NCBI RefSeq assembly: GCF_964204645.1
Contig: NC_134035.1
Span: forward strand, 4,464,501-4,528,500
DNA: 64,000 nt
Reading direction: 5' to 3'
Source: Tubulanus polymorphus
Taxonomy: Eukaryota; Nemertea; Palaeonemertea; Tubulaniformes; Tubulanidae
Position numbers and translations under genes: made by a program. The number at the start of each line of letters is the position of its first letter. Position 1 is the stretch's first letter. This document shows, piece by piece, positions 1 to 64,000 of this stretch. The notes below the pieces were generated by a model that saw nothing but the letters and a program-made list of their open reading frames with translations, was not told where the DNA came from and did not search any database.

Positions 1-56
1 TACCGAATGTCTGTTCGTAAATAAAAAGTCTATCACGGTTTATAATTCCGCGGTCG

Positions 57-386
57 TCAAAGAACATAAGGGTTTCTGCGGGTCAGCTTCTTATAAATGA
101 TGCCAACGCCAACTGAACCTTTCTTCGAAAACCGTTTTCTATTTTTTAAATGAGCTACATAAGAAGCAGGCAAACTATTGCTTAGCTCACGATCTACATC
201 ATCTAGATGAGTTTCCGTTAAACATACAATATGGTAACCGCAGATAAAATCTAAAGATTCCGGGATGTCAAGCTTGCTTGTCAAACCACACACATTTAGG
301 GTAGATAAATTCATACTAACTGGATCATCAATAATCATATTTTGCCCATCACAAGAGCCTGCAAGTTTCACTATCGGCCGTAACAT
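57..386 (-). pseudogene. LINE endonuclease-domain fragment
   Basis: An open frame of about 109 codons resembles the N-terminal part of the apurinic-like endonuclease of non-LTR retrotransposons. The visible motifs are LNVCGL, an acidic catalytic segment CLTETHLDD, and HLKNRKRF followed by GVGIIYKK. In this family the ETH glutamate helps bind the metal that cleaves target DNA. A full domain is about 220 residues, so only the first half is present, and no reverse transcriptase follows it. It ends abruptly at RNPYVL, where unrelated sequence begins. It may or may not belong to the same family as the LINE at 16461-18313, because the two pieces do not overlap. I am fairly sure of the domain and unsure of the family. 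Confidence 0.6.
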
Positions 387-915
387 TAATTCTTTAATTA
401 TTTACAACAAATGAATCTAAACTTTCATTTCCGCTATTTACATCTTAAATATATATGTGAATAATATTTACAAACTCTATAACATAACAACGCTTTCTTG
501 ACTGGAGCACCGCACGATCAACAAACTCAAAACAGAAGCCCTCCGGGACATCCTAGACGCTGTCCATATCTGAACGATCACGCTGATCACGGATTACTAG
601 TTTATCGCGGACAGAGAACGCACGCTTTCCACTGGCTTTCGCAGCCCGCAATTCAGGAAGTTTCTCACGCCTATGGGATGCCCATTCCTCCCGGACATGT
701 TCGCTAAGCCCTGTCGATGATCCGGCAGCAAGGTTTTTCGTGGCGGAATGCACAAATTTTTCCGTCTTCGTGGTGTTCAAATTTTGCAACGATACACAAG
801 GTTTTTTCAGCCGAGTCTTATTCCTGCCCATTCGATGCGATCTCGCAAATTCTGTACAGCTACAAATATATAACCTGTGTTTTGCTTTCGTGCCTTGTGA
901 TTGTTGCAACATTTT
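387..915. other. Unassigned sequence beside copy A
   Basis: No recognised gene is visible. Open frames exist on both strands here. One minus-strand frame over 553-1062 runs out of the decayed copy A exon in the wrong frame and continues through unrelated sequence, so it is probably not a real protein. Confidence 0.4.
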
Positions 916-2600
916 GTAGCTGTGTGGAAAACTGGAATACAGCTGATTAACCATGTGCTGCAATAGGCCACTATAAACAGTAGTCAGCTGTTGATGCAGC
1001 CACACTACGATCAACGTTCCATCGAACCATGCCTTCCAGCAAGTGCGTTCGGAAATGAACACATTCGCGCTCGTTCCTTAATAAGATGGTAAAATCTAAT
1101 AATGAGGAATTTGTATGAAGCCTTAAAAAAGAATAAGCATTGAATGCTAATCATCACGCATAAAACGATTCATGTGTAAACGAAACGATTTCAGAGAAGT
1201 TGATCCTAGCGCGCATCGATAAACCGGAAGATCAATGCCGCCTTTCTTCGTTGATCCTGTTTGTGTGTTTAACGCGAATTCCGGCTGATCCAAGATACAA
1301 CTTATGTGCTGTTGCTGGACCTCCCAAATTGTCCAAATCTTCTTGCTGTCAAGATGTGGTAAGCCAAGAGTATCGACTCCTTGCTCCCCTTCGAATGCTG
1401 TCAGGAGTTCTTTGATCAGATGATATATCTACACCAATGATCGCGTTCTACGTCGACGATGGCGGGCTAACTCCTTTTCGATGGCATAACATCTACATTT
1501 AAACCGAGTTCAGCTGCTTTGGCTCGACGCAGTAACGAAATATCATCTTCGCTCCATTCGAAGATGCAGGCTGATAACCGTTTCATAAAAGTACTGTACA
1601 ACTGTTGTGAATCAGTTATACACCCGACCGCGAATCTCCGCATGAAATGCCAGATATCGAGGTGAATTTTCAAATCTGGCCAATCGTCGAACATTTGAGC
1701 CAACGAATCGCTGTAGCAATCGCGATCAACATACAAAAGTTCAGGAGGGTTGACTCCAGCATCGCGATGATGAGCGATAATTCCAGATGCCATTTTATGT
1801 AAACCATTACCCTCGCTACCTGTGAGCACGCTAATTAGAACTTGTCGTACTCATTGCCAATGTTGGTGGCCCTGGAAGCAGTTCCTGCTGCACTACCAGC
1901 TAATTTCTTTGTAATCTAGTAAAAGTGATGAATTATTGAAAAACGTTGAACTTAATATAAACATACCATTATTTTCTTTACCACTTGCCTTCTTGGTAGA
2001 GTCCATTCTCAAGACATTCCCATATGTCAACGTAATAGCTGCCTTGACCTCCGACAATCTCTTCAAAATATCTAAGGTGTAAGCAGTTAACAACCAGTCC
2101 GGTTGTGGCAAGCTTGGCATCGCTGGCAGTTCTCGAAATACAAATGGTTCAACCAAAGTCTTGGATTGAGCCTCGGGAAATTTTGCGCAGTCCGCGTGAG
2201 CCTAATGAGCCGTTCGCTGCAACCAAGCTTCATCGTGTTGCTCGTTTAACCTTTTCTGTAATTGGGTTGAGCTATTTCCCAAGCCACTCGGCCGGAGAAG
2301 ACGAATGACGCGAACACCACACGTGTAGCGATATGTCAATATGGGTGTGAAAAGCACTCGGTCGGTGTTTTACATCGAGTTGATCGAGCAACTGGCTACT
2401 CCATCCGATTGACTTCTTTTTACATTTCGGGCATTTGAAGTATTCCTTAGCAAAATTATAATAGCCGTCGATATCAAAGACCTGATGCACGTGTGGATAC
2501 AGACCGGCTGACGTTAGTTCGACCTGATTACATGTTACATGTGAGCACAGAATAATTTGAGAGGCCAGTTTTCTGGGCATCGACAAGAGAAGTTTCGTCG
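916..2600 (-). pseudogene. DUF6729-type transposase-like gene, copy A (decayed)
   Basis: Read on the minus strand, this matches the middle of the gene at 12647-16460. From right to left it holds the zinc-binding domain with ELTSAGLYPH and DIDGYYNFAKEY (2586-2275), a frameshift into VIRLLRPSGLGNSSTQLQK, the segment VLRMDSTKK (about 2000), LLYVDRDC (about 1730), LDIWHFMRRFAVGC (about 1640), GGIDLPVYRC (about 1225), and LLEGMVRW (about 1045). These look like parts of an RNase H-fold (DDE) transposase related to the MULE group, which is my inference. The block that reads STSLES in copy B reads STSLKS here, replacing the putative catalytic glutamate with lysine. Stops and frameshifts make it a pseudogene. 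The family name is from memory. Confidence 0.7.
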
Positions 2601-2745
2601 CAAAATAAGGATTTCACCATGATATTGTCTCCGACCCTTCTTGCAACTTGGTGTTGCGTATTCATCGCTGAGCATCAACTCCAAGCACTTGACATACCGG
2701 TTGCAATCTGGCCACTGAGCTGGTTCTCCATGTCTGTTGATCTCG
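2601..2745 (-). pseudogene. C-terminal fragment of the DUF6729-type gene, out of order
   Basis: In one minus-strand frame this short stretch reads GEPAQWPDCNRYVKCLEL. It corresponds to GSPAQWPDCNRYVEAL in the C-terminal half of the copy at 15.7 kb and to the same motif near 7.11 kb. Here it lies upstream of the N-terminal zinc-binding part of copy A, which starts at about 2600. The order is therefore swapped relative to an intact gene, implying rearrangement or a head-to-tail junction. Its other end joins a broken RING unit at about 2746. Confidence 0.6.
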
Positions 2746-3252
2746 GTTTCGAATCAACAGACGTATATTCCTCCCGGCATTTTACGCATTCTTCTGATTC
2801 TTCCAGTATATTGTTATTATCCGCGGTGGCGCGTACATGCGAGTGCAACGCTTGGGCGTCAATGCAGCGGCGGCGTACATTGAGTTTAACGCTTGGACGT
2901 CAATGCGGCGCAATCCGCGCAAATTTAACCGTGACGCCACATCGATTAACTCGGCCAATCCGTTCAAAAAGTTATTGCGCAAATCATCGCAAATGTTGAG
3001 ATGTTCACGGCTCAATATATCAAGGTCCCTTGTGTGAGATACGGACGCCGTGCTGTCCCTGATAACCGCGTCAACAACATTTGTATTACTGCCCCTGGAA
3101 GTTTCCGCATTATTATTATTGGGTTCATCATCGGTGTTCGCATATGTCCTATCTCCCCTCCCCTCAATGAACAAAATACGCCGATCCAAAACAAACAACT
3201 CTTCTAAAACAATTAAACTACCATTTAACCAGAAAAACTCATATAAAAACAA
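2746..3252 (-). pseudogene. RING-array unit 1, truncated in the RING
   Basis: The minus-strand frame runs through a leader with WLNGSLIVLEELFVLD, an acidic Asn-rich stretch (DDEPNNNNAETSRG), then SREHLN, FLNGLAELIDVASRL and a Met-Tyr-Ala segment. In another frame it reaches the first RING cysteine pair (ECVKCREEYTSVDS) and stops matching there. Half the RING is missing and the sequence joins a piece of the DUF6729-type gene. The leader has no obvious ATG start; the only conserved ATG is the MYxAA methionine near the RING. The leader and RING recur in units 2 to 5, showing a tandem duplicated gene of unknown role, with E3 ubiquitin ligase the usual function of such fingers. Confidence 0.5.
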
Positions 3253-3293
3253 GATGCAGCTCTTTATTGCAGCATAATATTGGCTTAAGGGGA

Positions 3294-3841
3294 CTACCCA
3301 AGCCCTGTGCAGTGTATCAAATTCCGCGGTGATCTGAGAATATAAGGGTATCTGCGGCAGGCCAACCTACGCCAACGCTGTCTAGGTTCGCCGTCTAGAA
3401 AGGCCCACGCAATCAATTGTCTGCACATCGGACACACCGGGTATCTCTCATGCGTGAAAATGTTCATCACGCGTAGGGAACATAGCCGCTGATTGCAACA
3501 TGGTGTCCGGTCAACAGACGTATATTCCTCCCGGCATATTACGCATTTTTCTGATTCTTCCAGTATATTGTTATCATCTACTCCCGCGGCAGCGCTGTAC
3601 ATCGAGTGTAACGCTCCGACGTCAATGTTACGGACGCCGTGCTGTCGTCGATAGCCGCGTCAACAACAATCGTATTACTGCCCCTGGAAGTTTCCGCATT
3701 ATTATCATTGGGTCCATCATCGGTGTTCGTATATGTCCAATCTCCCCTCCCCACAATGGACAAAATACTCCGATCCAAAACAAGCAACTCTTCTAAAACA
3801 ATTAAACTACCATTTAACCAGAAAAACTCATATAAAAACAA
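3294..3841 (-). pseudogene. RING-array unit 2, most complete RING finger
   Basis: The unit has the shared leader (3841-3578) in one frame and the RING segment (3602-3294) in another, overlapping because an internal part of the leader is deleted. The RING part starts at an ATG (MYSAAAG) and reads CVIC, 11 residues, then PCCNQRLCSLRV, then VCPMCRQLIAW. A standard C3HC4 finger would have a fourth cysteine where this one has arginine (CSLR), and Asn stands where His is usual. RING fingers normally recruit ubiquitin-conjugating enzymes. With the lost ligand, activity is doubtful. It ends with a TAG after CTGLG. Confidence 0.55.
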
Positions 3842-3882
3842 GATGCAGCTCTTTATTGCAGCATTTTATTGGCTTAAGGGGA

Positions 3883-4530
3883 CTACCCAAGCCCTGCGCA
3901 GTATAAAAAATTTGGCGGTGATCCAGGAATATAAGGGTTACTGCGGCAGGCCAACCTGCGCCGACGCTGTCTAGGTTCGCCATCTAGAGAGGCCCACGCA
4001 ATCGATTGTCTGCACATAATCGAACAGGCCGGGCGTGCTCTTGCGTGAAAATTTTCATCACACATATGGAACATAGCCGCTGATTGCAACACGGTGTCCG
4101 ATCTACAGACATATATCCCTCCCAGCATATTACGTATTCTTCTAATTCTTCCAGTATATTGTTATTCTCCACGGCGGCAGCGGCGTACATCGAGTGTAAC
4201 GCTTGGACGCCAATGCGGCGGAATTCGCGTGAATTTAACTATGACGCTACATCGATTAACTCGGCCAATCCGTTCAAAAAGTTATCGCGCAAATCATCAG
4301 TGTTGTGATGTTCACGGCTTGATATCTCAAGTTCCCTTGTATGAGGTATGGTATCTAGCCGCTTCAACAACAATCGTATTCCTGCCCCTGGAAGTTTCCG
4401 CATTACTATTATTGGTGTTCATATATGTCCAATCTCCCCTCCCCACGATGGACAAAATACTCCGATCCAAAACAAACAACTCTTCCAAAACAATTAAACT
4501 ACCACTTAACCAGAAAAACTCATATTAAGG
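3883..4530 (-). pseudogene. RING-array unit 3
   Basis: This unit repeats the leader (about 4530-4200, frameshifted) and the RING (4190-3883). The RING starts MYAAAAVENNN and has YVIC, PCCNQRLCSICVMKIF. It keeps the third cysteine pair that unit 2 has lost. It breaks in the last pair: the frame shifts after TQEHAR, and the alternative frame gives an irregular C-x3-C. Units 2 and 3 are thus damaged at different ligands. The sequence shared with unit 2 continues past the stop into a common segment with GATGCAGCTCTTTATTGCAG on the plus strand. Confidence 0.5.
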
Positions 4531-4589
4531 ACAAGATGCAGCTCTTTATTGCAGCAAAATATAGGCTTAAGAGGACTGCCCAAGCTTCG

Positions 4590-5213
4590 TACACTATGTC
4601 CATACTTATTTATCGATAACAAAACTTTTGTCACATTTTTCCAATACACCTCGTTTTCATATTCACTTTCCAAACGGTCTTTATCTATCTACTGTAACTA
4701 TACATAATTTTCTCATCCGCAAACCTTTGTATCTCCCCAAATATATTCCTAATACATACAGATACTCCACTCCTTAATGGTGCTTGTATTCTTTGAATAT
4801 TATTATTATTATTATTAGGTTCATCATCGGTAGTCGTATATGTCCAATCTCCCCTCCCCACAATGGACAAAATACTCTGATCCAAAACAAACAACTCTTC
4901 CAAAACTATTAAACTACCACTTAACCAGAAAAACTCATATTAAGGACAAGATGCAGCTCTTTATTGCAGCATAATATAGGCTTAAGAGGATCGCCCAAGC
5001 CCCATACACTATCTCCATACTTATTTATCGATAACAAAACTTGGGTCACATTTTTCCAATACACCTCGTTGTCATATTTACTTTCCAAACGGTCAATATC
5101 TATCTACTGTAACCATACATAATTTTCTCATCCGCAAACCTTTGTATCTCCCCAAATATATTCCTAATACATACAGATACTCCAACCCTTAATGGTGCTT
5201 GTATTCTTTGAAT
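4590..5213. repeat. Direct duplication of about 205 bp in the RING array
   Basis: The segment starting CTTATTTATCGATAACAAAA at about 4600 and ending near 4798 recurs at about 5020-5213 with a few substitutions. Between the two lies the leader of RING unit 4. The left copy ends at an ATT trinucleotide run, the right one continues into unique sequence. This shows the array grew by tandem duplication of units with their flanks. Confidence 0.75.
4685..4940 (-). pseudogene. RING-array unit 4, leader only
   Basis: Only the leader is left: VLDQSILSIVGRGDWTY, then DDEPNNNNNN encoded by an ATT/AAT trinucleotide run. The frame then crosses into the repeated flanking sequence. No RING cysteines follow, so this is a truncated unit. 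Confidence 0.5.
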
Positions 5214-5619
5214 CCCCAATTGAAATCTCTGCAATAAAAACCTTATGGTTGTTTAAGGAAAAAGAATAAGATTTCAATTTTGTGGTTCAAAAACCAAACA
5301 ACATTAACATCCATTCTTGAACCAAAACAGTTTCCTCGTACTTTGTACTAACAAAAAAATTGCCATAAAAAACAACAAAAATTTGATGTGCCCTTCTCGC
5401 GCTGCAGACCTAGAATGACTTAACACATCCATGTTTGGTGCAGCCACGCTTCCTAAATTTACATACATACACCCAAACCCTGTGATAGGTCACATACCAA
5501 CCACATCACTTCCTGACTGAAAAACTCACTTGCCACCGTTCCGATAGGTGGTGTGTGGATATAGGACAACACGTTCATTCTCCACTCCGTGCCGAATAAA
5601 AGTAATAGTCCTTAGGCAT
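5214..5619. other. Gap in the RING array, nothing recognised
   Basis: AT-rich sequence follows the second direct repeat. I see no coding homology, inverted repeat or RNA gene in it. Confidence 0.5.
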
Positions 5620-6040
5620 ATTACGCATTCTTTTGATTCTTCCAGTATATTGTTATCATCCGCGGCGGCAGCGGCGTACATTGAGTTTAACGCTTAGACG
5701 CATCAATGCAGCCGAATCCGCGCGAATTTAGCCGTGACGCTACATCGATTAACTCGGCCAATCCGTTTAAAAAATTATCGCGCAAATCATCAGTGTTGTG
5801 ATGTTCACGGCTCAATATTTCAAGTTCCCTTGTATGTGATACGGACGCCGTGCTGTCATCGATAGCCGCGTCAACAACAATAGTATTATTGCCCCTGGAA
5901 GTCTCCGCATTATAATTATTGGGTTCATCATCGGTGTATGATGTCCAATCTCCCTTCCCCACAATGAATGAAATACTTCGATCCAAAACAAACAACTCTT
6001 CCAAAACAATTAAACTACCACTTTACCAGAAAAACTCATA
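5620..6040 (-). pseudogene. RING-array unit 5, truncated RING
   Basis: The leader is well kept (DWTSYTDDEPNNYNAETSRG, DAAIDDSTASVSHT, FLNGLAELIDVASRLNSRG). After the conserved Met-Tyr-Ala segment the frame reaches ECVIC at about 5630 and then diverges, so the RING is cut after its first cysteine pair. Units 1 and 5, the two ends of the array, are both broken inside the RING. Only the inner units 2 and 3 keep most of it. Confidence 0.5.
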
Positions 6041-6104
6041 TAAAATCTTTTTTTTACATCAATTAACTCGGCCAATCTGTTCAAAAAGTTATCACGCAAA
6101 TCAT

Positions 6105-8670
6105 CATATAAAATTGGCTCTATATTTCTTGTTTTGTTACCATACTTTATGAATTAAACCAAAAAGTCTCCCCTCTGCTTTTCATAGGGGCTTGGGACAT
6201 AGTCCAGGCAGCATTAAAAACTTGTTTTGGTTTTCTTTCTAATTTTTTAAACATTTTTTTATAATAGATATGGAATATGTAATTAAAACTTCTTCCCTCA
6301 GACTGCACGACATTTCCGACAGATGCGACATTTCCTTTCACAATACTTTTTAACCTATTCACCGCTTTCAGCTTCCTGAAGTTGGCGTTTGCGATAACAC
6401 CGAGTTGTTGACGGAACTGACTGAATGTTCTGATGTACTGATTGAATGTTCTGATTTACAGAAGTCGCTGTAATTGGTCCAGTCGGAATAACAGTTACCT
6501 GTATTGGCGGCAGCGGTTGTTTCGGCAGGATATTTATTCCAGAGTCTCTTGTTTTGGCTTTCCCAGCATTATTTTCCTAGCTGATGAACTGAAAATGCTG
6601 AGCGGCAAGAGGAGGTTTCAGAATCAGCTGTTTTACTACTGGATCTCGAATTATATCTGTTGTCAGTGGTGGTAACGGCAGTGTGATTCCTTGTTCTAGC
6701 ACCACGGTTTCTTTTCTCTTGAAACGTTTGTTGTACCTTACAAGAATAAGAACAAATCATACGAATTAATTTCTTTTTCATCTGTTGGAATTAAAAAATC
6801 GTAATTTGAGAATTTGTTTTGTATATATATCATAAAACACTTATGATACTGGGTAGTTTGAGAAAAATCAATTGCGGAGATATCTACTAGATAGGATGTG
6901 CAATCTAAAACTCACCATTGACTGTGTTATTTATCTCAACAAGTTGGATGTTGCAACCATTCAAAACAAGCCCGTTGTTCATCACCCTATCTTGATCGAG
7001 CTGTAAGATTTCGTAACCTAAGTAAAACGCAGGGTCGTGCCTGATTTTGTGCGAGTCATTGCTGGATGCAGGTTGCAAAGACCAATGCCTCGACATAGCG
7101 ATTACAGTCGGGCCACTGAGCAGGACTTCCATTCTTGCCGATAAAACACCTAAATCAAGTTTTCAAAAATAATGGTTACCGTATATTGAATATATTTCAA
7201 AGAAAATGCCTCATTTGTGGCTTAAATCGAAATATGATTAATATTAAATAAATACCTTCTAGTACTTTCAACAACAAGCAAAACGTTTGTTTTCGAAACT
7301 TTAAATCTGCCCTGTGTCAACTTTGCCTTGTGTCTCGGAGAGAAGTTAGTGTTTTTCTTGTCGTATGGATCCAGGTTATTCCATAGTGATACAATTTTCC
7401 TTGCTTGCACGTTTGTGATTATTTGGTTTTGGGCACTGAACTGTGACGGATTCTAGAACTTAGAATTACAGAAATATCATTAGAAAATACAAAAATTATG
7501 AAAACATATACATGTACATAAATTTCAACCATCGGATAATCAGTTTAATTGGAGAGACAAAAAGAGATGCAAAACGCCACTTACACTCATCTGATGGCAA
7601 ATCAACATAATTGTCCTCTTCACCAGGAATTGGCACCCGTGTTGCTGTTTGAACTGGGCAGTATTTTAAGATCATCGCATTCATCAATAAAGCCTCCATC
7701 ATCAGCAGCAGTGTCACGAATACATGCAACATCACCATCTGTTTTATCGGGATCGGGCAGATTTTGAAGAGGTTCTCCAGTCTGTTTGTACAGATACTCG
7801 ACACCTAATCAATTCACCTATGTTTTGTAATTAGACACTACATAAAAATGGTCAAAATATTAGATATGTTACACTGTGAAATATAGAATATATATAACCT
7901 GTGTGCTGCTTAGGTTCTATGTAATTGATGCAGCATTTTGAAGCTGACGAAAACAGCAGATTGACTGTGTGCTGCAAGAGGCCACTGACAACAGTTTGGC
8001 CAACAGTTCAGCTATTGATGCAGCCACAGTACGGTTGACGTTCCATCGCACCAAGCCTTCCAGAAAGTATGCTGGAAAGGGAACATCATTTGTGCTTGTT
8101 CCTTAAAAAGATGGCCACATCTAATAATGAGAATTTGGTATGATGCCTTGAAAAAGAATACGCATTGAATGATAATCACCGCGTATAAAACGGTTCACGT
8201 GTCAATGAAAGAGACTCCAGAGATGTTGATCCACGTGCGCATCAATAAACCGGAAGATCAATGCCGCCTTTCTTAGATCCTGTTTGTGTGTATAACGAAC
8301 ACTCCGGCAGATCCAAGATGCTGCTAATGTGACTTCCCAAATTGTCCAGATCTTCTCACTGTCAAGAAGTGGCACGCCAAAAGTATCGACTCCTTGGGCC
8401 CCGTCAAATGCAGTTAGGAGTTCCTTGATTAGACGATAAATCTCCTCTGATGATCACGTTCTTCGTCGTCAATGACGGGCCGTCTCCTTTTTTGATGGCG
8501 CAACATCGATAGTACAGCTACTTCAGCTCGACGTAGTAATGAAACATCATCTTTGCTTCATTTGATGATGCAGCCCGACAAACGTTTTACAAACGTGCCG
8601 TACAACCGATGGGAATCAGCTGTACAACAGACAGCGAATCTCTGCATGAAATGCCAGATATCATGACTGA
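6105..8670 (-). pseudogene. DUF6729-type transposase-like gene, copy B (decayed)
   Basis: Minus-strand remains of the C-terminal two thirds of the family. From right to left: an IWHFM-type segment (about 8650), CARGSTSLES with an in-frame TGA shortly before it and a frameshift after it (about 8220), the exon with AAHRLYI (about 7900), EYLYKQTG-like and acidic sequence (7810-7590), ARKIVSLWNNLDPYDKK (7410), GSPAQWPDCNRYVEAL (7110), NGCNIQLVEINNT (6930), a proline-rich tail and YRKRQLQEAESGE (6370). The C-terminal zinc finger breaks off at CRICRKCRAV. The 3' end (6240-6105) matches 18600-18740 inverted, which marks the shared 3' UTR. Introns and splice positions match copy C, so B is a genomic copy and not a retrocopy. 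Confidence 0.75.
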
Positions 8671-8672
8671 TT

Positions 8673-9017
8673 TTAACGAGGAATTGTCAGTAACAATTCC
8701 CGATCGTAACGCTCGGTTTTCTCAATTGTCCGTATAAATCGGGCCGAATGCCCTTTTACCGCATTTAAGTCCTTTGGGTGGTTTATTTCTACGTGATCTT
8801 TAAGTATGCTAACTCTGTGGGACTTAAATATACACAGCGTGCACTGAAAGTTCAATTGACGATTTATTCCGACAGTTTCGCAAATATCTCCGTTTATTAG
8901 TTCCCTCCCACAACTTTCTCGAACAATATGAACATTTCCACACTTTCTCACATTTTGGGAATGGTTCATATATGCCAAGGGGTCCAAAGGGTGAGGACTA
9001 AATTTAATTTTCATCAA
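8673..9017 (-). pseudogene. C2H2 zinc-finger fragment
   Basis: An open frame of 114 codons contains one clear C2H2 finger: FQCTLC, 12 residues, H, four residues, H (DHVEINH). Before it is a cysteine pair (CGNVHIVRESC) that may be a degenerate finger. It begins with ATG at 9017 and ends just before the decayed DDE part of copy B, with no stop-to-start gap typical of separate genes. It could be an exon of a host zinc-finger gene or part of another mobile element; I cannot tell. No neighbouring fingers are visible. Confidence 0.4.
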
Positions 9018-9264
9018 ATCAAATTATGATTTCTAACTCTTTCATCGCTATACACTACATGTAGCATATCCATTTTCTTTCAAATAGCACTGTTTATAGT
9101 TGACATAAAACCACAACTTTGTATCAGTCATCACTTCAGTAACACGCGACACTTAAGAAAATTCAAGGTAGCTGTTTCCCTTTTTGCATGTGGGCTGAAG
9201 GCCCCCCTCTCCCCCAAATACCGCAATTCATATAATGTCCCCCAAGGGCTCTAAAGCTTTAAAG

Positions 9265-9529
9265 AATCAACCCTTCTTGTGAAACTCGATTAGGATGGTA
9301 CGATGGATCCTCCCATCGCGTATTCCTTGAAACAGCATACTAACAAGGATGCATGAATTGTTGAGTAAAAATAGATATTTGTGGACATATATCCCAAATA
9401 TTGAATTCTTTATTCGTTTAAATTTCTGATGTATAATCTATAATCGATCTCGGGCTAAGTTTTAAGAGTCCACGGTACAAGCCACGCCGCATTTGCATAT
9501 TCGTAGCAGACACCATAACCAATAGCGAG
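9265..9529 (+). promoter_or_regulatory. Receptor 1 upstream region with octamer ATTTGCAT
   Basis: This stretch is homologous to 19740-19981 and 22640-22910, upstream of the other two receptors. Shared blocks include TTGTGAAACTCGA and CACAAGCC-like sequence near the start codon. At 9491-9498 there is ATTTGCAT, the POU octamer (ATGCAAAT) on the opposite strand, 32 bp before the ATG. Receptor 3 keeps it, receptor 2 does not. Its use is inference. Confidence 0.4.
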
Positions 9530-10480
9530 ATGGCCTTCGTCAATGTCACCTTCGCTCAACCAATCGGTCACTCTTACCACACCTATTTCGCTCTGAAATC
9601 GATTGTAAAACTATCGGGTTCGAACAGAACAGTGGCGCTGATCATATTCCCGATCGTATTCGGTCTGGGTACGTTCGGCAACACGGCCAGTTTCCTGGTG
9701 ATGAGTAGCCGAAGATTCAGACGATTTTCGTACGCGAATTACTTGATGGTTTTGTCAGTTGCCGATTTATTGCTGTATATCAATATGGCCGGTATGCCGT
9801 TGTGGGAGTACGCGTTGAGAAGAGTTGATTTTTCCAGTGTCGGGCAGTGTATGGCTTACGAATTCGTTTTCCAATTCGCGTATTGCTGGAGCACGACTTT
9901 GATCGCGATTATAACAGTGGAAAGAGTCCTCGTTGTCGTTTTTCCGTTCACATCGCGGGTTATATGCACGGTTAAATGTTCTCGCCGCGTCATGTTAGCA
10001 ATGATTGTTCCCAATTGCCTTGTCGCCAGTCACACGTTTTTTGGAATGCGTTTTTCCGAGCAGTTGAAATGCTACTATTACAGTTTCAACTTCCAGAAAC
10101 AGCTTTACACTTACCTAGTCGCCTTTTACTACGCCGTTCCGTGCGTCCTTCTGATCGTTTGTAATTTAGTAATCATTATTTTCATGCGGCGCGGTTTGAA
10201 AGTCGGGGAAACCGGACGAAAGACGGCTAAAGCCCGCCGTACAACGATAATGCTGATAACCGTATCTCTGGCTTTCGTGGTTACCACATTGCCCAACACG
10301 ATCACGTCCTTTCTACCGATTCCCGAACACACTGTAGAATATCTCTATACGATGTTCACGGTGATAACGTCGCTGAATTATTCGTTTAATTTCTATATTC
10401 ATCTGTTACTGGGGTCTGAAGTCCGCGCGTTCGTACTGGAGAAGATTACCTGCAGAACGGAGGCGAAAATTGCTCGGTAA
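9530..10480 (+). CDS. Rhodopsin-like G protein-coupled receptor 1
   Basis: A single-exon 316-codon gene with seven hydrophobic segments (about residues 35-60, 72-95, 110-133, 152-172, 190-215, 237-260 and 270-292), expected in the plasma membrane as a G protein-coupled receptor. TM1 has GNTASFLVM (conserved Asn), TM2 SVADLL (conserved Asp), TM3 begins after GQC, and ERVLVVVFPF replaces the usual DRY. TM6 keeps the proline (TTLPNT). TM7 has NFYIHLLLGSEVR in place of NPxxY. The conserved loop-2 cysteine (LKC) can pair with the TM3 cysteine. N-terminal NVTF and NRTV are possible glycosylation sites. Intracellular loop 3 is basic (GRKTAKARR). The ligand is unknown; the small length fits peptide or amine receptors. 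The ATG is shared by all three paralogs. Confidence 0.9.
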   Translation: MAFVNVTFAQPIGHSYHTYFALKSIVKLSGSNRTVALIIFPIVFGLGTFGNTASFLVMSSRRFRRFSYANYLMVLSVADLLLYINMAGMPLWEYALRRVDFSSVGQCMAYEFVFQFAYCWSTTLIAIITVERVLVVVFPFTSRVICTVKCSRRVMLAMIVPNCLVASHTFFGMRFSEQLKCYYYSFNFQKQLYTYLVAFYYAVPCVLLIVCNLVIIIFMRRGLKVGETGRKTAKARRTTIMLITVSLAFVVTTLPNTITSFLPIPEHTVEYLYTMFTVITSLNYSFNFYIHLLLGSEVRAFVLEKITCRTEAKIAR

Positions 10481-11640
10481 AATTAGATACAAAATTACCG
10501 GGCAATTTTATCCAATCATTATCAACTAACACTTTTATAATTTAGGGAGATTTGACTTCATGTTACATTGATTTTACGTCCTAGAAGTCATATAGAAATT
10601 GTCCGTAACATAGACGATTATTAAACCAATTTGGCAAATCATTTGTGCTTACTTTTGCATCGCCCTTGCTAGCACTATCAAATTTCAGTTACACATTTTT
10701 GATACTCAGAGAAGCTATTAACATAACAGAAATTTCCTCATAGGCCTATAGAAAATGAAAACAGCCTTACGATAAAGAAAGAAAATATGAAATAGAATTT
10801 AATAAGAAAATGGAATGATAACTTTAATTAACGTATGATATATATTTCGTGTGTATGTTTATGGAATATAGTGTAAAATGCAGGAATACTGATTAATGCA
10901 AAGATTATTTACGCGGCCACCTGAGCGCCTAGGCTGAAGCTGCGTTTATGGTCTAAGTCCTCCGAAATCCCAACAACTTACCAAGGCGTTTGTTTTGGCT
11001 TTTGTCTACGCTCTACAGGCGAGGGTACATTTTATTGCAATTGATTACAAAATCGAATGATATTAAAATTAATTAATATCTAACCGCATAGAATGGATTT
11101 ACTTGTTCCACTACCTAGCCCCGACCCCCTCCCGATGACCATCCGCCACAGGCGACCTCCACTCAAAGACCAGGCTTGAATCATGCCTCGTTACCATCTG
11201 TTTTGGGAGCAAATAGTACTCATGGAAGGTAGTATCCACCGTTCTTAATCTTAGAATAAACGGAACAAGGAAAAAAATCAAGCTAGGATAAATGGAACTT
11301 AAGTTTTTTTGCCCTTTTGAACCTTTTTGTCGAGCCGAAAGTGGTTTTGCATTAGCTTCATCTTTTCATTTTAGTGAATTTGTGATCTTGCTAACGATCC
11401 AACATTGTCCTGTTCCGATTCGAACAGCAAATCACCTGCATCGGGATTTGACGAGTTAACTTCGGGGGGTTGTCTTCCAGTTGGTAGGGCTAGTCATCCG
11501 GTGTTTTTATTTCGCGGAAACGCGGAATCTCGGAATTTTACAATAACGCGGAATTTATTTGATTTCACTATGAATAATAACCGGGCTTAGTATCAGACAA
11601 GGCACCGGTGCTGATGCCCTTGGTGCCAGCGAATCTTCTC
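10481..11640. other. Intergenic region after receptor 1
   Basis: The first 100 bp or so resemble the 3' flanks of receptors 2 and 3 (an AAAATTACC repeat and ATTTTAATAATTAG-type AT-rich sequence). The rest shows no gene or clear element. At 11507-11555 there are three ACGCGGAAT-like motifs with a TTTCGCGG core close to an E2F site, just upstream of the copy C promoter. Confidence 0.4.
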
Positions 11641-11659
11641 TTGAGAATTGGAATGAACC

Positions 11660-11732
11660 TTCCAAATGTTGACCAATCACAGCCATCGACTGTTCCAATT
11701 TCATTCCAAATGTTCCAAATGTTAACCAATCA
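11660..11732 (+). promoter_or_regulatory. Direct-repeat CCAAT promoter of copy C
   Basis: A 20-bp motif, TTCCAAATGTTRACCAATCA, occurs at 11660-11679 and again at 11713-11732 with a single difference, 53 bp apart. Each carries a CCAAT box (11673-11677 and 11726-11730) in the ACCAATCA context preferred by NF-Y. They lie about 150 bp before a splice donor at 11874, which is the arrangement expected of a TATA-less promoter with a short first exon. Confidence 0.5.
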
Positions 11733-11779
11733 GCGGCGAGCTTATGAACGGCGTCGGCTCGTTCTATATCCGGTTCACA

Positions 11780-11873
11780 ACTATACAGTATTCAGCGCGA
11801 TCATTTGAATCGACGAATTTCTCTTCAAAAAATATATCGTTTCCTGTCGTAGATCTAGAGTTTGCTGATCCAA
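11780..11873 (+). other. Probable noncoding first exon of copy C
   Basis: The start is estimated. The end is a consensus donor, CAAGTAAGTG at 11871-11880. The next acceptor, in a polypyrimidine context, is CCCTCTAG ending at 12640, six bases before the ATG. This gives a 5' UTR split by a 767-bp intron. Confidence 0.4.
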
Positions 11874-12482
11874 GTAAGTGTTTTTATAATATTTAACATA
11901 TTTTTCATCGACGAGTGAAGGTTTCATCGTATTTGGTTGTCGAAATGTCCTGAAAATCGCATCTTAAAATCTGAAATTCGAGTCCGTCGAACCCGGAAGT
12001 AATTTCAATAAAGTTTTATTGTTTTATTTATTTCTGCATGTTTAGAACTATTTAAAGTTCGTTGGTTTCGTGTTAATGTTATCGGTCATCGATGCGCGGA
12101 TGATCTTTTATTCCGTGGGCCTTTTAAGACTACAATAGCCGCCTAGTTTGAAATCAATTCAATGACAATAACAATTCCGAACAATGAACAGCGCGTCGGT
12201 CCGGGCCCACGTGGTGAAGTGAAGCCCCTTTGTCACAAACATTGACAAAACATCTATTGAACGATTCCTTTGTTATGTGAATGTGCATTTTATTGCAACT
12301 TTTGAAGCTTATTCAAAATCTGGCTTCATTTATCAGATATTTTTAAGGGCCTATTTTTAATATATGATAGTAGCCTACTGGATGACAAAGGCTAAAGCCT
12401 TCATATTTAAGCCAGAATTATCTTAGGCTACTTTCTCTATAGGCCTGCATCTAGTCTATCTGAACTTATGTTATGTGATACT

Positions 12483-12557
12483 GTCTGCATGGTGTAGAGG
12501 TAACACCCTCGATTCAGAAATGGATTGAGAGCCCCAGGTTCAAATCCTGGTGCAGAC
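12483..12557 (+). tRNA. tRNA-like sequence with enlarged anticodon arm
   Basis: A 7-bp acceptor stem is perfect (GTCTGCA with TGCAGAC). The A box TGGTGTAGAGG and B box GGTTCAAATCC fit the Pol III consensus. The T arm is perfect (CCAGG, TTCAAAT, CCTGG) and the D stem pairs (GTGT with ACAC). The anticodon region is about five bases too long: CTCGA and TTGAG enclose 12 bases, or an 8-bp stem encloses AGAAAT. I therefore assign no anticodon. It may be a tRNA pseudogene, a tRNA with a tiny intron, or the head of a SINE. It lies inside the first intron of copy C. Confidence 0.45.
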
Positions 12558-12646
12558 AATTGACATGACGTATTGTTTGTTCTGTGGTATTTTTATGCTT
12601 ATTTTACATATATTTTTTTGAATTATTTTTCTCCCTCTAGGTTAAC

Positions 12647-14735
12647 ATGAATTCGAAACCGAAATTCAATCGGTTAGGTAACGGCGAGCTCGTGTTGGGC
12701 TATTCATCTGAGGCTGTGGAGTTGAAGAAAGTTTCGAAAAATTCAGGAACTTATCAGTGTAAAGACCCGACATTAGTCCACAAAGTTGCGCTTCATGAGA
12801 CCAGGCTCGCCGGTGGAGATCCATCAAATGAACAGGATGTGCTTTCCCTATATAAGTTGCAGTTTGGAATGTTTAGGGGCCAGTCCTTTAAATGGCTCAT
12901 CGAAAACGGACTCGGATATTCCAGTTGGATTATCAACAGTATGAGGCGTGAACAGCCATCAGACACGCCTCTTTCAAAAAACAAATTTGCTTTTAAGAAA
13001 TACTTCAGTTTTTTCCCGGAATGCGAAGAAGCTCTTGCCTTAAAGGAAAAAGAACGAATGAAAAGAACAAAATCGAAGAACCTCAAAGGTACACTTGATT
13101 TAATGTTATGATAATGATTAAATTTTTAGAAAAACATTGAAATTTTCAAACAATCTCTTACTATTAACTGTACTTTTATTTTGAGCAGACAATACTGAAC
13201 TCGACGACGCTGAACTAGTTACAGCTGTCGTAAATATTGAAACCATGCAGAAGCAGCAGCAGCAGCAGCAGAGTGAATCTACAGCAGAACCGGAGAAAGT
13301 CTCTGGTAATTATTATTTACAAATAATTTGAAAAAAAATTTATGATTAGTTATATTTTCATAATTTTATGTTCCGTTTCTGGTATTTTGAATTTGTAGAA
13401 AATCAGCAGTTCCCGCTACCAGCTGGCTGGAAAGAGATCCTCCCTGAAATGGATCATAAATGGATTTCGCATGCATTGTTTAAACTTAAGCGAGGTGACA
13501 AAGCCGAACTCGATGCTACCAAAATCGATCGTTTGTGGTATTATCCACCCCAACCTCCAGTGGCGCTTCAGCAGATACCGAACCCAGATCCATACTTTGG
13601 AACAAAGTTATTGTTGTGGATGCCACGTAGACTGTGGCACATGAAATTCAAGTGCAGCGTATGTCCCGATATTGAACTGACTGGCGCTGGAATTTATCCG
13701 AGAACTAGGCAGGTACTGGATATAGATGGGTTTTACTCATTGGCCGGAGAATACCTCGAATGTCCTGCGTGCCATAAGAAGTTTATAAGCTGGAGCCAGG
13801 AAATGCTGTCACAGCTCGATGTTGGCCATCGAAATCTTTTCGCGCCGATTCTGACTTATCGCTTTGCATGTGATATTCGCGTTATCAGACTTCTTCGGCA
13901 ACGCGGCCTCGGTAATAGCGCGACACAGCTGCAAAAGACGATTTCGGAACAACACGCGGAATCATGGCTTACTAAAACTGCGCACTATTTGACCGACTGT
14001 GCTCAGTACAAGAACGCGATCGATAATCGTTTGATAACCCAGTCATCTGCATTCAAAGATTCCCCAGAAATGCCATCTGTACCGAAACCGGATTGGTTTC
14101 TCCGCGTTTATTGTTTGGACGTTTTATCAAGATTGGACGAAGTCAAGTCCAACATAACTTCGGTGTTCAGAAATGTCCTGAAGATGGACTCAACGAAAAA
14201 GGTAAAGCATCACAAAATAAATTTCATTTCGCACTTTTAGCCGATTAAACTCTCATGGACCCTTTTTTCTTCTTTTTTTCAGATTGTAAAAAAGCTACAA
14301 GGTCATGCAGCCGGTACAGCAAATTGGGTAACAAATATGGGGAACGAGTTCGGCCAGGTGTTGATTAGCGTTTTGACGGCAGGTGAGGGCAAAGGTTTGC
14401 AGCAGATGGCCACCGGTATAGTGAAGCGATATTCGGACGCAAATGTAAACCCGCCAGTCGCCCTATACGTGGATCGCGACTGTTGCAATGGACGCACCAG
14501 TGATATGTTTTCTGCCTGGCCAGGTTTAGAAGTACGTCTGGACATATGGCATTTTATGCGACGTATTGCTATTGGGTGTACAACTGATTCGCATCAGTTG
14601 TACGGAGTATTCATGCGGAGATTGTCCGGTTGTATCTTCGAATGGAGTACTGATGACATTGCATTTTTAGTAAGTGCGAAGAGATCGGAACTCGGTGTGC
14701 CGTCACTGTCCGATAGTGATGTGCTGGCCCGTTGA
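12647..14735 (+). CDS. DUF6729-type transposase-like gene, copy C, N-terminal and DDE part
   Basis: Coding exons 12647-13088, 13189-13305, 13399-14201 and 14283-14735 join in frame with GT-AG borders to 604 codons, ending at TGA (14733-14735). The first exon has GQSFKWLIENGLGYSSW. The second carries a six-Gln run from CAG repeats. The third has GWKEILPEMDHKW, a zinc-ribbon-like pair (CSVC, CPAC) and VLDIDGFYSLAGEYLEC, which I recall as DUF6729, then MDSTKK. The fourth has GNEFGQVLISVL, LYVDRDCC and LDIWHFMRRIAIGC. I infer an RNase H-fold DDE transposase with D in MDST and VDRD. The expected glutamate segment (STSLES in copy B) and the following LLEGMVRW part are absent between 14735 and 14823. 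Splicing onward would be out of phase. It is probably inactive as a transposase. Confidence 0.7.
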
Positions 14736-14822
14736 AATATTCAGGTATTTTTGGTTCAATTTTATTTCCATTAATTGCTGTTTATTTATTCGCAATAATC
14801 TTAAAACAAAAATTTATTTTAG

Positions 14823-16460
14823 GTGAACTTATCGGAATTGAATATCTGTACAGTCAGACTGGAAAAAGTTTACAATCAGCAGCAGAAGACGTGGACAACT
14901 TGACAGAATTAGAAGACGACGAAGGCTTCAATGAGGAAGTTGATGATATGACGATTCCTCCACCTCTTCCGACTGAGCCAGCTCGTTTACCGCTGCCAGA
15001 CTGCGATGAAGACATCGATATGCCATCAACTGAGTGTATGTGTTAACATAAACTGAAAAAAAACCATGAATTAATACTGCAGGCAGCAACTCAACAAATT
15101 ATTCATGAATAGAAATGTAATTAAGCCTTTATCTTTTACTTTCCAGTACTGGAATCATTATCTGTGGCTGCACCAGTTGATATCAACGTTCCACCGGAGA
15201 ATGAATCTCAGGATGCACAGTTTACGGTAAAAAGAATTTTGTTTTCTATCCCTATTTTAATTGGTAGTTTATCGCCTAATTCAATTTGGTTGTAATTGAT
15301 TTTTTATTTTGCTTTAGGAATCAGTCGGACCAGATAATATCCCTGGATTTGAGAAGGTCCAGCAATTGGCTGATTATTTAGTGGATTTACGTCAATGTCC
15401 GGTTCTGACTAACGTACAGGCGAGGAAAATTGTATCTCTATGGAACAACCTCGATCCATACGACAAGAAATCCACAAAATTCTCTCCACGACATAAGACG
15501 AAATTAACCCAGGGCAGATTCAAAGTGTCAAAAACAAACGTTTTGCCTGGTGTTGAAAGTACAAGAAGGTATTTAGTTAATATTAATCATTATTTCGATT
15601 TAAGCCACAAATGAAGCATTTTCCCTAATATATAACCAATTTTCGGTAACCATTATTTTTGAAAACTTGTTTAAGGTGTTTTATTGGCGAGAATGGTAGT
15701 CCTGCCCAGTGGCCCGACTGTAATCGATACGTCGAGGCATTAATCTCACGTCTCTGCGACCTGCATCCAGGAATGACTCGAACCAAATCAGGCACGACTC
15801 AACGTTGGACTTTGGTGATGAAAACATATAGATCAATTAGAGATAAAGTCATGAGCAACGGGCTGGTTGTAAATGGTTGTAATATACAACTGGTCGAGAT
15901 AAATAACACGACTTTAAGTCAGTGGTAAGTTTTAGATTGCACATTCGTAGATATCTCCTCAATTGATTTTCCTCAAACTACCCAGTATCACGAGTGATAT
16001 ACAAACATCTTTACAGATGAATAAGAAATGTAATGAATTTTTATGATTTTTTTTTCTTTTTCTTCAAAGGTACAACAAACGTTCCAAAAGAAAAGAAACC
16101 GTAGTGCTACAGCAAGGGATAACGTTGCCGACGCCACCACTGACGACAGATACAATTCGTGATGCAGTATTGAGACAGGCGATTCCGATACCTCCTCCCA
16201 CCGCTCAGCATTTTCAATTCAATAACCCGGAAAATGATGCTGGGAAAGCGAAAACAAGAGACTCTGGTGTAAATATACTGCCGAAGCAACCACCGCTGCC
16301 ATTACACCTACCGGTAACCATTGTTCCGGCCGGACCATGTACAATGACTCCAGTTATTCAGAGCGTTCTATCGGTTCCATCCACTACGCAGTGGTATCGC
16401 AAACGACAACTTCACAAAGCTGAGAGCGGCGAATCAGTAAAGAAATATCGTGAGAGGAAA
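14823..16460 (+). pseudogene. Copy C C-terminal exons
   Basis: Exons 14823-15035, 15147-15226, 15318-15568, 15676-15924 and 16070-16460 have matching phases and canonical borders. They encode GELIGIEYLYSQTG, a long acidic and proline-rich stretch (DDEGFNEEVDD, PPPLPTEP), ARKIVSLWNNLDPYDKK, GSPAQWPDCNRYVEAL, NGCNIQLVEINNT and a basic, proline-rich tail (YNKRSKRKET; LPTPPLTTD). All of these also occur in copy B. The exon chain is open, but the preceding exon ends at a stop and no phase-compatible donor is visible. The last exon is cut by the LINE immediately after RERK at about 16460. Confidence 0.65.
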
Positions 16461-18313
16461 GGTCCAACCATATCCATAGCTAACATTGCTAATAAATTTA
16501 ATGAGTACTTTGTAAACATCGGTAATAAGCTTGCCGAAAAGATAGGTTTGGGTACCGATGGGATTAGCATGAAAGTAACTAAAAAAATTTTTGACTTAAT
16601 TAAAGATCCTCTCTGCCATGTTTTTAACATGAGTCTACAGACTGGAATTGTTCCGGACAAATTAAAAATCGCTAGAATTCGACCTTTATACAAAAGTCGT
16701 GACAAAGATAACTTTAATAATTACCGGCCCATCTCAATTTTGCCTTGCTTTTCAAAGATTCTTGAAAAAGTCGTGTACAACAGACTAATGTCTTATTGTG
16801 ATAAATTTTCTATCATAAATTCAAATCAATTCGGTTTTAGAAAGAATCACTCCTCTGCCATGGCAGTCATCAAAATTATTGATGAAATTTCATATAATCT
16901 TGAAAATAAAAATCCCACTATCGGTGTTTATTTGGACTTATCTAAAGCCTTTGATACAGTCAACCATGAAATATTATTGTCAAAATTAGATTTTTATGGA
17001 ATTAAAGGTCGCGCACTTTGCTGGTTTAGAAATTATTTGGAAAACCGACAACAAACTGTTCAAATTGATAATTGTAAGTCTCAACTTTTGAATATATCTA
17101 CTGGTGTGCCTCAAGGTTCCATTTTGGGACCGTTACTTTTTTTAATATACGTAAATGACTGCGTTAATGTCAGCAACATTTTGAAATTTACGCTTTTTGC
17201 AGATGACACTAATGTCTTTGCGAGCGGTTCCGATATTCATCACCTTGCATTGACCGTGTCTAGTGAACTTGATAAACTAGCCACGTGGTTTTACGCTAAT
17301 AAATTATCTTTAAACTTGCTAAAAACTCATTGCATGGTATTTGGCTCACAACTACCACTTAACATTTCGATTCAAATCAGCGGAATTAATATTGATCAAG
17401 TTCATAGCACAAATTTTTTGGGTATAAATATTGACGATAAACTTTCATGGATTGATCATATCAATAATGTTCAACGCAAGGTATCGAAGAGTATCAGTAT
17501 GTTAAATAGATTAAAACGATTTTTACCTGAGAAAACTCTTATTCAATTGTATTTTAGTTTAGTGGAACCGTATTTAAGTTATTGTAACATAGTCTGGGCT
17601 CAAAATTTTAATGTCTATTTAGATTCATTATTACTACTTCAAAAACGTGCGGTTCGAATAATAACAAATTCATATTATTTAGAACATACTGATCCACTCT
17701 TTAAAAGACTGAAAATACTGAGAATTAAAGAAATGAACAAATTACAGTTAGGATGCTTCATGTTTAATTATAACAAATCCATGCTACCTGATTCTTTTAA
17801 TAACTATTTTCAATTTCGACATGTACTCCACAATTATCAAACTCGTAGCCAAAACAATATGGAAATCCCTCGATTTCAAACTCGAAGAAATAAATTTTCG
17901 GTAAAGGTTTCTGGTCCAAAACTTTGGAATTCACTCGATTCAACTTTAAAGCAGTCGAAGAATGTTTATGTATTTAAAAAGAATTTCAAGCAGTATCTGT
18001 TAACGGGTCAATAGTAATTTAACATTTGTTTAATATGCGTTTATAGGTCGATCCGAAATTAACTTGTCATTATGGATGTGTGTGCGTGCGTGCGTGCGTG
18101 CGTGCGTATGCGTGAGTGTTGTGGTGCAGGGTTGTGTACATGTGTGTGTGTGCGTGCGTGTGTTTGATTTCTATGGGCGCCAGGGCCATGTTTTATGGAT
18201 ATAAGTTTGTAACTTCTCCTGGTGTCCATCGACTTGAATTACATTATTTTATTATATTATCTTGTTGTAATATTCTAGTGTAATTTAATTCGTGAATAAA
18301 GAATAAATAATAA
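16461..18313 (+). mobile_element. 5'-truncated non-LTR retrotransposon with intact RT
   Basis: From NKFNEYFVNIGNKLAEKIG onward this encodes a reverse transcriptase of the CR1/L2/Jockey type with no stop until 18014. Visible RT blocks are YRPISILPCFSKILEK, GFRKNHSS, YLDLSKAFDTVNHE (catalytic Asp), TGVPQGSILGPLLF, and LFADDTNVFA with the paired Asp near 17200. The C-terminal part includes LDSLLLLQKRAVRIIT and FSVKVSGPKLWNSL. There is no endonuclease, so the copy is 5' truncated, the usual result of target-primed integration. The 3' end has CGTG repeats and an AATAAA-rich tail near 18297. The RT is uninterrupted, which suggests a recent insertion. The target duplication is not evident. Confidence 0.85.
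18075..18166. repeat. CGTG/GT microsatellite in the LINE 3' UTR
   Basis: An interrupted run of TGCG and TG units follows the RT stop codon, within the LINE tail. Confidence 0.85.
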
Positions 18314-18450
18314 TATGTCGGAAATGTCGAGCAGTTCGGGGGCCTGACCATAAACAATATTACGGAAGTTGGTATTGCCCCTCGACTGAAACAGAACAAT
18401 TTGAGACCTGGCTTCAGTCTTTACCAGCTTATAAAAAACGAAAATTGTGA
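18314..18450 (+). pseudogene. Copy C terminal zinc-finger piece beyond the LINE
   Basis: After the LINE the original gene resumes: CRKCRAV, GSWYCPS, ETWLQSLPAYKKRKL and a TGA at 18448-18450. Copy B has CRICRKCRAV at the same place, directly following its YCERK-like segment. The pair C-x2-C with a later WYC suggests a small zinc finger at the natural C-terminus. The LINE separates it from the rest of the protein, so it is now untranslated 3' sequence unless the LINE is spliced out. Confidence 0.65.
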
Positions 18451-18740
18451 TGATGTAAATAATGTTTATATATATATTCATGTGATCTCTGAAAATAAAA
18501 CTTCTTCATAAATAGAATTAATTAATGCTAATGATACCAGTACAAAAATGTTAATTGTATAGAGCATATCTGTTATTTAAAAAAGTTTAAAAATTAAAAA
18601 AAAAAAACAACCAAAACAAGTTTTTAATGCTGCCTGGACTGTGTCCAGAAGATCCCAAGCCCTTATGAAAAGCAGAGGGGAGACTATTTGGTTGATGGTA
18701 AAAAACAAAAGAAAAATATGGAGCAAATTTAATAAATAAA
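18451..18740 (+). other. 3' UTR and end of the copy C element
   Basis: Sequence at 18600-18740 is an inverted match to 6105-6240 beside copy B (GTTTTTAATGCTGCCTGGAC on this strand). Identity fades by about 18740. An AATAAA at 18731-18736 may be the polyadenylation signal. This defines the 3' limit of the duplicated unit. Confidence 0.6.
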
Positions 18741-19740
18741 TTAATTAGTAAATGTATCAAAGTTTTTTGTTTCATTTTGTAGTTAGGTACCGGTACATAT
18801 ATGGGATTCGAAATAAATAATGAATTAGGAAATGTAGAGGTTTGTTAATTCTGTTTCAATTTTCAGTAGGTATATATGGGATTCGAGTTCAAAATCGGAA
18901 CAGTGTACATTCAACATGACTTCTTTTCGAGTTAACTACCTTTGAACATTCCCCATTTAGTTAACTTTTAGTTCGAGTATATGTGTGTTGGGGGCGCGGG
19001 TTGACCTAGAAGATTGCGGGGGATTTTTTGCGCTGAGTCAGGTTCGAATTCCACTATTGACACGCAATATCATTTGATATTATTTTATGACAGATATCGT
19101 CGACTGGCTGCCAATTGCCCTATTTACTCGCAATAGCTAATGATATGCCATTTTTTCATTTAGAAACCTCCATCAAGTACCGATAATAAGATGCAAGAAA
19201 TCAGCACGTAGGAACGACTTTGTAATAGCGATCATAAAGTACGAAGTTAAAGAAAAAATGAAACCATTTAATAAACTTAGATATCATTTACCTTTTATTT
19301 ACTTTTCTAGATACACCAAATATACCGAAATGATAGATAAACATCAACCACAATCTAGATGCAGGACACGTCGAATATTCAAAGCCAGAATGAAATGTTC
19401 ATTGGGAGACGCAAACTAAGGCAAATGTCAGAACATATACTTCATTTTTTGTTCGTTACCATACTTTTCCTGACATTTTTCATGACCAAGGCGAACACAA
19501 ATATTATGATACATTGCATATCAGCAGACACCAATACTTAGTAATAGATTATAGAACTATCGAGATAGTAGAACGCAAGGTACTTAAAGATCAGGGAAAT
19601 CAATTATTTTCCGTGCAAAACAATATGAAAACAGGACCTCGTGAGCACAGGACCTATGGATCTTAGTTCTTTTGAACTGTCGAGTTTCGCAAAAATAGTT
19701 ACTTTTAAGTCGATTTTATTTCTTCAGTAATTGATTTAGG
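18741..19740. other. Intergenic region before receptor 2
   Basis: TATATGGGATTCGA occurs twice (about 18800 and 18870), a short local duplication. A 60-codon open frame at 19359-19541 has one hydrophobic run but no conservation that I can see. Nothing else is recognised. Confidence 0.4.
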
Positions 19741-19981
19741 GATTAATCCCTTTTGTGAAACTCGACCGAGGTCGCACACTTTATGACTTTGGCAATCTAG
19801 TATTCCTTAAGACACAGAATAACAAGATGTCACACGAATTGATGAATAAAGATAGTTATTTGTGGATATTTTAGTTCTTTAATCAGTTTGATTTATCTAA
19901 CGCGAACGAAATTATGTTTGGCGATGTTTTACGAGTCGACGGCACAAGCCACATCACATTTGCACCAGAACCAATAGCGAG

Positions 19982-20932
19982 ATGGTTATCGTCAATTTCA
20001 CCTTCGCTCAACCAATCGGTCACTCTTACCACACCTATTTCGCTCTGAAATCGATTATACACCTGTCTGGTTCGAACAGAACAGTGGCGCTGATCACTTT
20101 TCCGATCGTACTCATTCTGGGTACGTTCGGCAACACGGCCGGTTTCCTGGTGATGAGTAGCCGAAGATTCAGACGATTTTCATACGCGAATTACTTGATG
20201 GTTTTGTCACTTGCCGATTTATTACAGTGTATCAGTTTGACCGGCATGCCGTTGTGGGAGTACGCGTTGAAAAGCGTCAATTTCTCCAGCGTCGGACAGT
20301 GTTTAGCTTACGAATTCGTATTCCAATTCGCGTTTTCGTGGAGCACGACTTTAATCGTGATTATTACCGCAGAAAGAGTCCTCGTTGTCGTTTTCCCGTT
20401 CACATCGCGGGTTATATGCACAGTTAAGTGTTCTCGCCGTGTCATGTTAGCCATGCTCGTTCCCAATACTCTAGCCGCCAGTCACATGTTTTTCGGAATG
20501 CGTTTTTCCGAGCAGTTGAAATGCCACTATTACAGTTTCAACTTCCAGAGGCAGCTTTATTTTTACATAGTCACCTTTTCCTACGCCGTTCCGTGCGTCC
20601 TTCTGATTGTTAGCAATATGGTAATCGTGATTTTCATGCGGCGAGGTTTAAAAGTCGGGGAGACCGGGCGAAAGACGGCTAAAGCCCGCCGTACAACTAT
20701 AATGCTGATAACAGTATCTCTGGCTTTCGTGGTTACCACATTGCCCAACACAATCACGTCTTTTCTTCCGATTCCCAAACATATTGTAGATTATTTCTAT
20801 ACGATGTTCACGGTGATAACGTCGTTGAATTACTCGTTAAATTTCTATATCTATCTATTACTGGGGTCTGAAGTCCGCATGTTCGTACTGGAGAAGATTA
20901 CATGCAGAACGGACGCAAAATTTGCTAGGTAA
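19982..20932 (+). CDS. Rhodopsin-like G protein-coupled receptor 2
   Basis: Single-exon paralog of receptor 1, also 316 codons and with the same start context (CAATAGCGAGATGG). TM1 keeps GNTAGFLVM, TM2 SLADLL, the TM3 cysteine is in GQC, and the DRY position reads AERVLVVVFPF. TM6 has TTLPNT and TM7 NFYIYLLLGSEVR with Tyr where receptor 1 has His. Loop 3 (GLKVGETGRKTAKARRTT) is identical to the paralogs, while TM2 (LQCISLTG) and TM4-5 differ, so ligand or expression may differ while G-protein coupling is probably conserved. The N-terminus carries NFTF and NRTV glycosylation sequons. The upstream octamer of its paralogs is changed to ATTTGCAC (19958-19965). Confidence 0.9.
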   Translation: MVIVNFTFAQPIGHSYHTYFALKSIIHLSGSNRTVALITFPIVLILGTFGNTAGFLVMSSRRFRRFSYANYLMVLSLADLLQCISLTGMPLWEYALKSVNFSSVGQCLAYEFVFQFAFSWSTTLIVIITAERVLVVVFPFTSRVICTVKCSRRVMLAMLVPNTLAASHMFFGMRFSEQLKCHYYSFNFQRQLYFYIVTFSYAVPCVLLIVSNMVIVIFMRRGLKVGETGRKTAKARRTTIMLITVSLAFVVTTLPNTITSFLPIPKHIVDYFYTMFTVITSLNYSLNFYIYLLLGSEVRMFVLEKITCRTDAKFAR

Positions 20933-21590
20933 AATTGGAGACAAAATTACCCGACAATTTTTACCCAATTTTCTTCAACTAACACTTTAAAATGAAGGGA
21001 AATTTGTGTTTATGGTTCATTGATTTTAGTAGAAGTTTTTTGGAAATTCTTTTCAAATAGACGAAAATTATCTAAAATCAATTGTGCAAATTTTTATCGC
21101 GTAGAAGTTCGAGAAATATGACATAGTCTACTCGGCCTGCATCCATTCGAACCACCCTCCTGGAAACCATTGTTCACAAGATTGGCCACAGAATTCGACA
21201 AAAACTTAATTGTTCTTGGCCTAACAAAGACCATGAAATCCAAATTATGTACTGGAAATACCCAAGAGGAGAGTATTAGAGAAGGTTTTTTGAAGCAAGA
21301 TTTGCTTGTTTGGCATTGAATGGATTCGAATGGCTTATGTATTATTCTCATCTTTTTGAGGTCATTATCATTATTAGGTAGTTTTCTTTTCAAAATTTGT
21401 ATCCACTTCTTATCTTATTTTATTTTACTGAGGAATTCCTTATTATTCGGTGTATCCCTTTCGCGTAACGAATTTAACATATTGCCCAGGCTTTATAATC
21501 TCTCTCGTTATTAGATGTCCCCTTCATTCCGTAGTGCGACTTCTTTAGTTGGCATACGTGTGTTGTTTTTCTGCCAGTGGAGGTCGGTGA
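20933..21590. other. Intergenic region after receptor 2
   Basis: The first 100 bp match the flank of receptor 1 (AAATTACCCGACAATTTTTA). A plus-strand frame at about 21140-21320 (HPFEPPSWKPLF to QDLLVWH) and an opposite minus-strand frame of 99 codons are open, without recognised domains. I do not call a gene. Confidence 0.4.
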
Positions 21591-21596
21591 AATTAC

Positions 21597-21757
21597 TAGA
21601 CAAAAACCCACAATAAAAAGAAAAATATCTGGTAGCTTAACGTTTCAACTCAATTCTATGAGCCATTTTCAAAACAGTTTTTGAAAATGGCTCATAGAAT
21701 TGAGTTGAAACGTTAAGCTACCAGATAGTTTTTCTTTTTATTGTAGGTTTTTGTCTA
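21597..21757. repeat. Near-perfect 161-bp fold-back hairpin
   Basis: Left arm 21597-21674 and right arm 21679-21757 are reverse complements apart from one substitution and one single-base indel, around a four-base loop (CAGT). The arms contain TATCTGGTAGCTTAACG and GAGCCATTTTCAAAA. Such a structure fits a fold-back element or a long-hairpin RNA precursor. Nothing in the flanks shows a target duplication with certainty. Confidence 0.9.
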
Positions 21758-22600
21758 CTATTGATATTGGACAGCCATTTGTCTATGGAAACCAGTCGGT
21801 GAAATTCATTGGGCCGCTGTTCATATAAATGGTAACGGCTCTTACATAGAGAAGGAATCCACAAGACAGTGGAGAAAACGACATGATACGGATGGTACCT
21901 TTAATTGACTTACAATGTATAATCTCTATTGTATGTTTACCTAATATATATAGCTTATAAAAATGCTGAATATTGCTTAACAAGAAGATTATTTAGCTTT
22001 TGTTTGAGAACTTTTTCATTTATTCATATCTCTATCCGATTTATTCATTTTGTCCTAGTACGTATTCGATTCAGAATTAGTTGAACTGTGTGCTTGAAAA
22101 CGTGGAATGTTTAAGTCTATGCATGTATCTCAATGAAATATGGAGTTTCTATTCGGAAATGTAATTTTGAAGAAAGATAGAACGAAAAGTCCATTACTGT
22201 CCAACATTGTCGTTTCACGTGTTTTGAAATGATAAAAATGTCGGAAAAATGGGATTTCTGAAAATCCATAATCAAAGGGCCTGTGAAATATGATAACATT
22301 CGCGTCACTAATAGTTCTTTGAAAAGAGAAAAATCGCCCAAAACTAAAGGACTATCGTGCTAAACAAAATCGCAACTGGCAACTGCAAATGGTTTATTCC
22401 GGACAACTTCGGCCGTTTACATAAATTACGTGTATTTATTGGAAGAAATAATATTTCCGCTCTTATACTAATGCTGGCCGTTAAAAAGCAATGTTGATTC
22501 TCGAATCTATAAACGTCAGTCACCGACACGAATGATAGAAATTCATCTCCTTTTTCTTTTGAACTTTTGCTAAATTGTTGAGTCTAGGTTCGCAAAAATA
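21758..22600. other. Intergenic region before receptor 3
   Basis: AT-rich sequence with no recognised gene, RNA or long repeat. The last part starts to resemble the upstream region of receptor 2 (GTCTAGGTTCGCAAAAATA, near 22580). Confidence 0.4.
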
Positions 22601-22871
22601 ATTCCTTTAATTCGATTTTATTTCTTCGTTATTGATATAGGGATTTAAATCCTTTTTTTTGAAACTCGACCGAGGTCGCGCTATTACTTTGCCAATCTCT
22701 TATTCTTTGAAACAAATGAATAACTAGATAGTGCATGAATTGATAAATAAAAACAGTTTTTGGTAGCAATACATTCCATTTATTTTGTTCTTTAAATCAG
22801 ATTATTTTATCGAAATCGAATGAAATTATGTTTGGCGATGTTGTACGATTTGACGGCACAAGCTTCACCAC

Positions 22872-22879
22872 ATTTGCAT
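22872..22879 (+). promoter_or_regulatory. Octamer ATTTGCAT upstream of receptor 3
   Basis: POU-type octamer 32 bp before the start codon, at the same relative place as at 9491 for receptor 1. The octamer is intact here and altered in receptor 2. Confidence 0.35.
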
Positions 22880-22910
22880 ATTCCAAGCTGACACCAGAAC
22901 CAATAGCAAG

Positions 22911-23861
22911 ATGGCCATCGTCAATGTCACCTTCTTGCAACCAATCGGTCGCCCTTACCACACGTACTTCGCTTTGAAAGCCATCGCGAAACTATCCGGT
23001 TCGAACAGAACAGTGGCGCTGATCACTTTTCCGATCATATTCATTCTAGGTACGTTCGGCAACACGGCCAGTTTCCTGGTGATGAGTAGCCGAAGATTCA
23101 GACGATTTTCATACGCGAATTACTTGATGGTCTTGTCCGTTGCCGATCTATTACTGACCATCAGTATGTCCGGTATGCCGTTGTGGGATTTCGCGTTGAG
23201 AAACGTTAATTTCTCCAGTCTCGGACAGTGTTTAGCTTACGAATTCGTATTCAAACTCGCGTATTCCTGGAGCACGACTATAATCGTTTTTATTACGGTT
23301 GAAAGAGTCCTCGTTGTTGTTTTTCCGTTCACATCGCGGGTTATATGCACGGTTAAATGTTCTCGCCGCGTCATGTTAGTTATGGTCGTTCCCAATTTCC
23401 TAGTCGCCAGTCACACGTTTTTCGGTATGCGGTTTTCCGACGAGCTGAAATGTCACTATTACAGTTTCTACTTCCAGAAACAGATCTACACTTACCTGAA
23501 CGCCTTTTACTACGTCGGTCCAAGTGTGCTCCTGATCGTTTGTAATTTGGTAATCGTGATTTTCATGCGGCGTGGTTTAAAAGTCGGGGAGACCGGACGA
23601 AAGACGGCTAAAGCCCGCCGTACAACCATAATGCTGATGACGGTGTCTCTGACCTTCGTGGTTACCACATTGCCCAACACGTTCACGTCGTTTCTACCAA
23701 TTCCCGATCATACCGTCGATTATTTCTACACGATATTCACGATGGTTACGACGTTGAATTACTCGTTAAATTTCTATATCTATCTATTACTGGGGTCTGA
23801 AGTCCGCGCGTTCGTAACGGAGAAGATTACCTGCAAAACCGACGCGAAGATTGCTCGGTAA
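22911..23861 (+). CDS. Rhodopsin-like G protein-coupled receptor 3
   Basis: Third single-exon paralog, 316 codons. Motifs: GNTASFLVM in TM1, SVADLL in TM2, GQC before TM3, VERVLVVVFPF in place of DRY, TTLPNT in TM6 and NFYIYLLLGSEVR in TM7. Differences from receptors 1 and 2 cluster in the outer half (YHTYFALKAIAKL, NVNFSSLGQ, DELKCHYYSFYFQK) and in TM5 (YVGPSVLLIV). Loop 3 and the cytosolic tail (EKITCKTDAKIAR) are nearly the same. That pattern, conserved inside and varied outside, is what diversification for ligands would give, but I have not counted substitutions. The gene lies 650 bp upstream of NSFL1C on the same strand, with separate promoters expected. Confidence 0.9.
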   Translation: MAIVNVTFLQPIGRPYHTYFALKAIAKLSGSNRTVALITFPIIFILGTFGNTASFLVMSSRRFRRFSYANYLMVLSVADLLLTISMSGMPLWDFALRNVNFSSLGQCLAYEFVFKLAYSWSTTIIVFITVERVLVVVFPFTSRVICTVKCSRRVMLVMVVPNFLVASHTFFGMRFSDELKCHYYSFYFQKQIYTYLNAFYYVGPSVLLIVCNLVIVIFMRRGLKVGETGRKTAKARRTTIMLMTVSLTFVVTTLPNTFTSFLPIPDHTVDYFYTIFTMVTTLNYSLNFYIYLLLGSEVRAFVTEKITCKTDAKIAR

Positions 23862-24510
23862 AATTCGATAGAAAATTACCCGGCAATTTTTCCCAATTAT
23901 TATCATCCAAGTTCGATTTTAGTGAAGGGAAAATTTGTTTTAATGGTCCATTGTTGTAGAAACGTTATGGAATTTGCTCGTAAAATGGACGAAGATTAGT
24001 CAATCAATTGTGCATTAAATCGTTACGGTGTGGAAGGTCGTCGAATATGATATAATCAAAGTTGCATGATTCATATATTCAATATATTTCACATCCCCCC
24101 GAACGAGACCAGTTTCTAAGTCTTATTTATTTTTCATAATACTTTGTACTTTCCATCCTTTGCAAAATATTTGTTTTATTACTTTGAAATATAATAGTTC
24201 AATCATCCGTAAATACCCGTTTTCACTTGTGCTAACTTAAAACCTTATCGGTAACTTCACACCGCGTTTAGAATAGTTACTTCCAGAATCTCGATATTAG
24301 GCAACCAACTACATAACAGGATCAATCCCTGTTTTAGGATCAAAATCGAAATGGTTCCTCCGTTTCTAATGCGCGGTGCCGGCAGCGAAATCGTGAGCAA
24401 AAATTAAAACACGGATATGGACTTATGTATTCGAGTCCAGTCTGACAGTCCTACAATTCATTCAACTGGTTACCTCCGCTAGCCAACAATTTATCGAAAA
24501 TTCCCCGAAA
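23862..24510 (+). other. Receptor 3 3' flank and NSFL1C promoter region
   Basis: The first 170 bp match the 3' flanks of the other receptors. Nearer to NSFL1C, GC content rises (GCGCGGTGCCGGCAGCG at 24371-24387) with no TATA box, as is common for housekeeping promoters. The start codon is in AAAATGG context. Confidence 0.4.
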
Positions 24511-27500
24511 ATGGCCGACGCTGAAAAAAGTTCGAAAATTGAACAGTTCAAAAATCTGACAGGTGTCGACGACGGTAGAGCCCAGTTTTATTTAGAATCG
24601 GCGGCCTGGCACCTGGAGGTAGGTTGAATCTGATCCGTATCTACCTGTCGATTATCGCTGGCCGGGTTGAAGCGGTTTCGAATTAGATTTTATCCGGCAG
24701 AAAACTGAATTGTCATGCTACTACTATTAAAAGAAATTCAATACAAATCGATCATTTTATTGCGCTGATTTTCATAATCGGATGAATTAACAATAGAGAT
24801 TTCTGGTGCAGTAGTGTATTGGAAGAGGGGGAGGGGATTTCTGAATACAAAGAATCCTAGATCCTCCCTTGTAGTATTCATCCAGTTTCAATTTCAGTTT
24901 TAGAAACCAGTGGCCGGTTTTTATAGACTCTGGTTTATCTTTAAGCTGGGGGCTAACTCACTCGAAAATGAATCGAGTTAGCCCCGGGTTTAAGTTAACA
25001 CCAGTCTATAAAACCAGGCCCAGGTTTTAACTGGTCTGTGCTGCTCATCTAGATCTAACGTATGCGTATGTATACGTTGACGTAACCACTAGTTCTGGCA
25101 TTGATAGTGTAGTGTTCCGTCTCAGTGTGACCGATGACAGCGACTGACAAATAACTACAACGCATGATGACCAGACATTGCACCAACTTTATTATCATAA
25201 ACCGTGTCGACCGCGCACACCTGTACCCGGAAGTATTCTTATCAATACAATTCATACAATTGACACTGATACAATGATAGATGGCGCTTGCATCCAATCA
25301 AGCCCACTTCAATAGACGCAATGATAGACTGTCTCGTCTGTCACACATGCTCTCCATGTTTTGTTTTGGTCCGTAATTTCGTTGATAATCGGCTGATCTA
25401 CCTTTATTGTGCGTCAATTTTTTTTCAACGACGTCCATTCAGAAGTAAACAACAATTTTTGTGAAAGTTGTTTTTGTTTCCATTGATCAGCGATAGTTTT
25501 TCAGCCTACACTCGCGTAATGCTGAATGAAGAACTGATCCGCGGACGCTCAGAAACATTGCTATGATGTCATCACCTAATCATTAGCATAAAACAATGTA
25601 GGTGGCGCCACGTGACAGGCTGCCAAAGCCGCCTTTCAGCATTACGTGAGCGTATGCTAGTTCAACAATCGAGGATAGATGAAAACAAAAACAAATTTAG
25701 GCCCATGCCCATTCATAATTTATTTCTGAATGTAAATATCTTTCTAAACAAATTGATGCATAATAATCACGGATAAATCGATTATTAACGAAATTGCGGA
25801 CCAAAATGTCGTACGGAGAGCATACGTGTGACGGACAGTAGTTTATCATGCCCTCAAATTGTATCTATCATACCCTCACATACCCAACAAATGTGAAAGG
25901 AACCATGAACTAATCTTAACCCCCTGGCCTGGAGTCAGTGACCTAACAACTGAACAATCAATAAGTTTAACATCGCAGCTTTTAGTCAGAAAAAACATTA
26001 TGCTCTGCTCGCCACAAAAGGCAGATTGATTAATGGATGTCAAAATATTAGAATATTCTTGTTCTCACTCATGCTGTAATGACCAATTCCTACTCCGAAT
26101 GCCCCAGAATATACTTGCTTTGACGAAAATTATTGATCCCGCAATTTCTGAGATGAGCTTAGTCTTCTGTATGTCATATTGCAGCAGAGCCAACCCTATA
26201 GATGTCGATATTTACAGGTTGCTGTTGAAAGTTTCTATGAAAACGACGGTTTAGACGGTGATGACGACGACGATGTTCGAGTAATTCCGAATCCTGACCC
26301 GGAGGATTCCCCGGTAACGATGAACACCTCGCCGCAGGCAACTAGAAATACCAACAGGTCAGTTCGTTTATCGAGACACGTCCTGATAAACATCCCGTTT
26401 CTTTGAATCCTAGTCCCAAAGTCGATTCATGTTCGCCTGGGATCGATTTTTCGGGGATTTTTCTCCTAATCTTTTGAACACAATTTGGTCTTAATACGAC
26501 CAGTGAAACTGCGCAGTCTGAATAAAGCGCCTTTTTTATATACATTTTTTGGACTGTGGCCTACTGACTACAGTGGCCACTTTTGACCTAAGTGTTTAAA
26601 TACCTCCGGCACCTGAGGGACTGTTATTATCTAGGGTTTGGTCATTGAAGACTACGGGGCTGAGCCTATAAGAAAAGCAGGGCTGGTTTTAAGCTAAATT
26701 CGGGTTGAAAATGAAAAATCTGATATAATAAATACCGCCGGCCACAGTTTTCCGGCACTTAGGAGCTTATTGTCACCTAGGGTTTGGTTATTGCGGACTA
26801 AGGGGCTGAGCCTATAATTGCAGGCATTGCTGAATCGTAAAAACCGTGTTGTATTTTCGTTTAGGGTAACAACGTTTTCAAGTTTCCAGCGTAATGACCA
26901 GCCGGCTGAAGGCGAGGAAGAGGGCCAGATGTTTTACGCGGGAGGTTCCGAACACAGGTTTGTAGAGCGCTGCGTCATATATTCGATGAATACAGTTCAA
27001 CTTCACAAGTTGTCGTAGTCTTGGCGTTCTTTACGAAGACCACTGGGTATCCGAGTAAATTGAATTGGAAATACAAAATTGGTCCTCGAAAAATTGAAAT
27101 TGAAGGTGACGAGCAATTTGATGACAATTCACATTACAGTGTGGCCACGTAAAGGGAATTTTCTTTCTAGGTCAGGGGATTTTATAATAAGATAAAAAAT
27201 GTCAGGGAGATTTGTTGAGATTGCTAAATTGCTGGTACCGTCTATGTCTTTAGTATTTGAGTGTTTTGATCAATTGGATTCTTAGCACATCCATTCAGGG
27301 AAATTAACCTGCATGTATAGGGAATAGTCGGGGCAAAGTAAGTGGAATAGAAGTGGCCACCCTGACGATATTTGTTTATCGCGCATTTCAATTTGTGCTC
27401 ATTGCTGGGATTAGCTTATACCGCTGCTCTGATGACGATGGCACCAACATCTGTGAACGTTGATAATCCTGTCTGAAACTGAAGTTTTTCCAAGACACTA

Positions 27501-30500
27501 GGCTTCACAGAAATTCTAATTTCTACTTGTTTTCCAGCGGTCAAGCGATAGTTGGACCACCGAGGAAGAAAAAGCAAGGCTCAACCGCTGACGATCTTAT
27601 ACAGAACATGTTTAAATCTGCCAGAGAGTAAGTTCTGGGGCTTTCTTTTATTCATTAAACTACAATAATTTGATTTAGTAAACAAACAGAATACTGCCTG
27701 GTACCAAAGTAGATTGTGCTGACCTTGCAAAAATCTGGCTATGAACTGTAATTTAGGGATTGGGAAAAAGATCTTATTAAGAAAATAAAAACCTGAAACA
27801 TTGCGTTTCATTAGAACATTGTATAGCAAGTATGTCAGGAAATAACACAGAATTGGGAAGATAGGTCGGCGGATTAGGTTGAAGGTTATTCGGCGTATTT
27901 GAATCGTAATTGTTTTCTTGATCAGACACGGAGCCGAAGATGTCGGAATGGATGAAGCGATCGGTCAAAAGAAACGAAATAAACCGACGTTTAAAGGCGC
28001 CGGATATCGACTCGGTGAGACGCCTGACGATTCGGAGAAAGTTTCCAGCGGTCCAGTAGACGAACCGCAAGAGGTATGTTCATGTAGGGCTGTCAGTTTG
28101 GTGAAACACTTTGTTCTATCTTGCTTAAACCAACTTCCGTTGTCGCTCCGTGTTAGACTTTAACATCTAACAAAACTATTGCAAAATTGAAATTTTCTAT
28201 TCGACATACGTAATCTGTGACACCTATAGTAGCCTGTGTGTATCGGTCATCTCTCCCTGAGAGGTCACATCCGAGCTGCTACATTACAGATCCCGCTCAA
28301 TTAGGATCATTATGACCAATCAGATGAATCCGGTTAATCATAAATTTGTATTTTACACAAATTTTTTGTGTGAAATGATATCCCGATTAGGTCAAAATCC
28401 AGATAAAACCAATTCGAATGAAGCGGGTCTGGACTGTACAGCTATCGGTCAGGCAATTATCCATTCACAACCGGGGATATTACGTGCAATTAAGTATCTT
28501 GACCATGGGCTCTACATTAATTACACCTAAGTCTTTTCAAATAATTTTAGCTCTTAAATAATTTCTTCATTAATCAATTGAGAACTAATGATTTTTTGTC
28601 CAAAATCGCACACCCAAACCACACTCCAACTCCTGTGAATGAAACATAATAATTGTTTGTTGTTCGTAAACAGATCGATGTCACTATAACGTTCTGGAAA
28701 GATGGATTTAGTGTTGATGATGGTCCTGTACGTGATTTCATGGATGAAGCGAACAAACCGTTTCTGGATTCGATCGCGAGAGGGTAAGAACTTAACTCAC
28801 AATGGCTGCAGTCATATCATCTTTTGATTTCTCGACCGCTCCTTAGGAAACAGTTCAACACATCGTATGATTATATTACGATGAAGAGTCTTCACCGAAC
28901 TGGCATGGAAAACTGGTCTAGCGCGATTCTAAACGAAAATAATGGCGATTTTTTTTCAATCAGGGAAATTCCGATGGAATTAGTTCGACGGGCAAAAGGA
29001 GGTGAAGTCAACGTGAATATGGTCGACAAGCGGACAGATGAGTTCACGAAACCGAAAAAGAACACTCGTGCCTTCACCGGCGAGGGACGTATGCTAGGAA
29101 GGTCAGTTTTGCGGACAATATTTCTAATTCTTGCACCTCTCCTGATTCTGAAATTAACTCTTGACTTTGTGGTTAAAACTTCAGGGGGCAGTTAGGGTCC
29201 GTTCTAAAGAATGAAAGCCACTTGCCCGAGGGCAAGCGTAGCTGAAATTTCACTTCATAAGTCCAGTTGCCTTACACAGGCAGTCCGACTGGCGGCACAA
29301 TCATCCATTGTATGGATTGGGTAAAAAGCTTTGAGACAAAGAATTGCACCAGCTCGGCTGACTAGTGAAAATGATAACCTACTACTTGCCCTAATTAGAA
29401 TATACTTGTCGCGGGCAATCGAACAATGCTTAGATCAAACCCTGCATAGTCATGGCTTCGATTGAAGACCAGTTAAAGATAATCTTTGTTCTATTGCCAA
29501 TCTGAATAATTCATAAGATTTAAGACTACTTTTCGACTTGAACTAGCAGATTGGGTCAGGAAATACAATCCACTTTATATTAGAAGACAAATTATTTTAG
29601 CTGATTAAGATGAGACAATGCCTCATTAATTGATGCTTAAAGGTTATTTCCAAGGTCCTCCTTCATAAACACAGTTGTAAGCGTTATTTGCATTAGGAAT
29701 TGTGGCCAATTATTGACATGCCTCATAAACTGTACGTTCAGCTCTACGTGTGTCTTAACATTCAGCCCGTGTCCAGCTGTAGCGGTTACGAACACGACGT
29801 CCGACAAGTTAAAACAAAACCAGGACAGCGCGCAATCCGAAATCTCAGTCGATGCTAGTCAACCTACTACGCAAATACAAATACGCCTTTCAGACGGTTC
29901 GAGGTACGTTTCATTTTTCAACCATTTCAACTACAGTCAACCCCTGATATACCGCCCTGCGATATACTGCTACCGCCAGGTTTTCTTAATGTACATCTCA
30001 ATACAAATACATAGTAAAACACCCCCGATAAACGCCATACTCTCTATGTTGCCAAAATCGTTCTGCACCGATGTGGGCGGTATATCGGGGGTTGAATGTA
30101 CTCGGATTTTACGCCCAGTTTGTTCTGTTAGTTCGTGCATGCATCATCCGCTCATTTCCTACGTGTAAGCAATGCTCAAATTTGTGTGCTGGTATTTCAT
30201 GAACTTTTTCTGAACTGAATTACGATAACTGTAAATTTCACTGGGGTTTTGCAGACTGGTGGCGAAATTCAATCACACGCATTCGGTCGGTGACATCAGA
30301 AGATATATTTGCACGTATCCTTTTGAAAAACTAGGCCTCTATGAAACCCGAACCTTCTTCACCGCCTCGCTAGGGCTAAATAGCTGAACTATGGTGTACT
30401 TTGACTCAAGACTAGTTCTGGTAAATGAATCAATTGAGTGGGATCGATAGGGTTAAAGACTGTATTCATTACTCGGGCATTGATTAAATCATACTTTTTT

Positions 30501-31161
30501 GGACAATTCTAAAGACTTACCTTATCGTTACATCTCATAACAAAAAAAGAATTATAAGAAGAATTTTCTGCAGTGTGGAACTCTACTTAGAATTTAATTA
30601 GTTTCATACTGGATTGAACGTACAGATTATCTGGTCTCCTGAAGTTCGTTGTAACAAGGTTCAGTAAATTCGTTTTGTTATGGATTTTAAAAACTCAAAC
30701 GCCGCCACTGACCTGGAAAACTCAGGGCATCAGAAAATTCTAGTAGAATCAACTGGGGGAAAACTCCGGGAATTTGGATGTGTTATTCACCAAGCGTTTC
30801 TTTATCAATATGTGACGCATAAAAAAAGAAGAATAAACAGTAACATTTTAAACCAAGAAATTTCTCTAGACTCACTCACGGAATCTATTCTGATAACGTA
30901 GAAAACATTTGTGAATTGGAAGTAATTTGTATTAGTGGAAAGTGGTTGCCCTGTAACGGTATACGTTTTATACTATATATTATTCATCGTTGTAATGTTA
31001 TGAGATTTAACCGTACGATTGAACTCAGAGCTCGTCCAGAATTCGCATCGATGTCGTTCGTGTTGATGACGGCGTATCCGAAAAACGAACTCACCGACAA
31101 TTCGGTGAAGATTAACGAAGCGAACCTCTTGAACGCGGTTATTATTCAGCAGATGCGATAG
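24511..31161 (+). CDS. NSFL1C: NSFL1 cofactor p47 (p97/VCP adaptor)
   Basis: Ten exons join in frame to 385 codons: 24511-24618, 26218-26357, 26865-26957, 27538-27627, 27926-28073, 28674-28783, 28964-29101, 29766-29903, 30255-30314 and 31029-31161, all with GT-AG borders. p47 brings the p97/VCP ATPase to syntaxin for Golgi and ER membrane fusion and binds ubiquitin. The UBA domain is residues 1-46 (GVDDGRAQFYLESAAWHLE), followed by an acidic run (GLDGDDDDDV), EEGQMFYAGGSEHSGQAIVG, a basic PPRKKK, the SEP domain at about 194-258 (ITFWKDGFSVDDGP; FTGEGRMLG) and the UBX domain at about 306-383 (TTQIQIRLSDGSR; NEANLLNAVI). Length is close to the vertebrate 370. The p97-binding loop reads AYPKNEL, with Tyr where FP is usual. 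No damage is visible. Confidence 0.95.
24915..25015. repeat. Hairpin in NSFL1C intron 1
   Basis: GGGGGCTAACTCACTCG on the left pairs with CGAGTTAGCCCCGGG on the right, extending with small interruptions outward to TTTATAGACT/AGTCTATAAA. The loop is about ten bases. Arms are about 42-50 bp. Confidence 0.75.
25318..25851. mobile_element. Long-inverted-repeat fold-back element in intron 1
   Basis: Left and right halves are inverted copies. GTCACACATGCTCTCC (25336) pairs with GGAGAGCATACGTGTGAC, TTTTGGTCCGTAATTTCGTT with AACGAAATTGCGGACCAAAA, TTGTTTTTGTTT with AAAACAAAAACAA, and CGCGTAATGCTGAA with TTCAGCATTACGTG. Arms are about 200 bp with many mismatches, around a central 110 bp. No transposase is encoded. 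Exact ends are not resolved. Confidence 0.7.
26600..26823. repeat. Duplicated segment in NSFL1C intron 2
   Basis: CCGGCAC, then CTAGGGTTTGGT, then GGGGCTGAGCCTATAA occur at about 26611-26671 and again at about 26752-26818. The copies are about 145 bp apart and diverged. Confidence 0.7.
29934..30098. mobile_element. TA-flanked miniature element in NSFL1C intron 8
   Basis: Terminal repeats of about 24 bp (CAGTCAACCCCTGATATACC at the left and its complement at the right with two mismatches) enclose 165 bp, bordered by TA on both sides (29932-29933 and 30099-30100). TA targets are typical of Tc1/mariner/pogo elements, so this is probably a non-autonomous relative. Confidence 0.75.
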
Positions 31162-31421
31162 ACCGAAAAACTCGCAGCCGTAAACGAACTGTTTAATAAT
31201 TCGAACAACGACGACAGAACTTTTGAAATAATTCACGTGCTTTATAATCGACGGGTGGATATCGTGCGAAGTTCACAACCGAAACGGGATTCGAAACGGT
31301 TCGGGAATTGATAAGTTACGCCGGCATTTCGGGATTTGGCTGTAACCGGTCGTGAGATCGACGCCGTGTACGAATTTTCGATTAATATATGTTTTGGTTG
31401 CGTGTGTTTGTGTATTGTTCG

Positions 31422-31769
31422 ACAGTAGACTCCCATTGTCTAGAATCCGGCGAGACCGATGAATTTGCGCCGAGGTTCACCAGTTCCCAGTTCCGGAGCG
31501 GTCGGAGCTGGGATAAACGTTATCATTAGAATTGAAGTGAGAAGATTTGAAATGCAGTCAAACCCGCTTAATTCGAATTTCGTTCCAATCCGGACAATAT
31601 TTGCAGTCCATTTATTCATTAATATACCAGAAAATCGCTTTTCATCAGGATTTCCCGTAAACCGGATGGATTTTGTTTGTCACAAATGGTCCGAATTAAG
31701 CGGATTCTACTGTACACGTGTATCGGGTAATCTGAAGCAATGGATTCCCGGGTAAACGGAGTCTACTGT
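31422..31769. mobile_element. Outer miniature element with ACAGTAGACTCC ends
   Basis: ACAGTAGACTCC at 31422-31433 recurs inverted at 31758-31769. Inside it sits a second inverted-repeat element (31555-31712), so the two appear nested. Confidence 0.55.
31555..31712. mobile_element. Inner pogo/Tigger-like miniature element
   Basis: The left end reads CAGTCAAACCCGCTTAATTC and the right end, inverted, CAGTAGAATCCGCTTAATTC. The CCGCTTAATTCG motif resembles ends of pogo/Tigger-derived elements from memory. It is 158 bp long with TA at the right border and TG at the left. No coding capacity. Confidence 0.65.
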
Positions 31770-32580
31770 TCTTATTCACAACCCGTTCACTGTAATTTTT
31801 GTAAAATTGGCCAGAAAATCTCTTCATGAGTAGCTTTCACCTATGAAGCTAAGATGAAGAAATAATGCGGGTTATTGAAACGCAGTACGTGTGCCCTCTA
31901 TATGTTGGATTGGGAGTCGATTTGATTAAGTAATTGTTAAATACAGAAGCTACTCCCAAGTAAATTTTTAATTGTAACTTTTTCGTGGAATAATTCGTTT
32001 CCAGTATGATGTATGGCTCTCCGGATGATACCGGCTTGAAACAATGATTGAATAAAAAGACTGTAATTAATTGAATCGTTCAGTGCATTATTAAAGTGTT
32101 ATATACGTTTACTTGTACGATTTCACTTGCGCGAAATAAAATTTCGATTTTATAAAAGTTTTATTCGTGAGGAGTTCGGTTTGTACCAGATTCATTGGCT
32201 AGAAGAGGAGACTCATAGAATAACGCTATCTAATGAAAATGCACGGAAATTTTCCAGACCATTGTTCTTGCTGCGTGGTTGCCCTTTCTCGTTATATAGG
32301 TCCTTCTTTACTATACTCTTTTCATTTTGTTGTGCTCCTGTCAAAGTCTGCCCCTTGATCCGCCCTTGATAAACTATGAATGAACATATATTGTGAATAC
32401 TGTATTTTGGGGTCAGAAGCAAATGATTGATTTCATCTATAGAAATGAATAGTTAAGGACAGTCCTACACAGTTCCCAGTCTATTCATCGTTTTCATTGT
32501 GAAGTAATATAGGCCAAATGAATGCACCGCTCCAATGATCATCTATACGAAATATACTAGACCTGAGTGTGTGACCTGTT
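31770..32580. other. Region downstream of NSFL1C, nothing coding
   Basis: AT-rich sequence without recognised homology. AATAAA at 32051-32056 is one possible distal polyadenylation signal for NSFL1C, 890 bp after its stop; I have no support for its use. Confidence 0.35.
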
Positions 32581-32590
32581 ATCTGGTTAG

Positions 32591-32963
32591 ACTGTGGTTG
32601 TTTGCTGGCAGGAGCGGTTCGTCTTGTCCAGGATACATTACATTACATGTTTGTGTAAGTTGAAATTATATTTGACCAGTTTAATTTTTCATGAATGTAT
32701 ACGTCGCTAATTCATCTATAATTGTTCGAGTATTATTTACATTTATTGCAGAAAGCGTACTGAACTGACGGTCGGACCGTGGCTGTTCGTTGGTGGGAGC
32801 TGTTCTTCGCTGGGAGTAGAATAGGACCCAAGTGTAAGTTGAAATGAGTTTAATTTATAAATTTACACTTCATGTGTATTCATCAAAGATATTGTTCGAG
32901 TTTTATTTACATTTATTATAGAATGACTTCAGACTGTTTGTTGATGGGAGGGGTCCTATATTT
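32591..32963 (+). other. Three tandem exon-like units
   Basis: Segments 32591-32654, 32752-32833 and 32932-32963 each have an AG acceptor-like start and a GTAAGTTGAAAT or GTGAGTTGAAAT donor-like end. Two share the upstream ATTGTTCGAGTATTATTTACA-type sequence. Their cores are similar (TGTTTGCTGGCAGGAGC; TGTTCGTTGGTGGGAGC; TGTTTGTTGATGGGAGG). No common open frame runs through them, so duplicated noncoding exons are more likely than protein exons. Confidence 0.45.
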
Positions 32964-33096
32964 GTGAGTTGAAATTACATTTGGCCAGTTGTGGTTGGGA
33001 AGGCTATAGGTACTTTTCCGACTTAATCATTTCGATAATTGACTGAAATGTTATGGGAGACTCAGATAACCGTAGAAAGCGTTTATATCCAACTCC

Positions 33097-33111
33097 TATA
33101 TATATATATGT

Positions 33112-33175
<64 letters not shown>
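33097..33175. repeat. TA microsatellite
   Basis: About 79 bp of alternating TA with two short interruptions (TGTATACATA), lying at the start of segmental copy 1. Confidence 0.95.
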
Positions 33176-33178
<3 letters not shown>

Positions 33179-33252
33179 GAATTTATTCAAATATTTGGAA
33201 CAATTTCGCAGTTAAGATATTTTATATGAATGAGCTGGGTTAGTCTGGTTTA

Positions 33253-34494
33253 GTCTTATTAAAATGACTCGAAACGTAAGAGCATCTCCGCGATAACTGC
33301 TGCGAATTGAACGCTGAAATTTCTCATGAATAACCAGTGGGTGGGCGAGCAGAGAGTTATCGTGGCGGATTTTTGATTAATCCCCTCATTTTCGTGGGCT
33401 GGGGCGTGGGAAATTTTGTATTGCTCGGATCAATGAATGAGTCACTAGCGCTAGTGGCGCAGTGTTTAGTGAACTATCGGAGATGTCTATTACTAATTAA
33501 ATTTGTCAGTTTATGGATAAAAAATATAAATATAAAATATAAATCTATTCCGACGTATTTGAAATCTAAATGCTCATTTTTTGCAAGCCAGTGGTTATAT
33601 TGATGAAAAAACTTTACTTCTGATGTGCGGACGATTGCTCCACTGTACTAATTTGCGTAATAGAACACCGATCAGATAAACCAGATTTCTTAACCCTTTC
33701 AAGGCTGACTTATTAATACCCTATAGTGCTGGAGATAGTTTGAAAATTTTGAATAATTCCACCCTAATGTGTTGAACAAAGGGAATACCACTATAGTGAG
33801 TCTACACCGCAGCGTGGTGTGTCGCTAGATACTGATATTTCACTTTGACAGGTTTTCAGTTTGACAGGTACTGCCATCTTTCAAGAGAGATAATTACTAA
33901 TTATATCAATACACCGCAGTGCGGTGTGCTTGCTAAATCCATCACTGATTTATACACTGCACTGAAAGGGTTAAGCATATAATCATAAAATGTATGGCTT
34001 CAATAACGCCTTCAGCGCTGCAGGCTCTGTGGTTTATGACCATACCTGCTCTACAGATGTTCATCTGGTGACCGGCGCTGGCTGGCTGGTCGGACGTCAA
34101 GGTTGATGCCGTGAGGTGGACAAACTACAGACGCTTGCCTATGCGGCTCCTAACGGCAGGGAATATCTGTCTTGATACAAATTTTAGCTAGTAGTGCATC
34201 ATCAACACAACTACGGGTGGATATTGTGACCAATTAGATATGAGAAATGAAAAACAATTTTGCGTTTGGTAAATCCCAAAATTGAAGAACTGACTGAGTT
34301 AACCGATTGTAAGTCAAGCCGGGCACGAAATGTTTTTCTGATGAAAGCATGAAGGACTAAAAGAATTTTTTTGAATTTAATGAATTTTGCAGAATGGGGG
34401 AGGGAGAATCCGTGCTCAAAGTCATTTTAAAATATCTTGGCTATGCAAAGTACTTTACCTGACGCTTAGACTTCACAAGGCCCATTGGCCTCTA
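33253..34494. mobile_element. 1.2-kb insertion in segmental copy 1
   Basis: The duplicated sequence GTCTGGTTTTATGTAGCTA is continuous in copy 2 (38290-38306) but split here after GTCTGGTTT near 33252 and resumed at TTTTATGTAGCTAGTC near 34495. The insert has no RT or transposase frame. It carries a TTAA-flanked miniature element (33694-33970). Its class is unknown. Confidence 0.6.
33694..33970. mobile_element. TTAA-flanked miniature element, piggyBac-like
   Basis: It begins CCCTTTCAAGGCTG and ends CTGCACTGAAAGGG, with TTAA at 33690-33693 and again at 33971-33974. TTAA duplication and CCCTTT ends are characteristic of piggyBac elements. At 277 bp it cannot encode a transposase. Two CACCGCA/GCGGTGT palindromes lie inside. 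Confidence 0.75.
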
Positions 34495-34649
34495 GTTTTA
34501 TGTAGCTAGTCGCGCTTTACTGTGTCATATCGCATTTAATACCGCCCAATTGACCACATTATAACAAATCTCAGGTTTCGGACTTGACCTATCGATTTGA
34601 ACCAGCTCTTGATTCTAAACGATTCAGTAAAATGTGTTTCTTTTTTCAG

Positions 34650-35067
34650 ATCTGCCATTCATCCATTTCTCATCATCAGGACCTGATTGCTGCCATCGAC
34701 GCACTAAACTGCCTCCAAACCTTTTGAATTAATGCATGCGGCACTGCACTCAGAAATTGGTGGTGAGTAGATGTATTGTTGTTATAAATTGACTACGATG
34801 TACATGTATCGACTTAAATAAAGAATTCTAATGGTGATTGTTGCGGTTTTTTGCAGAACCTCCTCAGGACCGGATTTCTGCCTTTACATGCTGACTACCC
34901 CAATGAATAAAATACAAAGTCGACCATCCTCAAGCAGGAGCCAATTGCTGCCGATATGCGAACTAAACCACCCTGGCCCGATAGATGACTCCTGGGATCT
35001 GAGTACTGTAGCTTGGAAGTCGCATCTCGCTAGTAAGAGTCACCTCATCGAAATACATCATGAATTG
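34650..35067 (+). other. Exon-like pair in segmental copy 1
   Basis: Two exon-like blocks, 34650-34762 and 34857-35067, are bounded by TTTTTTCAG / GTGAGT and TTTTTTGCAG / GTAAGT. The second contains an open frame with TPMNKIQSRPSSSR and SWDLSTVAWKSHL. When joined, the reading frame of that second block meets a stop at the junction in the duplicate copy, so coding is doubtful. Noncoding transcript exons are a reasonable alternative. Confidence 0.4.
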
Positions 35068-35093
35068 GTAAGTAGACATTTAAACTTTAAGCC

Positions 35094-35416
35094 ACATGGT
35101 TCCCACAGTACAGGGAAATTCGGAAAAACTTGAGAATTTTGAAACAATAATTCCCAGTTTTGAAATATTCGGGAATTTTGAAAAATGTTCCTCTAATCAG
35201 GGAAATATTTGGGAAATTCATTCACATTTCACGTATTGCATTTGTCAAGGGCAACTTACTTCAACGATTTCCCTTGAGAATCACCTCAACCAGTCACCAC
35301 TAAAATATTGTATGATGATATCTGTTCATTTCCATTTGGAAAAACTGAAAAATCACCCCTATAATACTTGGGATAAACTTGGGAATTTTTAATTCATGCG
35401 ACTGTGGGAACCATGT
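35094..35416. mobile_element. Miniature element with 16-bp perfect ends
   Basis: ACATGGTTCCCACAGT at 35094-35109 is repeated inverted at 35401-35416. The inside has several GGGAAATT motifs. It is absent from segmental copy 2 at the corresponding place (about 38925). No coding capacity; superfamily not assigned. Confidence 0.75.
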
Positions 35417-35895
35417 AACAGACTTAGGTCGAATTTAAGCTTATTCAAAAAGATGGACCCTCGTCTCAGCAATCTCAGTTAATATAGACTCGATAACACT
35501 TCTCTAAACTTGAATTTATTTTTTTACCATTGATTAGCGTTAAGGTGAATGAGTTTCATAAATTTAATGGATATTCTATCGTTGCAATGATTCTGAAATA
35601 TCATTATATTCAATTAAAAACGATAATTCGATATCAAAGGATTTGAGTTAAGAGGAGTTTTAATGTATAGCGATTTATCGTGTAAAAGCGAACTTATGAT
35701 TTATTCCATGAAACCGTATTAAGAAATTCTACTTGTATAGATGTACGGTTCCGAGTCCAGAGATAACATCAAATGGTAGTTTTAAAACATACAACAGATA
35801 TCACCTTTTCTCAGGAGACTCGAGGAGGTTAGCTCGGTGGGCACAGGATGGCGCTCCGGGCCACCGGCGATTTCATTTTAACGACTGACTTTTTA

Positions 35896-38128
35896 GCCCA
35901 CTTGGGACTTTAGTCCCAGCGGGCTATTGTGTTCACTTTTCGTCCGTTTGTCCGTCCGTCCGTAGACGGAATCCAGTTATTTTGGGAAGTTTTGAAGACA
36001 TTTCAAGGTAATGTCTTTATATTTGGTTTATACATGTATCTATCCTAGACACATCTTCAGCCCAAAAACTGGCCCTGTCAGATTCAAGATGGCCGACTGG
36101 CAGCCATTGTTGTTCGCCAAAATCAGCACTTTACACGTTTTTGGTTTACCTTTGTCAGCGATATGAAGTTGGCATTGAGCCAATCCATGTAAAATCGCGG
36201 TACGTTTTTTTATGTGAGCATTTGTTTCATTGGTTCTCGGCTTGAACGACGTATAATCGATGCGATTGAAGACATGGCGAACCTCCGTCGATGACATGGT
36301 CAACATTGTAAAAATTCGACGAATAACTGTTTTTGGCGGGAAAATTCTTAGCTCTCGCGTATAAAATTGCAATGACCTCGATTAGGGGGCGTTGTCTCTA
36401 TGAGCGAATGTGATAGGCTGTTTTTGGTATATACGGGGAATTTCCGGCGCTACTAAAATAATTATGGGAAAGCCATAGAATAGCTAACGTTTCATTGGAC
36501 TAATGCTCATTACTGGTGAGAATGTAATTATTATCCGCCAAAGGTATTGTTTCATTTTAATACCCGGTGATTGATTTGATTGAGATTGAAGTGTAAGCGA
36601 ACATTCACTTACACAAGGCCTCCACGTGCGCGCGGAAATCATTAGATTAGACTGTTGCACACACTAACACACGCGCATACAGTATACACTACTATAGTGA
36701 TACTGTAACGCTGCTTGCTGGCGCATTTGACATTTCATCAGCAGAAGATGAGCGCTGTGTTTTCTGTTTGATTGAATTTGTAATAAATTGTAATTTCTTG
36801 TGACCTGAAAATACTAAGCAGCAAACTATAGGTATAGGTCGAGGTCTGAATATTGTAGTGGTAAATTCCAGGATTTAAGACGATCTAATACGCCGATTTC
36901 TTACTGCACCGGTATTTTAACTTCCGCGGCCATACATTCAGCCATCCTCTGATATGTGACATCATATAAATTTTATTTGTATTTTTTTTTTCATATTATG
37001 AAAAAATATTTCTTTGAAAATATAAAATAGTTTCCATGCCGCGCTTACCTGTACCCTACGAAATTTTGGATGTAGACCGTAAACAAATGTATATCTTTGG
37101 TCTTATTTGACTACAAAATAATCCTTTAAGAACGATAAAATACTTTATTTATAAAATACTATATTTAAACTTGTAGAAATTTGAATTGTCACGAATTAAA
37201 AAGATTTTTCAAGCAATGCCCTTACCCCAAAAAACCTCTAGCTTTCAAGGTAAACCACACTTTGCCCATGGGCAATTTATTGAAGTTTTCGAGGGAAATT
37301 TTGAAGACGCTATTATCAATTACCTTGATCGTTTGTATTTATTTGTATCCCCAAGGGCCCATCAGCATGAGAAAGATTGGGTCGATCGGACTCTAGATGG
37401 TTGTCCTGTGACCTTTTATGTGCCCAAAAATATCAATTTTGGCCTGAATTTTGAGTCCTGTAGCTTCCTAATGGTTTGCCATTTTTCATTGCAATTTGTG
37501 ATGGGTATTCTTTGGAAAGGGATCTCTCATACCCGAGACAGGTATATTTGATCAGGCAATTATGACGCAATTGGCGGCCATCTTGGTGTCATTAGTACTC
37601 ATTCGTAGGTGGAAAATGTTTCCACATTATATTGATACTTAAGCATATTTTGTTACCACAATCGCTTGGAAAGTTGTAGCTCATGACATGGTCTATGATC
37701 GTGGTGAGTTTCAAGGTCATTGGTTTTTGTATATGGCCACCAGGAGGTGTTGAACAATACAATAACTTAGTATTTATATATTATATTCGTACCTATGCAT
37801 ATTTTGTAACCACAATCAATTGTAAAGTTGTAGCTCATGACATGGTCTATGATTGTGGTGAGTTTCAAGGACATTAGTTATTCTATGTGGTCACCAGGGG
37901 GCGTTGAATAGTAGAATTACTTAGTATTTCCATATCATATTGGTAACTAGGCATATTTTGTTACCACATTCAATTGCAAAATTGTAGCTGCTGACATGTT
38001 CTATGATTGTTGTGAGTTTCAAGGTCATTGTATTTTTCATGGATGGGGCGTTGAATATTGAAATTGTTAGATTGTTGAGCATCTGAAACCACTTCCCAAG
38101 TGGGCATGGTGTCCCTGGATCCCTAATT
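35896..38128. mobile_element. 2.2-kb element with GCCCACTTGGGA ends
   Basis: It starts GCCCACTTGGGACTTTAGTC and ends with the inverse of that motif (TTCCCAAGTGGGCATGG at about 38092-38108), followed by 20 bp. Copy 2 of the segmental duplication has the empty site (ACTTTATACTAACTGGG, 39360), so the borders are known to within a few bases. No transposase is visible; a minus-strand 110-codon frame at 36040-36372 has no recognised domain. Contains CCGT repeats (35941-35965) and an internal 154-bp tandem repeat. Confidence 0.7.
37612..38055. repeat. 154-bp tandem repeat, three copies
   Basis: GTTGTAGCTCATGACATGGT occurs near 37673 and 37827, and a diverged form (ATTGTAGCTGCTGACATG) near 37980, each followed by CTATGATYGTGGTGAGTTTC and a CACCAGG-type block. 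Spacing is 153-154 bp. The repeats lie inside the 2.2-kb element. Confidence 0.85.
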
Positions 38129-38204
38129 ACTAACTGGGTTTTCTGTTTTTCGCAACCAACCAGATGGTCAACTCGTTCACTTATGGGGACTTGTAGAATA
38201 TCTG

Positions 38205-39430
38205 ATACATTATATCCAACTCATATATTTGAAATTTATTCTGAACAATTTTGCAGTTAAGATATTCCTATATGAATGAGCAGGGTCAGTCTGGTTTTAT
38301 GTAGCTAATGGCGCTTCAGTGTCATATTGCATTTTAAACTGCTCAATGAACCGCATTATGACAAAACCTACTCGGTCTCCGGGAAATACTCAGTCATCTG
38401 GATTTGACCCATCGATTTGAACCAGATCTTGATTCTAAACGATTCAGTGTATATGCATTTTTTTTTTCAGATCAGCCATTACTCCACCTGATAGCTGCCA
38501 TCGACGACACTGTTGATTCCAGACCTTTCGAATTAGTGCATGCGGCACTCCACACCGAAATCGGTGGTCAGTAGATTTATTGTTGTTATAAGTTGACTAC
38601 AATGTACATGTATCGACTTAAATAAAAGATTCTAATGGTGATTGTTGCGGTTTTTTGCAGAACCTCCTCAGGACCGGATTGCTGCCATTACGTGCTGACT
38701 ACCCCGATGAATAAAATACAAAGTCGACCATCCTCACCCAGGAGCCGATTGCTGCCGATATGCGAACTAAACCAACCTGGCCTGATAGATCACTCCTGGG
38801 ATCTGAGTACTGTAGCTTGGAAGTCGCATCTCGCAAGTATGAGTTACCTCATCGAAATACGTGAAGCGCACATGAAGATCTATGAAGCTCTCAACTCATG
38901 AATTGGCAAGTAGACATTTCAACTTGTAAAGACGACTTGTAATTCACTAATAACCGGTTCAATCGTCCGAGACGTACAAACAGTGCCAGAGTTCAATTAC
39001 ACGTCACAGCTCAATTGTACATTAAATTTATGAAACATTTGAATGCGTTTTACTTCCTAAATTTTGTAAAATACGTTTTATCTCAAATATCTGATCGGTC
39101 AAGGACGATTAACCGAGTTATAACTGAATTGTTGGTTACATGATCAGGTTTGACTATTTCACGGAATGGCTTCCTATCTTTATTATGATGTACGGTTCCG
39201 GGTCCGAAGAGACGTCAAATGGTAGTTTTAAAATATGCAACAGATGTCACCTTCGCTCATTTACACTTGTCGTAGAGTTTTCTCAGGAGACTTGAGGTGG
39301 TTAGCTCGGTGGGCACAGGATGGCGCTCCGGCCCACCGGCGAATTCATTTTAACGAGTGACTTTATACTAACTGGGTTTTCTGCTATTTGTGACCAATCA
39401 GATGATCAACTCGTTCACTGGACCCAAACT
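38205..39430. repeat. Segmental duplication, copy 2 (insertion-free)
   Basis: Same order as copy 1, without the insertions at 33253, 35094 and 35896. It has one extra block (GAAGCGCACATGAAGATCTA, 38862) within the second exon-like segment. The two copies differ by scattered substitutions, so the duplication is not very recent. Confidence 0.8.
38471..38905 (+). other. Exon-like pair in segmental copy 2
   Basis: Blocks 38471-38566 and 38661-38905 match the pair in copy 1. The first has one open frame (LLHLIAAIDDTVDSRPFELV) that, joined to the second, reads EPPQDRIAAITC and then stops; copy 1 has the same ending but a frame break in its first block. The donor after the second block is GCAAGT here and GTAAGT in copy 1. 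This could be a short peptide gene or a noncoding RNA. Confidence 0.4.
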
Positions 39431-39976
39431 CCTTGCCGCTACAGTCAACCTCGCTGCTTAAGTCATCGCATTCCAAATTTCAAATGTATGGGAGAAAGTA
39501 AAAGACAAGTTGCTTCCAAATATTTCTATTAAAGATAAAAATTTTGCATGCCTGGTCAATATTTCCAAAAATTCCTGTAAAAGTAAAAATAAACACCTAC
39601 TCTCTGAGAAACAAGGTATCATTTTTTGGCTTTTGCGAGGTTGATTGTAGTTTTCCCTGTTAGATGATGAGACGGAGAAATGAAATAAAACTGTTCTGCG
39701 TTTGGCCCTTTCTGATATCCAGTGACGAATCGACGGCTGCAAGAAGATATACCATTGCTGAAATCGTGTTTGATTTTTATTTGAACTTTGTGAAATTTTG
39801 AATAAAATTGACGTGCAAATCATTTTGCTGTGTGTCAAGTTTGTCATTTTTCGGTCAAATCTGCGACAAGTGTAAATTCGAGTCTCTATATTAATTCTTG
39901 CCCAGTCACATGTGTAAAACCCAGCTCAACATATTGAATTTAAGCTGCCATTGACCTGACGCAATAAGATAACAAA
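39431..39976. other. No gene recognised
   Basis: A 129-codon minus-strand frame (39458-39847) is open but has no recognised domain and no repeated counterpart. I do not call it. Confidence 0.35.
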
Positions 39977-40320
39977 TTTATCACTTGATAATCCGTGGTT
40001 ACAAAAAAGTGACATTTGTTGCGTTATCATAACTACCAGCATGTCAAATTGGGATGCTCTAAGGAAGGTCTGTCAATCTGCTCGTGCAGTAGGACTTCTC
40101 CGATGCTGCTGCTGTGTTCCAATATATTTGACATTGTCATGTTTGGTAAGTCCCGAAATAGTCAAACCAGTTTATCACTTGATAATCGGTGGTTATAAAA
40201 AAGTGACATTTGATGCGTTATCATAACTACCAGCATGTCATATTGGGATGCTCTAAGGACGCTCTGTCCCGATATATTTGACATTGTCATGTAAGTGCTG
40301 AAATAGTCAAACCAGTTTAG
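39977..40320. repeat. Tandem duplication of about 170-190 bp
   Basis: TTTATCACTTGATAATC at 39977 and 40169 starts two copies sharing AAAAAGTGACATTTG, TAACTACCAGCATGTCA, GGGATGCTCTAAGGA and ATATATTTGACATTGTCATG. The second copy lacks about 40 bp around the CTGCTGCTGTG of the first. Confidence 0.85.
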
Positions 40321-40859
40321 GTATCAATTTGTTGCTGGAAACCACCAATCAGATGTTTACCATTCCTAGTTCCAATGTGAACGAGGTTTAAGAAATCTAG
40401 CCGCCATTACGTTTACTCCTGGTAGAACTTGGAATAGTGTTTAGAATAGAGTTTATCGAAATATGAACAAAAACAATGATGTTAAGATTTGTATTTATTT
40501 ATAAATAAATATTTTACAAAAAAAGGAAATGCAGTCCCCCTCGTGTTTTGTTTTGTTTGAAAAAACAATTATAGTCCCCCCTTTCATTTCTTTCGGAAAA
40601 AAAACAAATACAGGCCCCCTTCTTTAAACCCCCCCCCCCCTGAAGGGGGGCAGGGGGGTCTCTCAGGCCCATCAATCTAATCCACGAGATGGGGGAGGAG
40701 ACCCTTTTATCTGAGATCTAATGATCAAATCAATAAGGTTTTTTGACTGGTTTCTGTGAGCTTGGCACTGGTTTCTGCGAGCTTAGTTCATGGTTTCAGC
40801 TGACTGGTCATGGTTTCATCTGTGAGACCTGCAAAAGTTTTAATGACAATGAGAAACTG
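40321..40859. other. Low-complexity and unassigned sequence
   Basis: Includes AGTCCCCC-type repeats (40533-40620) and a run of C with inverted G run (40628-40656). No gene recognised. Confidence 0.5.
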
Positions 40860-41775
40860 AGATTAAGACAAAAGCTATTTAAGTTCAAACAATCAGTTTA
40901 ATTGAAGACAAAAGAAGTTCAAACGAAGACAATGTGTATTTGTAGAAACAATGAGTTCAAACAATGAGTTTAATTGAAGACAAAAGCTATTTAAGACCAA
41001 ACAATGAGTTTAATTGAAGACCATAGCAAGTTTAACAATTAGTTTAATTAAAGACAATATGTATTTAAGTACAAACAATGAGTTTAATTGAAGACCATAG
41101 CAATTAAGTTTATTAAAGACGATTTGTATTTAAGTCCAAAAAGCTATTTAAGCTCAAACAATCTGTTTAATTGAAGACAAAAGCTATTTAAGTTCAAACA
41201 ATCAGTTTAATTGAAGACAAGACAAGTTCAAACGAAGACAATGTGTATTTATGTCGAAACGAGTTCAAACAATTAGTTTAATTGAAGACAATATGTATTT
41301 ATGTCAAAACAATTAGTTTAATTGAAGACAAAAGCTATTTAAGATCAAACAATGAGTTTAATTGAAGACCATAGCAATTAAGTTTATTAAAGACGATTTG
41401 TATGTCCAAAAAGCTATTTAAGTTCAAACAAGACAATGTGTATTGAAGACCAAACAATGAGTTCAAATGAAGACCATAGCAATTAAGTTTAAACAATTGG
41501 TTTAATTAAAGACAATATGTATTTAAGTTCAAACAATTAGTTTAATTAAAGACGATTTGTATTTAAGTCCAAACAGCTATTTAAGTTCAAACAATTAGTT
41601 TAATTGAAGACAATATGTATTTATGTCAAAACAATTAGTTTAATTGAAGACAAAAGCTATTTAAGATCAAACAATGAGTTTAATTGAAGACCATAGCAAT
41701 TAAGTTTAAACAATTAGTTTAATTAAAGACAATATGTATTTAAGACCAAACAGAGTTTGATTGAAGACAATAGCT
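40860..41775. repeat. Degenerate 40-bp tandem repeat
   Basis: The unit is close to AAGCTATTTAAGTTCAAACA followed by ATCAGTTTAATTGAAGACAA. The motif AAGCTATTTA recurs at 41141 and 41181, a 40-bp step. Variants with TATGTATTTAAG and CCATAGCAATTAAG alternate irregularly. Length is about 0.9 kb. Confidence 0.85.
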
Positions 41776-43636
41776 TATGTCATTGACACATTAAAAGTCT
41801 CTGATTCTGATGATAATAGCTAGTTATATTTCATAGTTATACTGCTCTAACTCTATTGCAACATTGTATATGCTTAAAAACTATTTTGAAAAAAGTAAAA
41901 CATACTTAAAATGTTCTCCTAGTCTTTTATACCGATCACTCGTACTCCAGAGGGCGCTCTAGAAGAATGAAGATCTCGCCCCATTTCACAGACATCCAAC
42001 GATTTCCTGAATGTAAAAATTGTTAAAAATTAAAATCAGTACAACTACATCTGGGCATTATTTGGCCAGATACTGAACTTGAACCAGTATACGGTTAAGT
42101 AGTCCCCAAGACAGCATTACACTTAAAATTTATTTCAGAATCCACTATCCCAAGTTTGGCCACAACCGGTTACAGGTTTTGAGTCCACTGTCCTATGGTT
42201 AGCTACAACCAACATGTTGCTTTGAAATAATAGATGGCGCCACCATGCCAAGGCCAGGTTCGGGTTCCTCCAAGTCCAGAATCCAAAGTTTAGCTACAAC
42301 CAACATGATGTAGTTTTAAAATGATAGATGGCGCCATCATGCCAAGTTCGGTCACTGCCGGGTTCAGGTTCAGGTTCTGTTCACATACTAATTCATTCAA
42401 TAATTTAAACAAAAACTTACCATTCATTTACACCAGAGGGCGCTGTTACGAACGGACATCAGGAGCCGCAGCAGATCCAACATGATATCCTGCATGTAGA
42501 AAAGTTATAATAGAATTACCGAATTTCCATTATAAATAATTCTGAAAACATCATCGAAAGGTTATATCTTACCGGTTCATCGTGTGTTTATTGTAACGAG
42601 ATGCTGGAATGAGTTGCAGCAGCAGTAATCATGTTTCAGTAGCAGAGATGTAAAAACAGACATCTTCACGACTCAAGTTCCAGCAGTCTAATGACCACGA
42701 TGTATTACAGACATATACAGAACATACGAACTGGGTCACGGCACACCTCGGTGTCTTGCGTCACCAGTTCACCATACACACAATTCTATACTGGCTTTGT
42801 CGAAAGTTCGGCTATGAAAAGAAACCGGTTCTTATTGTTAGCTGAGTCGGCACGGTTACCAAACAATAGCCCGGGGACCATTCACAGTAGATCAGGGACA
42901 ATCTCATGACTTACAAGCGAACCAGGGGCTGTTTCCTAATATTGACTTGACCAGGGGCCATCTCCTCAGTTCGGACATAGGTTTCATTTTGGTTTTGGTC
43001 AATTTTCCTGATCTTGGCCCCCCTCGGAAATCCTAATTTTCTATACAACAATTTTTCATAGGATCTCAAATGAACTTATCAGTGAGCAACAATTGAGACA
43101 GTTGCAGGGCTGCCAACCTCTGTAATCCGCTATCATTAAAAAGTTGAACTTTTTCAGTAACATTTCATTGAAATATGAAAGAAAATGTTCAAATTAATCA
43201 GGAATCAACGGAAAGACCCTCAGAGCAACATCTTTCATATTTCTGTATGCATCAAAAAATCATATCAGTATTTCTTGTTATAAAATAGTAACAAAAACGG
43301 AAAATCAGGAAGGCAGTTGGCAGCTCTGTAATAGCTTTGAAATAAACATCAGAAGATACGATGAATTTTCCCACATCACATGTCGCACTTATGATAAACT
43401 AAATGATGAAAAGAGGATGAATTTTCCTCAAACTTAAATTTATTGCAAGAATTTTTATAATCTTTATTTAAACCAATATGTATACGAAATATACAATCTT
43501 GTGTATCAGGTACAGGTCGCCAGCATTGGTCACTGATGGATTGCATCTAGCCTCAAGCCACGGCCGCATTCACATTAACCAGTTTTATGGACAATGCTAT
43601 GCAATTCATACACTTATATATTAATCAAAGAACTAG
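41776..43636. other. Region before the satellite
   Basis: A segment with TTAGCTACAACCAACATG and GATGGCGCCA occurs twice (about 42193-42260 and 42291-42360), a tandem pair of about 100 bp. Otherwise I see no gene, RNA or long inverted repeat. Confidence 0.45.
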
Positions 43637-45355
43637 AATTGTAGATCCTTCCAGCAATCTATTGAAAATCAGTTCAGTACACCCTACCCATATTAGACAA
43701 TTGAATACAGCATCTTCAGGACGATATGAAGCCCCAACATTCAAGATCTTTCGGCCAATCAATTGAAAATCAGTTCACTACACCCTACCCATATAAGACA
43801 ATTGAATACAGCATCTTCAGGATGACATGAAGCCCCTAAATTGTGGTTCTTTGCACCAATCTATCGAAAACGATTCAGTAAACCTTACCCATATATGACA
43901 ATTGATTACAGCATCTTCAGGACGAGATGAAGCCCCAAAATTCTGGATCTTTCGCCAATCTAATGAAAATCAGTTCAGTACACCCTACCCATGAAGCCCC
44001 AAAATTCTAGATCTACCAATCTATTAAAATTGGTTCAGTACACCCTACCCATATATGACAATTCAATACAGCATCTTAAGGATGATATGCATGAAGCCCC
44101 AAAATTCTGGATCTTTTGACAAATCTATTGAAAATCAGTTCCAGTACACCCTACCCATATGTGACAATTGAATTCAGCATCTTTAGGACGATATGAAGCC
44201 TCACAATTCTACATCTTTCAACGCATCTATTGGAAATCAGTTCAATAAACACCTACCTGAACTATTGCAATTGAAAACGACATCTTCTAGACTGTATGTA
44301 GCAACAAAATTCTGGATCATCCAACCGTTCACTTGATTATCAGTTTAGTACAATCCATAGCATCTATAAAGATTAAATACATCATTTTCAGGACCATATG
44401 TAGCGAGAAAATTCAGATCTTTCAACCCATCAATTGAAGATTAGTTCAATAAACCCTACCCATATATGACAATTGAATACAACATATTTAGGCGGTATAT
44501 GAAGCTCCAAAATTCTGGATCTATTGACCAATCTATTGAAGATGATTTCATTACACCCTACCAATATATGACAATTCAATACAGCATCTTCAGAATGATA
44601 TGAAACCCCAAAATTCTGGATCTTTCTACCAATCTATTGAAAACCAGTTCACTACACCCTCCCCATATATGACAATTGAATACAGCATCTTCCGGGTGAT
44701 ATGAAGCCCCAAAATTCTGAATCTTTCAACCAATCTATTGAAAATTAGTTCAGTACACCTTACCCATATTAGACAATTGAATACAGGATCTTCAGGGCGA
44801 TATGAAGCCCCAAAAATCTAGATCTTTCGACCGATCTATTGAAAACCACTTCAATACACCCTAACCATATCAGACAATTGTAAACAGCATCTTCCGGGTG
44901 ATATGAAGCCCCAAAATTCTGAATCTTTCGACCAATCTATTTCAAATGAGTTCAGTACACCCTACCCATAAAGGACAATTGAATACAGCATCTTCAGGAC
45001 GATATGAAGCCCCAAAAATCTAGATCTTTCGACCAAACTATTGAAAACCAGTTCAATATACCCTACCCATATTAGACAATTGAATACAGCATCTTCAGGA
45101 CGATATGAAGCCCCAAAAATCTAGATCTTTCGACCGATCTATTGAAAACCATTTCAATACACCCTAACCATATCAGACAATTGTAAACAGCATCTTCAGG
45201 ACGATATGAAGCCCCAAAATTCTGAATCTTTCGACAAATCTATTGAAAACCACTTCAATACACACTAACCATATAGGACAATTGAACACAGCATCTTCAG
45301 GACCATATGAGGCCCTAACTTTCAGGATGTTTCGACCAATTTTTTGAAAATGAGT

Positions 45356-48300
45356 TCAGTACACCTGCCCATATATGGCAATTGAATACAGCATCTTCAA
45401 GACGATATAAAGCTTCAAAATTCTGAATCTTTCGGCCAATCTATCGAAAATTAGTTCAGTACACCCTACCCATGTATGACAATATGAATACAGCACCTTC
45501 AAGATGATATTAAACCCCAAAATTCTGAATCTTTCGGCCAATCTATCGAAAATTAGTTCAGTACACCCTACCCATATATGACAATTGAATACAGCATCTT
45601 CAGGACGATATAATGTCCCAAAATTCTAGATCTTTCGACCAATATATTTAAAATGAGTTCAGTACACCCTACCCATATTAGACAATATGAATACAGCATC
45701 TTCAGGACGATGTGAAGCCCTAAAAGTCTGAATCTTTCAACCAATCTATTGAAAATCAGTTCAGTACACCTTACTCATATTAGACAATTGAATACAGCAT
45801 CTTCAGGACGATATGAAGCCCCAAAAATGTAGATCTTTCGACCAATCTATTGAAAACCACTTCAATACACCCAAACCATATCAGACAATTGTATACAGCA
45901 TCTTCCAGGTGATATGAAGCCCGAAAATTCTGGATCTTTCGGCCAATCTATTAAAAATCAGTTCAGTACACCCTACCTATATATGACAATTGAATACAGC
46001 ATCTTCAGGATGATATGATGCCCCAAAATTCTAGATCTTTCGACCAATCTATTTAAAATTAGTTCAGTACACCCTACCCATAAAAGGCAATTGAACACAG
46101 AATCTTAAGCACGATATGAAGCCCAAAAATTCTAGATCCTTCGACCAATCTATTGAAACCCAGTTCAATATACCCTTCCCATATATGACAATTGAATACA
46201 GCATCTCCAGGACAATTTGATGCCCAAAAATTCTAGATCTTTCCACCAATCTATTGAAAATCAGTTCAATACACCCTAACAATATATGACAATTGAAAAC
46301 AGCATCTTCAGGACGATATGAAGCCCCAAAATTCTGAATCTTTCAACCAATCTAACGAAAATTAGTTCAGTACACCCTACCCATATAAGACAATTAAATA
46401 CAGCATCTTCAGGACGATATGAAACCCCAAAATTCTAGATCTTTCGACCAATCTATTGAAAATCAGTTCAGTACACCCTACACATATCAGACAATGGAAT
46501 ACAACATCTTCAGGACGATATGAAGCCCCAAAAATCTAGATCTTTCAACCTATCTATTGAAAACCACTTCAATACAACCAAACCATATCAGACAATTGTA
46601 TACATCATCTTCCGGGTGATATGAAGCCCCAAAATTCTGAATCTTTCGACCAATCTATTGAAAATCAGTTCAGTACACCATACCCATATAAGAAAATTGA
46701 ATACAGCATCTTCAGGACGATATGAAGTCCCAAAAATCTAGATCTTTCGACCAATCTATTGAAAACCACTTCAATACACCCTAACCATATCAGACAATTG
46801 TAAACAGCATCTTCAGGACGATATGAAGCCCCAAAATTCTAGATCTTTCGACCAATCTATTTCAAATGAGTTCAGTACACCCTACCCATAAAGGACAATT
46901 GAATACAGCATCTTCAGGACGATATGAAGCCCCTAAAATCTAGATCTTTCGACCAAACTATTGAAAACCAGTTCAATATACCTTACCCATATTAGAAAAA
47001 AGAATACAGCATCTTCAGGACGATATAATAACCCCAAAATTCTAGATCTTTCGACCAATCTATTTCAAATGAGTTCAGTACACCCTACCCATAAAGGACA
47101 ATTGAATACAGCATCTTCAGGACGATATGAAGCCCCAAAAATCTAGATCTTTCGACCAAACTATTGAAAACCAGTTCAATATACCCTACCCATATTAGAC
47201 AATTGAATACAGCATCTTCAGGACGATATAATGCCCCATAATTCTAGATCTTTCGACTAATCTATTTAAAATTAGTTCAGTACACCCTACCCATAAAAGG
47301 CAATTGAACACAGAATCTTAAGCACGATATGAAGCCCCAAAATTCTAGATCCTTCGACCAATCTATTGAAACCCAGTTCAATATACCCTTCCCATATATG
47401 ACAATTGAATACAGCATCTCCAGGACAATTTGATGCCCAAAAATTCTAGATCTTTCGACCAATCTATTGAAAACCACTTCAATACACCCTAACCATATCA
47501 GACAATTGTAAACAGCATCTTCCGGGTGATATGAAGCCCCAAAATTCTGAATCTTTCGACCAATCTATTGAAAATCAGTTCAGTACACCATACCCATATT
47601 AGAAAATTGAAGACAGCATCTTCAGGACAATTTGATGCCCCAAAATTCTAGATCTTTCGACAAATCTATTGAAAACCACTTCAATACACACTAACCATAT
47701 AGGACAATTGAACACAGCATCTTCAGGACCATATGGGGCCCTAACTTTCAGGATGTTTCGACCAATTTTTTGAAAATAAGTTCAGTACACCCTGCCCATA
47801 TATGGCAATTCAATACAGCTTCTTCAGGACGATATGAAGCCCCAAAATCCTGGATCTTTCTACCAATCTATTGAAAATTAGTTCAGTACACCTCACTCAT
47901 ATTAGACAATTGAATACAGCATCTTCAGGACGATATGAAGCCCCTAAAATCTAGATCTTTCGGCCAATCTGTTGAAAACAACTTCAATACACCCTAACCA
48001 TATCAGACAATTGTATACAGCATCTTCCGGGTGATATGAAGCCCCAAAATTCGGAATCTTTCCACCAATCAATTGAAAATCAGTTCAGTACACCTTACCC
48101 ATATTAGAAAAAAGAATACAGCATCTTCAGGACGATATAATAACCCCAAAATTCTAAATCTTTCGACCAATCTATTTCAAATGAGTTCAGTACACCCTAC
48201 CCATAAAGGACAATTGAATACAGCATCTTCAGGACGATATGAAGCCCCAAAAATCTAGATCTTTCGACCAAACTATTGAAAACCAGTTCAATATACCCTA

Positions 48301-50085
48301 CCCATATTAGACAATTGAATACAGCATCTTCAGGACGATATAATGCCCCATAATTCTAGATCTTTCGACCAATCTATTCTAAATGAGTTCAGTACACCCT
48401 ACCCATAAAGGACAATTGAATACAGCATCTTCAGGACGATATGAAGCCCCAAAAATCTAGATCTTTCGACCGATCTATTGAAAACCACTTCAATACAACC
48501 AAACCATATCAGACAATTGTATACAGCATCTTCCGGGTGATATGAAGCCCCAAAATTCTGAATCTTTCGACCAATCTATTGAAAATCAGTTCAGTATACA
48601 CCATACCCATATTAGAAAATTGAATACAGCATCTTCAGGACAATTTGATGCCCCAAAATTCTAGATCTTTCGACAAATCTATTGAAAACCACTTCAATAC
48701 ACACTAACCATATAGGACAATTGAACACAGCATCTTCAGGACCATATGGGGCCCTAACTTTCAGGATGTTTTGACCAATCTTTTGAAAATAAGTTCAGTA
48801 CACCCTGCCCATATATGGCAATTCAATACAGCTTCTTCAGGACGATATGAAGCCCCAAAATCCTCGATCTTTCTACCAATCTATTGAAAATTAGTTCAGT
48901 ACACCCCACACATATCAGAAAATGGAATACAACATCTTCAGGACGATATGAAGCCCGAAAATTCTGGATCTTTCGGCCAATCTATTGAAAATTAGTTCAG
49001 TACACCCTACCTATATATGACAATTGAACACAGCATCTTCACGATGATATAATGCCCCAAAATTCTAGATCTTTCGACCAATCTATTTAAAATGAGTTCA
49101 GTACACACTTCCCATAAAGGACAATTGAACACAGAATCTTAAGCACGATATGAAGCCCCAAAATTCTAGATCCTTCGACCAATCTATTGAAACCCAGTTC
49201 AATATACCCTTCCCATATATGACAATTGAATACAGCATCTCCAGGACAATTTGATGCCCAAAAATTCTAGATCTTTCGACCAATCTATTGAAAACCACTT
49301 CAATACACCCTAACCATATCAGACAATTGTAAACAGCATCTTCCGGGTGATATGAAGCCCCAAAATTCTGAATCTTTCGACCAATCTATTGAAAATCAGT
49401 TCAGTACACCATACCCATATTAGAAAATTGAAGACAGCATCTTCAGGACAATTTGATGCCCCAAAATTCTAGATCTTTCGACAAATCTATTGAAAACCAC
49501 TTCAATACACACTAACCATATATGACAATTGAACACAGCATCTTCAGGACCATATGGGGCCCTAACTTTCAGGATGTTTCGACCAATTTTTTGAAAATAA
49601 GTTCAGTACACCCTGCCCATATATGGCAATTCAATACAGCTTCTTCAGGACGATATGAAGCCCCAAAATCCTGGATCTTTCTACCAATCTATTGAAAATT
49701 AGTTCAGTACACCTCACTCATATTAGACAATTGAATACAGCATCTTCAGGACGATATGAAGCCCCTAAAATCTAGATCTTTCGGCCAATCTGTTGAAAAC
49801 AACTTCAATACACCCTAACCATATCAGACAATTGTATACAGCATCTTCCGGGTGATATGAAGCCCCAAAATTCGGAATCTTTCCACCAATCAATTGAAAA
49901 TCAGTTCAGTACACCTTACCCATATTAGAAAAAAGAATACAGCATCTTCAGGACGATATAATAACCCCAAAATTCTAAATCTTTCGACCAATCTATTTCA
50001 AATGAGTTCAGTACACCCTACCCATAAAGGACAATTGAATACAGCATCTTCAGGACGATATGAAGCCCCAAAAATCTAGATCTTT
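45356..50085. repeat. Higher-order block 1 (5258-bp spacing to block 2)
   Basis: Every landmark I tested here recurs 5258 bp later, which is 52 monomers: 45356 and 50614, 46064 and 51322, 46961 and 52219, 48073 and 53331, 49894 and 55152. The match breaks near 50085 versus 55343 (GACCGATC versus GACCAAAC). Differences inside are rare, such as one T for A near 45409. Confidence 0.85.
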
Positions 50086-50613
50086 CGACCGATCTATTGA
50101 AAACCACTTCAATACACCCTAACCATATCAGACAATTGTAAACAGCATCTTCCGGGTGATATGAAGCCCCAAAATTCTGAATCTTTCGACCAATCTATTT
50201 CAAATGAGTTCAGTACACCCTACGCATAAAGGACAATTGAATACAGCATCTTCAGGACGATATGAAGCCCCAAAAATCTAGATCTTTCGACCAAACTATT
50301 GAAAACCAGTTCAATATACCCTACCCATATTAGACAATTGAATACAGCATCTTCAGGACGATATGAAGCCCCAAAAATCTAGATCTTTCGACCGATCTAT
50401 TGAAAACCACTTCAATACACCCTAACCATATCAGACAATTGTAAACAGCATCTTCAGGACGATATGAAGCCCCAAAATTCTGAATCTTTCGACAAATCTA
50501 TTGAAAACCACTTCAATACACACTAACCATATAGGACAATTGAACACAGCATCTTCAGGACCATATGGGGCCCTAACTTTCAGGATGTTTCGACCAATTT
50601 TTTGAAAATGAGT

Positions 50614-53600
50614 TCAGTACACCTGCCCATATATGGCAATTGAATACAGCATCTTCAAGACGATATTAAGCTTCAAAATTCTGAATCTTTCGGCCAATCT
50701 ATCGAAAATTAGTTCAGTACACCCTACCCATGTATGACAATATGAATACAGCACCTTCAAGATGATATTAAACCCCAAAATTCTGAATCTTTCGGCCAAT
50801 CTATCGAAAATTAGTTCAGTACACCCTACCCATATATGACAATTGAATACAGCATCTTCAGGACGATATAATGTCCCAAAATTCTAGATCTTTCGACCAA
50901 TATATTTAAAATGAGTTCAGTACACCCTACCCATATTAGACAATATGAATACAGCATCTTCAGGACGATGTGAAGCCCTAAAAGTCTGAATCTTTCAACC
51001 AATCTATTGAAAATCAGTTCAGTACACCTTACTCATATTAGACAATTGAATACAGCATCTTCAGGACGATATGAAGCCCCAAAAATGTAGATCTTTCGAC
51101 CAATCTATTGAAAACCACTTCAATACACCCAAACCATATCAGACAATTGTATACAGCATCTTCCAGGTGATATGAAGCCCGAAAATTCTGGATCTTTCGG
51201 CCAATCTATTAAAAATCAGTTCAGTACACCCTACCTATATATGACAATTGAATACAGCATCTTCAGGATGATATGATGCCCCAAAATTCTAGATCTTTCG
51301 ACCAATCTATTTAAAATTAGTTCAGTACACCCTACCCATAAAAGGCAATTGAACACAGAATCTTAAGCACGATATGAAGCCCAAAAATTCTAGATCCTTC
51401 GACCAATCTATTGAAACCCAGTTCAATATACCCTTCCCATATATGACAATTGAATACAGCATCTCCAGGACAATTTGATGCCCAAAAATTCTAGATCTTT
51501 CCACCAATCTATTGAAAATCAGTTCAATACACCCTAACAATATATGACAATTGAAAACAGCATCTTCAGGACGATATGAAGCCCCAAAATTCTGAATCTT
51601 TCAACCAATCTAACGAAAATTAGTTCAGTACACCCTACCCATATAAGACAATTAAATACAGCATCTTCAGGACGATATGAAACCCCAAAATTCTAGATCT
51701 TTCGACCAATCTATTGAAAATCAGTTCAGTACACCCTACACATATCAGACAATGGAATACAACATCTTCAGGACGATATGAAGCCCCAAAAATCTAGATC
51801 TTTCAACCTATCTATTGAAAACCACTTCAATACAACCAAACCATATCAGACAATTGTATACATCATCTTCCGGGTGATATGAAGCCCCAAAATTCTGAAT
51901 CTTTCGACCAATCTATTGAAAATCAGTTCAGTACACCATACCCATATAAGAAAATTGAATACAGCATCCTCAGGACGATATGAAGTCCCAAAAATCTAGA
52001 TCTTTCGACCAATCTATTGAAAACCACTTCAATACACCCTAACCATATCAGACAATTGTAAACAGCATCTTCAGGACGATATGAAGCCCCAAAATTCTAG
52101 ATCTTTCGACCAATCTATTTCAAATGAGTTCAGTACACCCTACCCATAAAGGACAATTGAATACAGCATCTTCAGGACGATATGAAGCCCCTAAAATCTA
52201 GATCTTTCGACCAAACTATTGAAAACCAGTTCAATATACCTTACCCATATTAGAAAAAAGAATACAGCATCTTCAGGACGATATAATAACCCCAAAATTC
52301 TAGATCTTTCGACCAATCTATTTCAAATGAGTTCAGTACACCCTACCCATAAAGGACAATTGAATACAGCATCTTCAGGACGATATGAAGCCCCAAAAAT
52401 CTAGATCTTTCGACCAAACTATTGAAAACCAGTTCAATATACCCTACCCATATTAGACAATTGAATACAGCATCTTCAGGACGATATAATGCCCCATAAT
52501 TCTAGATCTTTCGACTAATCTATTTAAAATTAGTTCAGTACACCCTACCCATAAAAGGCAATTGAACACAGAATCTTAAGCACGATATGAAGCCCCAAAA
52601 TTCTAGATCCTTCGACCAATCTATTGAAACCCAGTTCAATATACCCTTCCCATATATGACAATTGAATACAGCATCTCCAGGACAATTTGATGCCCAAAA
52701 ATTCTAGATCTTTCGACCAATCTATTGAAAACCACTTCAATACACCCTAACCATATCAGACAATTGTAAACAGCATCTTCCGGGTGATATGAAGCCCCAA
52801 AATTCTGAATCTTTCGACCAATCTATTGAAAATCAGTTCAGTACACCATACCCATATTAGAAAATTGAAGACAGCATCTTCAGGACAATTTGATGCCCCA
52901 AAATTCTAGATCTTTCGACAAATCTATTGAAAACCACTTCAATACACACTAACCATATAGGACAATTGAACACAGCATCTTCAGGACCATATGGGGCCCT
53001 AACTTTCAGGATGTTTCGACCAATTTTTTGAAAATAAGTTCAGTACACCCTGCCCATATATGGCAATTCAATACAGCTTCTTCAGGACGATATGAAGCCC
53101 CAAAATCCTCGATCTTTCTACCAATCTATTGAAAATTAGTTCAGTACACCTCACTCATATTAGACAATTGAATACAGCATCTTCAGGACGATATGAAGCC
53201 CCTAAAATCTAGATCTTTCGGCCAATCTGTTGAAAACAACTTCAATACACCCTAACCATATCAGACAATTGTATACAGCATCTTCCGGGTGATATGAAGC
53301 CCCAAAATTCGGAATCTTTCCACCAATCAATTGAAAATCAGTTCAGTACACCTTACCCATATTAGAAAAAAGAATACAGCATCTTCAGGACGATATAATA
53401 ACCCCAAAATTCTAAATCTTTCGACCAATCTATTTCAAATGAGTTCAGTACACCCTACCCATAAAGGACAATTGAATACAGCATCTTCAGGACGATATGA
53501 AGCCCCAAAAATCTAGATCTTTCGACCAAACTATTGAAAACCAGTTCAATATACCCTACCCATATTAGACAATTGAATACAGCATCTTCAGGACGATATA

Positions 53601-55343
53601 ATGCCCCATAATTCTAGATCTTTCGACCAATCTATTCTAAATGAGTTCAGTACACCCTACCCATAAAGGACAATTGAATACAGCATCTTCAGGACGATAT
53701 GAAGCCCCAAAAATCTAGATCTTTCGACCGATCTATTGAAAACCACTTCAATACAACCAAACCATATCAGACAATTGTATACAGCATCTTCCGGGTGATA
53801 TGAAGCCCCAAAATTCTGAATCTTTCGACCAATCTATTGAAAATCAGTTCAGTATACACCATACCCATATTAGAAAATTGAATACAGCATCTTCAGGACA
53901 ATTTGATGCCCCAAAATTCTAGATCTTTCGACAAATCTATTGAAAACCACTTCAATACACACTAACCATATAGGACAATTGAACACAGCATCTTCAGGAC
54001 CATATGGGGCCCTAACTTTCAGGATGTTTTGACCAATCTTTTGAAAATAAGTTCAGTACACCCTGCCCATATATGGCAATTCAATACAGCTTCTTCAGGA
54101 CGATATGAAGCCCCAAAATCCTCGATCTTTCTACCAATCTATTGAAAATTAGTTCAGTACACCCCACACATATCAGAAAATGGAATACAACATCTTCAGG
54201 ACGATATGAAGCCCGAAAATTCTGGATCTTTCGGCCAATCTATTGAAAATTAGTTCAGTACACCCTACCTATATATGACAATTGAACACAGCATCTTCAC
54301 GATGATATAATGCCCCAAAATTCTAGATCTTTCGACCAATCTATTTAAAATGAGTTCAGTACACACTTCCCATAAAGGACAATTGAACACAGAATCTTAA
54401 GCACGATATGAAGCCCCAAAATTCTAGATCCTTCGACCAATCTATTGAAACCCAGTTCAATATACCCTTCCCATATATGACAATTGAATACAGCATCTCC
54501 AGGACAATTTGATGCCCAAAAATTCTAGATCTTTCGACCAATCTATTGAAAACCACTTCAATACACCCTAACCATATCAGACAATTGTAAACAGCATCTT
54601 CCGGGTGATATGAAGCCCCAAAATTCTGAATCTTTCGACCAATCTATTGAAAATCAGTTCAGTACACCATACCCATATTAGAAAATTGAAGACAGCATCT
54701 TCAGGACAATTTGATGCCCCAAAATTCTAGATCTTTCGACAAATCTATTGAAAACCACTTCAATACACACTAACCATATAGGACAATTGAACACAGCATC
54801 TTCAGGACCATTTGGGGCCCTAACTTTCAGGATGTTTCGACCAATTTTTTGAAAATAAGTTCAGTACACCCTGCCCATATATGGCAATTCAATACAGCTT
54901 CTTCAGGACGATATGAAGCCCCAAAATCCTGGATCTTTCTACCAATCTATTGAAAATTAGTTCAGTACACCTCACTCATATTAGACAATTGAATACAGCA
55001 TCTTCAGGACGATATGAAGCCCCTAAAATCTAGATCTTTCGGCCAATCTGTTGAAAACAACTTCAATACACCCTAACCATATCAGACAATTGTATACAGC
55101 ATCTTCCGGGTGATATGAAGCCCCAAAATTCGGAATCTTTCCACCAATCAATTGAAAATCAGTTCAGTACACCTTACCCATATTAGAAAAAAGAATACAG
55201 CATCTTCAGGACGATATAATAACCCCAAAATTCTAAATCTTTCGACCAATCTATTTCAAATGAGTTCAGTACACCCTACCCATAAAGGACAATTGAATAC
55301 AGCATCTTCAGGACGATATGAAGCCCCAAAAATCTAGATCTTT
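50614..55343. repeat. Higher-order block 2
   Basis: Copy of block 1. Within both blocks a shorter unit of 1821 bp (18 monomers) recurs: 48073 and 49894, 53331 and 55152, also 57883 and 59704. The start of block 2 (50614-51964) recurs again at 62649-63999, spacing 12035 bp or 119 monomers. Confidence 0.85.
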
Positions 55344-56072
55344 CGACCAAACTATTGAAAACCAGTTCAATATACCCTACCCATATTAGACAATTGAATA
55401 CAGCATCTTCAGGACGATATAATGCCCCATAATTCTAGATCTTTCGACCAATCTATTCTAAATGAGTTCAGTACACCCTACCCATAAAGGACAATTGAAT
55501 ACAGCATCTTCAGGACGATATGAAGCCCCAAAAATCTAGATCTTTCGACCGATCTATTGAAAACCACTTCAATACAACCAAACCATATCAGACAATTGTA
55601 TACAGCATCTTCCGGGTGATATGAAGCCCCAAAATTCTGAATCTTTCGACCAATCTATTGAAAATCAGTTCAGTATACACCATACCCATATTAGAAAATT
55701 GAATACAGCATCTTCAGGACAATTTGATGCCCCAAAATTCTAGATCTTTCGACAAATCTATTGAAAACCACTTCAATACACACTAACCATATAGGACAAT
55801 TGAACACAGCATCTTCAGGACCATATGGGGCCCTAACTTTCAGGATGGTTCGACCAATCTTTTGAAAATAAGTTCAGTACACCCTGCCCATATATGGCAA
55901 TTCAATACAGCTTCTTCAGGACGATATGAAGCCCCAAAATCCTCGATCTTTCTACCAATCTATTGAAAATTAGTTCAGTACACCCTACACATATCAGAAA
56001 ATGGAATACAACATCTTCAGGACGATATGAAGCCCGAAAATTCTGGATCTTTCGGCCAATCTATTGAAAATC

Positions 56073-59000
56073 AGTTCAATACACCCTAACAATATATGAC
56101 AATTGAAAACAGCATCTTCAGGACGATATGAAGCCCCAAAATTCTGAATCTTTCAACCAATCTAACGAAAATTAGTTCAGTACACCCTACCCATATAAGA
56201 CATTTAAATACAGCATCTTCAGGACGATATGAAACCCCAAAATTCTAGATCTTTCGACCAATCTATTGAAAATCAGTTCAGTACACCCTACACATATCAG
56301 ACAATGGAATACAACATCTTCAGGACGATATGAAGCCCCAAAAATCTAGATCTTTCAACCTATCTATTGAAAACCACTTCAATACAACCAAACCATATCA
56401 GACAATTGTATACATCATCTTCCGGGTGATATGAAGCCCCAAAATTCTGAATCTTTCGACCAATCTATTGAAAATCAGTTCAGTACACCATACCCATATA
56501 AGAAAATTGAATACAGCATCTTCAGGACGATATGAAGTCCCAAAAATCTAGATCTTTCGACCAATCTATTGAAAACCACTTCAATACACCCTAACCATAT
56601 CAGACAATTGTAAACAGCATCTTCAGGACGATATGAAGCCCCAAAATTCTAGATCTTTCGACCAATCTATTTCAAATGAGTTCAGTACACCCTACCCATA
56701 AAGGACAATTGAATACAGCATCTTCAGGACGATATGAAGCCCCTAAAATCTAGATCTTTCGACCAAACTATTGAAAACCAGTTCAATATACCTTACCCAT
56801 ATTAGAAAAAAGAATACAGCATCTTCAGGACGATATAATAACCCCAAAATTCTAGATCTTTCGACCAATCTATTTCAAATGAGTTCAGTACACCCTACCC
56901 ATAAAGGACAATTGAATACAGCATCTTCAGGACGATATGAAGCCCCAAAAATCTAGATCTTTCGACCAAACTATTGAAAACCAGTTCAATATACCCTACC
57001 CATATTAGACAATTGAATACAGCATCTTCAGGACGATATAATGCCCCATAATTCTAGATCTTTCGACTAATCTATTTAAAATTAGTTCAGTACACCCTAC
57101 CCATAAAAGGCAATTGAACACAGAATCTTAAGCACGATATGAAGCCCCAAAATTCTAGATCCTTCGACCAATCTATTGAAACCCAGTTCAATATACCCTT
57201 CCCATATATGACAATTGAATACAGCATCTCCAGGACAATTTGATGCCCAAAAATTCTAGATCTTTCGACCAATCTATTGAAAACCACTTCAATACACCCT
57301 AACCATATCAGACAATTGTAAACAGCATCTTCCGGGTGATATGAAGCCCCAAAATTCTGAATCTTTCGACCAATCTATTGAAAATCAGTTCAGTACACCA
57401 TACCCATATTAGAAAATTGAAGACAGCATCTTCAGGACAATTTGATGCCCCAAAATTCTAGATCTTTCGACAAATCTATTGAAAACCACTTCAATACACA
57501 CTAACCATATAGGACAATTGAACACAGCATCTTCAGGACCATATGGGGCCCTAACTTTCAGGATGTTTCGACCAATTTTTTGAAAATAAGTTCAGTACAC
57601 CCTGCCCATATATGGCAATTCAATACAGCTTCTTCAGGACGATATGAAGCCCCAAAATCCTCGATCTTTCTACCAATCTATTGAAAATTAGTTCAGTACA
57701 CCTCACTCATATTAGACAATTGAATACAGCATCTTCAGGACGATATGAAGCCCCTAAAATCTAGATCTTTCGGCCAATCTGTTGAAAACAACTTCAATAC
57801 ACCCTAACCATATCAGACAATTGTATACAGCATCTTCCGGGTGATATGAAGCCCCAAAATTCGGAATCTTTCCACCAATCAATTGAAAATCAGTTCAGTA
57901 CACCTTACCCATATTAGAAAAAAGAATACAGCATCTTCAGGACGATATAATAACCCCAAAATTCTAAATCTTTCGACCAATCTATTTCAAATGAGTTCAG
58001 TACACCCTACCCATAAAGGACAATTGAATACAGCATCTTCAGGACGATATGAAGCCCCAAAAATCTAGATCTTTCGACCAAACTATTGAAAACCAGTTCA
58101 ATATACCCTACCCATATTAGACAATTGAATACAGCATCTTCAGGACGATGTAATGCCCCATAATTCTAGATCTTTCGACCAATCTATTCTAAATGAGTTC
58201 AGTACACCCTACCCATAAAGGACAATTGAATACAGCATCTTCAGGACGATATGAAGCCCCAAAAATCTAGATCTTTCGACCGATCTATTGAAAACCACTT
58301 CAATACAACCAAACCATATCAGACAATTGTATACAGCATCTTCCGGGTGATATGAAGCCCCAAAATTCTGAATCTTTCGACCAATCTATTGAAAATCAGT
58401 TCAGTATACACCATACCCATGTTAGAAAATTGAATACAGCATCTTCAGGACAATTTGATGCCCCAAAATTCTAGATCTTTCGACAAATCTATTGAAAACC
58501 ACTTCAATACACACTAACCATATAGGACAATTGAACACAGCATCTTCAGGACCATATGGGGCCCTAACTTTCAGGATGTTTCGACCAATCTTTTGAAAAT
58601 AAGTTCAGTACACCCTGCCCATATATGGCAATTCAATACAGCTTCTTCAGGACGATATGAAGCCCCAAAATCCTCGATCTTTCTACCAATCTATTGAAAA
58701 TTAGTTCAGTACACCCTACACATATCAGAAAATGGAATACAACATCTTCAGGACGATATGAAGCCCGAAAATTCTGGATCTTTCGGCCAATCTATTGAAA
58801 ATTAGTTCAGTACACCCTACCTATATATGACAATTGAACACAGCATCTTCACGATGATATAATGCCCCAAAATTCTAGATCTTTCGACCAATCTATTTAA
58901 AATGAGTTCAGTACACACTTCCCATAAAGGACAATTGAACACAGAATCTTAAGCACGATATGAAGCCCCAAAATTCTAGATCCTTCGACCAATCTATTGA

Positions 59001-60100
59001 AACCCAGTTCAATATACCCTTCCCATATATGACAATTGAATACAGCATCTCCAGGACAATTTGATGCCCAAAAATTCTAGATCTTTCGACCAATCTATTG
59101 AAAACCACTTCAATACACCCTAACCATATCAGACAATTGTAAACAGCATCTTCCGGGTGATATGAAGCCCCAAAATTCTGAATCTTTCGACCAATCTATT
59201 GAAAATCAGTTCAGTACACCATACCCATATTAGAAAATTGAAGACAGCATCTTCAGGACAATTTGATGCCCCAAAATTCTAGATCTTTTGACAAATCTAT
59301 TGAAAACCACTTCAATACACACTAACCATATAGGACAATTGAACACAGCATCTTCAGGACCATATGGGGCCCTAACTTTCAGGATGTTTCGACCAATTTT
59401 TTGAAAATAAGTTCAGTACACCCTGCCCATATATGGCAATTCAATACAGCTTCTTCAGGACGATATGAAGCCCCAAAATCCTGGATCTTTCTACCAATCT
59501 ATTGAAAATTAGTTCAGTACACCTCACTCATATTAGACAATTGAATACAGCATCTTCAGGACGATATGAAGCCCCTAAAATCTAGATCTTTCGGCCAATC
59601 TGTTGAAAACAACTTCAATACACCCTAACCATATCAGACAATTGTATACAGCATCTTCCGGGTGATATGAAGCCCCAAAATTCGGAATCTTTCCACCAAT
59701 CAATTGAAAATCAGTTCAGTACACCTTACCCATATTAGAAAAAAGAATACAGCATCTTCAGGACGATATAATAACCCCAAAATTCTAAATCTTTCGACCA
59801 ATCTATTTCAAATGAGTTCAGTACACCCTACCCATAAAGGACAATTGAATACAGCATCTTCAGGACGATATGAAGCCCCAAAAATCTAGATCTTTCGACC
59901 AAACTATTGAAAACCAGTTCAATATACCCTACCCATATTAGACAATTGAATACAGCATCTTCAGGACGATATAATGCCCCATAATTCTAGATCTTTCGAC
60001 CAATCTATTCTAAATGAGTTCAGTACACCCTACCCATAAAGGACAATTGAATACAGCATCTTCAGGACGATATGAAGCCCCGAAAATCTAGATCTTTCGA
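56073..60100. repeat. Higher-order block 3 (4552-bp spacing)
   Basis: Matches 51521-55548 with a spacing of 4552 bp, 45 monomers: 52219 and 56771, 52535 and 57087, 53331 and 57883, 54356 and 58908, 55152 and 59704. The spacing differs from block 1 to 2, so the period is not fixed. Confidence 0.8.
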
Positions 60101-63100
60101 CCGATCTATTGAAAACCACTTCAATACACCCTAACCATATCAGACAATTGTAAACAGCATCTTCAGGACGATATGAAGCCCCAAAATTCTGAATCTTTCG
60201 ACCAATCTATTGAAAATCAGTTCAGTACACCATACCCATATTAGAAAATTGAAGACAGCATCTTCAGGACAATTTGATGCCCCAAAATTCTAGATCTTTC
60301 GACAAATCTATTGAAAACCACTTCAATACACACTAACCATATAGGACAATTGAACACAGCATCTTCAGGACCATATGGGGCCCTAACTTTCAGGATGTTT
60401 CGACCAATTTTTTGAAAATAAGTTCATTACACCCTGCCCATATATGGCAATTCAATACAGCTACTTCAGGACGATATGAAGCCCCTAAATCCTGGATCTT
60501 TCTACCAATCTATTTAAAATGAGTTCAACACACCCTACCCATAAAGGACAATTGAACACAGAATCTTCAGCACAATATGAAGCCCCAAAATTCTAGATCC
60601 TTCGACCAATCTAATGAAACCCAGTTCAATATACCCTTCCCATATATGACAATTGAATACAGCATCTTCGGGACAATTTGATGCCCCAAAATTCTAGATC
60701 TTTCCACCAATCTATTGAAAACCAGTTCAATACACACTAACCATATAGGACAATTGAATTCAGCATCTTCAAGACGATATGAAGCCCCAAAATTCTGAAT
60801 CTTTCTGCAAATCTATCGAAAATTAGTTCAGTACACCCTACCCATATATGACAATATGAATACAGCATCTTCAAGACGATATGAAGCCCCAAAATTCTGA
60901 ATCTTTTGGCCAATCTATCTAAAATTAGTTCAGTACACCCTACCCATATATGACAATTGAATACAGCATCTTCAGGACGATATAATGCCCCAAAATTCTA
61001 GATCTTTCGACCAATCTATTGAAATCCAGTTCAATATACCTTACCCATATTAGACAATTGAATACAGCATCTTCAGGACGATGTGAAGCCCTAAAAGTCT
61101 GAATCTTTCAACCAATCTATTGAAAATCAGTTCAGTACACCTTACTTATATTAGACAATTGAATACAGGATCTTCAGGACGATATGAAGCCCCGAAAATT
61201 CTGGATCTTTCGGCCAATCTATTGAAAATTAGTTCAGTACACCCTACCTATATATGATAATTGAATACAGCAACTTCAGGATGATATAATGCCCCAAAAT
61301 TCTAGATCTTTCGACCAATCTATTGAAAACCAGTTCAATATACCCTACCCATATATGACAATTGAATACAGCATCATCAGGACGATTTGATGCCCCAAAA
61401 TTCTAGATCTTTCAACCAATCTATTGAAAACCAGTTCAATAAACCCTAGCCATATATGACAATTGAATACAGCATCTTCAAGACGATATGAAGCCCCAAA
61501 ATTCTGAATCTTTTGGCCAATCTATTTAAAATTAGTTCAATACATCCTACCCATAAAGGACAATTGAATACAGCATCTTCAGGACGATATGAAGCCCCAA
61601 AAATCTAGATCTTTCGGCCAATCTGTTGAAAACAACTTCAATACACCCTAACCATATCCGACAATTGTATACAGCATCTTCCGGGTGATATGAAGCCCCA
61701 AAATTCGGATTCTTTCCACCAATCAATTGAAAATCAGTTCAGTACACCTTACCCATATTAGAAAAAAGAATACAGCATCTTCAGGACGATATAATAACCC
61801 CAAAATTCTAAATCTTTCGACCAATCTATTTCAAATGAGTTCAGTACACGCTACCCATAAAGGACAATTGAATACAGCATCTTCAGGACGATATGAAGCC
61901 CCAAAAATCTAGATCTTTCGACCAAACTATTGAAAACCAGTTCAATATACCCTACCCATATTAGACAATTGAATACAGCATCTTCAGGACGATATAATGC
62001 CCCATAATTCTAGATCTTTCGACCAATCTATTTTAAATGAGTTCAGTACACCCTACCCATAAAGGACAATTGAATACAGCATCTTCAGGACGATATGAAG
62101 CCCCAAAAATCTAGATCTTTCGACCGATCTATTGAAAACCACTTCAATACACCCTAACCATATCAGACAATTGTAAACAGCATCTTCAGGACGATATGAA
62201 GCCCCAAAATTCTGAATCTTTCGACCAATCTATTTCAAATGAGTTCAGTACACCCTACCCATAAAGGACAATTGAATACAGCATCTTCAGGACGATATGA
62301 AGCCCCAAAAATCTAGATCTTTCGACCAAACTATTGAAAACCAGTTCAATATACCCTACCCATATTAGACAATTGAATACAGCATCTTCAGGACGATATG
62401 AAGCCCCAAAAATCTAGATCTTTCGACCGATCTATTGAAAACCACTTCAATACACCCTAACCATATCAGACAATTGTAAACAGCATCTTCAGGACGATAT
62501 GAAGCCCCAAAATTCTGAATCTTTCGACAAATCTATTGAAAACCACTTCAATACACACTAACCATATAGGACAATTGAACACAGCATCTTCAGGACCATA
62601 TGGGGCCCTAACTTTCAGGATGTTTCGACCAATTTTTTGAAAATGAGTTCAGTACACCTGCCCATATATGGCAATTGAATACAGCATCTTCAAGACGATA
62701 TAAAGCTTCAAAATTCTGAATCTTTCGGCCAATCTATCGAAAATTAGTTCAGTACACCTTACCCATGTATGACAATATGAATACAGCACCTTCAAGATGA
62801 TATTAAACCCCAAAATTCTGAATCTTTCGGCCAATCTATCGAAAATTAGTTCAGTACACCCTACCCATATATGACAATTGAATACAGCATCTTCAGGAAG
62901 ATATAATGTCCCAAAATTCTAGATCTTTCGACCAATATATTTAAAATGAGTTCAGTACACCCTACCCATATTAGACAATATGAATACAGCATCTTCAGGA
63001 CGATGTGAAGCCCTAAAAGTCTGAATCTTTCAACCAATCTATTGAAAATCAGTTCAGTACACCTTACTCATATTAGACAATTGAATACAGCATCTTCAGG

Positions 63101-64000
63101 ACGATATGAAGCCCCAAAAATCTAGATCTTTCGACCAATCTATTGAAAACCACTTCAATACACCCAAACCATATCAGACAATTGTATACAGCATCTTCCA
63201 GGTGATATGAAGCCCGAAAATTCTGGATCTTTCGGCCAATCTATTAAAAATCAGTTCAGTACACCCTACCTATATATGACAATTGAATACAGCATCTTCA
63301 GGATGATATGATGCCCCAAAATTCTAGATCTTTCGACCAATCTATTTAAAATTAGTTCAGTACACCCTACCCATAAAAGGCAATTGAACACAGAATCTTA
63401 AGCACGATATGAAGCCCAAAAATTCTAGATCCTTCGACCAATCTATTGAAACCCAGTTCAATATACCCTTCCCATATATGACAATTGAATACAGCATCTC
63501 CAGGACAATTTGATGCCCAAAAATTCTAGATCTTTCCACCAATCTATTGAAAATCAGTTCAATACACCCTAACAATATATGACAATTGAAAACAGCATCT
63601 TCAGGACGATATGAAGCCCCAAAATTCTGAATTTTTCAACCAATCTAACGAAAATTAGTTCAGTACACCCTACCCATATAAGACAATTAAATACAGCATC
63701 TTCGGGACGATATGAAACCCCAAAATTCTAGATCTTTCGACCAATCTATTGAAAATCAGTTCAGTACACCCTACACATATCAGACAATGGAATACAACAT
63801 CTTCAGGACGATATGAAGCCCCAAAAATCTAGATCTTTCAACCTATCTATTGAAAACCACTTCAATACAACCAAACCATATCAGACAATTGTATACATCA
63901 TCTTCCGGGTGATATGAAGCCCCAAAATTCTGAATCTTTCGACCAATCTATTGAAAATCAGTTCAGTACACCATACCCATATAAGAAAATTGAATACAGC

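Follow-up and report, generated by a model that had tools for sequence, protein, structure and literature searches.

Three partial transposase genes in the window

The window is the whole stretch of DNA that was analysed: 64,000 bp of Tubulanus polymorphus DNA (C11:4464501-4528500), in a genome of 268 Mb. It holds three incomplete copies of a gene whose product contains DUF6729 (PF20499). Copies A (866-2613) and B (6107-8677) lie on the minus strand; copy C (12647-18683) is on the plus strand. The features are listed below by position in the window. Labels such as L042 denote related loci.

866-2613, minus strand: Dada transposase pseudogene fragment, copy A (exons 3-5, L049-type), from a spliced, frameshift-aware alignment to the L049 protein
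1147-1158, minus strand: destroyed splice donor after the copy A glutamate exon; the same loss occurs in the L051 duplicate
1186-1215, minus strand: copy A glutamate block, CALGSTSLKS (E770K; the glutamate codon is AAA)
1719-1730, minus strand: copy A VDRD, second catalytic aspartate by homology
1845-1846, minus strand: 1-bp deletion (frameshift) between the two copy A aspartates, common to copy A and the L051 duplicate
1995-2006, minus strand: copy A MDST, first catalytic aspartate by homology
2621-2730, minus strand: piece of Dada exon 7, out of order, located 5' to exon 3 of copy A
6107-7416, minus strand: copy B 3' part, C-type, exons 6-8 and 3' UTR (76-77% DNA identity to the copy C 3' half)
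6167-6220, minus strand: degenerate twister-P1 ribozyme match in the copy B 3' UTR (Rfam, 34.3 bits, E 9.6e-6)
about 7420-8677, minus strand: copy B 5' part, an L049/A-type fragment starting at DxxH; the first and second aspartates are absent
8212-8241, minus strand: copy B glutamate block, CARGSTSLES, intact
8242-8244, minus strand: TGA directly before the copy B block, a CpG C-to-T change; CGA in L049 and copy A
12647-14735, plus strand: copy C 5' half with DUF6729, both aspartates and DxxH, then TGA
about 12647-13088, 13188-13306, 13398-14202 and 14283-14732, plus strand: four open exons of the copy C 5' half, with GT-AG borders
14184-14195, plus strand: copy C MDST, first catalytic aspartate by homology
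14469-14480, plus strand: copy C VDRD, second catalytic aspartate by homology
14730-14735, plus strand: copy C internal-deletion junction, where SDSDVLAR is joined out of frame to KYSG; the TGA is 14733-14735
14823-16468, plus strand: 3' half of copy C, with exons open at 14823-15034, about 15327-15567, about 15675-15920 and about 16070-16468
16469-18300 (approximate), plus strand: reverse transcriptase ORF of a non-LTR retrotransposon inside the last exon of copy C (PF00078, E 2.6e-34)
18310-18447, plus strand: end of the last copy C exon, which resumes at 18310, with the C-terminal zinc motif
18621-18683, plus strand: twister-P1 ribozyme match in the copy C 3' UTR (Rfam, 54.4 bits, E 4.8e-10)

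DUF6729 proteins are Dada transposases

A six-frame search of the genome gave 24 related matches, six of them from near-identical elements. Identity to L042 is 99.4-99.98% for L043, L045 and L046 along about 8.26 kb and for L044 along 7.2 kb, and 98.8% for L047 along 5.3 kb. The L042-type element is 8253 bp long. Its gene, of several exons, encodes about 1336 residues and contains no lesion. Residues D513, D581, D605xxH608 and E770 sit in IDSTKK, TDRDCC, LDVWHF and RCARGSTSLESFHLHLNRFIPG, respectively, and 67 residues separate D513 and D581. The published triad of Dada-U6_DR is D567, D635 and E811, with 67 residues between the aspartates (PMC3706591). Two zinc motifs accompany the triad. Within DUF6729, L042 has C-x4-C-x32-C-x2-C, a CCCC motif for which the published Dada spacing is x4, x34, x2 (PMC3706591). 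The C terminus has C-x2-C-x8-H-x8-C, a CCHC motif one residue shorter than that published for Dada. A CCHC motif of Dada type is also found in copy C (18310-18444).

The insertion sites are those of small-RNA genes. L042 is bounded by TGGCGC on either side, and L045 by TGGCGC and TAGCGC. L045 is inserted in a tRNA-Met gene, with TAGCGC at about tRNA nucleotides 8-13; when joined, its flanks form an intact tRNA-Met (CAT). L046 lies inside a 5S rRNA gene, where a clean target-site duplication was not found. Examination of the ends of the 8253-bp element revealed no terminal inverted repeats. Around copies A-C, a search for a small-RNA target gene identified none.

Because of the insertions in tRNA-Met and 5S rRNA genes, we assign the elements to the Dada superfamily of DNA transposons. 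Given the Dada triad and zinc motifs, DUF6729 is the N-terminal zinc-binding region, extending to just before the first catalytic aspartate. This settles the identity of DUF6729 proteins: they are Dada transposases. DUF6729 was not found by that name in the literature searched, and no relatives were found among viral contigs. The original prediction, made from the window alone, had called the nuclease a MULE-like DDE enzyme. The DDE triad stands, and MDST and VDRD were correctly read as its first two acidic residues (D513 and D581 in the intact L042), but the elements are not MULE itself: they belong to Dada, which is related to MuDR, hAT, P and Kolobok.

Copy C lost the glutamate block by internal deletion

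Copy C has the stronger DUF6729 match (E 8.7e-85, against 7.7e-25 for copy A). Aligned with L042, it lacks about 175 codons and one intron, some 0.6 kb, and the glutamate block belongs to the deleted part. Beyond the junction the exons are open again, and a C-type relative in L051 runs on past the copy C breakpoint. The 0.6-kb gap, the out-of-frame joint and the open exons beyond it identify copy C as an internally deleted copy. A hidden exon carrying the block was ruled out, since only 87 bp are available there and the junction is a deletion junction. Copy C had been described as the best preserved and well spliced of the three. Its exons are otherwise open, but it is not cleanly spliced at the missing block, because the reading frame changes at the deletion, which thereby introduces the TGA. 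Since copy C is otherwise open across about 900 codons, it may have been functional until recently. Note that dN/dS is uninformative here; the relatives have saturated dS or are pseudogenes themselves.

Some truncated transposases act as repressors in other DNA transposons. The four open exons of copy C, which span 12647-14735 and have GT-AG borders, could similarly encode a truncated protein (the DUF6729 zinc motif and both aspartates, ending at 14733) that represses related elements. We consider this very unlikely; a transcript with such an early stop would probably undergo mRNA decay.

Copies A and B are broken throughout

Copy A is 78% identical to L049 in protein alignment and 85% identical in DNA. 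Over 553 aligned residues, it has four in-frame stops and seven frameshifts. Of the core sites that do not vary among the intact or best-kept relatives, copy A covers 109 and differs at 15, including E770K. At this rate, about three quarters of blocks with ten invariant residues are expected to be altered. A duplicate of copy A in L051, 89% identical to it in DNA, carries the same frameshift and the same splice donor loss. Its glutamate codon is still GAG. Hence, copy A was dead before its glutamate changed. The simplest history is that the common ancestor of copy A and the duplicate was already dead, with the glutamate altered later in A. Gene conversion could, in principle, account for the lesions common to both. 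Between copy A and the duplicate, dN/dS is 0.55; neutral simulations gave means of 0.66-0.83 and 5% points of 0.46-0.60. Neutral decay is thus not rejected when a CpG effect is included and is borderline without it, the observed value then falling slightly under the 5% point.

Copy B combines two fragments into a mosaic, one L049/A-type (8662-7420) and the other C-type (7416-6107). It has eight stops and eight frameshifts. The block itself is intact and the lesions flank it: the TGA directly before, and a +1 frameshift at about 8211, directly after. The CGA-to-TGA CpG transition is also present in the L051 duplicate of copy A.

Loss of the glutamate is ordinary decay

The changes around the block that had first drawn attention are real: SLKS with an AAA codon in copy A, a stop before and a frameshift after in copy B, and no block between 14735 and 14823 in copy C. 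The statement that the block is ruined in all three copies is right for A, where it is changed, and C, where it is missing, but not for B. The aspartate motifs do survive where present, in A and C; B contains neither.

From this pattern, selective loss of cutting with other functions kept had been proposed, with coincidence as the alternative. Coincidence is the better reading, for the lesion pattern is not more than chance would give. Ten-residue windows that differ somewhere from the nearest relative, L049, make up 92% of those in copy A and 97% in copy B. The glutamate is retained in L048, L049, L052, L053, L054, L014, L016, the copy A duplicate and copy B. L053 lacks DxxH (it has NxxN) though its glutamate is kept, and L054 lacks the first aspartate. 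Looking across the family copies of the genome, we saw no glutamate-specific pattern of mutation. L062 and L064, at two different loci, have the same internal-deletion junction (L042 positions 4190 to 8241), with the whole DDE core absent. This common junction indicates that core loss is routine in the Dada family; an internally deleted Dada, Dada-U6N1_DR, has been published.

A more specific version of selective loss is that at least one copy kept DNA binding and became a host gene. A precedent is dDada (PMC8869645), an orthologous locus that is transcribed and encodes mutated catalytic aspartates and DxxQ, and the copy C exons upstream of the deletion are open. Against this, stops and frameshifts number 11 in copy A and 16 in copy B, frame-breaking lesions preceded the glutamate change in A, and in copy C the deletion breaks the frame and a LINE has inserted. 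No copy combines glutamate loss with an intact remainder, and an open frame outside the catalytic site, as in dDada, is found in none of A, B and C. Domestication is therefore very improbable. Selective loss more generally also fails. The lesions differ in kind, with A and B broken throughout; A was frame-broken earlier, the lesion in C is a large deletion, and elsewhere in the genome decayed copies keep the glutamate but have lost other catalytic residues.

We conclude, with a probability of roughly 92%, that copies A-C are decayed Dada copies in which unrelated neutral events produced the three lesions at the glutamate block. In copy A, a missense change would have struck an already dead copy. 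In copy B, a CpG nonsense change and an indel would have arisen either side of an intact block, in a mosaic fragment. In copy C, an internal deletion would have removed the block. For B and C, we infer the order of events. The glutamate-specific inactivation is thus only apparent and, this being ordinary decay, the loss should not be pursued as domestication.

E770 as the third acidic residue

Our conclusion concerns a glutamate in the GSTSLES motif, E770, and the data support this residue as the third acidic member of the triad, with a catalytic role predicted by homology and modelled fold. The comparison with intact family members suggested at the outset places the glutamate in the same block, RCARGSTSLESFHLHLNRFIPG, in near-identical intact copies, and the block is conserved across all intact members. 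E770 lies 188 residues after the second aspartate; E811 of Dada-U6_DR lies 175 after.

Structure prediction, also suggested at the outset, agreed. Two AlphaFold2 models, albeit with low pLDDT (54 and 56) so that the RNase H-like match is supportive only, place an aspartate on beta1, another after beta4, DxxH after beta5 and the glutamate on the last helix. VIA-align matched the second model to the catalytic cores of retroviral integrases, Z reaching 9.3 (33 chains with Z of at least 8); note that scores with Z under 8 may arise by chance and that a common fold is no proof of function. In a few of these alignments, integrase residues 152-153, adjoining E152, are matched by the final aligned residues of the model (283, corresponding to E770, or 287). 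The RNase H order, these alignments and the published Dada triad together support the glutamate assignment. The best rows of a first VIA-align run, ISCth4 (Z 5.9) and Hermes (Z 5.0), score too low to count alone. Foldseek alone gave no significant match, with ISCth4, an IS256-family transposase, at rank 2. Searching PDB sequences with a core profile gave no match, and Pfam, beyond DUF6729, gave nothing but one sub-threshold MULE match (E 0.052).

Were the third acidic residue elsewhere, SLES would not hold the catalytic glutamate and the block changes would be irrelevant; in the literature covered, the role of this glutamate is biochemically demonstrated for no Dada, but the comparable position of the published E811 (PMC3706591), retention of the block by all intact members and the alignments beside E152 make this highly improbable.

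A putative twister ribozyme at Dada 3' ends

A genome-wide search for twister-P1 (Rfam RF03160) gave at least 10 matches, and the 10 scored all lie at the 3' end of a Dada element or deletion derivative. Since 62 of 9986 candidates were scored, the count is a minimum, and other, weaker matches may occur elsewhere. One copy scores 67.2 bits, equal to the gathering threshold; the others score 34-61 bits. The ribozyme core is common to four sequence lineages (L042, copies C and B, L051, and L049). When L062 and L064, of the L042 lineage, are compared with L049 or copy C, DNA similarity in the 3' stretch is limited to the ribozyme.

The P1 arms mostly covary and tend to form the more stable stem with the arm of their own copy. 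The L042 arms pair at -9.3 kcal/mol, against at best -2.8 kcal/mol with arms of other lineages, and those of L051 at -8.4 against -6.1 kcal/mol. Copy C pairs at -7.0 kcal/mol with its own arm and at -7.8 kcal/mol with that of copy B, from the same lineage. The difference is marginal for L049a, taking its 5' arm (-6.5 against -6.2 kcal/mol with L042 arms), and for L049b certain foreign arms give a stronger stem than its own. Hence, there is good but not uniform evidence, from sequence comparison, for a conserved RNA at Dada 3' ends.

An origin in the inserted non-LTR element was ruled out for the copy C ribozyme: it lies past the point where the Dada exon resumes, and Dada copies that lack the insert have the ribozyme too. 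In RTE retrotransposons, twister motifs have been reported at the 5' end (PMC7761336). A link between twister and Dada was not found in the literature searched, and the portions of PMC3706591 and PMC8869645 covered make no mention of twister.

In this genome, the transposase genes of Dada transposons probably bear in their 3' UTR a conserved, selected twister motif, a putative self-cleaving ribozyme. The predicted ribozyme may form or trim the 3' ends of transposase transcripts, or may separate them from read-through of host small-RNA genes. If so, a ribozyme would be a fixed component of a cut-and-paste DNA transposon. This by-product of our analysis offers a testable link between Dada, a superfamily of DNA transposons resident in small-RNA genes, and a putative self-cleaving ribozyme. 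The twister motif is an unexpected extra; copies A-C are otherwise ordinary decay of a known family.

Comparison with known systems

In an intact Dada element, the RNase H-like nuclease would use two aspartates (MDST or IDST, and TDRD or VDRD), DxxH and the glutamate of GSTSLES. It would excise the element and insert it at a 6-bp site of a small-RNA gene. MULE/MuDR, hAT, IS256 and retroviral integrase nucleases have the same RNase H-like order, D-D-(C/DxxH)-E, but their sequence similarity is marginal (a sub-threshold MULE E of 0.052 and no PDB match).

The closest system is the Dada superfamily itself, as described by Kojima and Jurka in 2013 (PMC3706591) and Kojima in 2022 (PMC8869645). Shared features are the DDE triad with DxxH and the same 67-residue aspartate spacing, N-terminal CCCC and C-terminal CCHC zinc motifs, and many introns. 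The length of 8.25 kb falls within the published 4.7-11 kb, and both lack terminal inverted repeats. The 6-bp site, TGGCGC or TAGCGC at tRNA nucleotides 8-13, accords with the 6-7-bp target-site duplication in the definition, and 5S rRNA insertions and internally deleted derivatives are common to both. The differences are the twister-P1 in the 3' UTR here and the pseudogene state of copies A-C.

The dDada gene of Cyprinoidei, a domesticated Dada-U6 (PMC8869645), likewise derives from a Dada protein and has altered catalytic residues. Unlike copies A-C, which are frame-broken with unrelated lesions at the glutamate site, it is an orthologous, transcribed gene with mutated aspartates and DxxQ. 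As to the ribozyme, the Dada 3' UTR elements keep the core and the P1 and P2 helices of twister-P1 (RF03160), but differ in that one match alone attains the gathering score (67.2 bits), the rest lying below.

Predicted ribozymes mark Dada 3' ends

Sequences matching the twister-P1 ribozyme model were predicted in Dada 3' UTRs, both in the window and at loci elsewhere in the genome:

window 18621-18683, plus strand: one match
window 6167-6220, minus strand: one match
9123-9191 of L042, an element with intact transposase: one match
1795-1856 and 1549-1604 of L049, nearest relative of copies A and B, minus strand: two matches
6776-6841 of L051, a Dada-related locus, minus strand: one match
L062 and L064, deletion derivatives: matches in the 3' UTR

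Across the genome, each of the 10 matches that were scored sits at a Dada 3' end. Note that this is a minimum of at least 10, with 62 of 9986 candidates scored. The P1 stems covary in most matches.

L062 (C10:8825735) and L064 (C10:4165229), at separate loci, are internally deleted and share one common junction. Both retain the 3' end and the predicted ribozyme.

Recent activity and target genes

Full-length elements L043 and L044 (C8:13361500-13380499) are near-identical and lie in tandem, with TAGCTC between them. A further near-identical full-length element, L046, is inside a 5S rRNA cluster. Hence, Dada has been recently active. The L049 copy adjoins three U6 snRNA genes:

7223-7329: intact
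8509-8615: intact
6072-6173: degenerate

These neighbours suggest that U6 was a target of the lineage containing copies A and B.

Surroundings of the window copies

Several other features accompany the three pseudogenes:

8676-9023, minus strand: open frame adjoining copy B at its truncated 5' end; weak C2H2 zinc-finger match
9527-10480, plus strand: rhodopsin-type GPCR gene (7tm_1, E 2e-16), intact and in a single exon, lying between copy B and copy C
12482-12559, plus strand: tRNA-like sequence directly upstream of copy C; anticodon region irregular
16469-18300, plus strand: non-LTR retrotransposon reverse transcriptase ORF (RVT_1, E 2.6e-34) inserted into copy C's final exon

The tRNA-like sequence has one copy in the genome. 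Diverged repeat units at 2776-6045, carrying RING-finger-like fragments (Pfam match sub-threshold), are interspersed among Dada fragments. They include tandem pairs 3040-3627/3629-4215 (89%) and 4408-4798/4823-5213 (94%). A hairpin at 21628-21725 matched several miRNA models, on both strands, all below cut-offs; it is probably a MITE-like palindromic repeat.
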